Part shown: one piece after another, positions 1 through 47,403 of the stretch
Numbering within the stretch: the first letter of the stretch is position 1
Layout of the letters: each line of letters begins with the position of its first letter
NCBI GenBank assembly: GCA_030427505.1
Contig: JAUICH010000037.1
Span: 1-47,403, forward strand
DNA: 47,403 nucleotides
Source: Verrucomicrobiia bacterium
GTDB lineage: Bacteria > Verrucomicrobiota > Verrucomicrobiia > Verrucomicrobiales > DEV007
Reading direction: 5' to 3'
Translations under genes and position numbers: made by a program
Notes under the pieces: model-generated
The model's database searches: none
What the model was told of the DNA's origin: nothing
Seen by the model: the letters and a program-made list of their open reading frames with translations, nothing else

Positions 1-149
1 AACGAAGACCCCAGCCAAAAAGACCGGGTCGCGTCCTTTTGCCAACGGCTCTTTGTTCAGACCAAGCGCTCATCATTTTAAGGCGGTCAGAGCACTAGGA
101 ACACGCGCGGGGCTTGGATTGCATTGCGAACCAAAAGCCCGCGCGGGGC

Positions 150-842
150 TTACTCCATCCCCAGCTTCTTCAGCTTCGGATGGATGATGACCCGGCAGTA
201 GGGGTAGTTCTTGTTATTCTCGTAGAAGTCCTGGTGATAGTCTTCGGCTTCCCAAAGCGTCGCGGCCTTTTCGATCTCCGTCACCGCCGGAGCGGAATAC
301 TTGCCGGAGACATTCAGTTCCCGCATGGACTTCTCCGCGGCTTCTTTCTGCGCCTCGCTGTGGTAAAAGATCACGGACCGGTACTGCGGGCCCACGTCGT
401 TGCCCTGGCGATCTTTCGTCGTGGGGTCGTGCGCCTGCCAGAAGATGTCCAGCAGCTCTTCATACTTGATCACCTTCGGGTCGAAGGTCACCTGCACCAC
501 CTCGGCGTGTCCGGTGTCTTTCTTGCAGACCTGCTCGTACGTCGGGTGATCCACATGGCCGCCCATGTAGCCGGAGGTCACGTCAGAGACGCCTTCCAGC
601 CGTTCCATCACCGCTTCCACGCACCAGAAGCAGCCGCCCCCAAAAGTGGCCAGTTCCATTCCTTCGGGCGCCGTGGCGGGCGCCGCCTCCAGTTGCTCGT
701 CTTCCTTTTTCACGTCTTCTTTCTTGGCCTCTCGCTTCTCGGGCGCGCCACCATCGGGCTCCGCGCCGGACTGTTCACAAGATACGGTCAGCCCGCCAAT
801 CAAGGCCGCCGTGAGCACTGCAAAAACTTCTTTGGTCATCAT
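150..842 (-). CDS. msrA: Peptide-methionine (S)-S-oxide reductase, lipoprotein-like
   Basis: Reduces methionine-S-sulfoxide in proteins. The MsrA signature GGGCFWC lies at about residues 68-74 with catalytic Cys71, and the usual family tail (YHQDFYENN, then NYPYC) is present. I chose the ATG at 842 (230 aa) over the longer open frame reaching 992, because it starts directly on an export signal (MMTKEVFAVLTAALIGG...) ending at Cys22, a lipobox-like site. An acidic/basic low-complexity linker (about residues 25-60) joins the anchor to the catalytic domain. By inference the enzyme repairs oxidised proteins outside the cytoplasm. It is a single gene with no obvious operon partner. The lipobox is imperfect (Thr at -3), so lipidation is less certain than the enzyme family. 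Confidence 0.93.
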   Translation of the reverse strand: MMTKEVFAVLTAALIGGLTVSCEQSGAEPDGGAPEKREAKKEDVKKEDEQLEAAPATAPEGMELATFGGGCFWCVEAVMERLEGVSDVTSGYMGGHVDHPTYEQVCKKDTGHAEVVQVTFDPKVIKYEELLDIFWQAHDPTTKDRQGNDVGPQYRSVIFYHSEAQKEAAEKSMRELNVSGKYSAPAVTEIEKAATLWEAEDYHQDFYENNKNYPYCRVIIHPKLKKLGME

Positions 843-1171
843 TATCGGTGGAATGGGGTTGTTTGCTCTTTCTACCTCTGCCGGGTTAGACGTTTCCAGG
901 CGCTGGCCGTTCGCTTTTCGGAAAGCCTTCGCGGTCCGCCGCCAGGGTCCAATATGACCGGCTCCTACTGAGACGGAAAGCGTTTCCGCCACCTTACCAA
1001 AAGTCTCTCCGGGACTGAAAATGCTTAAGCTACCTTAATTATTAAGGGTGACGCGTATAAACTTCAGGGGGATGTTTACTCCCCATTTTCAGTCAAATCG
1101 GACCCGAATTTTCTATCTTTCACAATTTCTGAAATTACCGTATTCGAAATAAAGAAACAAACGAGAAATTC

Positions 1172-1201
1172 TTGACCTAAGGGTTTTCTTTGCCATAAAA
1201 A
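1172..1201 (+). promoter_or_regulatory. Candidate sigma70-type promoter
   Basis: TTGACC at 1172-1177 and TAAAAA at 1196-1201 are separated by 18 bp in an AT-rich stretch (about 1130-1210) upstream of the small gene at 1212. The predicted transcription start would lie within a few bases of that ATG, so the mRNA would be leaderless or nearly so. This agrees with the absence of a Shine-Dalgarno motif there. It is a motif match only. Confidence 0.4.
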
Positions 1202-1211
1202 TGGCATTGTT

Positions 1212-1418
1212 ATGGGTCGTCCGAAGAATACACTCGAGACTGTACAGGTCACGATTTCGACCACGGCCCAAGTGCGTGATGCGCTGGAATTGCTCACGAA
1301 GACCGGTTTCTACGGCAAAAATGCCGCCGACACCGCCCATTCGCTGCTCAAGGAACGCATTCGCGAACTGATGCAACAGGGGCTCCTGCCGCCGCCCAGC
1401 GTGGAAGACAACGACTGA
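1212..1418 (+). CDS. Small protein, possible ribbon-helix-helix fold
   Basis: A 68-residue protein of unknown function. A short beta-like segment (TVQVTIST, about residues 10-17) precedes two predicted helices (QVRDALELL and AADTAHSLLKERIRELMQQG). This order resembles ribbon-helix-helix DNA-binding proteins such as small antitoxins and CopG-type repressors. That comparison rests on pattern only, and the first strand lacks the usual basic residues. The gene precedes the 77-residue gene at 1501 on the same strand (82-bp gap), so the two may be co-transcribed. A plausible promoter lies directly upstream. Codon use looks like real coding sequence. Confidence 0.6.
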   Translation: MGRPKNTLETVQVTISTTAQVRDALELLTKTGFYGKNAADTAHSLLKERIRELMQQGLLPPPSVEDND

Positions 1419-1500
1419 CACGCCGCTCCGGTGAGAGTCCCGGCCTCTGTCCCTGAAAACACACCCCGAGTAGAAACACACCAACCGATAGACTGAACCG

Positions 1501-1734
1501 ATGCACCCTGAGAACCCATACACGACTGATGGCCAGGACAACCTGAGCCTCTACCAAAGCGCCTCCGTCGCACCCGCGGAAGCCTACGAAGCCGATCCGG
1601 AATTCCGCGACGCCTTCGACGCCGAGCTTCGCCAACTGGCCGAAGAGATTGTCGCGCATCACCCATCGTTGACGCAACTGCTCCTCAGCATGAGCGCCAA
1701 CACAGAGGAAAACCCTCTGCACATGCAAAACTGA
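1501..1734 (+). CDS. Small acidic protein of unknown function
   Basis: A 77-residue acidic protein with no recognised domain. The central part (about residues 20-60) is probably helical, with several acidic residues (EADPEFRDAFDAELRQLAEE). There is no signal peptide or membrane segment. It lies 82 bp after the 68-residue gene, and its TGA stop sits in the stem of a perfect 8-bp hairpin. Its acidic composition beside a putative small DNA-binding protein would fit a regulatory pair, but nothing in the sequence proves this. Confidence 0.55.
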   Translation: MHPENPYTTDGQDNLSLYQSASVAPAEAYEADPEFRDAFDAELRQLAEEIVAHHPSLTQLLLSMSANTEENPLHMQN

Positions 1735-1750
1735 GCCGTCTCCGGCTCAG
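1731..1750 (+). terminator. Hairpin overlapping a stop codon
   Basis: A perfect 8-bp stem (CTGAGCCG / CGGCTCAG) with a TCTC loop includes the stop codon of the gene ending at 1734. No T tract follows, so it is a weak intrinsic terminator at best. It may instead be the first arm of the larger folded region that follows. Confidence 0.3.
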
Positions 1751-1757
1751 CGCCGCG

Positions 1758-1902
1758 GACGCGGCCGTGAGCGAGCGGAATCGGCAGACGATTCCCTGAA
1801 GGACCCGGGAGAGTCCCCACAGCCCAACGGACCCAAACGAGGGTCCGCGCCTTCTCGACTCTCCCCTCGATAACCGGTTCTAACAGCGCTCACGCCCGCG
1901 TC
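1758..1902. ncRNA. Putative structured RNA or folded DNA element
   Basis: The ends pair over 15 of 16 positions (1758-1773 with 1887-1902, one C-C mismatch at 1765/1895). Inside lie a perfect 7-bp hairpin (1777-1783 with 1789-1795) and a 9-bp perfect stem (1807-1815 with 1857-1865) that encloses a 6-bp hairpin (1829-1834 with 1841-1846). The motif GGACCC also occurs at 1801-1806, so GGGTCC at 1841-1846 has two possible partners, which would allow switching. I compared it by eye with tmRNA, SRP RNA, RNase P, 6S, glycine, cobalamin and guanidine riboswitches and saw no convincing match. It sits between the convergent small-gene pair and the ATPase operon. Strand is undetermined because the pairing works on both. 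Confidence 0.45.
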
Positions 1903-1972
1903 TTCGTGTTTTAGGTAAAGCCTTCAAAGACCCACCATCCTGGTAATGGATGGACTTAGCCTCTACCCCTCT

Positions 1973-4276
1973 CTATTGGGTCCACGCTTCCGCTGTCGTC
2001 CTGCTCTTGGAATTCTCGCGAAGCATCTCCCAGAAAAGGGAGGCGTCCAAATGAAGGTCCAGCTGATCCCGGCTTGGCAGGCTTGAGCGGCCGATAAGAC
2101 TTCTGCCGCCTGTTTCATTGGCCGGAAAGCGCACGCACATTTCAATGATCGCTTCCAACGAACGCGCCCCGTGGTGAAACCTGGGTACGTTTAGTAGAGC
2201 AGCCAGCAGTCCGTCATCTTCAATCTTAACTCTCTGCCTCGCGAAATATGAATGTAAAAGGATCGCCCGGCGAATCTTCCAATCTGGATATTCTTCTTCA
2301 TCATTGAAATTCTCCGGCTTATTCAACGGTGGAACATTGTGAATCCCGCGGAGCCGGCTGATAAAGTCTGGGCCCTTAGCTGCACAAAAGTCCCGGTCAC
2401 GCTGCCGGCTGCTGAACTCTCCGAAAGAGTGGTTGATACCTCCCGCAAAGATGAAAATTGCCGGACCTGTATGGTGTAGCGAAGCTCCCTCGCGGAACTT
2501 CCCATCCTGCATGGGCATCAGAAAGTACTGCAACCAGCCAAAAGCACGAGATTCGAACTCCGCGTCAAACTCGTCGAAAATCACCACGGGAACTTCGCCT
2601 GTTTCCAATCTCAGATCCCGAACCGCGTGCAACGCGGAACACAAATCATCCAGAGAGGTGAACTGCGCCACATTGTACTCCAGAGGTTCATTGGAAACCG
2701 GTTGATTCCAATCATGGAGGCTTTTCGCGATCTCTTTGACGCCAAACGATTTGCCACTACCTGGGGCGCCAAAGACGCCTACACACAACGGGCGCTTCGG
2801 GTGCAACTGCCCCAAATAAGTAAAGAAGATCTGTTGAAGACTAATGAGGCCATCAATCTCATTGCGATCCATTGAATTGACTTTCCCCAACGCAAAGACC
2901 CGATACGGCAATCCCAGCCTACCATCCTGCTTTCGTGACTCATTACGGGCGCCCAGGGGCCCTTTGCGGGCGATCTCGATAGCTAGCTTATCCCATATAG
3001 CCGGCTTTGCCCCGCGGTCTTGTGGTAAGTCTTTCCACTGGTCTTCACAGACCTCGCGAAACAAGGTCCAGTAGTTCCGGTAGCAGAGCTTGTCTCCGTC
3101 CAGCACTTCAATCCTGTGAACATCTGGACGATGGAGGGGCTCTTTATCCCAATAATTCCCTGAGTCGTCTTTGCGAGGATCGCAACGGTCCAGGAATCTA
3201 TGGAAAGGCAGCCCCTTATCCTTCTTCCAAGTATCAATATTTGCCTTGTCCCGCTGGTCGGCAAAACCCCTCTTCAGCATAAGCCACATGCGCTTCAGGC
3301 CCGTCTCAAGAATATCCTCCCGCTCCTCCAGAACATTGAGATTCCCGGAAGCCACCATCGCCGCCAGTATGAAGTCAAATCCGACGTTTCCCTCCCGATA
3401 GCGCACCCAAGCCTGGCGGTCACCTTCTATTATATAGTATAGATCTGCCGTAAACTGCCCCGGCTCAGCTTCACCGCGGAGATAAAAATGTAAGACTGCA
3501 TCCGCCCGGATTCGCACGATCACCTCGTCAAAATTCGACAAGAATTTCTGCGTCTTCTCTATGTTTTCGATAGAATTATTGTGCGATTCAACTTCCGTCC
3601 GGCTACAGACAACCCCATAGATATCCTCTACCGCCGCAGACGTGGATCCATCTTCACGAATACGGAAGCCCGCATCGCGAAATGCCCGCACGTAGGTAAT
3701 CAAGATTCTTCGGCCTCTAATGCTACCTGCACCTTCCAATTCGATTTTCTCCAAATGCTCGACAGGCCCGGTCTGAGCAGGACCCGGAAGGATTCCCAAG
3801 ACAAATATCCATGGGATGGAGTTTAACTTCTCATCCCCGATACGACGCTCCACTTGGGCCCTAAAGTGTTCGACTCCACTGACCCGCTCCCCAAGATCAT
3901 CGTCAGAGCTGCGAACGAACTGCTCCGCGGCCTCGTAGTTCCGCAAAACCGCAACCACCTTTTCAGGCGGCCAGAGTTTCTTTTTCCCGAGCGGTGGGTC
4001 ATGGGCAACAGATACTTCCCGCGTAACAGTGTGCCGTTTGGAAGGTATCGATCGCAGCTTTCCATCTTCAAAGGCAAAGACTGCGCTGACCCCGGTTCCT
4101 ATGGAACCAATCTGGTCCAACGAAATCTGATCGAAGCCCGCTGCCTCAAAGATTTTTTCCGCCAAGTCGATTCCGCCGGGAATTCTCAGCAGCCAAGGCG
4201 GACGGCCGTTGTCCAACGACAGCTTGGCTTCGTCCTGACTGACAAAACCGATCAGCAATGTTCCCGATTCCTTCAT
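1973..4276 (-). CDS. Large AAA+ ATPase protein, partner of the KaiC-like gene
   Basis: A 767-residue protein of unknown function. The C-terminal third is a P-loop ATPase of AAA+ type: Walker A GAPGSGKS (Lys about residue 509), Walker B VVIFDEFD (about 564-571), then a region ending in RLRG and a helical tail (RFHHGARSLEAIIEM) like an AAA+ lid. Residues 1-450 belong to no family I can name. The segment around residues 235-340 faintly resembles ribokinase-like folds, with low certainty. No signal peptide or membrane segment, so it is probably cytoplasmic. I chose the ATG at 4276, because it overlaps the upstream stop codon as ATGA; the frame stays open to 4444 but that part lies inside the upstream gene. 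The overlap implies translational coupling and joint function. The gene ends facing the folded element at 1758-1902. Confidence 0.75.
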   Translation of the reverse strand: MKESGTLLIGFVSQDEAKLSLDNGRPPWLLRIPGGIDLAEKIFEAAGFDQISLDQIGSIGTGVSAVFAFEDGKLRSIPSKRHTVTREVSVAHDPPLGKKKLWPPEKVVAVLRNYEAAEQFVRSSDDDLGERVSGVEHFRAQVERRIGDEKLNSIPWIFVLGILPGPAQTGPVEHLEKIELEGAGSIRGRRILITYVRAFRDAGFRIREDGSTSAAVEDIYGVVCSRTEVESHNNSIENIEKTQKFLSNFDEVIVRIRADAVLHFYLRGEAEPGQFTADLYYIIEGDRQAWVRYREGNVGFDFILAAMVASGNLNVLEEREDILETGLKRMWLMLKRGFADQRDKANIDTWKKDKGLPFHRFLDRCDPRKDDSGNYWDKEPLHRPDVHRIEVLDGDKLCYRNYWTLFREVCEDQWKDLPQDRGAKPAIWDKLAIEIARKGPLGARNESRKQDGRLGLPYRVFALGKVNSMDRNEIDGLISLQQIFFTYLGQLHPKRPLCVGVFGAPGSGKSFGVKEIAKSLHDWNQPVSNEPLEYNVAQFTSLDDLCSALHAVRDLRLETGEVPVVIFDEFDAEFESRAFGWLQYFLMPMQDGKFREGASLHHTGPAIFIFAGGINHSFGEFSSRQRDRDFCAAKGPDFISRLRGIHNVPPLNKPENFNDEEEYPDWKIRRAILLHSYFARQRVKIEDDGLLAALLNVPRFHHGARSLEAIIEMCVRFPANETGGRSLIGRSSLPSRDQLDLHLDASLFWEMLRENSKSRTTAEAWTQ

Positions 4277-7200
4277 CTGTCTATGGTGTTGACGCCTGCT
4301 TCTCCCGGGGCACCTCTTCTCTGTTCTTCCTTTATGTCCGCCAGAATACGATCGGCAATGCGATTGGCGAGTTTCTGAAAAGTGGCGTTTCCGGCCTCCT
4401 GGGGAACTTTTCCCGCCATTTCCAGTGCGGCGGAAAGGTTCCAATGGATGATCTCGTTCATTCGCCTGACTTCCAGGCTATCTCCAGCCGCTCTTTGGCG
4501 CCGACGCGCTCGGGAGCAGCAGAAGGCCAGCAGATCGGACCAAGTGAGGTATGGAGCGTGCACCACAGGGTCGTTCCCATAGCTTTGGTAAAAGTCTTTT
4601 CGGGCTGGCAGGCCCCCGCCGTGGCGGGCACGTTCCAAAGCGCTCTCCAGAGAAGTCATCTCATCAATGAGTTTACAGGATAGACCGGCGCTATGGGTAT
4701 GCCCATGGACGCCCACCATCCAAATGCCGGTAGCACAGTAACCCACTGGCCTAGGCTTGCCTTGGGGACCACGAAATCCGAGTCGAGTTTCATGCCTTCT
4801 CAAGAATTCCACGACATCCCTATAGTCAGGTTCGATATCTGGTCTGGCGGATTCGACCGCCTTTTCCGGTGTCTTCGGCTCGCTTTGTAGCTCTTTATTC
4901 GTCTCCGTCTCTCTTTTGTCCCCGGGTTCGCTGTGAATGTTCTTTTTTGTAAGATCCGTCCACTCTGGTGGCTCACCGGCGTTACACTCCGGCAAGCGGT
5001 CGAAAGGCAAAAAGTTGGGATCAAGATCCCCGAAATGCAGATTCAAGATCGACTCGCTGAGGTCTTTACGATGCTGGCAATCGTCCTGGAGATCCTCTAC
5101 GAACCGCGCCTCGTCCAAGCCAGAAGGAAAGAAGGGTAAGATCACCAGGTTGGCCGCTTTGGCGGGAGCGATTGTATCGTCCCGCAAAGGCCTGGGCCCA
5201 ATACTGTCACAGAATGTACTATAAAAGTGCCGGCTAAAAAGGGCATCGCAGGATTGATCCAATGAAGGATCACTCGGCATCAACCGATGTTGCACCAGAT
5301 ATACCAGAAGTCTTACCGCCCAGCGGACCGCAGTGTTGTTACGCTCTTGCTTTTTAGGATCTGCTTCAGCAAACGTATTCTCCGAGCTGCCAAAGGCCCA
5401 GCAAAGCTCCAGAAACATTACCCCAGCCGTTTCCGGAGTGGCCAAGTCAAAAACGAATCCCCACTTGTCAGGAATCTTTACCTTCAGTTCCTTCATCAAA
5501 TTGACCAAGAGTTCTCCTTTTCTCTTATGATCCGGAGGTGCGAACCATTCCTTATCCGGAAGGGCCCAAATTCTTGGCAGGCTGGAGACCGCCGCATCCC
5601 AATCATCTCTGTCCCAGCGTCCGCTTGCAAGTGTGGAGAAACCTTTCCTGAGTAGTGGCGCGTTTTCGACAGACGATGGGTGTGAATTCGGAGAACTCCT
5701 GGGCCAGTTTGAAACGACCTTCCGCGCCAGGTCGTGGTTGACACAAAACATGCCGTAGTCCGCGTATAGCGGCAGCGCCACGATCTCTCCCCTCTGATCA
5801 GGGTTTGGCTTCATCAGCACCTTCTGCAAATCCCAGGCCCAGAAGTCGCTGGTCCGCGTCCGGAGGGGATTCTGGCTGTCTTCCGCCCCCCGGGCGGCGC
5901 GAAAGGGATCCAGCGGTAAGAGCCGGCTAAGACTGTTGGAACGATTGTATCTTCTTCGTTCCAAGACGGTCAGGTCGTGGACGACCCATTCGTCTAACAT
6001 CAGGACTCTAACATGCGACGCTGGGAACCGCTGCTCCGTGACGGAGAGTTCTCTGAGCGTCCGCGCGATGGCTGCCCTGGTGAAGCCAAATACCTTAGTT
6101 TCGTAATTGAATACTCTGCTTAGGCGGTCCCGAGTAAGCTCGATGCAATTCTCTTCCGCCACATTCTCATGAAAAAGCTGCAAAGCCAGTTTAACCGGCC
6201 CGGGCTGGTCACTGAGAAGGCCGGTATAGGATTCCAAGCCAGGTTCGATTCGCACGGGGGGCCTGCCCCCACTCGAGGGCTTTACGACCCTAATCTCGCG
6301 CACCGTTCTATCATGGTTCTCTCCGCGAACTTTGGCCAGGTAGATGGCATTTCTCCATTCGTCTTCTATAGGGACCCGGCGAATCACGATCAGATTGTCC
6401 GCAAGGGCGGAAAGGCGCGGTAAATCAACCTCAGATCCACCGCTGACGCCAGACGGTTCAAAAGTGAGGAAAAGAGTAATCTTCTCTTTTGCCAGATCCG
6501 CGATAGTAGCAAGGAGACGCTCTATGAGCTGAGCATATTCTTCTTCTCCAGTAGTCGAGAGCAGGCTTAACAAACCGTCGATGGCAATGCGAGTGATACC
6601 GTATCGCTCGACGACAAACCTCACTTCCGCCAGGAAGCAATTCACGTCCAGGTTTCCGCGACGACGATACAGGGAGCGAAGTGTAAGCAATTCCTCTTGA
6701 CGAACTTTGTCAGGAAAACTCGCAACGATCTCTTTGAACGGAAGTTCGAAGTTGATAAACAAACACCGCCCGCAGGCGCCCGAGTTCTTTTCCTCCTCTC
6801 GTGGTTCTGCTTTCGAGACGGTTTTTCCCGCTGAACTCTCATTCTTCTTCCGAGATGATTTGGCGGTGGATCCGGCTGCTCCCTCAGCAAGCAGGAACTG
6901 CAGGCAAATGTTGGTCTTACCGACCCCCGCAGGCCCCAGAACCACCGTGGTACTGCCGCGACGAAGATTCTCTGCGTGCTCTTTCGAAGAATCCAGGCCG
7001 AGTTCGCGCTCGGTCCAGTAGGCCCGCCCCCTGGGATCATCGCCGAAACGCATCATTTCGTCCAAACCTGGTATCCCTGTCCAGATTCCCTTGTCACTAT
7101 TCTTGCCGGGTTTTTGTTCTGCGGCGTAACCGGACTTTTGCTCAGCTCCGACACCGGAAGCTTTCTTTGGCGAATTCAACTTTCCAATTGGGCTAAGAGC

Positions 7201-8205
7201 CGCAGCAGGAAAGATCACGGCGGTAGCCCATCTAGGTTCGGGCTCAGACGCAGCCTTCTTATTTGCTTCTTCCGCTTCTTCCGCTTCTTCCGCTTCTTCC
7301 GCTTCTTCCGCTTCTTCCGCTTCTTCCGCTTCTTCCGCTTTCCAAATTTTTCCGAGAACCGTCTCAGCTCTGGCCAACCTCTTAATCTCTTGACACAGTT
7401 GCTCTTGAGATATGACCGCGCTCACTCCATCCCTGTCCACCATCGCCCAGGTATGATGCCCCAGGCGCATAAAGGCTCCGTGAGATTTAATGACCTCCAG
7501 CGTACGTAAACGGCGCCCCCCTCCGGTTCGCTCTACGGCCAGTCGCATAACGAAATCCACCACATAGTCCTCAACAGACACTTCGGTGGAGCGGTCGGTC
7601 GTTTCTTCCGAAGTAAAGATCGTCAAAGCAACCTGATCTCGTCCCAGAGCGGTTTCCAAGCGGCTAACGAATTCATGCGTCTGCCGCCGCTCTTCGCCAC
7701 GATCGCGGCAATCCCGGAGAAGGGCCGTAAGACTATCGACAATTACAAACCCTTTGGTGCCGGGCGAATGCTTGGCATGGCGCTGGCGCAACTCCACCAG
7801 CAGCGAATTGATCAGTTCCTCGGAAGTCGGAACCGGACGGCTGAGTTCCACCCGAGCGGAGACCAGCGAAAACCGCACCTTCGGCGAACCTGACTCAATC
7901 CGCCCAAAAATAGGATCGCTCTTGTCAAACCAGCCGGTGGACTCAAAGTTTCGCTTCATGCGGCCCCAATCCAATTCTCCCGCCACGAAGTAGACGACGT
8001 GATCCTCGCGAATTTTCGGCTGGATACCGTCCGTTTCTCTGAACATCATGCTCCGTGCTAGAGCGAGAGCCATGAACGACTTTCCCGCACCGGGAACCCC
8101 AGTGAGAAGAACGCTCGCGCCCTGAGGGAAACCTCCTTCCTGGTTAACAAACAGAGATCCGCAATCAAAAATTTGAGGTTCGTAAGTGCTGGGGGAGTCA
8201 CTCAT
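4273..8205 (-). CDS. Double KaiC-like ATPase with a solute-binding-like C-terminal region
   Basis: A 1310-residue, probably cytoplasmic protein. Two RecA/KaiC-type ATPase domains are visible. The first has Walker A GVPGAGKS (Lys42) and a Walker B-like FVIVDS (Asp about 157). The second has GPAGVGKT (Lys about 430) and IAIDG (Asp about 543). A repetitive (EEA)8 linker at about residues 290-313 joins them. From about 780 to 1230 the sequence resembles family-1 extracellular solute-binding proteins: an ALPLYADYGMF segment (about 810), an FLELCWAFG segment, and a late TGIWMVGV segment. There is no signal peptide, so this part would sense a ligand inside the cell; that is inference. First gene of a two-gene operon. 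The 210 bp upstream (8206-8415) are AT-rich and must hold the promoter, but I see no clear hexamers. Composition looks less GC-rich than its neighbours, as in acquired DNA. Confidence 0.8.
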   Translation of the reverse strand: MSDSPSTYEPQIFDCGSLFVNQEGGFPQGASVLLTGVPGAGKSFMALALARSMMFRETDGIQPKIREDHVVYFVAGELDWGRMKRNFESTGWFDKSDPIFGRIESGSPKVRFSLVSARVELSRPVPTSEELINSLLVELRQRHAKHSPGTKGFVIVDSLTALLRDCRDRGEERRQTHEFVSRLETALGRDQVALTIFTSEETTDRSTEVSVEDYVVDFVMRLAVERTGGGRRLRTLEVIKSHGAFMRLGHHTWAMVDRDGVSAVISQEQLCQEIKRLARAETVLGKIWKAEEAEEAEEAEEAEEAEEAEEAEEANKKAASEPEPRWATAVIFPAAALSPIGKLNSPKKASGVGAEQKSGYAAEQKPGKNSDKGIWTGIPGLDEMMRFGDDPRGRAYWTERELGLDSSKEHAENLRRGSTTVVLGPAGVGKTNICLQFLLAEGAAGSTAKSSRKKNESSAGKTVSKAEPREEEKNSGACGRCLFINFELPFKEIVASFPDKVRQEELLTLRSLYRRRGNLDVNCFLAEVRFVVERYGITRIAIDGLLSLLSTTGEEEYAQLIERLLATIADLAKEKITLFLTFEPSGVSGGSEVDLPRLSALADNLIVIRRVPIEDEWRNAIYLAKVRGENHDRTVREIRVVKPSSGGRPPVRIEPGLESYTGLLSDQPGPVKLALQLFHENVAEENCIELTRDRLSRVFNYETKVFGFTRAAIARTLRELSVTEQRFPASHVRVLMLDEWVVHDLTVLERRRYNRSNSLSRLLPLDPFRAARGAEDSQNPLRTRTSDFWAWDLQKVLMKPNPDQRGEIVALPLYADYGMFCVNHDLARKVVSNWPRSSPNSHPSSVENAPLLRKGFSTLASGRWDRDDWDAAVSSLPRIWALPDKEWFAPPDHKRKGELLVNLMKELKVKIPDKWGFVFDLATPETAGVMFLELCWAFGSSENTFAEADPKKQERNNTAVRWAVRLLVYLVQHRLMPSDPSLDQSCDALFSRHFYSTFCDSIGPRPLRDDTIAPAKAANLVILPFFPSGLDEARFVEDLQDDCQHRKDLSESILNLHFGDLDPNFLPFDRLPECNAGEPPEWTDLTKKNIHSEPGDKRETETNKELQSEPKTPEKAVESARPDIEPDYRDVVEFLRRHETRLGFRGPQGKPRPVGYCATGIWMVGVHGHTHSAGLSCKLIDEMTSLESALERARHGGGLPARKDFYQSYGNDPVVHAPYLTWSDLLAFCCSRARRRQRAAGDSLEVRRMNEIIHWNLSAALEMAGKVPQEAGNATFQKLANRIADRILADIKEEQRRGAPGEAGVNTIDR
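7265..7336 (-). repeat. 9-bp in-frame microsatellite, eight copies
   Basis: Eight perfect copies of GCTTCTTCC (plus strand) lie inside the KaiC-like gene and encode (EEA)8 on the minus strand. A partial ninth copy follows. Because the unit is 9 bp, copy-number changes keep the frame and only alter the length of the acidic linker between the two ATPase domains. Confidence 0.95.
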
Positions 8206-8415
8206 GACGGGAACTGTTAAGACAAATTCTTTTCGAGAAACAAGCCTAAAAATCAGAGAAACCTTCTTCCTCTGAATTGAGTCCCAAAATATACGTTATC
8301 CTCTCATAGCTCTTAATTAACCTGATTTATAACCTTCACTTCTAGAATCCGGACTCCACTGGTAGCCCCCCTTCCCTAACGGGCTGGCGCGATGTAACGG
8401 AAGCGCCAACCGCTC

Positions 8416-9846
8416 TCAGCGCCACTCTGCGGGGAAGAGATCGCGCATCACCTTCAGCAGGGTTTCCTCCACGGCGGGATCAAAGATCGCCGGCTGGCCG
8501 TAGTAGACCATGGAGCGTTCGGCTTCGTAGCCGCCTTCCTTTAGAATCTGGGCGGTGGGGATGTAACAGGGCACGGCATTGCTGTAGGCCGTGATCCATA
8601 CGGGGCGGTCAGGAAATTCCCGCCGCAGGGTCAGGCCGTAGCCGGAGACGACTTCGCCGCCCAGGAAGAGCATGCCGAGTTCGTCTCTGAACCGCCAGAA
8701 CTGAAGGGGTAGCTCCACGGTCCGCGGGACGGGTTTCCCGTCATCCAGTCCCGCTAGGTGAAGCCGGGCCCGCTGAGCTTCCTGGGAATCCTCCGACTGG
8801 GCCATCGCCTCCAGCGCCGCCCGGTCCGGCACGTCCCGCAGCGGCAGGCTGGCGTGGGTAAACACGGACTCCGGCTCGACAGTGATTGGTTTCAGGGTTC
8901 CACCCAGCAGGCGCTCAACCTCCGCCGCCACGGTTTCCCCGTGCTGACGGGCCTGCTCCACACCGCCGCCTCGCGGATTGGGATTGGCATCCGCGCCGCA
9001 ACCGATGATTATCATGCCCATCGCTCCGGGGTGTTCGCGTTCCATCGCTTCCACCGCGCAGCCCGCCCAGTCGCCGTGGACGTGATTGTCCTTTGGCCCC
9101 AGGGTCGTGCAGTGGCAGGCGTACCCGGCTAACAAAGCCACCACGTTTCCGGAAGCATCTTTCGCGCACAGCAGCGGCAGGCGGTGGTCCACCGGCCCGT
9201 CTGGGTTCAGGCCAAAGCCGGTCCACTTCCCATCCGTGATCACCCGCCGGTTTCCGGCAAAGTTCGCCGAGCCCTCCGCCCAGCTTAGCTTGGCGGGCTG
9301 ACGGTTCGCCAGCGCTTCACGGGCGGCTTTCAGGATTCCCTCCAGCATTCGCTGTTCGTAGCGGTCCACGGCCCGCGCTTCATCCTCCGTGAAGACCTCT
9401 TTGAAGAACGTGGGCAACACGGTCCGGGAAGGGTGCGGCGCGGTGTGGGTGTGCGTCGCCGCAAAGGCCACCCGGTCTCGCGGAAGGTGGTACTCCCGCG
9501 CCAAGGCCGCCGCCGCGTTTTCGCAGACGGGCACCGGGATGGCCACGGTATCGACGCTTACCAGCACCACGGGATTCTCTTCCCCAATCGCCAGCGCCCG
9601 CGCCCAGACTTTTTGGACGACGGACTCAAAAGGCTCCACCCGGTTTCCATAGCCGGACAGGCGGATGGGTTCCTCGGGCGTGATATCCACCTTGGCCGTG
9701 CCGGCCGCGATCCACCTCTCCCCTTCCCCCGCTGGGGCCGGTTCGCCGCGAAGCGCAAGCAAAAGGACCATCAACCCGGCAATTCCCACTGGCAATCCAA
9801 TCACAAAAGCATGGTTCCGCGAACAAAGACAAAGGGGGGTCTTCAT
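8416..9846 (-). CDS. Neutral/alkaline ceramidase-family protein, exported
   Basis: A 476-residue protein matching the N-terminal domain of neutral/alkaline non-lysosomal ceramidases. The conserved stretches are visible in order: AGTAKVDITPEEPIRLSGYG, ATHTHTAP, GNRR, NPDGPVDHRLP, YACHCTTLG with HGDWAG, and GCGADANPNPRG. Family members hydrolyse the amide bond of ceramide at a zinc site with histidine ligands; THTHT and CHC are the probable ones. A hydrophobic segment at about residues 14-34 should act as a signal peptide or anchor. Many homologues in this bacterial group are annotated only as hypothetical and may have other substrates, so ceramide cleavage is not certain. The gene stands alone, 210 bp ahead of the ATPase operon on the same strand. 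Confidence 0.85.
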   Translation of the reverse strand: MKTPLCLCSRNHAFVIGLPVGIAGLMVLLLALRGEPAPAGEGERWIAAGTAKVDITPEEPIRLSGYGNRVEPFESVVQKVWARALAIGEENPVVLVSVDTVAIPVPVCENAAAALAREYHLPRDRVAFAATHTHTAPHPSRTVLPTFFKEVFTEDEARAVDRYEQRMLEGILKAAREALANRQPAKLSWAEGSANFAGNRRVITDGKWTGFGLNPDGPVDHRLPLLCAKDASGNVVALLAGYACHCTTLGPKDNHVHGDWAGCAVEAMEREHPGAMGMIIIGCGADANPNPRGGGVEQARQHGETVAAEVERLLGGTLKPITVEPESVFTHASLPLRDVPDRAALEAMAQSEDSQEAQRARLHLAGLDDGKPVPRTVELPLQFWRFRDELGMLFLGGEVVSGYGLTLRREFPDRPVWITAYSNAVPCYIPTAQILKEGGYEAERSMVYYGQPAIFDPAVEETLLKVMRDLFPAEWR

Positions 9847-10017
9847 GCCGTCAGAGGCTAGCGAGACGCCTTTCCCCGGTCAAAACGAAAGCCTTGTCGA
9901 AACCGGTTGCGAATTTGCGATCTCTCCCTTATGGTGCTCGCTCCCCGGCCACCCGGAGGGAGAGCGAGCCGGAAGGCAGCTATCTAGCCAGTCCGTCCCC
10001 GATCTCCCAACCAAGTC

Positions 10018-10092
10018 GCGCGATTAGCTCAGGGGTAGAGCGCTTGCTTCACACGCAAGAAGTCGCAGGTTCAAATCCTGCATCGCGCACCA
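10018..10092 (+). tRNA. tRNA-Val(CAC)
   Basis: A complete cloverleaf. The acceptor GCGCGAT (10018-10024) pairs with ATCGCGC (10082-10088). D stem GCTC/GAGC. The anticodon stem CTTGC/GCAAG encloses loop TTCACAC, giving anticodon CAC (valine, GTG codons). The variable loop is AAGTC, and the T stem GCAGG/CCTGC has loop TTCAAAT. Discriminator A10089 is followed by an encoded CCA (10090-10092). I see no integrase or direct repeat of the 3' end nearby, so there is no sign that it serves as an attachment site. Confidence 0.97.
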
Positions 10093-10161
10093 TCATTTTC
10101 AGAGAGTTACGCCAGCTTTTACTCTCATTACGTGCATCGATTTTCGCCCAGCTCAAGGCTC

Positions 10162-11652
10162 TCACTTGGTCTTGAAGCCGTGGTCTTCCGGCTTCCAGAT
10201 CTGCGAACCCCGGTAAAGTTCCCCGACTGAATAGCGTTCGTTCGGGACCGGCGCGGTTTCCATGATATGAGCGATGCGCTTCACCACGTCCGGGTGCGCG
10301 GCCGCCACGCCGGTGGTTTCTCCCAGATCGGTCCTTAGATTGTAGAGCTCGATGGCGCTGTCCGCCCCCAGCCGGACGCCTTTCCAGTCTCCCAGGCGCA
10401 CGGCCTGATCGTAGCGGCGGCGGCAGTGGCCGTAGTCCCAGTAGAGAAACTCGTGCGGCGTTTCCATCTCGCCACCCGTCAGCACGCTGGCAAAAGAGAG
10501 CCCGTCCAGAGCCTGCCCCTCCGGCATCTTGGAGGCCGCGTCCACTCCCGCCAGTTCCGTCAGGGTGGGCAGGACATCCCAGAACGCGATGACCGCGTCG
10601 CTCTCCCGGCCAGCGGGTGCCGTCCCCGGCCAGCGGGCGATGAAGGGCACGCGGATGCCGCCTTCGTAGACATTCGACTTCACCCCTCGCAGTGGGCCGC
10701 TACTCTGGAAACGCTCCGCTCCGGCGCCACCCCAGGGGCCGTTGTCGCTGGTAAAAATAATCAGGGTGTTCTCCTTCAGCCCCAGTTCATCCACCAGCGC
10801 CACCAGGCGCCCCACGTCCTGGTCTAACAAGGTCACCATGGCGGCATAGTTTTTCTCTTTCTGACTCCACGGCTTATCCGTGTAGGGAGCGTCCGAGGGA
10901 ATGGCCAGGTGGGTCTTGTCTTCGCTGGGCGCGGAGAAGTGCGGCAGCGTGTAGGGAGCGTAGAGAAAGAACGGCTTTCCGTCTTCCTTCCCCGCCGATT
11001 CCCGGATGAAGGCCAGCGCCCGGTCCGTGAGCAAATGGTGGCTGTAGTGCTCGTGCGTCCGGGAATTGTCCGGCAGTTCCATGCGGCCTTCGCCATCATC
11101 CAAGTATTCCGGGTAGTAATAGTGCGCGTGGTCTTGGTTCAGGTAGCCCAGCCACATATCGAAGCCCTGGTTCGTCGCCCGGCCCACCGTCCCCGGATCG
11201 CCCAGCGACCACTTCCCCACTCCGCCGCAGCGGTACCCGGCCTGCTTCAAAAGCTCAGCCACGGTCACATCTTCCTCCTCCAGGTAGGTGTGATAGTGCG
11301 GGATGTTATCCCGCGCCACGCCGTGGCCATTGTGCTTGCCCGTCATCAGCGTGCAGCGGGACGGCGCGCAGACGCTGCTGCCCGCGTAGGCCTGAGTGAA
11401 CTTCAGCCCCTCCGCCGCCAGCGAGTCGATGTGAGGCGTCTGAATCAACTCCTGCCCGTAACACCCCACGTCTCCATACCCCAGGTCATCCGCGAGGATG
11501 AAAATGATGTTCGGCTGAGTTGCGTCCGGCTCCGCTGCTTGCAGGCTCACGGAAAACACCGCGGCCCAAATGAATACAAGGGAAAGCCATAAAGTATGAA
11601 TGACGCTCGCGGAACGACGACAGATGGCTGCGCACAAAAATGAGGGTTTCAT
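10162..11652 (-). CDS. Secreted sulfatase (formylglycine-dependent)
   Basis: A 496-residue arylsulfatase-family enzyme that hydrolyses sulfate esters. The metal-site motif DDLGYGD (about residues 55-61) and the maturation motif CAPSR (Cys95) are intact; that Cys would be converted to formylglycine by a sulfatase-maturating enzyme encoded elsewhere. Further family motifs are GKWSLG and FTSDNGPWGG, plus a C-terminal region (LGDWKGVRL, YNLRTDLGETT) typical of these sulfatases. A signal peptide covers about residues 15-40. The substrate cannot be read from sequence. A second sulfatase and a sialidase-like gene follow upstream on the same strand, suggesting breakdown of sulfated or sialylated glycans. 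The 49-bp gap to the next gene would allow co-transcription. Confidence 0.95.
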   Translation of the reverse strand: MKPSFLCAAICRRSASVIHTLWLSLVFIWAAVFSVSLQAAEPDATQPNIIFILADDLGYGDVGCYGQELIQTPHIDSLAAEGLKFTQAYAGSSVCAPSRCTLMTGKHNGHGVARDNIPHYHTYLEEEDVTVAELLKQAGYRCGGVGKWSLGDPGTVGRATNQGFDMWLGYLNQDHAHYYYPEYLDDGEGRMELPDNSRTHEHYSHHLLTDRALAFIRESAGKEDGKPFFLYAPYTLPHFSAPSEDKTHLAIPSDAPYTDKPWSQKEKNYAAMVTLLDQDVGRLVALVDELGLKENTLIIFTSDNGPWGGAGAERFQSSGPLRGVKSNVYEGGIRVPFIARWPGTAPAGRESDAVIAFWDVLPTLTELAGVDAASKMPEGQALDGLSFASVLTGGEMETPHEFLYWDYGHCRRRYDQAVRLGDWKGVRLGADSAIELYNLRTDLGETTGVAAAHPDVVKRIAHIMETAPVPNERYSVGELYRGSQIWKPEDHGFKTK

Positions 11653-11701
11653 GGGGTGGTTTGTTAGGGTTCAAAGAAATTCAATTCAAGGGCCGCGCCG
11701 C

Positions 11702-13102
11702 TCACTCCGCGCCGTAGCGTTCTTTCGCGTAGGCATTCACCTCCGCTTCCCAGGCTTCCCACGCGTTGGCCAACTCCCGCACCCGGTCCGGCTCGGCTTC
11801 CGCCAGATTTGTTGTTTCGCCTAGGTCGTTGCCCAGGTGGTATAACTCCGGTTTCCCTTTTGGCTTGGTCAGACAGTATTTCCAGGGACCGCTCCGCGCC
11901 GCCCGCCGCGGACCGAGCCGCCAGAAAAGCTTTCGCTCCGGCAGGGCTTCCCCGCGCAGCAGCAACGGCGAGAGATCCACGCCATCGGTCTCCATTTCTT
12001 CGCTAGGCTCGCTGCCCGTCAAGGCTATAAGAGTGGGCAGCAGATCCGCGGAGTGTCCCAACTCATCCGTTACGCTGGGCGCGATGTGGCCCGGCCAGGA
12101 AACGATCATCGGCACCCGGTGTCCGCCTTCATACACCTGCCCCTTCTGACCCCGTAGCGGCCCATTGCTCGAAATGTCGCGGAACTTCGCGCCGTAGGTC
12201 AGGTAGCCGCCGTTGTCCGAGGTGAAGATCACCACCGTCCGCTCTCTCAACCCCAGCCGGTCCAGCGCGGCCACGATCTCGCCCACGCTCCTGTCCAAGG
12301 CTTCCACCATGGCCTTGATGTGCGTGCTGACGTGGGCCGGGTCCGGGATGATGCCCCACTTGTCGTCTCCGTAGTCACCGCCCTTCTGCCGGTGTGGCGG
12401 ATCGTCCGGTCCCTGCCAGGGAAAATGGATCAGCAAATGCGGCAGGTAGAGGAAAAACGGTTCGTCGCGGTGCCGCTCCATGAAATCGATGCTGTGCCGG
12501 GTCAGCAGGTCCGCCGCATAGCCCTTCTCCATCTTCAGTTCGTGCCCATGCCACCAGTCTTCCCGGCCCCAGCGGTCGATGTGGGTGTGGTGATCGCCGT
12601 CCCCCGCGGACAGTCCGCGCCATTCGTCGAAGCCCTGGTCCGGCGGCAGCCAGGGCGCCTGATAGCCCAGGTGCCATTTCCCCATGCATGCCGTGGCATA
12701 CCCCGCCGGCTTCAGCCAATCCGCCACCGTCACCGCCTCCGGCGGCAGCCCGGTGTCCCGGTCGTGCACGCCGGACAGCGCCCCATCGAACTGGGGACCG
12801 AAGCGCTGCTGATAGAGCCCCGTCAACATCGCCGCCCGCGTGGGCGTGCACATGGGACCCGCCGAATGAAAGTCCGTAAACCTCACCCCCTCCGCCGCCA
12901 GGGCATCGATATGCGGCGTTTCATTCACCGCGCTGCCATAACACCCCAGATCCCCATACCCCAAGTCATCCCCCACGATCAGCACTACATTCAACCTCTC
13001 CGCCCCCTGACAAACCACCCATCCAGCAACTAACAAAGTAACCACAAACAAGCCGCCAAACACCCCACCTCCCGCTCTACCTCTAAATTCAACATCCGCC
13101 AT
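11702..13102 (-). CDS. Secreted sulfatase (formylglycine-dependent)
   Basis: A 466-residue sulfatase with GDDLGYGD (about residues 44-51), maturation motif CTPTR (Cys85), GKWHLGY and FTSDNGGY, and the C-terminal LGNDLGETT segment. The export signal covers about residues 15-34 (FGGLFVVTLLVAGWVVC). I chose the ATG at 13102, three bases after AAGGAGAC. The frame stays open through the tandem repeat to a GTG at 13228 that overlaps the sialidase stop codon as GTGA. Starting there would add 42 residues of RQGDKETR repeats in front of the signal peptide, which seems unlikely for an exported enzyme but is possible through coupling. The repeat makes expression of this gene potentially variable. Probably in one operon with the sialidase-like gene. 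Confidence 0.93.
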   Translation of the reverse strand: MADVEFRGRAGGGVFGGLFVVTLLVAGWVVCQGAERLNVVLIVGDDLGYGDLGCYGSAVNETPHIDALAAEGVRFTDFHSAGPMCTPTRAAMLTGLYQQRFGPQFDGALSGVHDRDTGLPPEAVTVADWLKPAGYATACMGKWHLGYQAPWLPPDQGFDEWRGLSAGDGDHHTHIDRWGREDWWHGHELKMEKGYAADLLTRHSIDFMERHRDEPFFLYLPHLLIHFPWQGPDDPPHRQKGGDYGDDKWGIIPDPAHVSTHIKAMVEALDRSVGEIVAALDRLGLRERTVVIFTSDNGGYLTYGAKFRDISSNGPLRGQKGQVYEGGHRVPMIVSWPGHIAPSVTDELGHSADLLPTLIALTGSEPSEEMETDGVDLSPLLLRGEALPERKLFWRLGPRRAARSGPWKYCLTKPKGKPELYHLGNDLGETTNLAEAEPDRVRELANAWEAWEAEVNAYAKERYGAE

Positions 13103-13103
13103 A

Positions 13104-13221
13104 GTCTCCTTGTCTCCTTGTCTCCTTGTCTCCTTGTCTCCTTGTCTCCTTGTCTCCTTGTCTCCTTGTCTCCTTGTCTCCTTGTCTCCTTGTCTCCTTG
13201 TCTCCTTGTCTCCTTGTCTCC
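13104..13221 (-). repeat. 8-bp tandem array of Shine-Dalgarno-like units
   Basis: Fourteen perfect copies of GTCTCCTT (13104-13215) plus a 6-base partial copy fill the gap between the sialidase-like gene and the second sulfatase. Read in gene direction each unit is AAGGAGAC, containing a full Shine-Dalgarno hexamer. The copy nearest the sulfatase start is 3 nt from the ATG and the next is 11 nt. Since 8 is not a multiple of 3, gain or loss of one unit also shifts any reading frame that crosses the array. Confidence 0.97.
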
Positions 13222-13224
13222 ACC

Positions 13225-14508
13225 TCACCGGCTCGTCTTGCTCTCCTTCTTCCCCAGCGCCAATTCCACGGACTCCGGCATCTCCAGAGCGTCCAGATCT
13301 GAAAGCCGCACCTTCACTACTTCCACGGTTTGCTTGTTCCCGGCAAATGCCACCAGCAGGAAGCCGTCGTGCTCCAGCACGCAGGGGTAATCGACATGCC
13401 GCCCGCCAAAGAGGTAGAACAGCTTCGTGAACACCAGACCGTCATCGCTGATCGCCAAGGTCAGGGGATCGCGCCGGAACGGATTGCTGTTAGACACCAG
13501 CACATAACGTCCGTCGCTCAGCCGCTGACCGTGAATCTTAGACGTGGCGTCCGGAAAGTTCGTTTTCACCGGCGGGCTCCAGGAACGGCCGTCGTCTGAG
13601 GAGAACGAACGGTAGAGAAACTTGCTCTGCCGGTTGTCGCGAAAGAGCGCCACCAGGTTCTTGTCCGGAAGCATCCACCACAGCGGCTCCTCCGCGGACA
13701 GCTCGCTGCTCGTTCCCAGAATGGGAAAGGACTGCCAGTCATCGATCGCCTTCTGCCCACCTATCAACACCTTCACGCCTGTTGTTTTGTAGTCGTAGGG
13801 GCGGCGCGTCATCATCCACTCGCCCGTCCCGATCTGCTTGGGAGGAAAGTTATTGATGGCATCGTCCGCGATCACCCCGGCGTCTTCCCAGGATATTTCT
13901 CCCGCGTCATTCAGGCTAAACCGGAAGGCGTGCAGTTCCAAACTCGGCCCAAAGAAACCCGCCGCCTCGTCGAGAGAAACCAGGGCATACAGCTCGTTTT
14001 CCACCCGCTGCCAAAACCCGCGCGAGATCCAGCGAAAGCCCTCCTCCGTGCGCTTTCCATAGAGGGGCGAGTCCGGGCCAAACCCTTTGGGCATGGGCGT
14101 CAGATACTCCGGCTCCGACCAGTTCAGACCGTCCGGGCTGGTGGCATACTTCACCCGCTGACCCACCTGGTCCTCTTTGCCGGGTCCGTCGCTCCACATG
14201 GCCAGGTAACGCCCAGCGTGATGGACCAGGTAGTTGTGCTGGTTCACGCCATCCGCCGCCCGCACGTCACTCACCACCACGTGCTCCGAAGGAACGAGCG
14301 GCAGCTTGGTGAAATCGATCCGGTGCGGGTCCGCCGGCACCCAGGCCCCCGCCAGCATCAAGGGCGACGCGGGGTTCGCTTGGGGGTCGGGCCAGTTCGG
14401 CTCTGACCGGTGAGTTTCCTGGGCAAGGCAACTGTTTCCCCAGACAAGGAACGCCGCCAAACAAGAGCCGCAAAGGAAGCCAACCAATGGAGGCAAAGAG
14501 GGTTTCAC
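13225..14508 (-). CDS. Sialidase-like (BNR/Asp-box propeller) secreted protein
   Basis: A 427-residue exported protein (signal peptide about residues 1-29, ending SCLAQE). Several Asp-box motifs of the sialidase beta-propeller are visible: SPDGLNWSEP (about 120), SSDDGRSWSPP (about 305) and the weaker SDDGLVFT (about 355). Such motifs also occur in non-sialidase propellers, so exo-sialidase activity is not assured. The catalytic Arg triad and Tyr/Glu pair could not be assigned by eye. It is the first gene of the probable sialidase-sulfatase pair, and its TGA overlaps a GTG that opens the frame through the Shine-Dalgarno array. The context suggests glycan trimming together with desulfation. 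Confidence 0.8.
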   Translation of the reverse strand: MKPSLPPLVGFLCGSCLAAFLVWGNSCLAQETHRSEPNWPDPQANPASPLMLAGAWVPADPHRIDFTKLPLVPSEHVVVSDVRAADGVNQHNYLVHHAGRYLAMWSDGPGKEDQVGQRVKYATSPDGLNWSEPEYLTPMPKGFGPDSPLYGKRTEEGFRWISRGFWQRVENELYALVSLDEAAGFFGPSLELHAFRFSLNDAGEISWEDAGVIADDAINNFPPKQIGTGEWMMTRRPYDYKTTGVKVLIGGQKAIDDWQSFPILGTSSELSAEEPLWWMLPDKNLVALFRDNRQSKFLYRSFSSDDGRSWSPPVKTNFPDATSKIHGQRLSDGRYVLVSNSNPFRRDPLTLAISDDGLVFTKLFYLFGGRHVDYPCVLEHDGFLLVAFAGNKQTVEVVKVRLSDLDALEMPESVELALGKKESKTSR

Positions 14509-14651
14509 TGCCAGACCTTTTCACCACGAGAGATGCCGGTCAACCAGGTAGAGCCGTTGTCGCCCCTTTTCTGCGTCCGCCCCTGCCGGGGAACTCCCCT
14601 CACCCCAGACAGAATTCCCCGGCGTGGACCCGTTATGGTATCTTTCGCCAA

Positions 14652-15140
14652 ATGGGGAACGAATTTGACGGCGAAGAGCCCTCCCGCAGACTGGTCCGCA
14701 TTGGCGGTCCGGTGGACACAACGAAGGTCACCCTCCGGATTGAAGGCGATGACCTGGATCCCGAAGAGGTTACCCAACTTCTGCGATTTCCGCCCACCTC
14801 TTGCAGACGGAAAGGCGAGCAATGGCGGTTCCATTCCGGCAAACGGACCATAACTCGCAAGGCCCGAACCGGACGATGGTCTCTGGAATCCCCTCCGGGC
14901 CGGGGAGATCTGGACCGGCATGTTCAGTGGTTCCTGGAAATCCTTCCGGAGGAGCAAGAGGTGTGGGACACGCTCAGAACCCGGTTCGAAATGGACCTCT
15001 TTTGCGGTCTCTTCCTTGAAGACAGCAATCGCGATTGCGAACTGTCAGCCTCCGCGATGCGGGAACTCGGCAGGCGCGGCATCGGCCTGTCACTGGATAT
15101 CTACTGCATTCCTGACGAAGACGAAGACGATTTCGATTGA
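14652..15140 (+). CDS. DUF4279 domain protein
   Basis: A 162-residue protein matching DUF4279: an opening strand VTLRIEGDDLDPEEVTQLL (about residues 25-43), then RRKGEQW, TGRWSLES, a helix DRHVQWFLEILPEEQEV, and a closing SASAMRELGRRGIGLSLDIY. The function of the family is unknown; members are often annotated as immunity-like. I chose the ATG at 14652 (MGNEFDG) because the preceding 55 codons of the open frame overlap the divergent sialidase gene and lack family similarity. The C-terminus is very acidic (DEDEDDFD). No signal peptide. Confidence 0.82.
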   Translation: MGNEFDGEEPSRRLVRIGGPVDTTKVTLRIEGDDLDPEEVTQLLRFPPTSCRRKGEQWRFHSGKRTITRKARTGRWSLESPPGRGDLDRHVQWFLEILPEEQEVWDTLRTRFEMDLFCGLFLEDSNRDCELSASAMRELGRRGIGLSLDIYCIPDEDEDDFD

Positions 15141-15199
15141 GACTTCCGCGGCAGCCCCCGAGGCGCCGGGCTATTGCTGACTCAGAGATCTCAGGAGCC

Positions 15200-15451
15200 T
15201 TACAACTGCGACTTCCGCTGGATCTGCTTCTGCATCATGTGCATGCGCCGGCGTTGGTCGGCGGCTTTCTTGCGCCGTTCGGCGTCTTGTTGTTCCTGCG
15301 TCATTTCGTCGCCGGTGGCGGCGGCTTCCATGGACGCTTCCGTCCCGGTCGTGACGCAACCGCTCATGATGCCGCTTCCCAGGCAGATAAGCCCCGACAG
15401 CAGCGCCAGCGTCAGCAGTTCCGTGATTCGCTTGGGTATGGATTTCCGCAT
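15200..15451 (-). CDS. Small lipoprotein of unknown function
   Basis: An 83-residue protein with a basic start, a hydrophobic signal (about residues 12-29) and a lipobox-like end IMSGC (Cys about 32). The mature part is a short charged, probably helical tail (TQEQQDAERRKKAADQRRRMHMMQKQ). No family recognised. The gene lies downstream of the terminator of the PpiC-type gene, so it must have its own promoter, probably within 15452-15546. Direct repeats of GCGCTCTGA (15515-15532) lie in that upstream region. Confidence 0.65.
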   Translation of the reverse strand: MRKSIPKRITELLTLALLSGLICLGSGIMSGCVTTGTEASMEAAATGDEMTQEQQDAERRKKAADQRRRMHMMQKQIQRKSQL

Positions 15452-15546
15452 ATCAGGAGAATACGAAACTCACCGCCCGGTTGGCAACCAGCCACTTCGT
15501 GTCCCTTTCCCTGGGCGCTCTGAGCGCTCTGAGCGCTGACTTAGGA

Positions 15547-15582
15547 CACAAAAAACCTGGCGGCCATTCCAGCCGCCAGGTT
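15547..15582 (-). terminator. Intrinsic terminator of the PpiC-type gene
   Basis: A perfect 11-bp stem (15554-15564 with 15572-15582) and a 7-nt loop are followed on the minus strand by a run of T (15547-15555 are mostly A on the plus strand). It lies just after the stop codon of the peptidyl-prolyl isomerase gene ending at 15636. Confidence 0.9.
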
Positions 15583-15635
15583 CTCCAAAAAACTATTGCC
15601 GCGCGGGCGCCGCGCGGCTGAGCTAAGCAAGCCCC

Positions 15636-16745
15636 TTAGTTTACCGCTTTGGGCGCTTCGGGCTTCTCTTCTTCGTCGCCCAGGCGAACGATATCCGCGC
15701 CTTCCCGCAGCTCGCTCAGATACCCTTGGATGACTTTCTGTTCGTCCTGCTGCTTCAGGTGCTGGGCAATCAGCGGCTTGGCTTCTTCGAAAGGCACCGT
15801 TCCGGCCTGCTGGTGTCCGTCCACCCGGATGATGTGGTAGCCAAACTCCGTTTCCACGATGGGGCCGATCTTTCCGACTTCCCGGCTGAAGGCCGCTTCG
15901 TCAAAGGCCGGCACCATTTCGCCGCGGCCAAAGGTGCCCAGGTTTCCGCCTTGGGCACGGCTCGGGCAATCGGAATGCTGGGCGGCCAGTTCGGCAAAGT
16001 CAGCGGGTTCTTCACCGGTCAGGGTCTTCAGGAGTTCTTCGGCTTCCTGCTTTTTCTCTTCCTTGGCGGGACCGTCCTGCATTCCCTGGGTAGAGATCAG
16101 GATATGGCTGGCGCTCACGGACTCGGGCCGCTGAAAGGCGGGACCGTTCTCATCGTAGAACTTTTTCAGCACGTCATCGGCGGGATCCGCGACCCCGCTG
16201 AGCTTCTCTTCCATCAGCCGGGAAATGCCCATCTCCATGGCGATCTCCTCGCGCAGCATCGCTTCGTTCAGGTCCATCCTGGACAGCGCTTCATCAAAGC
16301 TGGCGCCTTCCGGCAGAGAGGCCTTCAATTCCTCCAGACGGCTGTTGATCTCTTCAGGAGACGCGGCGTATTTCTCGTCTTTGGAGGCGTTGCCCAAAAG
16401 AGCCCGGTTCACGAGATCCTCCACGATCTGGTCCCAGGCCCGCTGGCGGAACGTGGGCTGCATGTCCGGGGGCATCTGGCTCAGTTGTTGTGCGTACTGG
16501 GCCAGCATCCGGCGATCCACATCCGAGCGCTTGATTTCCACGCCGTCCACCGTCACCAGGACGATGTCTTCCTGGGGCTCGGCGGCGGGTTGCAGGAGTT
16601 GGCTGGCGGACGCACCGGCCTGCGCGGCGGGCTTTCCACCTTCCGGGGCGGCGTCCTGGGCCGTTGCGGGCAGCACCGTCAGGCAGACGGCGGCCGCCAT
16701 TCCGGCGGGAAGCCAATTCAGGGGGGATAGTTCGTTTCGTTTCAT
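15636..16745 (-). CDS. Exported peptidyl-prolyl isomerase, SurA/PpiC type
   Basis: A 369-residue periplasmic folding factor. After a signal peptide (about residues 1-29) and a low-complexity stretch comes a SurA-like N-terminal chaperone segment (about 70-200: VDRRMLAQYAQQLSQM... to MEMGISRLMEEKL). It is followed by a parvulin domain (about 205-320) with SASHILI, FAELAAQHSDCPS, GGNLGTFGRGEMVPAFDEAAF and the closing FGYHIIRVD. Parvulins isomerise Xaa-Pro bonds and help outer-membrane protein assembly. It has one parvulin domain, whereas E. coli SurA has two. A strong terminator follows, so it ends its own transcription unit. Confidence 0.93.
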   Translation of the reverse strand: MKRNELSPLNWLPAGMAAAVCLTVLPATAQDAAPEGGKPAAQAGASASQLLQPAAEPQEDIVLVTVDGVEIKRSDVDRRMLAQYAQQLSQMPPDMQPTFRQRAWDQIVEDLVNRALLGNASKDEKYAASPEEINSRLEELKASLPEGASFDEALSRMDLNEAMLREEIAMEMGISRLMEEKLSGVADPADDVLKKFYDENGPAFQRPESVSASHILISTQGMQDGPAKEEKKQEAEELLKTLTGEEPADFAELAAQHSDCPSRAQGGNLGTFGRGEMVPAFDEAAFSREVGKIGPIVETEFGYHIIRVDGHQQAGTVPFEEAKPLIAQHLKQQDEQKVIQGYLSELREGADIVRLGDEEEKPEAPKAVN

Positions 16746-16936
16746 TACCGTGTTTCGGTCTGGTTATGGTTGATTTCTGGCTGTGGGCAGCCAGGCAGAG
16801 AAGTCTGTTTCCCTCCGTTCTCCCGTGTTCATTTCATCTCACGGATTCGGAAATGGAACCGGAACTGTCCTCTCGCCCGCGTTCCTCCAGATTGCCGTCC
16901 CCCTCGGGGGACACAGGCCAGAACGGTCAACGAACG

Positions 16937-16982
16937 AAAAAAAAGCCGGGGGCTGCGGACGTCACTGTCCCTCACCCCCGGC
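16937..16982 (-). terminator. Intrinsic terminator of the TIM-barrel gene
   Basis: On the minus strand an 8-bp GC stem (16975-16982 with 16945-16952) with a 22-nt loop is followed by eight T (16937-16944). It lies 60 bp after the stop of the gene ending at 17042. The rest of the 296-bp gap (16746-17041) holds nothing else I can identify. Confidence 0.85.
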
Positions 16983-17041
16983 ATTCCTCAAGTGGTTTGT
17001 CGAATGCCCGTCAGCCGCTGGCTTCAGGGCTTTTCACCGGT

Positions 17042-17863
17042 TCAAACCAGCGGAAAGAGGTGCTCTTTGCACCACTCGCCATTCTGGCGGGTGACCCCGT
17101 CAGGATCGCCCACGGCGCGTTCGCACTCGTCTTCGCAAATGATCCAGCCGCTGAAGTCGCGGTCCACCAGCCATTTGGTGATGCCGACAAAGTCGATCTT
17201 ACCCGTGCCCATCAGCGCCCAGGGTTCTTCGCCCACGCCGTCCCAGTCTTTGTAGTGAATGTGGTCCACCAGGTGCGCCCATTTATTCAGCGTGTCCATG
17301 ATGTCCATGCCGCCATTGATGACGTGGCCCACGTCCGGCGTCCAGCCGGTCACTTCCGGGTCCAGGCCGTTGATGATGACATCATAGTCTTCCTGCGTCC
17401 GGTTGATGGAGGTCGGCGGGCTATTCGGGTGGAAGGAGGCGTGGACGCCCGCCTCCTTGGCGCGCTTCGAAACCGCGTTCACGCAGGACACCAGGTTCAG
17501 GCGGCGCTGCTCCAGGTTGTCGCGATTGGTCGGCAGTTGCACGGTGCAGAGCTTCGCGCCGGGGAACTTCGTGAGCAGTTCGATGGTGTCATCCGCCTGC
17601 TTCTTCTCGTCCTCGGTTTCCTCCGCTTCGTTCCAGGCGCAGACCAGGGCGATGCCCGCCAGCTCGATCTTGTTGGCGTCCAGGCAGTCCTTCAGCTTGC
17701 TCGCGTCAAACAGGTCGCCCATCCAGAAGTGCATGGGCTCGATGCCGGTGAAACCGGACTCCGCCGCCACCTGGATCATGTGGTCCAGCTTGTTGTCATA
17801 GGCTTTCCCGGTTTCCTGCATGAACCAGGTGTAAACTTCCGAGCCGAATTTGATGTTAGCCAT
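17042..17863 (-). CDS. Sugar phosphate isomerase/epimerase-like TIM barrel
   Basis: A 273-residue cytoplasmic protein of the xylose-isomerase-like TIM-barrel superfamily (AP endonuclease 2 fold). Visible barrel elements and candidate metal ligands are FTGIEPMHF (Glu), ASFHPNSPP (His), WTPDVGHV (Asp/His), VDHIHYKDW (His, Asp), and IICEDECE near the C-terminus (Glu). Members include hydroxypyruvate isomerase, inosose dehydratase and sugar epimerases, and the exact reaction cannot be told from sequence. It is followed by a terminator and lies 60 bp from the hydrolase gene on the same strand, so the two may be co-transcribed. Confidence 0.85.
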   Translation of the reverse strand: MANIKFGSEVYTWFMQETGKAYDNKLDHMIQVAAESGFTGIEPMHFWMGDLFDASKLKDCLDANKIELAGIALVCAWNEAEETEDEKKQADDTIELLTKFPGAKLCTVQLPTNRDNLEQRRLNLVSCVNAVSKRAKEAGVHASFHPNSPPTSINRTQEDYDVIINGLDPEVTGWTPDVGHVINGGMDIMDTLNKWAHLVDHIHYKDWDGVGEEPWALMGTGKIDFVGITKWLVDRDFSGWIICEDECERAVGDPDGVTRQNGEWCKEHLFPLV

Positions 17864-17923
17864 GGTAATTTCGTCGTCTTGTTAGGGTTGTATTGGTAAA
17901 TCGGTCAGGCTTGGCGCCGAAGG

Positions 17924-18727
17924 TTAGTGCGCCTTCAGCCATTCCCGGACGCGGGGGTTGAAGTCCTCCCCACATTCCCAGTGGAAGGCGTGGCCCGCGC
18001 CGTCGTAGGCGTGCTGTTCGCAGTTCGGAATGCCGGCCGCTACTTCATCGGCCATCCATTTCGGGGTAAAGATGTCGTCTTTTCCGCCGATGACCAGGCA
18101 AGGGCATTGGATGTCTTTCAGCTTGTCGAACACGTCGTGGTTCACGCAGGCCGCGGCCTGGCCCTCCAGCCCGTGCAGCGGCTGCGGGGCTTCCCCCACG
18201 GCGGCGTCTTTCCGCCCGTCCACCAGGCTCTGGTAGGCGTCGTCATTGTCCCAGAACGGTTTCGTGAAAATGAGCACCTGCACCCACTCCATAAACTCCG
18301 CCGGCGTCAGCCGCGCCTTGCAGTCTTTCATGTGCTGAAACACGCTCTTCGCATAGCGGTCGCACCGCGCCCAGGGGCACATCAGCACCGCGCTCTTCAC
18401 CTTCTGCGGGTGCCGTAGCGCCATCTGCTGCGCGATGATGCTGCCCATGGAGACGCCCACCACGCGCGCCTGCTCGATGCCCAGCGCGTCCATCAGGCCG
18501 GCGTAGTCGTCCGCCATCATTTCGCTGGAGTAGTCTCCGGGCGGCTTGTCGCTGGAACCCACACCGCGGTTGTCCCCCATGGTGCAGCGGAAATGCTGCG
18601 ACCAGTCGTCCGCGTGAAATTCCCAGACCGCGCCCGGCGCGGTGATTCCCATGATGAGGATCACCGGATCGCCCGACCCGCGTTCCTCATAGTACATTTT
18701 GATTCCGTTCGTTTCGACGTGGGGCAT
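17924..18727 (-). CDS. Alpha/beta-hydrolase
   Basis: A 267-residue alpha/beta-hydrolase. The nucleophile elbow GVSMGS (Ser about 98), an acid in GGKDDIFTP and the histidine in GAGHAFHWE form a complete triad. The oxyanion region is ILIMGITAP, and DNRGVGSSDKP is typical of the 3-oxoadipate enol-lactonase/haloperoxidase group. I chose the ATG at 18727 (MPHVETNGIKMYY). The open frame extends to 18943, but those 72 codons have no family similarity and run through the upstream terminator region. No signal peptide. The substrate is unknown. Confidence 0.9.
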   Translation of the reverse strand: MPHVETNGIKMYYEERGSGDPVILIMGITAPGAVWEFHADDWSQHFRCTMGDNRGVGSSDKPPGDYSSEMMADDYAGLMDALGIEQARVVGVSMGSIIAQQMALRHPQKVKSAVLMCPWARCDRYAKSVFQHMKDCKARLTPAEFMEWVQVLIFTKPFWDNDDAYQSLVDGRKDAAVGEAPQPLHGLEGQAAACVNHDVFDKLKDIQCPCLVIGGKDDIFTPKWMADEVAAGIPNCEQHAYDGAGHAFHWECGEDFNPRVREWLKAH

Positions 18728-18850
18728 GGCAGTCGTCTCTTTGTCAGGGTTTGATAAATGGGGTTTCCGGCCCGGATTCGCGTCCCAGCCGGAGCGTTTC
18801 TTTCCAAAAGGGGAAGGATTCTTCCTAGACCAATCCCCCCGAACTTCCAA

Positions 18851-18876
18851 GAAAAAGTCCCGCAAAATCGCGGGAC
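18851..18876 (-). terminator. Intrinsic terminator of the AbiEii-like gene
   Basis: On the minus strand a perfect 7-bp stem (18870-18876 with 18857-18863), with a 6-nt loop, is followed by five T (18852-18856), 20 bp after the toxin-like gene's stop at 18897. It separates the toxin pair from the hydrolase gene. Confidence 0.8.
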
Positions 18877-18896
18877 GCGGGGACAGCCCGGGAGGT

Positions 18897-19637
18897 TCAG
18901 CCGGAGCCGTTCGCCTCCCCCAGACGCCGGGTGGCTTCCTCAAGTTCCCACTGTTTTATCTCTCGGCGGAAATACTCAGTGACTTCTGTTACTTCAGGTG
19001 CGTCCGGCGCCAGAGTCCGGTAGCCAGGATCGTTGTTCCTTGGCTGACCAGATTCGAGGCAACGTAGTCCTCTGTCCAATTCACGATTCTTTTCTAACTC
19101 CCTGAAAGTGCTGGCATAGTCATCCATGGTGAAGCCATGCCGTGTCATAAGGATGTAGAGATCTAACCAATCCCGGGACGCCGAACGCTCCGCGGTAACC
19201 AACGCCTTCGTCTTGAAGAGAAAATCCAAATCCGGAAGAACCACCACCGGAGAGTCAGAGGGCTTCAAGAGAAGCTCAACCAAACTGGACGGGACAAAGA
19301 ACGTCAGTTTCACACTGCCGCCGTCTCTCGAGTAGGCGACAAAATTCTGCTGATAGTCGTGAAGGTCCATCCCCGCGATGAGAAATTCGTCGTAGCTGGC
19401 ATCAGAATCATCCCGCTCCAACACCCAGCCCTCATTTTCCAGCTTCCGTATCAAAGTATCGAGACGCTCCCTCGGCAACTTCATCCCGGGCCAAGCGAAA
19501 TCCAGATCTTCGCTCTGCCGATGGCCAATTCGTAAGGCAAGAGCCGACTCTCCGAGCAGATGGAATCCGCCAAGAGCCGGGTCTTCCTCAAGACGTTGCC
19601 ACAGACTCGCCGTTGCGGGTGGCAACCACTCGTTCAT
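18897..19637 (-). CDS. AbiEii/AbiGii-like nucleotidyltransferase toxin
   Basis: A 246-residue protein of the AbiEii nucleotidyltransferase family, the toxin part of type IV-like abortive-infection/toxin-antitoxin systems. The N-terminal motif HLLGESALALRIGHRQSEDL, followed by DF, corresponds to the family's GG(T/S)ALAL...GHRxSxDLDF; Asp44 and Asp46 are the likely metal ligands. A later ALVTAERSASRDWLDLYIL stretch also fits. The glycine-rich start is GES rather than the usual GGT, which may affect activity. Its start overlaps the upstream partner gene by 50 nt in another frame, so translation is probably coupled. An intrinsic terminator follows. Confidence 0.85.
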   Translation of the reverse strand: MNEWLPPATASLWQRLEEDPALGGFHLLGESALALRIGHRQSEDLDFAWPGMKLPRERLDTLIRKLENEGWVLERDDSDASYDEFLIAGMDLHDYQQNFVAYSRDGGSVKLTFFVPSSLVELLLKPSDSPVVVLPDLDFLFKTKALVTAERSASRDWLDLYILMTRHGFTMDDYASTFRELEKNRELDRGLRCLESGQPRNNDPGYRTLAPDAPEVTEVTEYFRREIKQWELEEATRRLGEANGSG

Positions 19638-20094
19638 TAGCCTCCTTCAGAATACTTAGCACTTGTTCAGCACGCCGGACCACACCAGCCGGTAAATCAT
19701 CACAAGCCAGTTCCGCCTCCCAAACCGTCAGCAAGCGGCCAACCCCGAACTCCACCGCGACATCCAAGAGCTCCAAGAATCTCCCCTTCCTGAGAGCGGC
19801 GGCAATAAAGGCGTCATCCGGCGCATTACGGTTCGACCACACCAAGCCCGGATACCGGTCCCAAAAGGCTCGCCGGTTTTGAGCACGGGGCACGCTTTGG
19901 AAATTTGCCCTTGCCTCGGATTTCCCTGGCTGTTTGTCTGACATCACCGGTTCAACAAGCAAACTTTCGCCGGACCGGCTGCCCCAATCAAGGCCGAACT
20001 CGGGCGGCCATCCGGTCCGCTTTCCCTCACCGGCGCTTCCGAATTTGTTACTTTTACGGGCTTTCATCAGGGAATACGTCTCCCCTGTTGTCAT
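19588..20094 (-). CDS. Partner/antitoxin of the AbiEii-like gene
   Basis: A protein of up to 168 residues encoded directly upstream of the AbiEii-like toxin, overlapping it by 50 nt. The C-terminal half (APDDAFIAAALRKGRFLELL, then DVAVEFGVGRLLTVWE) has the pattern of the small helical proteins that accompany AbiEii genes, where the LLD-FGxxxLxxxW core is conserved. By inference it neutralises or regulates the toxin. The start is uncertain: AAGGAG lies immediately before the ATG at 20094 with no spacing, and a second ATG at 19944 would give 118 residues containing the whole conserved part. The first 50 residues are rich in Gly, Ser and Lys and have no recognised fold. Confidence 0.7.
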   Translation of the reverse strand: MTTGETYSLMKARKSNKFGSAGEGKRTGWPPEFGLDWGSRSGESLLVEPVMSDKQPGKSEARANFQSVPRAQNRRAFWDRYPGLVWSNRNAPDDAFIAAALRKGRFLELLDVAVEFGVGRLLTVWEAELACDDLPAGVVRRAEQVLSILKEANERVVATRNGESVATS

Positions 20095-20189
20095 CTCCTT
20101 CCGCCCACCTTTACCTTTCCGTCCTCCGCGTATACTAAGTAGCCAGAGTCAAAAGAAGGACCAGACACTTCAAAAGCGGTCCTCTGTCC

Positions 20190-20222
20190 AAAATCTCCGT
20201 GCCCTCCGTGACCTCTGCGGTT
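20190..20222. repeat. Dispersed CTC-GTG intergenic repeat, copy 1
   Basis: A short element with three spaced CTC(C/T)GTG-like triplets, ending CCTCTGCGGTT. It recurs at 25768-25803 and inside each unit of the array at 38318-38938. Here it lies upstream of the aldolase gene. Function is unknown. Confidence 0.7.
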
Positions 20223-20259
20223 CCCTGAATCAATCCAACTACCCAACCCTTCCGCTCCC

Positions 20260-21048
20260 ATGGACAAACAAGAATACCTCTCCCAGTTTTTCAAAGAAGA
20301 CAACGGACGCACCCTCATCGTCCCCATCGACCACGGCACCGCCATTCCCGTGCCCGGCCTGGAAGATCCAGCCGCCCTCATCGAGTCTCTGAATCCCTAT
20401 GCCGACGGCTACGTGGTGAACCTCGGGGTCGCGTTGTCCTGCGCCGAGGCGCTGGAAGACAAAGCCGTCTGCCTGCGGACGGACTGTTACAAGCCCGCCT
20501 ACAAAGGCAATGTCAATGAAGGCGCCTACCGCCTCTACTCCATCGACGAAGCCGAAACCATCGGCGCGGACGCGGTGATGAACATGTGCTACGTCCACCA
20601 CCCGAATGAGGCGGACATCACCCGCGAATGCGCCGAACTCATCGGCGAAGCTCTGGAGGCGGACCTGCCCGTCATCCTGGAAACCCTGCCCTTCGGCATC
20701 GGCCGGCCGGACGACTATACCGTGGAAAACATTGCCTTCGCCTCCCGCTTCGCCGCCGAGCTGGGCGCTGATGTGGTGAAGACCGCCTACCCCACCGGCG
20801 CCAGCGTGGAGGAATTCAAGGCCATCGTGGATGCCTGCTTCGTTCCCCTCATCATTCTGGGCGGCGCGGCCCTCGGCGACGACCGCGCCCTGCTCACCAT
20901 GGTGCGCAACGCCATGGACGCCGGCGCCGCCGGCATTGCCGTGGGCCGGAATGTCTGGCAACACAAGAATCCCCCCGCCATCGCCAAAGCCCTCCACGCC
21001 ATCGTTCACGAAGACGCGAACGTGGAGTCTGCTCTGAGAGCGCTTTAA
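20260..21048 (+). CDS. Class I aldolase, DhnA/LsrF type
   Basis: A 262-residue cytoplasmic aldolase of the archaeal-type class I fructose-bisphosphate aldolase (DhnA) / LsrF family. The start motif TLIVPIDHGTAIPVPGLEDP, the middle ADAVMNMCYV and the Schiff-base lysine region ADVVKTAYP are visible. The C-terminal ILGGAALGD and DAGAAGIAVGRNVWQ form the phosphate-binding end of the barrel. The reaction could be fructose-1,6-bisphosphate cleavage or a related aldol reaction such as that of LsrF, and sequence alone does not decide. It precedes the methyltransferase/glycosyltransferase cluster by 60 bp but need not belong to it. Confidence 0.88.
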   Translation: MDKQEYLSQFFKEDNGRTLIVPIDHGTAIPVPGLEDPAALIESLNPYADGYVVNLGVALSCAEALEDKAVCLRTDCYKPAYKGNVNEGAYRLYSIDEAETIGADAVMNMCYVHHPNEADITRECAELIGEALEADLPVILETLPFGIGRPDDYTVENIAFASRFAAELGADVVKTAYPTGASVEEFKAIVDACFVPLIILGGAALGDDRALLTMVRNAMDAGAAGIAVGRNVWQHKNPPAIAKALHAIVHEDANVESALRAL

Positions 21049-21108
21049 GCTCCGAAGGGCAGACACTTTTAAGCCGGGAGGAGGTCTCCCCAATCAGACC
21101 ATAATTGC

Positions 21109-21858
21109 TTGCGGTTCCTCTCCGGCGGACCAATCCTGTCTGGTTCCATGAACGGGATAGGCCGCCTGCTCCGACGTCTTTATGCAAAGGCGTATTCGCT
21201 GGCGTTCGGCTATTCGAAGCGGCATTCCCGCAAGGGGCTTTACGAGAATCTGACCCGCGCCATCCTTACATACCCGGTAGAGGAAGGAAGCACCCAACTA
21301 AACATTGGCGCCGGAGGAGACGTCCAAGACGTCATTCAATCCGCCGGAGTTACGGTCGTTTCCGTGGATATCGATCCCGCGCGGCAACCGGACATTGTCG
21401 CCTCCGCCACGGATCTCTCCATGTTCGAGACCGGGTCCATTGCGCAAGTCTTCTGCCTGGAAGTATTGGAACACCTGCCCTCTCCGCCGGACGCCGCGGA
21501 GGAAATCCATAGAATACTGAAACCCGGCGGCACGGTCATCGGCTCCACCCCATTCATCCTGGGCATTCACGACCGGCCTCACGACTACTATCGCTTTACC
21601 AAAATGGGCCTTCAGCACCTTTTCCGGAAGTTCGACGAACTGGAACTGGTGGAACGGAATTCCTATATCGATTCCAGCCTAGTACTGCCGCTCCGGCTGA
21701 TCGTGACAGGTTCCGAACGAGACCAGCGAAAGATCCTCCTCCGCCTCCCCCTCATCTGGCTGACCTTCTGGTGGTTTCGCCTTCTTTTCAGGGGTATCCA
21801 GAATGAGGACGCCACCACCGGCTACTTTTTCGTCTTTAGAAAACCCGGTACCCAATGA
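21109..21858 (+). CDS. SAM-dependent methyltransferase (class I)
   Basis: A 249-residue class I methyltransferase. Motif I is LNIGAGGD (about residues 64-71), the acidic loop VVSVDIDPA (about 83-91), and the post-motif VFCLEVLEHLPSPPDAAEEI (about 112-131) with RILKPGG belongs to the Methyltransf_11 group. A hydrophobic C-terminal stretch (PLIWLTFWWFRLLF) suggests membrane association. ATG 21148 (MNGIGRL) is an equally possible start. It is the first of four same-strand genes (to 24519) for methylation and glycosyl transfer; by inference they decorate a surface polysaccharide or lipid-linked sugar. Confidence 0.83.
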   Translation: MRFLSGGPILSGSMNGIGRLLRRLYAKAYSLAFGYSKRHSRKGLYENLTRAILTYPVEEGSTQLNIGAGGDVQDVIQSAGVTVVSVDIDPARQPDIVASATDLSMFETGSIAQVFCLEVLEHLPSPPDAAEEIHRILKPGGTVIGSTPFILGIHDRPHDYYRFTKMGLQHLFRKFDELELVERNSYIDSSLVLPLRLIVTGSERDQRKILLRLPLIWLTFWWFRLLFRGIQNEDATTGYFFVFRKPGTQ

Positions 21859-22008
21859 GCCCACAGATCGTTTCCGATTGGAAAACACCGGATACCAGAA
21901 ACGGCCTGACGGACAAATTTCCAATTTCCCTATTTTCCGTTCCTTCACTTCCAGAGAGAATCGATCCAGAACGGCAAGTTGCCGCCCAGACCCGCCCGGA
22001 ACCACCCC

Positions 22009-22680
22009 ATGAAAACCGACCGCCGTTTCCGGCTGGCCCGTATCTGGTCCAATCGCGAGTTGAAAAAAATTTCCGGCCTCTTTGATGGCGCTGTCGTCAA
22101 TGTCTCCGCCAAAGAAGACATAGACAAAGAAGGAAGTACCTACCGTCAATACTTCAACAATGCTTCCGATTACTGGCTAACCAACCTGGATGCGGCGCCC
22201 GATCATGGCTTTCAGGGTAGAGCCAATGAAATTCTGTTAGATTTGACGCAACCTCTGAAATCGGAACTGGACCGGAAATTTGACGTAGTGTTTAACCACA
22301 CCACTCTGGAACACATTTTCGACATTCGAACCGCTTTCCACAATCTTTGCTCTTTGAGCAAAGACGTCGTCATTCTGGTGCTACCTTTCTGCCAGACCGA
22401 ACACGAAACCTCCAGCTACCGGGACTACTGGCGACTCGCGCCTTCCTGCATCAGAGAGCTGTTTTCAGAAGAGGGCTTCACGACGGTTTACGAGTCCGCC
22501 AACAATGACTTCAACGCCGCCGTCTATACTTTCTTCGTCGCCACTCGCCACCCGGAGTCGTGGCGTTCCAGGATGCCTGCCCACACCCCTATCGAGACGG
22601 CTGGCCGGTGGGTGGGTCAAGAGCCCCTGAGATGGAAAGATCTCCTGAGCCTTTTCCTGAGGAGTCTGCTCCGCCGCTGA
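22009..22680 (+). CDS. Methyltransferase-like protein
   Basis: A 223-residue protein, probably a SAM-dependent methyltransferase. The stretch FDVVFNHTTLEHIFDIRTAF matches the post-motif region of class I enzymes (DxVxxxxxLEH), and VVILVLPF fits the next strand. The glycine-rich motif I is not clear, so activity is uncertain. I chose the ATG at 22009 (MKTDRRF) because the upstream ten codons are proline-rich and unlike a protein start. The gene lies 150 bp after the previous methyltransferase and 12 bp before the glycosyltransferase-like gene. Confidence 0.72.
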   Translation: MKTDRRFRLARIWSNRELKKISGLFDGAVVNVSAKEDIDKEGSTYRQYFNNASDYWLTNLDAAPDHGFQGRANEILLDLTQPLKSELDRKFDVVFNHTTLEHIFDIRTAFHNLCSLSKDVVILVLPFCQTEHETSSYRDYWRLAPSCIRELFSEEGFTTVYESANNDFNAAVYTFFVATRHPESWRSRMPAHTPIETAGRWVGQEPLRWKDLLSLFLRSLLRR

Positions 22681-22692
22681 GCCGCCAACCCC

Positions 22693-23691
22693 ATGTCTGA
22701 CGACGCTCTCATCATTATTCGGAAGACTTCCGAAAGAACCTTCCAAGCTTGCCAAAAGCTTGCTCAGCGCCAGGAGGGCATTCAAACCGTCAAGGTGGTT
22801 TCCGGCATTCCGTTCGAAACCTGCCTGAGGAATTGCTACCAAGAGGCCATCCAAAGCGGCCACCGGTGGACCATGACGCTGGACGCGGATGTCCTGCTGC
22901 GCGATGGGGCCGCCGCCGCCCTGATCCGGGAGGCTGAGAAACTGCCAAAGTCCTTCGCGCAGGTGGAGGGACGCGTGCTGGATAAACTCACCGGCACCTA
23001 CCGCTTTGCCGGGAACCGCGTCTATCGCACCGCACTGCTGGAGAAAGCGCTGGACCTGATACCGGAGCCCGGCACTACCGTCCGTCCGGAAACCGAGACC
23101 ATTCGGCGGCTGAACCGGATGGGCCATCCCTCCCGGCAAGCCGGCATCGTCATGGGGCTGCACGACTTCGAACAAAGTTTCGAAGACATCTACCGCAAAG
23201 CCTGCCTGCATTCCTACAAGCACCGGATCATGCTTTCAGAGATGCTGGAGTACTGGGAAAAACATGCCTCGGAAGACTCCGACTACCTGGTGGCCATCCA
23301 CGCGTTCTGCGAACAACTGCTCTCTCTAAAACGTCCGGTGCCCAGCGCTCCGTCTTTTTCCGGCCAGACTCAGCCCCTGCTCGAAACGCTGGGTCTAACC
23401 GAAAAGCCCGGCCTGGATACGTCCGGCATTTCCTTTCAGTTCGTGGAAAGCGTCATGTCTCAAGCGGGGAAAGCTCCTGTCTTCGCGGGCATCGACTACT
23501 ACCGCTATCGCTCTCCGGTCCCCACGCGGCGGGAAAAGCTGACCACCCGGATCAAGCGCGTCTACGCGAAGCATGGGTTCTGGCGGTTTTTCCCCATCCT
23601 TGCCGGGATCGTCCTCGAACGGTGCGGGAAATGGCTCCTGGAGAGATTTCGCCGCATCGTCCCGGAGGCGGATATGGACCTCGAATCGTAA
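22693..23691 (+). CDS. Glycosyltransferase-like protein (GT-A type)
   Basis: A 332-residue protein with features of a family-2-like GT-A glycosyltransferase. An N-terminal beta strand with basic residues (DDALIIIRKTSERTF) is followed by TMTLDADVLLRDGA (about residues 60-73), where DAD would be the metal- and sugar-nucleotide-binding motif. No transmembrane segment except a hydrophobic stretch near residue 300 (FFPILAGIVLE). It sits between two methyltransferase-like genes, with a 12-bp gap upstream and 120 bp downstream. The acceptor and donor are unknown. Confidence 0.68.
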   Translation: MSDDALIIIRKTSERTFQACQKLAQRQEGIQTVKVVSGIPFETCLRNCYQEAIQSGHRWTMTLDADVLLRDGAAAALIREAEKLPKSFAQVEGRVLDKLTGTYRFAGNRVYRTALLEKALDLIPEPGTTVRPETETIRRLNRMGHPSRQAGIVMGLHDFEQSFEDIYRKACLHSYKHRIMLSEMLEYWEKHASEDSDYLVAIHAFCEQLLSLKRPVPSAPSFSGQTQPLLETLGLTEKPGLDTSGISFQFVESVMSQAGKAPVFAGIDYYRYRSPVPTRREKLTTRIKRVYAKHGFWRFFPILAGIVLERCGKWLLERFRRIVPEADMDLES

Positions 23692-23811
23692 CCGCTTCTG
23701 GGAGAAATCCACTCGGGATCGCCCTTCCAGGCTCCCATTTCCCTTCAATTTGGGAAGGTTTCGTGCAAAGTGGGGCGCGAAGAGCATCCTTCTCCCCCAC
23801 ACGACCGCCCC

Positions 23812-24519
23812 ATGAATCTCTTCCGGAGAGTCGACAATTTCTTTCGAAAATTCCGATCCCTACCTCCTTCGGATTCACCCGAATCCGTCGCCGGCGAAGA
23901 TTTCCAGCTGTACTCCTATACCAATCCCGGCGGCGAATTCGACTACGGCCGGTACCGGGAAGTCCAGGAACAGGGAAACCAGGCCAAAATCCAGAAAACC
24001 TGGGTTCTGGAGGAGAACATCGTCTTCCTTTCCCAGTACCTGAAGCGGGAACTGAGAGATCCCCAGTTCGGCATCTGTCACGGGACCCGCCGGGGAAACG
24101 AGCAGCTTTGGTTCCGGGAACAACTTTCGTGCGAAGTCATCGGGACGGAGATTTCAGCGACCGCCAACGAATTTCCTCACACCGTTCAATGGGACTTTCA
24201 CCAGGAAAATCCCGAATGGACCGGCAAGGCGGACTTCATTTACAGCAATTCCCTGGATCACTCATACGATCCCGAAACCTGCCTCAAGACCTGGATGCGA
24301 ACCCTAAAACCGGGCGGTCTGTGTATTCTCGAACACAGCAATCTTCATGGCGCGGAGAAGGTCACGGAAAGGGACCCATTTGGAGTATCGGTCAAGTACC
24401 TGCCCTACCTGATCGCCCTGTGGGGCCAGGATCAATTCTATTTGAAAGAACTCATTCCCGCCCCCGCCAAAGACGAAAACCTCCAGCACCTGGTCTTTTT
24501 CATCATTCAAAAACGGTAG
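23812..24519 (+). CDS. Methyltransferase-like protein
   Basis: A 235-residue protein that resembles a class I methyltransferase. FGICHGTRRGNEQ sits where motif I would be, VIGTEIS provides the acidic residue, and ADFIYSNSLDHSYDPETCL, followed by RTLKPGGLCILEH, matches the later motifs. I chose the ATG at 23812 (MNLFRRV), because the frame upstream to 23770 is proline-rich and unlike a protein. It ends the four-gene cluster and faces the convergent RNA-methyltransferase gene. Confidence 0.78.
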   Translation: MNLFRRVDNFFRKFRSLPPSDSPESVAGEDFQLYSYTNPGGEFDYGRYREVQEQGNQAKIQKTWVLEENIVFLSQYLKRELRDPQFGICHGTRRGNEQLWFREQLSCEVIGTEISATANEFPHTVQWDFHQENPEWTGKADFIYSNSLDHSYDPETCLKTWMRTLKPGGLCILEHSNLHGAEKVTERDPFGVSVKYLPYLIALWGQDQFYLKELIPAPAKDENLQHLVFFIIQKR

Positions 24520-24559
24520 CCCGCGAAATCCTTTTCTGACACGGAAGGCCGGACGTATT

Positions 24560-25603
24560 TCAGTCATCTTCGGCGGCTGCTTCCGGAGAAACAGGGTACG
24601 CCAGCAGTTTCTCCGGCAGCGCCGGTCTCTCTTCTCTGGGGTGGCTGGCCTCGTTTCCTTCCTTCTTCAGCAGCACCGTGAAGGCTCCTGCGCCCAGGCC
24701 GTCCTGTGGGTATAGCCGGTAGCAAGGAAAATCGTCCGCCAAAGCAGAACGCCACGGCGTCAGGCGCGGCGCCTCCACCACGCGAAACTCCGGACGCTGT
24801 TTCAAGAACCAGGACACGTTCCGCTCGTTCTCCTCCGGGGCAAAGGTGCAGGTAGAATACATCATCCAGCCCCCCGGCGCCACGCAGGCTCCCGCGTTCG
24901 CCAGGATGCGGCGCTGCCGCCGCACGTTGTGCTTGATGGTGGCGGGGTGAAAGCAGCCCGGATTCTCGATGCCTTTCATGAGCAGGGATTGCCCCGAACA
25001 GGGCGCATCCACGATCACCACGTCAAAGGCCCCCGGAGCCGCCGCCGCCAGTTCCGCCGGGTCCAGCCGCTGGGTGCAGGCATTCGCCGCGCCGCAGCGT
25101 TTCAGGTTGTGCCGCAGCATCCCGAGGCGCTTGCCCACCACCTCGTTCGCCAGGAGAAAAGAAGGCCCCAACGCCAGGCTGGCAAAGAGACTCTTCCCGC
25201 CCGGCGCCGCGCAAAGATCCAGCACCCGCGGGCCTTCCTCTCCATTCCTGTCCGCCGCCACGTCCAGCAGGACCGAAGCCGCGAACACGGAAGAGAAGTC
25301 CAGGCTGTAGAAGTCCCCCGCCTGGTGCCCGGCGAGCTTTCCCGGCTCTGCCCCCGGCGCCAGCCGCGTGACAAAGGGCGGCAGCCAGTTCAAATCCTCC
25401 CGGGGAGCCGCCACTTCCAGATTTCCGGCAACCAGTTCCGGCGCCGAACCGCTACTCCAGAGCACGCAGGGCGCTCGCGCCTCTCCCATTTCCGGGTTCA
25501 GCAAAGCCGTCTGAAAGCTCTCCCGCGCCGCGGCGTCTTCCGGAAACAACTTCAGCGCCAGCCGCTCCGGCAGACTTTTGGACTCTTTCGCCTTTCTGCT
25601 CAC
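24560..25603 (-). CDS. RsmB/NOP-family RNA (cytosine-5) methyltransferase
   Basis: A 347-residue RNA m5C methyltransferase. Motif I LDLCAAPGGKS (about residues 127-137), the DAPCSG motif (about 199-204) and the catalytic motif YSTCTF (about 249-254) are intact, with cysteines in both of the last two as in the RsmB/NOP2 class. Substrates are probably rRNA, as for RsmB (C967) or RsmF (C1407). It has no clear N-terminal NusB-like domain; it resembles the shorter YebU/NSUN type. Two genes converge here: the methyltransferase-like gene ends 40 bp away. Confidence 0.92.
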   Translation of the reverse strand: MSRKAKESKSLPERLALKLFPEDAAARESFQTALLNPEMGEARAPCVLWSSGSAPELVAGNLEVAAPREDLNWLPPFVTRLAPGAEPGKLAGHQAGDFYSLDFSSVFAASVLLDVAADRNGEEGPRVLDLCAAPGGKSLFASLALGPSFLLANEVVGKRLGMLRHNLKRCGAANACTQRLDPAELAAAAPGAFDVVIVDAPCSGQSLLMKGIENPGCFHPATIKHNVRRQRRILANAGACVAPGGWMMYSTCTFAPEENERNVSWFLKQRPEFRVVEAPRLTPWRSALADDFPCYRLYPQDGLGAGAFTVLLKKEGNEASHPREERPALPEKLLAYPVSPEAAAEDD

Positions 25604-25767
25604 AATCTCTTTCCCGAAAACCGATTTTCGCTTCCTCAGACCTCGCTCTCACGGCTTTTCAACCGCCTTCCTCCCTTTTCCACGCCAGCCACCTCAATAC
25701 TTCCCGAATTTTCCCCGGAATCCGCCACTATTTCAGCCTCAGTACTATCGGCGAAATCCGTGGTTCC

Positions 25768-25803
25768 AAAAAAATCTCTGTGCACTCCGTGACCTCTGTG
25801 GTT
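25768..25803. repeat. Dispersed CTC-GTG intergenic repeat, copy 2
   Basis: A second copy of the element at 20190, with seven A followed by TCTCTGTG, ACTCCGTG and CCTCTGTGG. It lies in the gap upstream of the Mrp gene. The remaining sequence of the 264-bp gap (25604-25867) shows no other feature. Confidence 0.7.
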
Positions 25804-25867
25804 GAAACCTCGGTTCAGCCACCGACTGTCCGTTAAACTACGTACGTAGCCCCAGGCAACCCGATCC

Positions 25868-26938
25868 ATGACCATTACCGAAGATCTCATCCGCCAAACC
25901 CTCGCTCAAGTCCCCTACCCCGGATTCAGCCGGGACATCGTGTCCTTCGGTCTGGTGAAGGATGTCGCCGTGGACGGCGCCGACGTGCGGGTGAATATCT
26001 CCCTCGCGACGCGGGACCCAAAAATTCCGGAAACCATCTACCAGGCCGCGCGGGCCAAGCTGGAGACCATCGATGGCATTGGAAAAGTCGATTTAAGCTT
26101 CGACATCAAGGAACCGCCCCAGGCCGCCGCTCAGGGTGGCGGCGACGCCGCGGGTCAGTTCGGGCAGTCCAGCATTCCGGGGGTGAAACGAATCATTGCC
26201 GTGGCCAGCGGCAAGGGCGGCGTGGGAAAATCCACCGTGGCCGCCAACCTGGCCGTGGCCCTGAAAGCCACCGGCGCCTCCGTTGGCCTGTGCGACTGCG
26301 ACCTCTACGGCCCCAGCATGGCCATGATGTTCGGCACGGACGAACAGCCCATGGCCAACGACCGCAACGAGATCCTCCCCATCGAAGTGAACGGGCTCAA
26401 GCTCATGTCCATGGGCTTCCTGCTCAGCGACCGCTCCCCCGCCATTGTCCGCGGCCCCATGGCCACGCGCTACATTCAGCAGTTCCTCCGCCAGTGCGCC
26501 TGGGGCGAGCTGGACTACCTGGTGCTGGACCTGCCCCCCGGCACGGGCGACATCCAGCTCACCATCGTCCAGACCGTGGCCCTCGACGGTGCGGTGATCG
26601 TCACCACTCCGCAAGAGGTCGCGCTCATCGATGCCCGAAAAGCCGTCGCCATGTTCCAGAAGGTGAACGTCACCATCCTGGGCCTCATCGAAAACATGAG
26701 CTGGTTCGAGTGCCCCTCTGACGGCCAGCGTTACTACATCTTTGGAAAAAGTGGCGGCGAGAAAGAAGCCGCCGAGCTGGGTGTGCCGCTCCTCGGCCAG
26801 ATCCCCATCGACATCGACACCCGCGAACGCGGCGACCAGGGCGAACCCATCGCCAATGTCTCGCCGGACGAAAATCCCGTCAGCGCCGCCTTCCACCGCA
26901 TCGCCGAAAGCGTGGCGAGCGTGGTGGGGAAGGAGTAA
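25868..26938 (+). CDS. mrp: Mrp/ApbC-family iron-sulfur ATPase
   Basis: A 356-residue P-loop ATPase that carries Fe-S clusters for transfer to apo-proteins. An N-terminal DUF59/MIP18-like domain (about residues 1-95) precedes the deviant Walker A motif VASGKGGVGKST (about 115-126). The switch and Walker B regions (VLDLPPGTGD) and the tail LGQIPIDIDTRERGDQGEP follow. The family normally carries a CPxC pair that holds the cluster; here the segment reads FECPSDGQRYYIFG, so the second cysteine is Asp. Cluster binding may be altered or use other ligands. The gene appears monocistronic, followed by a 483-bp gap. Confidence 0.92.
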   Translation: MTITEDLIRQTLAQVPYPGFSRDIVSFGLVKDVAVDGADVRVNISLATRDPKIPETIYQAARAKLETIDGIGKVDLSFDIKEPPQAAAQGGGDAAGQFGQSSIPGVKRIIAVASGKGGVGKSTVAANLAVALKATGASVGLCDCDLYGPSMAMMFGTDEQPMANDRNEILPIEVNGLKLMSMGFLLSDRSPAIVRGPMATRYIQQFLRQCAWGELDYLVLDLPPGTGDIQLTIVQTVALDGAVIVTTPQEVALIDARKAVAMFQKVNVTILGLIENMSWFECPSDGQRYYIFGKSGGEKEAAELGVPLLGQIPIDIDTRERGDQGEPIANVSPDENPVSAAFHRIAESVASVVGKE

Positions 26939-27421
26939 GTTCGGCTGAACGTAGAGCCAAACCGGCGTACTAAGCTCCCTATCCTCATTAGAGAACAAGC
27001 GCCCCCCGCTGAAAGGTGGAACGCGATCTCGGAGCGCGTTCTCCAAAGCAGAAGAAGGCGGACTTCCCTGCTTGTTAGGACGCTGGTTCTTCGTGGGCCA
27101 AACGATCACTTCCCAAGCCCGATTCTTTTCGCGGCTTTCCAGCCGCCCTCCTTCGTCAGCCCGGCCCGCGAGTTCCTCGCCCGGAGGTCGAGGACCACCT
27201 TTCGCCACCTCACGGTCACGGGCAAACTCACGGACAGCTTGGCGGTCTTTCGACACAGGCCCTGAGAGCCTGCGCTGGGGAATCTCCCCCCCGGCGCCAC
27301 ATCTTTTTCGAAACCTCTGCAAGGCCTGGGGGTTAAAACGATCACACCACCCGTGCAGCGCAGGGCCCGCGATGCAGGTGTTTTTTGAAGCGGTAACCAC
27401 ACACTTACAGACAACACGACC
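26939..27421. other. 483-bp intergenic region between mrp and the EF-hand gene
   Basis: No gene is convincing here; an open frame at 27072-27425 has a composition unlike a protein. The only structure I can support is a perfect 7-bp hairpin at 27019-27025/27035-27041 without a T tract. The segment must contain the promoter of the EF-hand gene, but I could not identify it. Confidence 0.45.
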
Positions 27422-28507
27422 ATGAAAAAAACCATCATCACTCTCGTCACCCTGACGGCCGCGGGCCTGAGCGGCGTGGCGCTGGCGGCTGACTCCGCCA
27501 CGGACGGAAAACCGCAGGGCGGCCCCGGCGGCGGCTTCGGACCCGAAGCCAGGCAGCGCATGCTGGAGCGCTTTGACAAAGACGGCGACGGCCAGCTTTC
27601 CGATGCCGAACGCGAAACCATGCGCGCCGAAATCGGTCAGCGCGGCGGACCGGGCGGCCCCGGAGGTCCGGGCGGCGAACGCGGCAAGTTCTTCGAAACC
27701 GCCGACAAGAATGGAGACGGCAAATTGACGCAAGACGAGGCCCCCCCCGAACTCTGGGCCCGCATCTCCAAAGCGGACGCAGACGGCGACCAAGCCGTGA
27801 CCCGCGAAGAACTCGGCGCGGCCATGCGTGGGCGCGGAGGTCCGGGCGGCCCAGGGGGTTCCAGGCCCGATTTCGAATCCCTCGACAAAAACAGCGACGG
27901 TAAAATCACTCAGGACGAAGCGCCCGCCGAAGCCTGGGACCGGATGGCCCAGGCGGACACCAATGAAGACGGCGCCGTCACCAAGGAAGAACTCGGCGCC
28001 ATGATGAGCCAGCGCGGTGGTCCGGCCGGTCCCGGTGGACCAAAGGGTCCGGGAGGACGCGGGAACCTCTTTGAAAAGAACGACAAGAACGGAGACGGCA
28101 AGATCTCGCAGGACGAAGCACCCGCTGAAGCCTGGGCCCGCCTTTCCCAAGCGGACAAGGACGGGGACAACGCGGTGACCCGGGAAGAGCTGGGCGCCAT
28201 GATGCGCGAACGCGGCGGCCCCGGTGGCCCCGGAGGTCCGGACGGAGGTAAAGGCCGCCGCGGTCCCGGTGGACCAGGCAGCCCAGGCGTCGATACCGCT
28301 CAGATGTTCCAGAGTCTGGACAAAAACGCCGACGAAAAACTGACGGAAGACGAAGTACCGCCGAACGTCTGGAAGAAGATGTCCGAAGCCGATACCGACG
28401 GCGACGGAGCCGTCACCAAGGCGGAACTGGAAGCGTCCAACGCCAAAGGCCCCGGTGGTCCAGGCCGTAAGAAACCAGAAGAAAAGACAAGCGAAGCGCA
28501 AGTCTGA
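27422..28507 (+). CDS. Exported EF-hand repeat protein
   Basis: A 361-residue exported protein (signal MKKTIITLVTLTAAGLSGVA about residues 1-20). Nine EF-hand calcium-binding loops begin at about residues 52, 95, 119, 155, 179, 221, 245, 300 and 324. Examples are DKDGDGQLSDAE, DKNGDGKLTQDE and DTDGDGAVTKAE. Pairs are 24 residues apart, and the loops are separated by Gly/Pro-rich linkers (GGPGGPGG). Loop 8 (DKNADEKLTEDE) lacks the central glycine and may bind weakly. The protein should bind calcium outside the cytoplasm, with a role in adhesion or signalling that is unknown. A strong terminator follows. Confidence 0.9.
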   Translation: MKKTIITLVTLTAAGLSGVALAADSATDGKPQGGPGGGFGPEARQRMLERFDKDGDGQLSDAERETMRAEIGQRGGPGGPGGPGGERGKFFETADKNGDGKLTQDEAPPELWARISKADADGDQAVTREELGAAMRGRGGPGGPGGSRPDFESLDKNSDGKITQDEAPAEAWDRMAQADTNEDGAVTKEELGAMMSQRGGPAGPGGPKGPGGRGNLFEKNDKNGDGKISQDEAPAEAWARLSQADKDGDNAVTREELGAMMRERGGPGGPGGPDGGKGRRGPGGPGSPGVDTAQMFQSLDKNADEKLTEDEVPPNVWKKMSEADTDGDGAVTKAELEASNAKGPGGPGRKKPEEKTSEAQV

Positions 28508-28567
28508 CCCCGCTTTTCGGAGGGCTCTGTGCCCTCCTGAACTAATAACACAAGCCAGCAACTACCA

Positions 28568-28604
28568 GAAGCCGTCCGGTTCGCTCCGGACGGCTTCTTT
28601 TTTT
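28568..28604 (+). terminator. Intrinsic terminator of the EF-hand gene
   Basis: A 12-bp perfect stem (28568-28579 with 28586-28597) with a 6-nt loop is followed by seven T (28598-28604). It lies 60 bp after the stop codon at 28507. Confidence 0.95.
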
Positions 28605-28688
28605 GCGCCGCCGAACCGGCTTTCCAACCCCGGAAATGCCTCCGGAAGCTCTCAAATGGAAGAAAATTACAGAAAGCGCATTTCAATC

Positions 28689-28717
28689 TTGCCAATCTTA
28701 TCACAAATGACTATTAA
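28689..28717 (+). promoter_or_regulatory. Candidate sigma70-type promoter
   Basis: TTGCCA at 28689-28694 and TATTAA at 28712-28717 are spaced by 17 bp in an AT-rich segment, about 43 bp upstream of the sugar-dehydrogenase start at 28760. Confidence 0.45.
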
Positions 28718-28759
28718 CTATGAAAATTCTAGATCGCTCATCGTCCCACTTTTTCGTCC

Positions 28760-30151
28760 ATGGCCATCCTATCCGTCTTCAGCCGCAGGGGTCTTCTTCT
28801 TCTGACCGCCATCTCCCTCATCGCCGCCTCGGCTTACGGATTTGTCTCAGCCGTGAACACTGAAGGCCTCTTCACGGAACCGGAAACGCCCCAGATTCAA
28901 TTCGGTCCCGTGCCCCGGCAGGCCATCGAAGCTCAAGCCACCACCATTGCCACCGTCCGCCAGCCCATGGACCTGGCTTTCGATCAACGCGGACGGGCCT
29001 ACATTCTCGAGCACTCCGGAGCAGTCCTTACCATCGATCCGGATGGCCGCCCGGATCCGGTTCCGTACCTGATTCTCGCCAACGAGCACACCCTGGTACT
29101 GGAAAACGCGCCAACCTTTCCCGCCCTGGCAATGCATCCCGGTTACACGGATCCGGACTCGATCGGTTTCGGCTGCTTCTACACGATCGAAACGGAGTAC
29201 GCCAATACCCGCCAACCGGACTTTGTGCCGGAGTTCGGTCCAGAAGAAGAACATCACCAGGATGTCATCTATGAATACCGTTCGAACGATCCCACCGCCC
29301 GCGTCTTCAGCGGCACCCGCCGGGAAGTCCTCCGCGTCAGCCAGCCCGGCGCGGCGCACAATGTGAGCGACCTGAAGTTCGACCGCACCGGAAATCTCTA
29401 CATCGCCATCGGCGACGGAGCGGAATGCGAACCCGGCACCAGCACGGTTTCCAAGAACGCCATGGCTCTGACCAACGTGTATGGAAAGGTGCTGCGCATC
29501 GATCCCCTGGGCCGGAATTCCGCCAACGGACGCTACGGCATTCCGCGCACGAACCCCTTCCGCATGCTGGAACGTTCTCTGCCGGAAGTCTGGTGCTACG
29601 GCCTGCGCCGCCCCACCCGCCTGCACACGGATCTCTTCCACGACTGGCTCTGCATCGCCGAAGTCGGCCAGGCGAATATCGAGGAAATCAACCTCAGCAA
29701 GAACGGCGGCGAACACTTTGGCTGGGACCTCTGCGAAGGCACCTTTTTCTACCCGCCGAACCTGAACGACCGCAAGCCCAGCGAAGGCGTGACCGCCCCA
29801 CTGGTGGAGTTCGCCCATGTGGAAGGCGACACCGCCTCCGGTGGCGTCTTCTACCGCGGCAACACATTCTTTGAACTTCGCGACCGTCTCCTCTTTGGCA
29901 CCACGGGCGGCCGCCTTATGGCCGCCGACATTCACTCCGGCGACAGCCGCGAAATCGTGGGACCGAATGGCGAAGCGCTTTTCGCCAATGGCATTTCCTC
30001 CCTGCGCACCGGCCCCGGCGGCGAAATCTACGTGCTCTGCCGGGATGGAAAAATCTGCCGCCTGGACCGCCCCAAGTCTTCCACCGAAAACCAACAAGAG
30101 CCCGCCACTCCGGCCAAGTCCATGGCACTGCTCTGCATGATCGTGCGGTAG
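28760..30151 (+). CDS. PQQ-type sugar dehydrogenase (GSDH propeller), exported
   Basis: A 463-residue exported beta-propeller protein of the glucose/sorbosone dehydrogenase family. A signal or anchor segment lies at about residues 9-32. Family motifs visible are MDLAFDQRGRAYILEHSG (about 70-87), SDLKFDRTGNLYIAIGDG (about 202-219), YGKVLRIDPLG, GLRRPTR and AEVGQANIEEIN. Members oxidise aldoses using PQQ or bind sugars; PQQ-binding residues could not be confirmed by eye. It has its own promoter candidate upstream. It ends 51 bp before the convergent LysR gene. Confidence 0.85.
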   Translation: MAILSVFSRRGLLLLTAISLIAASAYGFVSAVNTEGLFTEPETPQIQFGPVPRQAIEAQATTIATVRQPMDLAFDQRGRAYILEHSGAVLTIDPDGRPDPVPYLILANEHTLVLENAPTFPALAMHPGYTDPDSIGFGCFYTIETEYANTRQPDFVPEFGPEEEHHQDVIYEYRSNDPTARVFSGTRREVLRVSQPGAAHNVSDLKFDRTGNLYIAIGDGAECEPGTSTVSKNAMALTNVYGKVLRIDPLGRNSANGRYGIPRTNPFRMLERSLPEVWCYGLRRPTRLHTDLFHDWLCIAEVGQANIEEINLSKNGGEHFGWDLCEGTFFYPPNLNDRKPSEGVTAPLVEFAHVEGDTASGGVFYRGNTFFELRDRLLFGTTGGRLMAADIHSGDSREIVGPNGEALFANGISSLRTGPGGEIYVLCRDGKICRLDRPKSSTENQQEPATPAKSMALLCMIVR

Positions 30152-30201
30152 CCGCTCACCGTTCGGTGCTGACTGGCTACTCAGTCAGTTGTGCCTCTTT
30201 T

Positions 30202-31092
30202 CTAGAAGAGGATTTTCTCAATAAACCGCTTCACATGCGGTGGCCGGCGCGGGTCTTTCCGGCAAACCGCGCTAACCATTCGGGCCAACCCGCCTTCCAG
30301 ACGATAGGTCTGAAACTTCCGCATTCTCCGGTAGGGTGCCAGGACCCGCCGGGGCACGATGCTGACGCCGCCACCCAGAGCCACGAGGTTTACGATCAGA
30401 TCAAAGCTGTCCAGTTCCGAGGCAGCCCCAAGACCGGGATACCGCTCTTCCAACCACGCCGTAATCAGGTGTCCCGTCCGCGATCCGGACGACATCAGCA
30501 ACAAGGGCAGCTCTCTGAAAAGCGCTTCCCCGGCAGATCCCTCCCCGGTGCTCGATCCAGCGGGGCCAATGGCGACGCACTCATCACTAAACCGGTAGGC
30601 TTCCTCCACTCCCACGGGCCAACGGCGGCCGCCCGCACAGACAACCACATCCAACTGGAAATCCCTCAGCCGTTGTAGAAGCACTTCGGAATCTCCGTGC
30701 TCGGTTACAATCCGGCAGTCCGGTTCCTCCTTCTGAAACGCCACGTAAAAACCCGGGAGATACGCCGTGCCAATGGACCGGGACACCCCCACGCGCACGG
30801 ACTTCGGCGCCGCGCCATGTTTCTCTTCAAAGCGGCGGCGTAGCGAGTCAAATTCACCGAGCAGACGCGCGGCCTCCTCTTTCAAGTCCGCACCAGCCAC
30901 AGTAAGCACCACCCGCCGCGTGGTTCGTTGGAACAAAGGCACCCCCAGAGTTTCTTCCATCCGCTGAATCTGCCGGGACACCGCGCTCTGGGTCAGTCCG
31001 GCCCGCTCACCCGCCCGGGTAAAACTGCCCGTTTCGCTCACCAGGCAAAACAGGTGCAGCTCGTACAATCCAAACTCTCGTTCCGCGAACAT
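30202..31092 (-). CDS. LysR-family transcriptional regulator
   Basis: A 296-residue LysR-type regulator. The N-terminal winged helix-turn-helix (about residues 9-65: SETGSFTRAGERAGLTQSAV, then SRQIQRMEETLGVPLFQRT) and the effector domain (about 90-290) are both complete. The gene diverges from a ferredoxin gene at 31192 and shares a 99-bp intergenic region, which often indicates control of the divergent gene. The effector is unknown. Confidence 0.93.
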   Translation of the reverse strand: MFAEREFGLYELHLFCLVSETGSFTRAGERAGLTQSAVSRQIQRMEETLGVPLFQRTTRRVVLTVAGADLKEEAARLLGEFDSLRRRFEEKHGAAPKSVRVGVSRSIGTAYLPGFYVAFQKEEPDCRIVTEHGDSEVLLQRLRDFQLDVVVCAGGRRWPVGVEEAYRFSDECVAIGPAGSSTGEGSAGEALFRELPLLLMSSGSRTGHLITAWLEERYPGLGAASELDSFDLIVNLVALGGGVSIVPRRVLAPYRRMRKFQTYRLEGGLARMVSAVCRKDPRRPPHVKRFIEKILF

Positions 31093-31117
31093 TTAATTAC
31101 CTATACTCATCAATCTC

Positions 31118-31129
31118 TCATTTTAATGA
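31118..31129. promoter_or_regulatory. Palindrome in the LysR-ferredoxin intergenic region
   Basis: TCATT-TT-AATGA is a symmetric site in an AT-rich spacer between the divergent genes and could be an operator for the LysR protein. It is short and has not been tested for conservation. Confidence 0.25.
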
Positions 31130-31191
31130 ATTTTTCAAACCTTAAAGGCGGACCAGGTTGGTGGGCAATTCGAACCTGTCGACTTCTCACT

Positions 31192-31425
31192 ATGTCTGAT
31201 CCCATCAACCGCTATTCCGACAACGTCCCGGGCCCTTACTACGTGGATGACCAATGCATCATCTGCGGTCTCTGCGATGAACTCGCGCCCTCCATCTTTA
31301 AGATCAGCCAGGACGGAGATCACAATGTCGTCCATCGCCAGCCGCAGACCGAATCTGAGGTTGCCCTGGCTGAGGAAGTTCTCTCTTCTTGCCCGGTGGA
31401 AGCCATCTGCAATGACGGCAGTTGA
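31192..31425 (+). CDS. Small [4Fe-4S] ferredoxin
   Basis: A 77-residue ferredoxin. Cys22, Cys25 and Cys28 in CIICGLC and Cys67 in SCPVEAI give the complete ligand set for one [4Fe-4S] cluster. The pattern (ICGLC..LAP..F and CPVEAI) is that of single-cluster ferredoxins of many bacteria. I chose the ATG at 31192 (MSDPINRY); the frame stays open upstream into the LysR gene, but that part is an antisense shadow. The gene diverges from the LysR gene and precedes glpD by 117 bp. Confidence 0.88.
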   Translation: MSDPINRYSDNVPGPYYVDDQCIICGLCDELAPSIFKISQDGDHNVVHRQPQTESEVALAEEVLSSCPVEAICNDGS

Positions 31426-31542
31426 CCACGACTTCGGCGGATTTCTTCATCGCCATTTCACGCGAATACCTCACACTGTTCCCACGAAGCCTGACGCGGC
31501 TCGATTCGTTGGGTCCGCCGCGGGTGTTGGCGTGCCTTTGCG

Positions 31543-33057
31543 ATGAAACGTTCCGATCTGATCCAGCAACTCGATGATTCCTCCCAAGTCTGGGACATCA
31601 TCGTCATTGGTGGGGGCGCCACGGGCCTGGGGATTGCGGTGGACGCGGCTTCGCGCGGCTACCGGACGCTGCTCCTGGAGCAGGCGGACTTTGCGGAGGG
31701 CACCTCCAGCCGCAGCACGAAGCTCATTCACGGCGGGGTTCGCTACCTGCGGAATGGGGAGATCGGCCTGGTCCGGGACTCCCTGCGCGAACGCGGCCGG
31801 CTCATGGAGAACGCGCCTCACCTCGTCCACCGCCTGCCTCTGGTGGTCCCGGGTTATCACTGGTGGGAACCTCCCTACTACTCCATCGGGCTGAAACTCT
31901 ACGACCTGTTGGCGGGCCGCCTCGGCATTGGCGGTTCCCACATTGTTTGTCCTGACGACCTCCTGCGGCGGATGCCGAACCTCAAGCGGGCGAAGCTGAG
32001 AGGCGGCGCGCTTTACTACGACGGCCAGTTTGACGATGCCCGGCTGGCCATTGCCCTGGCCCGCACTGCCGTGAAGTACGGGGCCTGCGTGCTGAATCAC
32101 CTGGGCGTGGTGGCCCTGGACAAGACGGACGGAAAGGTAACCGGCATCGTTGCCACGGATCACCTGACCGGACGCGAGTATCGCGCCCGCGGCCGGGCCA
32201 TCATCAGCGCCACCGGCGTTTTCAGCGATGCCACCCGCCGTCTGGACGAACCCGAAGCGCCCCCGCTCATCGCTCCCAGCCAGGGCATTCACCTGGTGGT
32301 GGACCGTTCTTTTCTGGGCGGCGAAACCGGTTTGCTGGTACCCGCCACGGATGACGGCCGGGTGCTCTTCGCCATTCCCTGGCACAACCGGCTCCTTCTC
32401 GGAACCACGGACACCCCCGGCGTGGCGCCTACCCTGCATCCCAAGCCGCTGGAAGAAGAGATCTCCTACCTCCTCCAGCACGCCGCCCGCTACCTGGAAA
32501 AACCGCCGCAACGTAGCGATATCAAGGCCGCCTTCGCCGGGCTACGCCCCCTGGTCAAACCAGCGGAGGGGTCCGGCAACACGGCCGCGATTTCCCGCGA
32601 CCATACCATCCTGCTCTCGGACTCCGGGCTCATCACCATCGCCGGTGGAAAGTGGACGACCTACCGCCACATGGCGGAGGACGCGGTGGATCACGCCGCC
32701 AAGGTCGCCGGTCTTTCCCCCGCCCCCTGCGTCACCAAGAACCTCAAACTCGACGAGCTTTCCGAAGCCCTCTCTCTCGCCAAAGCAGACCTTTCCCTCA
32801 AGAAAACGATTCACCCCGAACTTCCCTACTCTCGGGCCGACGTCCTGGCCGCGATCCGCCACGAAATGCCCGCCACCCTGGACGACGTGCTCTCCCGCCG
32901 CACCCGATGCGCGATCCTGGACGAAGCCGCTTCCCGAGAAATTGCGCCCGGCGTAGCCGCCCTCATGGCGAAGGAACTGGGAAAACCCGGAGGCTGGGCC
33001 ACGGAGCAGGTGGAAGATTTTACTAATAAACTCACCCTCCCGGAGCCCGGCGCCTGA
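31543..33057 (+). CDS. glpD: Glycerol-3-phosphate dehydrogenase, FAD-dependent
   Basis: A 504-residue FAD-dependent enzyme that oxidises sn-glycerol-3-phosphate to dihydroxyacetone phosphate and feeds electrons to quinones. The FAD-binding start IIVIGGGATGLGIAVDAASR (about residues 19-38) and the family motif SSRSTKLIHGGVRYL (about 55-69) are present. PWHNRLLLGTTDT, GLRPLV and AGGKWTTYRHMAED near the C-terminal half follow. Length matches bacterial GlpD. It lies 24 bp from the convergent Gfo/Idh/MocA gene. No glycerol kinase or transporter is seen nearby. Confidence 0.94.
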   Translation: MKRSDLIQQLDDSSQVWDIIVIGGGATGLGIAVDAASRGYRTLLLEQADFAEGTSSRSTKLIHGGVRYLRNGEIGLVRDSLRERGRLMENAPHLVHRLPLVVPGYHWWEPPYYSIGLKLYDLLAGRLGIGGSHIVCPDDLLRRMPNLKRAKLRGGALYYDGQFDDARLAIALARTAVKYGACVLNHLGVVALDKTDGKVTGIVATDHLTGREYRARGRAIISATGVFSDATRRLDEPEAPPLIAPSQGIHLVVDRSFLGGETGLLVPATDDGRVLFAIPWHNRLLLGTTDTPGVAPTLHPKPLEEEISYLLQHAARYLEKPPQRSDIKAAFAGLRPLVKPAEGSGNTAAISRDHTILLSDSGLITIAGGKWTTYRHMAEDAVDHAAKVAGLSPAPCVTKNLKLDELSEALSLAKADLSLKKTIHPELPYSRADVLAAIRHEMPATLDDVLSRRTRCAILDEAASREIAPGVAALMAKELGKPGGWATEQVEDFTNKLTLPEPGA

Positions 33058-33081
33058 ATTCCGCCGCTTTCTATCTTCCTT

Positions 33082-34200
33082 CTACAGCGTCTTCGAACCG
33101 AGCGTCCGCACCTTCCCCGGCTTCTGCGGACGGCCGGTGTCCGCGCTTTTTACCGCAGCAAAACAGAACTCCAGGCTCTTCAGGTTATTCCGGCCGCTGT
33201 TGGTGGGTTCGCGGTCTTCTTCGATGGCGCAGAGCAGTTCCAGCATCGTGCCCCGGAACCCGTTGTCGAACCACATGCCGCTCAGCTTGGGATAGGCCAC
33301 GCCGTCTTCCGTCCATAGTTCCACCTGCTGCTTGTCCACGTTCGGCCCCGACGAACGGATCGTCCCCTGGCTGCCGCACACCACGGTCCGGTCCTCCGGT
33401 CCGTAGGCGCAGTCCGCGCTGAACAGGAGCCGGGCCTGCGCGCCTTTGTAGTCCGCCACCACCTGCGCCAGCATCGGCGGCGCCACGTCCTGGGTTCGCG
33501 TCCTCTGCACGGAGGCATACACTTTTTCCGGCGACTCGCCGCCCATGAACTGCGTGGCGATGTCGAACCAGTGGATCGCGAAATCGTAGAGGATCAGGTG
33601 ATAAATCTTTTCGAAAGGCGTTCCCTTCGTCCAGGTGTGGTCCCACTGCATGACAAAGTCCAGGCTGGACACCTGCCCCAGCACCCCGGACAGGATGGCC
33701 TGGTGGATGTAACTGAAGTGCGGCGCCCAACGTCCGTTCTGGTTCACCGCCAGCTTCACCCCCGCCGCGTCCGCCAGATCGCAAAGTCTCTCGCCCACGT
33801 CCAGATCGAGCACGAACGGTTTCTGGCTGAAGACGTGTTTCCCCGCCGCGATGGCGTCCTCAATCAAGGCCACCCGCTCCGCCGGGTGCGTGGCAATGTC
33901 CACCACTTCCACCCCCTTGGTCGCCAACACCTCGTGATGAGTCTGGCAGACCTTGGCCTTCGGATAAAACTCCTTCTTCCGCGCCCGTGCTCGCTTGGGA
34001 TCGATGTCACAAATCGCCACCACCTCCAGCCCCGCCTTGCGGTAGGCCTTCAAATGAAACTCCGTGATTCCCCCCGCCCCGATCAGCCCGATCTTCGGCG
34101 AATACGCCTTCGGCTTCCGCGGCAAATACTTCAACTTCGGAGCCGGAATGACGGGGATCTTCGCTTTACCTCTCAACGCGTAGTCTTTGACGTCTGCCAT
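33082..34200 (-). CDS. Gfo/Idh/MocA-family oxidoreductase
   Basis: A 372-residue NAD(P)-dependent dehydrogenase. The Rossmann motif IGLIGAGGITEFHLKAYRKA (about residues 37-56), then CDIDPKRA, and the EKP-like QKPF (about 130) indicate the family. The catalytic region includes HWFDIATQF. The usual EKP is replaced by SQKP (Gln for Glu), a common variant. A basic N-terminal extension (about 30 residues, LRGKAKIPVIPAPKLKYLPR) precedes the Rossmann fold and is unlike a signal peptide. The start codon is eight bases from the left inverted repeat of the GxxExxY element. Confidence 0.9.
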   Translation of the reverse strand: MADVKDYALRGKAKIPVIPAPKLKYLPRKPKAYSPKIGLIGAGGITEFHLKAYRKAGLEVVAICDIDPKRARARKKEFYPKAKVCQTHHEVLATKGVEVVDIATHPAERVALIEDAIAAGKHVFSQKPFVLDLDVGERLCDLADAAGVKLAVNQNGRWAPHFSYIHQAILSGVLGQVSSLDFVMQWDHTWTKGTPFEKIYHLILYDFAIHWFDIATQFMGGESPEKVYASVQRTRTQDVAPPMLAQVVADYKGAQARLLFSADCAYGPEDRTVVCGSQGTIRSSGPNVDKQQVELWTEDGVAYPKLSGMWFDNGFRGTMLELLCAIEEDREPTNSGRNNLKSLEFCFAAVKSADTGRPQKPGKVRTLGSKTL

Positions 34201-34208
34201 AGGATTTG

Positions 34209-34244
34209 AACCACGGATTACTCAGATGGGCACTGATGTTTTTG
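34209..34244 (+). repeat. Left 36-bp inverted repeat
   Basis: Begins AACCACGGATTACTCAG. Its sequence equals the first bases upstream of and including the start of the GxxExxY gene, read on the plus strand. It is perfectly complementary to the right arm at 34699-34734. Confidence 0.95.
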
Positions 34245-34306
34245 TTTCGGGCGGCTTTCTCTAGATCGAAGCCGCTGGGGTGCCGGGTGAGATACTAATA
34301 CTGATT

Positions 34307-34717
34307 TTACGGAGTATCGCGAATGACTCTTTTGAACTGAATCTTGGCGAATTTGAAATTGATCAAAAGAGCCAATTCCAAGTCCGTGATCGCCAGGTAG
34401 CCCAGCATTTGAGCGATGTGATTTTCATTGAAAGCCAAAGCCACTTTCGGGTCCACGATCACAGTCCCTTCCACGATCATGTCTGGTATCAAAGTCCCCA
34501 CCACCTCGCCCCGGTATTCCACGGGAAATCTCTTCTGCTGTTCCACTTCCAACCCCAGATGCCTCAATTCCAACACCAAGGCATTCTCATACACCTTCTC
34601 ATCCAGCCCCGGTTTCAGTTCATTCATCACCGCCATCGCCGCGCCAATGATCTTCCGCGTCAATTCCGAATGCGGATAGTCCCCACGCTTCCGTCCTTCA
34701 AAAACATCAGTGCCCAT
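34307..34717 (-). CDS. GxxExxY protein (PD-(D/E)XK-like)
   Basis: A 136-residue member of the GxxExxY family, a small protein group related to PD-(D/E)XK nuclease folds. The signature GLDEKVYENAL (about residues 37-47) carries the Gly, Glu and Tyr. The core then shows LIPDMIVE (about 76-83) and VIVDPKVA, giving D...DxK in place of the more common D...ExK, followed by HIAQMLGYL and LLINFKF. Catalysis is unproven in the family. Its first six codons lie inside the right 36-bp inverted repeat, so the start codon is part of the repeated DNA. Confidence 0.88.
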   Translation of the reverse strand: MGTDVFEGRKRGDYPHSELTRKIIGAAMAVMNELKPGLDEKVYENALVLELRHLGLEVEQQKRFPVEYRGEVVGTLIPDMIVEGTVIVDPKVALAFNENHIAQMLGYLAITDLELALLINFKFAKIQFKRVIRDTP

Positions 34718-34734
34718 CTGAGTAATCCGTGGTT
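34699..34734 (-). repeat. Right 36-bp inverted repeat
   Basis: A perfect reverse complement of 34209-34244. Its inner end overlaps the GxxExxY start (34700-34717) and its outer end supplies two bases of the TAA stop codon (34733-34735) of the Gfo/Idh/MocA gene upstream. Confidence 0.95.
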
Positions 34735-35800
34735 AATCAATCAGTGGCAGCGTCCGCTTCTCTTCGGCGCTGCGGTAAGCGGTATCCACGATCTGTTGTC
34801 CGATGCGCGCGATCTCTACGGACAGTGGGCCTTCCAGCGGCGCTTCGGTTTCCAGGCAGTGCAGGAAGTACTGCACCGGGTTCGCAAACGGCGCCTGCAA
34901 GGCCGGGGCTTCCAGATCGAAACCTTCGGGGTGCTCCGCCGTCTGCACGCGCACGAAGGTCGCATAATCAAAACTGCTCAGCGTACCTTCGGTGCCGCGA
35001 ATGACAAAGCCGCACTTCGGCTGCGGCTGATGCGTCCACGGATCGGTGAACGTGCCCCAGCGCGTTTCGAACTTGGACAAGCCCACGTCATACCGCGCGA
35101 TGGTGATACTGTGCTCGTCCACTTCCAGCCCTTCCGGCTGGTTCCAGGCCGCCGTCACTTCCAGTGGTTTCTTGCCCCCGTGGTACCAGGTGCCCAGCGT
35201 CGCGCCATAGCCCAGGTAATCCAGCAGACTGCCGCCGCCTTCGGCTTTCTTGTAAAACCAGCTCGCATCCTTTTCCGCGGCGGTGGGCTCTTTTTCGATC
35301 TTGTCGGCGCCATGCCAAAGCGGTCCCCGATTGCCATCGTAGAAATGCACCTCCAGCACCTCGCCGATCCGGCCTTCCTGGATCGCTTCGTAGGCTTTCA
35401 CATGCGCGGGGAACCAGCGCAAGGGCCAGTTGATCGCCAGCGGTTTTCCCGCCGCCTCCATCGCGGCGATCATCCGGTCCGCTTCCGCCACCGTCGCGGC
35501 AAAGGGTTTCTCCATCAGGACCGGCACGCCGTAAGGCGCCACCTTTTCCGTCCACTCCGCGTGCCGCGCCGCCGCCGGACACAGGATCACCAAGTCGGGC
35601 TTGGCGGTTTCCAAGCATTCCCGGTAGTCGGTAAAGACCTGCTCCCCGCCCAGTTCGAACTTCTTCGCCGCCTCCGCCATGCGTTCCGGCTGTTCATCAG
35701 AGATCCCCACGATCTCCGCGTCCGGATGATCCGCGACCATCCGCAGCAGGTCGCCCATGTGAAAGTGATCGAAATTGATACCGGCAACTTTCCAGGCCAT
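34733..35800 (-). CDS. Gfo/Idh/MocA-family oxidoreductase
   Basis: A 355-residue NAD(P)-dependent dehydrogenase of the same superfamily as the gene at 33082 but only distantly similar to it. The start AGINFDHFHMGDL replaces the usual glycine motif, VGISDEQPERM supplies the nucleotide-binding acidic residue, and MEKPFA (about residues 95-100) is the EKP motif with the catalytic lysine. A catalytic GGGSLLDYLGYG region (about 190-201) is also present. The TAA stop lies in the right arm of the IR element, so the end of this gene may have been formed by the insertion. Substrate unknown; the neighbours suggest sugar derivatives. Confidence 0.88.
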   Translation of the reverse strand: MAWKVAGINFDHFHMGDLLRMVADHPDAEIVGISDEQPERMAEAAKKFELGGEQVFTDYRECLETAKPDLVILCPAAARHAEWTEKVAPYGVPVLMEKPFAATVAEADRMIAAMEAAGKPLAINWPLRWFPAHVKAYEAIQEGRIGEVLEVHFYDGNRGPLWHGADKIEKEPTAAEKDASWFYKKAEGGGSLLDYLGYGATLGTWYHGGKKPLEVTAAWNQPEGLEVDEHSITIARYDVGLSKFETRWGTFTDPWTHQPQPKCGFVIRGTEGTLSSFDYATFVRVQTAEHPEGFDLEAPALQAPFANPVQYFLHCLETEAPLEGPLSVEIARIGQQIVDTAYRSAEEKRTLPLID

Positions 35801-35944
35801 GACAGAAAAACAGGTTGAGGGTTAGGTGAGAAAAGAATGAGTCAAAGCACACGCCTCCACCCTCCCGCCCCAGCCAAACCGAACCGCCTACCGGCGGCCA
35901 GCGGCGAGTGGAGGGAGGAACTCAACGTCCTTGACTCTCTCTTC

Positions 35945-37390
35945 TCAGGAGGACGACTTCACATCCTGCTCCACTTTCTTGTCGCGGAACAGGAGCACGA
36001 ACAGAATCAGAATCCCCAAGGCGAACATGGCGGGCAGGAACCATACGCCTTTCCAGTCGATCGACTTCAGCAGGAGATCGGACGCCTGGCCTAGCAGGTC
36101 GCTCGACTGAGCCGCGTCGGTCATGCCTTTCGCCTGTTCTCTCAAAGCGCCTGCCTGTTCTTGGAGGGCGTCAAAATCTTCCGCCTTATTCGCGTTCAGA
36201 ATGCGCTGCATGATCGGCGCGCCGAGCCCCAGGCCCAGCCCCTGAGTCATCAGCACCAGGAAGCCCTGCGCCTGCGCGCGGATCTTCTCCGGCGCCCGTT
36301 TGTCCGTGTAAATGAAGCCGGTGACGAAGAAGAAGTCATAACAAATACCATGAAGCAGAATGCCCACGAAAATCATCCACAGCACCCCTTCCGGCGCGCC
36401 CATGGAAAAAAGAAGATAGCGCACCACCCAGGCCAGCATCCCCACCGCCAGCATCCACTTCACACCCAAACGGGCGAAGAAAAACGGGATCAGGAGCATG
36501 AACACGATCTCTGAAACTTGCCCCCAGATCATCACCCCGCCCGCCGAAGCGAAACCCGCGTGATTGATGAAGAGACTGGCCAGCGCGTAATAGCCTGCCA
36601 GCGGGATGCAGATGAGCATCGACGCCAGGATGAAGACCACATACGGCGGATGCTTCAGAAGCTGCCCGGCCGCTTCGAAACCCAGCAGTTCGCCAATGGA
36701 AGATTTCTGCCCTTTCGAAGGCGGCGGTGTGTTTGGCAGCATCAAGCTGAAGGCCGCGAATACCAGGCAGGCCGCGCCCGTGACATAGAGGGGCATCGGC
36801 GTTTCGTCCATTTTCAGCAGGTAACCCAAAATCGCCCCCGCCACGATCCAGCCGATGGTTCCCCACACGCGGATGAGCGGAAACTGCTTCTCGGAATCCT
36901 GAATGTTCCGGAACGCGATGGTGTTCGTCAGGCCCAGCGTCGGCATGTAGCACAGCATGTGAAGAAACAGTAGGCCGATGAACGGCAGATGCTCCGGGAT
37001 GATCGGCGGAAAGATGCCCAGGAAACCGCTCCCGTATACCTCCGCCACCGTCTGGCCGCCCGCCGTGATCTCGTCCACGCGCGTACTCCAGTTCTCCGCC
37101 ACGGACAGCGCCACTTTCGGCACCAGGAGCATCGCGACTCCCCCGATGACCATGATAACGGAAAGTACCTTCTGGCTGGCAAAAAACCGGTCCGCCACCA
37201 TGCCCAGAAACAAGGGTGCGAGCACCGCTGCAATCGGGCCCACAGTGTAAACCCAGCCAATAGTGTCCACCAACCCGATCTTGCTCAACCACTGTCCGAT
37301 CATGGTGTACCACGCGCCCCAGATGAAGAACTGGATGAACATCATGGTGCTGAGTAGGGCCGTCGTCTTGCCGCGGGAGAGATCGCTCAT
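35945..37390 (-). CDS. MFS transporter, nucleoside-permease type
   Basis: A 481-residue membrane protein of the major facilitator superfamily, of the nucleoside:H+ symporter (NupG/XapB-like) group. About 12 hydrophobic segments are visible, starting MMFIQFFIWGAWYTMIGQWL (residues 16-35). A loop rich in Ala and Gln (about residues 410-450) precedes the last segment. Family members move nucleosides by proton symport; relatives in this bacterial group are often annotated as sugar or nucleoside permeases. It is 144 bp from the Gfo/Idh/MocA gene on the same strand and may serve the same pathway. Confidence 0.88.
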   Translation of the reverse strand: MSDLSRGKTTALLSTMMFIQFFIWGAWYTMIGQWLSKIGLVDTIGWVYTVGPIAAVLAPLFLGMVADRFFASQKVLSVIMVIGGVAMLLVPKVALSVAENWSTRVDEITAGGQTVAEVYGSGFLGIFPPIIPEHLPFIGLLFLHMLCYMPTLGLTNTIAFRNIQDSEKQFPLIRVWGTIGWIVAGAILGYLLKMDETPMPLYVTGAACLVFAAFSLMLPNTPPPSKGQKSSIGELLGFEAAGQLLKHPPYVVFILASMLICIPLAGYYALASLFINHAGFASAGGVMIWGQVSEIVFMLLIPFFFARLGVKWMLAVGMLAWVVRYLLFSMGAPEGVLWMIFVGILLHGICYDFFFVTGFIYTDKRAPEKIRAQAQGFLVLMTQGLGLGLGAPIMQRILNANKAEDFDALQEQAGALREQAKGMTDAAQSSDLLGQASDLLLKSIDWKGVWFLPAMFALGILILFVLLFRDKKVEQDVKSSS

Positions 37391-37487
37391 AGGTGCTGGG
37401 AATGCTTGAGTTTGAAAGTTTCGGGGTGGGACAAAGACCAGATGTTGGCGTCAAAAACGCCGCTTGTGAATTCAAATCCGGACGCGG

Positions 37488-38333
37488 CTACTTGGAAAGT
37501 GTCAGCCGTTCACCGCCTTGAAGCACGCGATGGGGCTGGCCGAGCCGTTCGCAGGCGGCGACAAATTCATCTGGTTCCTCGGTGTTGAATTCGAACTGGT
37601 GGTAGTGGCAGGGCACCACGAGACCGGCGCCCACTGCCTTCGCCAGCGCTGCTGCCTCCGTGCCGTTCAGATTTCCCGCCACGCGGCGCTCGGGTTTGTT
37701 GCCATTGATGGGCAGGAGCGCTAGATCCAGATCGAATGCGATCAGGGAACGCACCAGCCCTTCGTGCCAGAGGGTGTCGCCACTGTGAAATATCGCGAAG
37801 GGACCAAAGGTGACCACGAAGCCGAGGAACTTGCAGCGCCCCGCTTCGTCCCGCTCCACGGTATTGTGCGCGGCGGCGATGCCGTGAAATGCAAAGGGTC
37901 CCACCATGGCGGAGGCGCTTTCGTTCAGGGGGACGAGTTCCGGTGTTTTCCCGTCTCCCAGCCGTTCCCGGGCAAAGGCCACGTTGGCCTCCGGTAAGAT
38001 CAGTTTCATTCCGGGGTTCGACTCCAGAAGCGGATGCAGGGTCTCCGCGTCCAGATGATCGGTATGTACATGACTGGAGGTGACGGCCTCAATGCTTGTG
38101 AGGTCCGAAGGTTCCACGACGAGTTCCGTCATTCGCACATGCGGCTTATCTGTCTGGGCATACTTCTTGGTAAGGGAATCGGACAAGTAAGGATCGAACA
38201 CCATCCGGTGCCCGTTCCATTGCACCAGAAAACCGCTCTGCCCTAGCCACCACACGTCGCACCGGTCCTCCGATACCGGAGTGGAACGAATGTCTTCCGA
38301 CAGGGCTTCGTCTTTCTGCAACGGAACGATCAT
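37488..38333 (-). CDS. Metal-dependent hydrolase, UlaG-like metallo-beta-lactamase fold
   Basis: A 281-residue cytoplasmic protein of the metallo-beta-lactamase fold, close to the UlaG (L-ascorbate-6-phosphate lactonase) group. The signature HVHTDHLD (His88, His90, Asp92, His93) is intact. Further ligand regions are AHNTVERDE, FHSGDTLWHEG and PCHYHQFEFNT. The first nine codons and the start lie within the first unit of the tandem array at 38318-38938, so this gene's start region is itself part of a repeated sequence. The substrate is unknown. Confidence 0.88.
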   Translation of the reverse strand: MIVPLQKDEALSEDIRSTPVSEDRCDVWWLGQSGFLVQWNGHRMVFDPYLSDSLTKKYAQTDKPHVRMTELVVEPSDLTSIEAVTSSHVHTDHLDAETLHPLLESNPGMKLILPEANVAFARERLGDGKTPELVPLNESASAMVGPFAFHGIAAAHNTVERDEAGRCKFLGFVVTFGPFAIFHSGDTLWHEGLVRSLIAFDLDLALLPINGNKPERRVAGNLNGTEAAALAKAVGAGLVVPCHYHQFEFNTEEPDEFVAACERLGQPHRVLQGGERLTLSK

Positions 38334-38938
38334 GGGGAAAGTCTATTTGGATAGCCGCAAAAAGGCGCAAAAGGTCGCAAAAAGAGTATCTCTGTGCTCT
38401 CTGAGTCGTCTGTGATCAAAAAACCGGGCGAGCCCTCGCCCCAGAGACCAAACCGCCTCCGGCGTGAAAGTAAGTCACTCAGCAACGGAACGATCATGGG
38501 GACAGTCTATTTGGATAGCCGCAAAAAAGCGCAAAAGGTCGCAAGAATAGTATCTCTGTGCTCTCTGAGTCCTCTGTCGTCAAAAAATCCAGAGCGCCTT
38601 CGCCCCAGAGACCAAACCGCCTCCGGCGTGAAAGTTTGTCACTCAGCAACGGAACGATCATGGGGAAAGTTCTATCGGATAGCCGCAAAAAGGCGCAAAT
38701 GGTCGCAAGAATAAATCTCTGTGCTCTCTGAGTCCTCTGTGGTCAAAAAATCCAGAGCGCCTTCGCGCCAAAGACCAAACCGCCTCCGGCGTGAAAGTTT
38801 GTCACTCAGCAGCGGAACGATCATGGGGAAAGTCTTTTTGGATAGCCGCAAAAAGGCACAAAAGGTCGTAAGAATAAAATCTGTGTTCTCTGAGTCCTCT
38901 GTGGTCAAATATCCGAAGTGCCCTCGGCCAGAGACCTA
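38318..38938. repeat. Tandem array of four ~163-bp units
   Basis: Four units begin at 38318, 38482, 38646 and 38809 (spacings 164, 164 and 163 bp); the last is shorter. Each contains, in order on the plus strand, a copy of the start region of the hydrolase gene (GCAACGGAACGATCATGGGG), a GCCGCAAAAAGGCGC-rich part, the CTC-GTG element, and a CCAGAGACC...CCGCCTCCGGCG stretch. In the minus direction each has an in-frame ATG for a short MIVPL peptide, but downstream frames differ because the units are not multiples of three. It fills the entire gap to the next gene. Confidence 0.95.
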
Positions 38939-38941
38939 GCC

Positions 38942-39976
38942 TCACAGACCCATCTCTTCCCTGACCATCCGCACGCCGGCCACCATGTTGTGGAGTTTCT
39001 TCTTTGCCGCCCAGCGTGCCGTCTGGCTCAGGCCGCAGTCTGGCGCGAACACCAGCCGGTCCGCGGGCGCGTATTTCAGACAGGCTTTCACCTTTTCCGC
39101 GATGAGTTCCGGCGACTCGATAAAGTAGCTCTTCACGTCGATCACGCCCACCGCCACATCCATTCGCTCGGCAATGGGGCCAATGCACTCCAATTCCGCG
39201 TATTCCCGGCTGGCCATTTCCACGTGCATTTCATCCACCTTCAGGTCCAGGAAATCCGGGAAGAGCGGCGCGTAGCGGCGATAGCCTACCGCGTGACCTT
39301 TGAAGTTCCCAAAGCACAGGTGGGTGCAGAGCCGCGTCTTGCCCACGACGGGCTTCACGGTGCGGTTGAAGATGTCCACAAACCGCCTCGTGTCTTCCTT
39401 GTAACCGTAGCAACTCATGGAGGGCTCATCCACGCAGATCTCTTCACAGCCCGCTTCCACCAGCGCTTCCAATTCCGCGCGAATCAAAGGCAGCAGCGCC
39501 TCGGTGATGGCGTAGCGGTCCCGGTAGCGCTCATTCGGCAGCAGCCGGCCGCTCATGGTGAAGGGGCCCGGCACGCTCATCTTCAGCCGCGCCCCCTTGG
39601 GCGCGAGCCGCCGCAAGCGCTCGAATTCCTCCAGCGTGCCCAGTCCGTGCGGCGCGGCCAGTTCTCCACTGATCTCGTGCTTACCCCGCTGGTCATGCGC
39701 GGGCGGCCCGAAACGGCGGGGCGACGCGGGCTCCATTTCGATCCCTTCCAGGTGACCGTAGAAGCTCAGGTTAAAGTCGAACCGCGTCTGTTCGCCATCG
39801 GTAATCACGTCCAACCCGGAGCGGATCTGGTCCATGATCGCCACGGTGGCGGCGTCCTCCTGCATTTCGGCAAGGTCCGCCGTGCCGAACTCGCCCAGGT
39901 TCTGGGACGCAAATTCCAGCCACCCGGGAAAGGGATAGCTACCAATGACACTCGTTCTCAGGGGACGTTCTTTCAT
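38942..39976 (-). CDS. MetE C-terminal-like methyltransferase (cobalamin-independent)
   Basis: A 344-residue protein equivalent to the C-terminal catalytic barrel of cobalamin-independent methionine synthase; the N-terminal half of full-length MetE (about 750 residues) is absent. Zinc-site residues appear intact: HLC (His-x-Cys), a later Glu in DEMHVEMA, and Cys in PDCGL. The start SVIGSYPFPGWL is typical. Stand-alone domains of this type include archaeal MesA/MesB-like methyltransferases and related enzymes of one-carbon or thiol transfer. I chose the ATG at 39976 (MKERPLRT). The preceding 33 codons of the open frame cross the MITE-like element and are not protein-like. Confidence 0.88.
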   Translation of the reverse strand: MKERPLRTSVIGSYPFPGWLEFASQNLGEFGTADLAEMQEDAATVAIMDQIRSGLDVITDGEQTRFDFNLSFYGHLEGIEMEPASPRRFGPPAHDQRGKHEISGELAAPHGLGTLEEFERLRRLAPKGARLKMSVPGPFTMSGRLLPNERYRDRYAITEALLPLIRAELEALVEAGCEEICVDEPSMSCYGYKEDTRRFVDIFNRTVKPVVGKTRLCTHLCFGNFKGHAVGYRRYAPLFPDFLDLKVDEMHVEMASREYAELECIGPIAERMDVAVGVIDVKSYFIESPELIAEKVKACLKYAPADRLVFAPDCGLSQTARWAAKKKLHNMVAGVRMVREEMGL

Positions 39977-39987
39977 GGTGAAAATGT

Positions 39988-40204
39988 TAGGGTGTGTGGA
40001 CAAATTGGCGGACTGCCCGGCGCGAGGCCATTGTTCGGCTGGCAAGGCGCGCCGAACGCCGTTGGGTGACCCCAATAGAGTGAGGCGGAACGCAGCCAGG
40101 CGTAAAATGGGCCGCGTTTTTGGAAAATTCGCCGCTCGCGGCGCTGATTCTGTCTTCCTTTTTCATCTATTCCGGGCGGTTCGGGAATTTGTCCACACAC
40201 CCTA
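39988..40204. mobile_element. MITE-like element with 19-bp perfect inverted ends and TA flanks
   Basis: A 217-bp segment begins TAGGGTGTGTGGACAAATT at 39988-40006 and ends with its exact reverse complement at 40186-40204. The outer TA on each side is what a Tc1/mariner or IS630-type insertion would duplicate. No transposase is encoded, so it would be mobilised by an element elsewhere. Removing the element and one TA restores a continuous sequence in which the SIS gene ends with TAA, 10 bp before the MetE-like ATG. Confidence 0.8.
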
Positions 40205-41005
40205 GTCTAAACCGCTTTTGGGCAGGCCCAACTCCGCGTAGTACTGGGCAATGCGCCGCGCGTGCTCGTCATAGGCCGCTTCAAAAAGTTCCGTCGCCCG
40301 CTCCGCGCCCACGGTGCAGGTCGCGGCCAGTACTTTCGGAGGGTGCCCGGCCGCCGTCAGCCGCTGGGCCACTTCCGCCTTGATGGCGTTGATGACCAGG
40401 CAACCGCCCACGGTAGAGCCCGGCGCCACGGGTTCGGCTAGGCCCTCAATGTTCACCATGGCGTCTCCGGGCGGCGCGCCGGTATCCAATACCAGGTCCG
40501 CGAAGTCGGTCAGCTTCTTCCCGTCCGGCCGCTTGGAAGAACTGGCTTCGCTGTGCCGGCTGCTGACCAAGGCCACGACCTTGATGCCGCGCGCCTGAAA
40601 GCCTTCCGCCATTTCCACGGGCACCACATTCGTGCCGCTGGAGGAGACCACCATGGCGCTGTCGTCCCCGTTGAGGTCAAAATTCCGCAAGATGCGCGCC
40701 GCCAGTCCGGGCACGTTTTCCAGGAACATGGCCTGCCGCTGCCCGTTGGCGCCCACCACCAGGTTGTGGAAGGTCAGAGAAAGTTCAACAATGGGGTTAA
40801 ACCCGGGAAAGGAGCCGTAGCGGGGCCACATTTCTTCCACGAGTATCCGGCTGTGGCCGGAGCCGAAGAGGTGCACCAGCCTCCCTTTCAGGATGGTATC
40901 CGCGAACCAATCCGCCGCCGTGGCGATGGCTTCCGTTTGTGCCCGCGCCGTTTCCAGGAGACCGGCACACTTTTCCAGGTAGGTTTCCGCCGGGCTCTGG
41001 TTCAT
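40202..41005 (-). CDS. SIS-domain sugar-phosphate protein
   Basis: A 267-residue protein with a SIS (sugar isomerase) phosphosugar-binding domain. The motif HLFGSGHSRILVEEMW (about residues 44-59) is the typical glycine- and serine-rich start, followed by MVVSSSGTNVVPVEMAE (about 123-139) with the SSSG phosphate loop. Such proteins isomerise or sense amino-sugar phosphates; the family resembles UPF0309. It overlaps the ROK gene by 4 bp (ATGA at 41002-41005), so the two are translationally coupled. I chose the ATG at 41005 (MNQSPAETY). The TAG stop is contributed by the adjoining MITE-like element. Confidence 0.88.
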   Translation of the reverse strand: MNQSPAETYLEKCAGLLETARAQTEAIATAADWFADTILKGRLVHLFGSGHSRILVEEMWPRYGSFPGFNPIVELSLTFHNLVVGANGQRQAMFLENVPGLAARILRNFDLNGDDSAMVVSSSGTNVVPVEMAEGFQARGIKVVALVSSRHSEASSSKRPDGKKLTDFADLVLDTGAPPGDAMVNIEGLAEPVAPGSTVGGCLVINAIKAEVAQRLTAAGHPPKVLAATCTVGAERATELFEAAYDEHARRIAQYYAELGLPKSGLD

Positions 41006-41904
41006 GGGGACATCATTGCGAAGTAGACCGCTCCATAAGTCCCCGCCCATTCCTCCAGGGTGGCGCGGCGCAACTGCACCCTCACCCCGCCGGGCCGCCA
41101 TTCGAATTCATCCATCCACTTCATGAGCCGGGGCTGAATGCTGTCCCAGGCCTGAGAAATGCCGCCGCCGATGATCACCGCCTGCGGGTCCAGGATGTTG
41201 ATTAGGGATGCGATCCCCGCCGCCAGCGCCTTCATGCTTTCGTCCCAAACGCGCTCCGCGTCTTCGTCTCCGTTCTCCACCGCTGCCACAAGGTCCGCCG
41301 TGGAGTCGAAACGGCCACCGCTCCGTTCCTTCACATTGTGGTTGCCTACCAGGTCTTCCAGACTGCCCGGCGCACTGCAAATGTCTCCCGGCCCCTGGTA
41401 GTTCAGGGATATGTGGCCCACGTGACCGGCCCGGCCGATGTGCCCGCGCATGAGTTGCCCGTGCGACACCACCGCTCCGCCGACCCCGGTTCCCAGGGTA
41501 ATGAAGATCACGTCCCGCAGCCCCTTCGCGCTGCCCATCCAGATCTCCCCCATCAGCCCGGCGTGCGCGTCGTTCAGCACGGAGCATTCACGGTCCAGGA
41601 ACTTCTCCCATTTCAGGCCTTCCAGGCCGGAGAGCCTTCCGGGCATGGACTCAATGGAAGACGCGTCCCGGCTCGCCAACCCGGGAGCGGAAATGCCGAT
41701 GACGGTCGCTTCGCCACCCGCCTCTTCCTCCAGCCGGTCGATCATGTCCCGCACCTGCACGGCAAAGGCCGGCATGCCATTGACCTTCCCCTCCGTCTGA
41801 GTGGCCACGGTTTCTTTCTGAATGACCGAGCCGTAGTTAAGGTCGAAAATCGCGCCTTTGATGACCGTTCCACCGATATCGATCCCGATGCCCAGTGTGT
41901 TCAT
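41002..41904 (-). CDS. ROK-family sugar kinase or regulator
   Basis: A 300-residue ROK protein. The ATP-binding start GIGIDIGGTVIKGAIFDL (about residues 4-21), NDAHAGLMGE, the phosphate-binding motif FITLGTGVGGAVV and GHVGHISL near the middle are present. The usual zinc motif CxCGxxGCxE is degenerate here (ICSAPGSLED), so one or more zinc ligands are missing. No N-terminal helix-turn-helix, so it is probably a kinase of sugars such as N-acetylglucosamine or glucose. It overlaps the SIS gene by 4 bp. I chose the ATG at 41904 (MNTLGIG), since upstream codons look random. Confidence 0.87.
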   Translation of the reverse strand: MNTLGIGIDIGGTVIKGAIFDLNYGSVIQKETVATQTEGKVNGMPAFAVQVRDMIDRLEEEAGGEATVIGISAPGLASRDASSIESMPGRLSGLEGLKWEKFLDRECSVLNDAHAGLMGEIWMGSAKGLRDVIFITLGTGVGGAVVSHGQLMRGHIGRAGHVGHISLNYQGPGDICSAPGSLEDLVGNHNVKERSGGRFDSTADLVAAVENGDEDAERVWDESMKALAAGIASLINILDPQAVIIGGGISQAWDSIQPRLMKWMDEFEWRPGGVRVQLRRATLEEWAGTYGAVYFAMMSP

Positions 41905-41950
41905 AGGTTTTTTTCCGGGGCCGTCGCCCCTGTTTTTGAGTCTTCTCATC

Positions 41951-42742
41951 TCAATTCGTCTGGCCTTCGGTGACACTCCAGCCCCCATCCACCGCCAGCA
42001 CCTGACCCGTCACAAAGCGCGATTCAGGCCCTAACAAAAACACCACCGCCGCGTCCAGGTCCTCGGGAACGCCGATGCGCCCGCCGTCCAGGGGTTGTTT
42101 TCGTCTAACGAAATCCATGATGTCCGCGTTTTCGCGCGCCCTTTCGGACATGGGGGTTTCCACGAGGGCGGGCGCTATCACATTTGCCCGGATATCGTGC
42201 CGCGCGTAGCAGGATGCAATCGATTTTGTGAAACCAATGATCGCGCTCTTCGCGGCCGCGTATCCGTGAGAAGCAAAGTAACCCGGAGATGGCGAAAAGC
42301 CTAGTACTGATCCCATATTCAGGACCGCTCCACCCGTCCCCTGGGCCAGGAACTGCCGGACGGCGGCGCGATTGGAGAAAATCAACGAACTGAGGTTCTG
42401 ATCGATGGTAAAGCGCCAGCCTTCATCCGTGAGTTCGTGCAGCGGCCCGTCCCCCTTCGAACGCCCGCTGCCGCCCGCCACATGGTAGAGACCGTGCAGT
42501 TCTCCAAAGGCGTCCACCACTTTCTCGATCAAGCGGACGGAAGTTTGCGAGTCCGTGGCGTCTCCGGCGTATCCCACGGCATTCCCGCCAAGCTCCTTAA
42601 GTGCCTGATTCAGTGTCTCTTCCGACCGCCCACAAATGCCCACGCGAGCCCCCGCCGCGACCAAAGCACGCGCCGCCGACAGCCCCAGGCCGCTCGTGCC
42701 GCCCAGGATGGCATAATTTCGCCCGGTGAGTGCCTTTTCCAT
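41951..42742 (-). CDS. Short-chain dehydrogenase/reductase
   Basis: A 263-residue SDR of the classical type. The nucleotide-binding motif GGTSGLG (residues 14-20), VAGGSGRS (about 90), the active-site serine in NMGSVLGF and YAAAKS with Tyr and Lys, and the tail FVTGQVLAVDGGWS are intact. It probably oxidises or reduces a sugar or polyol. It sits 46 bp upstream of the ROK gene on the same strand, so the SDR, ROK, SIS and MetE-like genes may form one operon, later split by the MITE-like element. Confidence 0.92.
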   Translation of the reverse strand: MEKALTGRNYAILGGTSGLGLSAARALVAAGARVGICGRSEETLNQALKELGGNAVGYAGDATDSQTSVRLIEKVVDAFGELHGLYHVAGGSGRSKGDGPLHELTDEGWRFTIDQNLSSLIFSNRAAVRQFLAQGTGGAVLNMGSVLGFSPSPGYFASHGYAAAKSAIIGFTKSIASCYARHDIRANVIAPALVETPMSERARENADIMDFVRRKQPLDGGRIGVPEDLDAAVVFLLGPESRFVTGQVLAVDGGWSVTEGQTN

Positions 42743-42914
42743 ATTCCGCGCCTGAATGCGAGTTCGCCCGCACCCGGGTCAGAATGAGTGAATGGACCAC
42801 GCCGGAAAGTCAATCCGTTCCTCCGGTTAACCGTACGCCATGCCGCACGAGAACCGGATAAAAGTCACACCGCGCGGGCAATTCCCGGGCGCCTTTCCCC
42901 AAAATCTTCGCGAC

Positions 42915-44432
42915 TCAGGCAATGATATCGTGAATCACCTCGCCGAAGTCCCGCTCCAGGCGCTTGCGGCCCGGGACTTCCAGGCGGCGCGGGTCCAGGC
43001 CCAGCTGGTGCAGCACGGTGGCGTGAATGTCGGTCACGTAGTGGCGGTTTTCCGCCGCGTGAAAGCCCAGTTCGTCGGTGCAGCCATGCACGTGACCTTT
43101 CTTCAGGCCGCCACCCGCCATCACCACGGAGAAGCCGTGGGGGTGATGATCCCGGCCCGTGCCGTTTACGCTTTTGTCCCGGAATTCCGCGCCCGGTGTC
43201 CGGCCAAACTCGGAACCCCACACGATGAGCGTCTCGTCCAGCATGCCGCGCAGCTTCAGGTCCTGGATCAGCCCCGCCACGGGCTGGTCCACTTCCATGG
43301 CCAGCTTGGAGTGGTTCTTCACGATGTCCCGGTGCGAGTCCCACGCCCCGGCGTTGCCCGTGTAGCCATGAAAGACCTGAACGAAGCGCACCCCGCGTTC
43401 CACCAGGCGGCGGGCCGCCAGGCACTTTTCGGCGAAGGGCTTGGTCTCCGCCTGGTCCAAACCGTAAAGCTTCTGGATGTAGTCCGGCTCTTCCCGCAGG
43501 GCCATCACCTCCGGCACGGCGGTCTGCATCTGGTAAGCCAGTTCGTAACTCTGGATGCGGGCCTGGAGTTTCTTATCATCTGGGTAACGCACGCCAGCCA
43601 GCCGGTTCAAACGGCCAATCAGGCCGAAGTTCTCGCGCTGCTCTTCAGGGGTCAGCGCGGCATCCTCCGGCTTCACAAAGGAAAGCGGTTCCTCCGGGTC
43701 CACTTTCAGGCGCACGCCATCGTGACGAGGTCCCAGGTAAGACGCGCCGTGGGTCCATGCGGCCCCGCAACAGTCCGCGCTGGGGTTGCCCAGGACGACG
43801 AACTCCGGCAGGTCTTCGTTCATGGTGCCCAGCCCGTAGCTGACCCAGGCGCCCACGGTGGGATATGCCCCTTCGGTAATCTTCCGCCCGGTATGATAGG
43901 TCAGCTGAGCCCCGTGGTTATTATCGATCGTCCACATGGACCGGATGACGCACAGCTCATCCGCCACGGAACCCATGTGGGGAAACCAGTCACCGACTTC
44001 GATGCCGCTCTGGCCGTACTTCTTGTAGCCCGTCTGCAGGGGCATCAGCTTCTTGTAAATCTTCCGCTTAGCTTTCGAGGGATCCAGCAGCTTGGCGTTG
44101 ATCTTTTCCTCGTCCAGGGCTTCGGCAAAGGGAGTCTCGTCGATGGACTTGCCGCCATACTTGTTGAGCATGGGCTTGGGATCGAAGCTCTCCAGGTGGC
44201 TGACGCCGCCGATGTTGAAGAACCAGATGACGGACTTTGCCTTGGGCGGGAAGTGGTGCTGTCCCGTCGGCGGGGCCCAGCTTTCGGAGGCCTGGGCCAC
44301 TCCATTGCGGAAGAACATGGCGGACAGCGCCATGCCGGTGAAGCCCATCCCGGTATCCCCCAGAAAGGTGCGGCGATTCATGCGGCTGGAACCACAGGTG
44401 GAGTTCAGGATTCGGGAGGATCGTCTTTTCAT
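42915..44432 (-). CDS. DUF1501 protein, Tat-exported
   Basis: A 505-residue DUF1501 protein; the family resembles sulfatases in fold and is expanded in Planctomycetota and Verrucomicrobiota. A twin-arginine signal (NRRTFLGDTGMGFTGMALSA, about residues 19-38) directs export. Conserved parts include FFNIGGVSHLESFDPKP, RSMWTIDNNHGAQLTYHTG, SYGLGT and WGSEFGRTPG. The gene starts at 44432, overlapping the PSD1 stop by 4 bp (ATGA), which couples the two. An internal ATG at 44381 (MNRRTFL) is an equally good start just before the Tat motif. The function of such pairs is unknown, with roles in polysaccharide use suspected. Confidence 0.92.
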   Translation of the reverse strand: MKRRSSRILNSTCGSSRMNRRTFLGDTGMGFTGMALSAMFFRNGVAQASESWAPPTGQHHFPPKAKSVIWFFNIGGVSHLESFDPKPMLNKYGGKSIDETPFAEALDEEKINAKLLDPSKAKRKIYKKLMPLQTGYKKYGQSGIEVGDWFPHMGSVADELCVIRSMWTIDNNHGAQLTYHTGRKITEGAYPTVGAWVSYGLGTMNEDLPEFVVLGNPSADCCGAAWTHGASYLGPRHDGVRLKVDPEEPLSFVKPEDAALTPEEQRENFGLIGRLNRLAGVRYPDDKKLQARIQSYELAYQMQTAVPEVMALREEPDYIQKLYGLDQAETKPFAEKCLAARRLVERGVRFVQVFHGYTGNAGAWDSHRDIVKNHSKLAMEVDQPVAGLIQDLKLRGMLDETLIVWGSEFGRTPGAEFRDKSVNGTGRDHHPHGFSVVMAGGGLKKGHVHGCTDELGFHAAENRHYVTDIHATVLHQLGLDPRRLEVPGRKRLERDFGEVIHDIIA

Positions 44433-47155
44433 CGCACCGTCACAAAGTCGTTATGGTTCAGCAGCACCAGCACCAGGTTTTCGCGGCGGCGCAGGGCCGC
44501 TTCCGCGGCTTCCTTCGCTTCACGTTTTAAAAACTCCCGGCACATTGCCTGTTCTTCCGCCGTGGGCAACCGGGACAGGATGTGAAGGAAGCTGTCTTCG
44601 ATAAACTTCCCATCATCCTCACCATCCGCATCTGTCAGGCGCTCCGCCAGGTAGTGCGTGGCCTGACTGGTCAGCTTGCTGTTGGCCATAGCCAGGGCCT
44701 GGTGAGGCTGCACGCTTTCTTCCCGCTGATAACACTCGGAGACTTTCGGGCCGTCAAAGATTTGAACGAATTCCACCAGCTTCTCATGCGCGTGGCGGAG
44801 GTAGATGCTGCGGCGGGGCGAGTCCTGGGCCAGCGTATTGTCGATGTCCGGGCCACCCATGGTTTCGTCTAACGCTCCGGCTAAGAAGATCAGGTTGTCC
44901 CTCACCAACTCACCTTCCATCCGGCGGGACGGCATGCGCCAGAGCCAGCGGTTGTCCGGGTCTTTGGCCAGATTCTCCGGGTCCGGTGTGCTGGACTGCC
45001 GGTAGGTGGCGCTGGTCACGATGAGGCGGTGCATCTCCTTCATGCTCCAGTCCCGGGCCATGAACTCCGCCGCCAGCCAGTCGAGCAAAGCCGGGTGCGT
45101 GGGTTCCTGGCCATTCGCGCCAAACTCATTCGGCGTGGGCACGATGCCGCTGCCGAAATGCCTAAGCCAAATGTGATTCATCGCCACGCGGGCGGTCAGT
45201 GGATTCCGCCGGTCCGTCAGCCAGCGGGCAAAGGCCAGGCGGCGTCCGGTGCTGCTGGCCGGGTAGGCAGGCAGCTCGCGCGGCTCATACTTTTCGTCGA
45301 CCGGTTCTTTCCCCTTCTTCTCCGCTTCCGCCAGGGCCTTCTCGGCATTCTTCAGCTTTGTCTTCTCCGCTGAAAGCAGCTTCCCATACTTGGACTTGGC
45401 GGAGGCATCGGCGGCGTCTTTCACCTCCGCGGTGTATTTCTCCACGCCATGCTTCGCGGCCGTCACCTCGTATCTTGCCTGGAGCAAAGCTGCTTCCCGC
45501 TGCGCGGCGGCGGTCTTCGTCGCCACGGACTTCCATTCGTCCGAATCTTTTTTCCCACCGTCTTCCAGCTTTTCCACGGCCAGGAGGGAAGCGAGCGCTT
45601 CCTTTTGCTTCCGGGCAGCCGTCAGGCGGAGTTCCGCTTCCTCTAGCTGTTCCGGCGTGGCCTTGCCTCCGGCCTTCAGTTTTGCCAAGGCGGCTTCCGC
45701 GTCAGCGACCTGATCGGTTTCCGCCGCCATCATCTCCGCCTTCACAAAGGGCCGCTTGGCGGGTTGATAGGCCAGCGATGGAAGCTTCACCTGCTCCACT
45801 TCGAACTCGCCGCCCAACGCCACCGGAACCGCTGGCGAGATGACCTGATCTTTGACCGGGTAGCGTTCGTCCCCCCGCTCGAAGAGGTAGGTCTTTGGCG
45901 AGACGGTCTGATCGTAGGAACGGACCAGGCCATTCTTCGCGGTATCCAGTTCGCCCGGCACGCGATCGGTGCGCACGTTGTAGGACTCAAAGATGGCCCG
46001 CAGGCTGTAGTACTCCTGCTGGGGGAAGGGATCGTACATGTGGTCGTGGCACCGCACGCACCCCATGGTCACACCCATGAAAGCCTGGGACGTGTGGCTC
46101 ACCACGTTGTCCAGCCAGATGTCGCGGCTTCCGGCGTCGTAGTTGCGAACCAGGTAACCCGTCGCGCGCAGGGCGTCTTCGTCCAGCGGCTTCCATTCAT
46201 CCGCCGCCAGCATTTCCAGGATCATCTCGTCATAGCCCTTGTCGCCGTTCAGGGCTTCGACGATCCAGTCGCGCCAGCGCCAGATGTGCGGCTGACTGTT
46301 GCGGACCGCGTCCTTGTAGCCCGCCCAGTCGCTGTAACGCCACACATCCATCCAGTGGCGGCCCCAGCGTTCGCCATGGCGCGGACTTTCCAAGAGACGG
46401 TCCACCGCCGCTTCGTAGGCTTGGGGCGAGTCATCCGCCAGAAACGCCCGCACCTCTTCCGGCGTGGGCAGCAGACCGGTCAGGTCCAGAGTCACCCGGC
46501 GGAGCAGCAGGCCTTTCTCTTCCTCCGGCCGCGGCTTCAGGCCCTGAACCTGGTGCTGAGCCGCGATGAAGGCATCGATCTCGTTGTGCCCCCAACCGGC
46601 GCCGGCCACCGCGGGAGGCGCGGGCTGGCTGACCGGTTTGAAAGGTTCCCAGGGGTAGCGATCCTGAAACTCCCGAAACCGCTGCCGGACGGCCTCCACC
46701 TCCGCCAGAGAAGCCACGTCCGGTTTCTCCCCGGCCCGGCCCGGATTCGTTCCCAGGAGCAGCTCGTCCAGGTTCGAAGCGCCGTCTCCGTCGCTGTCTT
46801 CCGGCGCCGCGGCCTGAAGGCGGTCTGACAGGGAAGACGGTTCGCCCGCCGCCTTCAATTCGTCCCTCAAGACGCGCAACCGGTCGCCAAAGGGATTGTG
46901 CGGAAAGTCTTCCAACGACTCCGCCCCGTGGGCCTCGGCTTCCTGGTGGCAGGTGGCGCAGGAATCCAGCTGGGCTTGAAAGAGCGGCCCGAAGTGCTTG
47001 GCCAACGCTTTTTTGTTGGCTGGCGTCGCCACGGCGTAGCCCGCTGAGGCCAGCATTATCCCGATGGTTACGGCAATAACCGGGCGCACGGCTGCTGGCG
47101 CGAAGACAACAATCCGCCAGTCAGAACGGCTCGTAACTTGTTTACAGAGAAGCAC
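44429..47155 (-). CDS. PSCyt1/DUF1549/DUF1553 (PSD1) cytochrome protein
   Basis: A 908-residue exported protein of the planctomycete-type cytochrome family. After an N-terminal membrane or signal segment (about residues 24-44) come a heme-binding motif CATCH (about 67-71), a calcium-binding DSDGDGASNLDELLLGTNPG segment, the DUF1549 region (RVTLDLTGLLPTPEEVRAF, WGRHWMDVWRYSDW) with a second heme motif CVRCH (about 367-371), a long Lys/Ala/Glu-rich segment predicted to be coiled-coil (about 490-640), and the DUF1553 region (FARWLTDRRNPLTARVAMNH, LIVTSATYRQ). It is coupled to the DUF1501 gene by a 4-bp overlap. Both probably work together outside the cytoplasm, with electron transfer from an unknown oxidation. 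Confidence 0.93.
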   Translation of the reverse strand: MLLCKQVTSRSDWRIVVFAPAAVRPVIAVTIGIMLASAGYAVATPANKKALAKHFGPLFQAQLDSCATCHQEAEAHGAESLEDFPHNPFGDRLRVLRDELKAAGEPSSLSDRLQAAAPEDSDGDGASNLDELLLGTNPGRAGEKPDVASLAEVEAVRQRFREFQDRYPWEPFKPVSQPAPPAVAGAGWGHNEIDAFIAAQHQVQGLKPRPEEEKGLLLRRVTLDLTGLLPTPEEVRAFLADDSPQAYEAAVDRLLESPRHGERWGRHWMDVWRYSDWAGYKDAVRNSQPHIWRWRDWIVEALNGDKGYDEMILEMLAADEWKPLDEDALRATGYLVRNYDAGSRDIWLDNVVSHTSQAFMGVTMGCVRCHDHMYDPFPQQEYYSLRAIFESYNVRTDRVPGELDTAKNGLVRSYDQTVSPKTYLFERGDERYPVKDQVISPAVPVALGGEFEVEQVKLPSLAYQPAKRPFVKAEMMAAETDQVADAEAALAKLKAGGKATPEQLEEAELRLTAARKQKEALASLLAVEKLEDGGKKDSDEWKSVATKTAAAQREAALLQARYEVTAAKHGVEKYTAEVKDAADASAKSKYGKLLSAEKTKLKNAEKALAEAEKKGKEPVDEKYEPRELPAYPASSTGRRLAFARWLTDRRNPLTARVAMNHIWLRHFGSGIVPTPNEFGANGQEPTHPALLDWLAAEFMARDWSMKEMHRLIVTSATYRQSSTPDPENLAKDPDNRWLWRMPSRRMEGELVRDNLIFLAGALDETMGGPDIDNTLAQDSPRRSIYLRHAHEKLVEFVQIFDGPKVSECYQREESVQPHQALAMANSKLTSQATHYLAERLTDADGEDDGKFIEDSFLHILSRLPTAEEQAMCREFLKREAKEAAEAALRRRENLVLVLLNHNDFVTVR

Positions 47156-47248
47156 GAAACTGAAGTCGAGGGCTTTCAGGGGCTATGCCGGATGCGGAAA
47201 CCACTGTACAAAGGTCCCCCCAATCCGCAAAAACAGACCTGAGAATTA

Positions 47249-47254
47249 TTGACA
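47249..47254 (+). promoter_or_regulatory. Possible -35 element
   Basis: A perfect TTGACA at 47249-47254, but no good -10 sequence at 16-18 bp spacing (best is GTTCAA or similar). It would serve whatever gene begins beyond the window edge. Confidence 0.2.
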
Positions 47255-47293
47255 AAACCAACTGAAGGAGTGTTCAAAGAACGGGCAATATTG

Positions 47294-47359
47294 ATGCAAG
47301 AATCCGAAACTCGCTTATCTTACGGACTCGCAGTCCTCGCCAAAGACATTTGGCGGTAA
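47294..47359 (+). CDS. Possible 21-residue peptide or leader
   Basis: An ATG at 47294 opens a 21-codon frame ending TAA at 47357-47359 (MQESETRLSY... to DIWR). It resembles a natural protein start, but it may be a leader or a chance frame. The rest of 47156-47403 shows no gene. Confidence 0.2.
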   Translation: MQESETRLSYGLAVLAKDIWR

Positions 47360-47403
47360 AATCCCCCCGAGAGAGAAGGACAGGATTCTTATTTGGTTAT
47401 TGA

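What the first reader, a model, noticed from the sequence alone, without database searches (positions are those of the whole stretch)
1973..8205. Two-gene operon of a double KaiC-like ATPase with a solute-binding-like region and a coupled AAA+ protein
Two giant multidomain NTPases are co-translated through a 4-nt ATGA overlap. The first has two KaiC/RecA-type ATPase domains plus a C-terminal region resembling periplasmic solute-binding proteins but without any export signal, implying an intracellular ligand sensor. The second ends in an AAA+ domain. I know of no named defence or signalling system with this combination. The segment also looks less GC-rich than its surroundings. Bacterial conflict systems often pair a sensor and an NTPase, so a signalling or anti-phage role is possible. 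That role is inference.
Basis: partly seen in the sequence, partly recalled or inferred. Interest (0 to 1): 0.8.

Follow-up and report, generated by a model that had tools for sequence, protein, structure and literature searches.

The report
KaiC, binding-protein and AAA+ gene pair
Two neighbouring bacterial genes encode a large cytosolic ATPase fused to what looks like a sugar-binding protein, and a partner motor protein from a family that elsewhere often carries a sensor domain for immune nucleotides, so the pair looks like an undescribed small-molecule switch whose purpose is not yet shown.

Summary
A 1310-aa gene (window 8205-4273, minus strand) overlaps a 767-aa gene (4276-1973) by ATGA. 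Protein 1 has two KaiC domains (PF06745) and a C-terminal MalE-type solute-binding domain, supported by profile searches; the structure model is poor, and no export signal was seen. Protein 2 has an AAA+ domain behind a degenerate PfkB-like domain. Of 13 other members of its family, 8 end in a RyR domain and one has SLOG; TIR genes lie near five. The pair's AAA proteins lack RyR and form one clade. The pair occurs in four other genomes of the order; a sixth, distant KaiC-SBP gene has no AAA partner within 18 kb. All five pairs have lower GC than their flanks; one lies in a DISARM locus. Best reading: a mobile cytosolic ligand-gated ATPase switch whose sugar-type sensor, supplied in trans, stands where relatives carry RyR. 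Ligand, contact and a defence role are inferred. Nine searches of an open-access library found no description.

The parts
4273..8205 (-). gene 1: KaiC-KaiC-SBP protein, 1310 aa
   Evidence: open frame; homologues of 1122-1408 aa in four other genomes
7423..8139 (-). first KaiC domain, residues 23-261
   Evidence: PF06745 best stretch 23-261; P-loop GVPGAGKS at 36; K42, E77 and D157 invariant in 5 homologues
7265..7340 (-). perfect 9-bp tandem repeat (8.4 copies) coding an (EEA)n linker between the KaiC domains
   Evidence: translation
6256..7083 (-). second KaiC domain, about residues 375-650
   Evidence: matches to KaiC second halves; P-loop GPAGVGKT at 424; E487 and D543 invariant; the P-loop lysine is lost in 1 of 5 (G315)
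4336..6198 (-). MalE-type solute-binding domain, about residues 670-1290
   Evidence: hmmsearch against PDB; hhalign E 3.3e-4, probability 38%, score 41.0 against at most 19.4 in 30 shuffles; low-confidence model whose 50 listed VIA rows are all solute-binding proteins
4273..4276 (-). ATGA stop/start overlap
1973..4276 (-). gene 2: AAA+ partner, 767 aa
   Evidence: open frame; homologues next downstream of gene 1 in four other genomes
2912..4276 (-). N-terminal degenerate PfkB-like domain, about residues 1-455
   Evidence: hhalign to the N-terminal region of RyR-AAA relatives E 2.2e-12, and of those to PfkB E 2.8e-6; no direct signal to PfkB
1976..2911 (-). AAA+ domain, about residues 456-767; chain ends 61 residues after the HGxRS motif, without RyR
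1973..8205 (.). segment of lower GC (53.9% against 60.5%)

Best explanation
A mobile two-gene cytosolic switch. Shown by sequence: gene 1 joins two KaiC-type ATPase domains to a MalE-type solute-binding domain without a visible export signal; gene 2 is an AAA+ ATPase with a degenerate PfkB-like N-terminus, from a family in which 8 of the 13 other members found carry a C-terminal RyR domain and five lie near TIR genes. Inferred: the solute-binding domain captures a small, probably sugar-containing molecule in the cytosol; closure of the domain is read by the KaiC domains, which are expected to form a ring; the KaiC-SBP ring then controls the AAA+ ring, which does the mechanical output. The pair would thus use a sugar-type sensor supplied in trans where relatives carry a nucleotide-type sensor (RyR) in cis. 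Its use is most likely in conflict with phages or other elements, or in a related stress alarm; this last step is the least certain.
For: Domain evidence: KaiC, SBP, PfkB-like, AAA+ motifs invariant. Linkage: the five tandem-KaiC SBP genes all lie next upstream of the AAA gene, in genomes from 5 genera. Gene 2's sisters: RyR (PF02026) in 4 of 7 proteins of one alignment, whose other three are two pair members and the Streptomyces protein, and in 4 of 8 further ones, one of these below Pfam's cut-off; SLOG cluster 2 in one; TIR proteins near five, one of these below cut-off (neighbours picked by eye, other loci not scanned). The RyR residues reported to hold ADPR-type signals (H75, W78, H100, D117 in PMC13232231, abstract and passages seen) have equivalents by spacing: EHxxW in 8 of 8, a further H with D at +17 in 7 of 8. 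The pair's AAA proteins form one clade, 95/95, and end 43-61 residues after the HGxRS motif against 219 in one RyR sister. Pocket signs: the G-x-W that aligns with GGW of TMBP and MalE3 is invariant in all six SBP regions (its role in sugar stacking is recalled). Mobility: GC lower by 5-9 points than flanks in 5 of 5; an 88-base SNF2-gene fragment repeated on both sides of the G066 pair. Defence context: the G315 pair lies between drmMI and drmA, with drmD and drmB beyond.
Against: No ligand, ring or contact was tested. Only 1 of 5 pairs lies among located defence genes. No nuclease, membrane or other killing domain was recognised in either protein, so the output is unknown. The AlphaFold model is poor (pLDDT 42), Foldseek has no match under E 0.001, and the VIA matches are either about 105 residues or have rmsd of 10-12 A. 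hhalign probability for the SBP match is only 38% over 53 columns, and against PotD-type binding proteins E is 0.13. One KaiC-SBP gene has no AAA partner nearby (G839). In one homologue the second KaiC P-loop has lost its lysine.
Confidence: 0.45

Rival explanations
1. A metabolic regulator: the pair senses an imported sugar or glycan in a polysaccharide-degrading bacterium and adjusts metabolism, without any role in conflict.
For: The solute-binding domain resembles sugar binders. In the window the neighbours read as ordinary enzymes (sulfatase-like and others, by eye), and four of five pairs have no located named defence system beside them in the part that was scanned.
Against: The patchy distribution (5 of 239 genomes of the order, the window's own included), lower GC in 5 of 5, the DISARM locus and the RyR/TIR relatives of gene 2 are unusual for a housekeeping regulator.
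Confidence: 0.25
2. The solute-binding domain is a scaffold that no longer binds ligand; KaiC and AAA+ form a constitutive remodelling machine, as with MoxR-type AAA+ proteins and their partners.
For: Homologues share only 28-34% identity with the window protein over this domain and differ by long insertions. Three of seven AAA family members scanned match the bpMoxR model weakly.
Against: The invariant columns include D-E-W, E-L-x-W-A-F-G, the G-x-W and the P-x-R-x-D-F-Y segment, and some persist in the distant G839 protein, which suggests a kept pocket.
Confidence: 0.15
3. The pair is an accessory part of DISARM or a similar restriction system.
For: In G315 the pair lies in the same direction between drmMI and drmA, with drmB beyond and a phospholipase-D-like ORF after it (the last was read by eye).
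Against: No DISARM locus was found beside the other four pairs in the part scanned; one neighbour ORF matches DrmD models (best 1e-41), most likely the SNF2 helicase beside the G066 pair, though the call does not name the ORF. Defence loci often take in unrelated systems (general knowledge).
Confidence: 0.08

Closest known systems
RyR-domain AAA+ proteins (annotated 'RyR domain-containing protein', e.g. Methylobacterium sp. FF17 plasmid pA)
   Same: AAA+ domain 40-44% identical to P0002 over about 300 aa, with a related N-terminal region
   Different: The pair's AAA protein lacks the C-terminal RyR domain and is coupled to a KaiC-SBP gene; no KaiC-SBP gene was found in the 13 other AAA loci
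KaiC (circadian clock protein)
   Same: Two KaiC/RecA-type ATPase domains in tandem
   Different: 98.6 bits against a 408-bit cut-off for the clock protein model; extra solute-binding domain; AAA+ partner
MalE/TMBP-type solute-binding proteins of ABC transporters (type II periplasmic-binding fold)
   Same: Collinear profile matches in several stretches
   Different: No visible export signal, C-terminal in an ATPase, long insertions, not detected by single-sequence Pfam search
Thoeris-type cyclic-ADPR immunity and phage RyDEP
   Same: Relatives of gene 2 combine RyR (the fold that binds or cuts cADPR signals in PMC13232231) with nearby TIR genes
   Different: The pair itself has no RyR; TIR genes around the pairs were not searched with Pfam
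MADS (mad8, mad3)
   Same: Weak ATPase-level profile match: mad8 E 3.7e-9 and mad3 E 0.0037 in gene 1, mad8 E 0.015 in gene 2
   Different: Looks like generic ATPase similarity; no mad gene set was located

Membership tests
Circadian clock protein KaiC | two KaiC ATPase domains with P-loops | tested here: met
   P-loops at 36 and 424
Circadian clock protein KaiC | score above NCBI's equivalog cut-off | tested here: not met
   NF006799 98.6 of 408 bits; TIGR02655 54.4 of 546
Circadian clock protein KaiC | KaiA and KaiB partners | not tested
   no search made
Type II solute-binding protein (MalE-like) | sequence profile or fold relation to solved members | tested here: met
   structural support weak
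Type II solute-binding protein (MalE-like) | exported or lipid-anchored | tested here: not met
   domain lies at the C-terminus of a 1310-aa chain; a simple Kyte-Doolittle scan shows no signal-peptide-like start in 5 of 5 and no window above 1.61 in the KaiC-SBP proteins
Type II solute-binding protein (MalE-like) | binds a solute | not testable with these tools
   only conserved pocket-like residues
RyR-AAA family (PfkB-like + AAA+ + RyR) | shared AAA+ domain | tested here: met
RyR-AAA family (PfkB-like + AAA+ + RyR) | PfkB-like N-terminal domain | tested here: met
   two-step hhalign, E 2.2e-12 and 2.8e-6; no direct signal
RyR-AAA family (PfkB-like + AAA+ + RyR) | C-terminal RyR domain | tested here: not met
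   no RyR match in P0002; all five chains end 43-61 residues after the HGxRS motif
RyR-AAA family (PfkB-like + AAA+ + RyR) | TIR gene nearby | tested here: inconclusive
   seen near five relatives; pair neighbours were scanned with PADLOC only, in part, not for TIR in Pfam
MADS defence system | mad gene set | tested here: inconclusive
   mad8 E 3.7e-9 and mad3 E 0.0037 in gene 1; one unlocated neighbour ORF of 60 matches mad2 at 1.2e-16
DISARM | homology to a drm core gene | tested here: not met
   P0001, P0002 and P0004 match no drm model, although the G315 pair lies in a DISARM locus

The most novel reading that the evidence does not exclude
The pair is an innate immune or stress alarm that reads a cytosolic sugar-type metabolite: a MalE-like binding protein, elsewhere a transporter part, works inside the cell as the sensor of a KaiC ring, and takes the place that a RyR or SLOG nucleotide sensor holds in sister systems built on the same AAA+ motor.
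Probability: 0.2. Interest if true: 0.85.

Novelty: new variant of a known kind. Interest (0 to 1): 0.62.

Why it matters
If the reading holds, one AAA+ motor is used with interchangeable small-molecule sensors: RyR for ADPR-type signals, SLOG in another case, and here a solute-binding domain carried by a KaiC partner. That would make the RyR-AAA/TIR family, for which the paper searches here found no characterisation, directly testable, and would show a transporter sugar-binding fold reused as a cytosolic sensor. If it is only a metabolic switch, it is still a domain combination that the searches here did not find in print.

Tried and rejected
AlphaFold2 on the C-terminal region with two homologues failed (pLDDT 30); with five it reached pLDDT 42 and pTM 0.39, so the fold claim rests on profiles, not on the model. 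Foldseek gave no match under E 0.001; its list is rich in maltose-binding-protein entries but holds unrelated ones too, and many are MBP fusions.

Comparison with 15 PotD-type (SBP_bac_8) proteins was weak (E 0.13); MalE-type (SBP_bac_1) gave E 3.3e-4. The ten MalE-type proteins were chosen by eye from 17 loci looked at, and the 14 PfkB proteins by eye from 23 loci. Pfam on the five single sequences found no SBP family up to E 10. The G839 protein alone had no PDB match.

A PfkB assignment of P0002's N-terminus directly was not supported, and the relatives' N-terminal profile found no PfkB structure in PDB and only one Phos_pyr_kin match among 10 members, E 0.0027; the assignment stands only through profile-profile comparison. 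That profile used 10 of the 13 AAA relatives (G408, G414 and G626 left out).

DpdE/ZorD matches beside the G066 pair were rejected as defence evidence: it is an SNF2 helicase with several paralogues in each of four genomes searched, and the models ring in 10 and 11 of 14 control genomes. The mad2 match of one neighbour ORF was not located. PADLOC on neighbours of the four pairs other than G315: one search scanned 58 of the 120 ORFs picked plus two that the picker had left out (25 of 30 matching families shown); one search scanned 4 of the other 62 (no match). The picker is crude and took some wrong-strand ORFs, for example at window 114-968, so real genes may have been missed.

Phages and viral contigs gave no relative. 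Plasmids gave 2 AAA relatives and no relative of the solute-binding region. The first genome-contig scan found nothing; the second found 2 loci, whose contig lengths equal those of G342:C38 and G315:C455, so they are probably the same genomes and were not counted again.

In the AAA tree G408 was left out because my P-loop pattern did not match it; G428 and G414 reach contig ends, so RyR cannot be judged there. In the tree 8 of 14 inner branches are open, and G414 and G626 are long rows whose place is unsure.
Full report
Observation. The two genes are as described: 4273-8205 (1310 aa) and 1973-4276 (767 aa), minus strand, sharing ATGA. The window is the whole of contig C2 of a 6.4-Mb genome in 56 contigs. 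The segment has 53.9% GC against 60.5% for the rest.

Protein 1. Residues 23-261 and about 375-650 are KaiC-type ATPases (PF06745 E 7.4e-28; KaiC chains in PDB, best E 2.1e-19). Both have P-loops and are joined by a stretch with an (EEA)n repeat. Scores are far below the clock-protein cut-offs. The C-terminal region shows no SBP family in Pfam on its own. A profile of five homologues found the trehalose/maltose-binding protein 1eu8 (E 4.9e-4) and MalE3 (6dtq, E 1.5e-3) as the two best of 177,635 distinct PDB sequences. With a sixth, distant homologue both rose to about 5.5e-5, and 8 of 9 hits up to E 10 are sugar-binding proteins, four different proteins in all. Profile-profile comparison with ten MalE-type proteins from the phylum gave score 41.0, E 3.3e-4, probability 38%; 30 column shuffles reached at most 19.4 and the reversed profile 15.0. 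The aligned part there is short (53 columns, near the C-terminus). The AlphaFold2 model is of low confidence (pLDDT 42, pTM 0.39). The 50 VIA rows listed for it are all solute-binding proteins, Z 8.8-10.1, but either over about 105 residues or with rmsd of 10-12 A; Foldseek had nothing under E 0.001. So the fold assignment rests mainly on sequence profiles. A hydropathy scan shows no signal-peptide-like start in five homologues; the highest 19-residue mean is 1.61 in the KaiC-SBP proteins and 1.77 in the AAA proteins.

Protein 2. The AAA+ domain has P-loop, DEFD, GPDFISR and HGxRS motifs that are invariant in five homologues, although Pfam scores stay below cut-off. The N-terminal 455 residues relate to the N-terminal region of RyR-AAA proteins (hhalign E 2.2e-12; 30 shuffles at most 16.8 against 99.2), which in turn relates to PfkB kinases (E 2.8e-6, probability 88%; 30 shuffles at most 16.6 against 52.9). 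In that alignment the Asp of the PfkB GAGD motif stands opposite a Ser of the relative shown, so a kinase activity is unlikely (inference).

Relatives and linkage. KaiC-SBP: 2 of 288 phylum genomes by single sequence, 5 of 239 genomes of the order by a two-sequence profile, 3 of 370 genomes of the class by the five-sequence profile; the samples overlap and each count includes the window's own genome. Distinct genomes: G000, G066, G342, G315, G324, G839. In the first five the AAA gene lies next downstream, overlapping in the window and 5-59 bases from stop to start in the others. G839, from another order, has one KaiC domain with the SBP region and no AAA partner in 18 kb; near it lie a TerB-like gene (by eye), an ATP-binding protein and a DEAD-box helicase (by eye), a set whose ATP-binding member has relatives on 689 plasmid records. 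AAA family: 5 of 288 and 5 of 337 phylum genomes, 13 of 386 genomes of the order, 2 of 72,556 plasmid records, no phage record. Together 18 distinct loci: 5 with the KaiC-SBP gene and 13 without it in the DNA held. Contig ends cut several of these 13.

What the other 13 carry. RyR (PF02026): four of the seven proteins in alignment A2, which holds two pair members, and four of eight further ones, that of G403 below Pfam's cut-off. SLOG cluster 2 in G626 (E 2.7e-28). No RyR was seen in the Streptomyces protein, which ends after its AAA domain, or in G408; G428 and G414 reach contig ends. TIR domains are in neighbours at five loci (G403, G297, G497, G083, G098; the last below Pfam's cut-off), RelA/SpoT-RyR proteins at G403 and G497, and a TrkA_N-RyR protein at G403. 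These neighbours were picked by eye; those of the other eight loci were not scanned with Pfam. In a 2026 preprint (PMC13232231; [quoted passage not shown] Of eight RyR-AAA proteins 8 have EHxxW and 7 have a following His with Asp at +17, the spacing of those residues. So the sister proteins may sense ADPR-type signals (inference).

One origin. In a tree of 17 AAA domains the five pair members form one side of a branch with support 95/95; none of 500 label shuffles was as clustered. 8 of 14 inner branches are open. All five lack the RyR tail. Whether RyR was lost in the pair or gained elsewhere is not settled by the tree.

Mobility and context. GC of pair against flanks: 53.9/60.5, 50.8/60.2, 57.7/63.1, 54.5/60.6, 52.3/61.0. 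At G066 an 88-base piece of the adjacent SNF2 gene is repeated on the far side of the pair at 89% identity; at the other four no flanking repeat longer than 28 bases was listed within 1.9 kb. At G315 the order along the minus strand is drmD, drmMI, a PADLOC PDC-S31 protein, the KaiC-SBP gene, the AAA gene, drmA, drmB, with an ImmA/IrrE-like gene on the opposite strand. At the other four no named defence system was located; coverage of that search was partial.

Mechanism. Shown: the domains, their linkage and the relationship to RyR-AAA proteins. Inferred from the families: the SBP domain closes on a small molecule, probably with a sugar part; the KaiC domains form a ring that changes state by ATP hydrolysis; the AAA+ partner forms the output ring. 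The invariant G-x-W aligned with GGW of TMBP and MalE3 fits a kept sugar-stacking position (the stacking role is recalled). No effector domain was recognised, so the final act is unknown.

Prior work. Nine full-text searches of an open-licence library listed no paper that, by title and start of abstract, describes a KaiC-SBP fusion or this pair. Kaur et al. 2020 (PMC7159879), of which I saw two passages, mentions an extracellular periplasmic-binding domain behind membrane helices in other conflict systems; a term search of its text found no KaiC or RyR.

Verdict. A real, rare, probably mobile gene pair with a domain combination not found in print here; its parts belong to known kinds, its purpose is inferred. 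Interest 0.62.

Noticed in passing
L041 (G403), L042 (G297), L044 (G497), L010 (G083), L011 (G098): RyR-AAA proteins lie near TIR proteins; G403 and G497 also have RelA/SpoT-RyR proteins (the G497 one with NUDIX) and G403 a TrkA_N-RyR protein. It looks like a signalling cluster built on RyR sensors.
   Followed up: partly
L046:602-2566 (G626): A member of the same AAA family fused to a SLOG cluster 2 domain (PF18163, E 2.7e-28) instead of RyR.
   Followed up: no
L141:9649-12675 (G839): A single-KaiC plus SBP-like protein without AAA partner, near a TerB-like / ATP-binding / DEAD-helicase gene set whose ATP-binding member is widespread on plasmids.
   Followed up: partly
L128, L023, L129 (G315:C455:3642-26242): DISARM locus (drmD, drmMI, drmA, drmB, and a phospholipase-D-like ORF at L128:2834-3799 read by eye) that holds the KaiC-SBP/AAA pair.
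   Followed up: yes
L008:8223-8310 and L008:14657-14744: 88-base direct repeat (89%) of an SNF2-gene piece on both sides of the G066 pair.
   Followed up: partly
window 1212-1418 and 1501-1734, plus strand: Two small ORFs (68 and 77 aa) between the methionine sulfoxide reductase-like gene and the pair; the first looks like a small DNA-binding regulator by eye.
   Followed up: no
window 13104-13221: Perfect 8-bp tandem repeat, 14.8 copies, at the start of a sulfatase-like ORF (11702-13228).
   Followed up: no
window 10018-10092: tRNA-Val (cac), about 1.8 kb beyond the upstream end of the pair.
   Followed up: no
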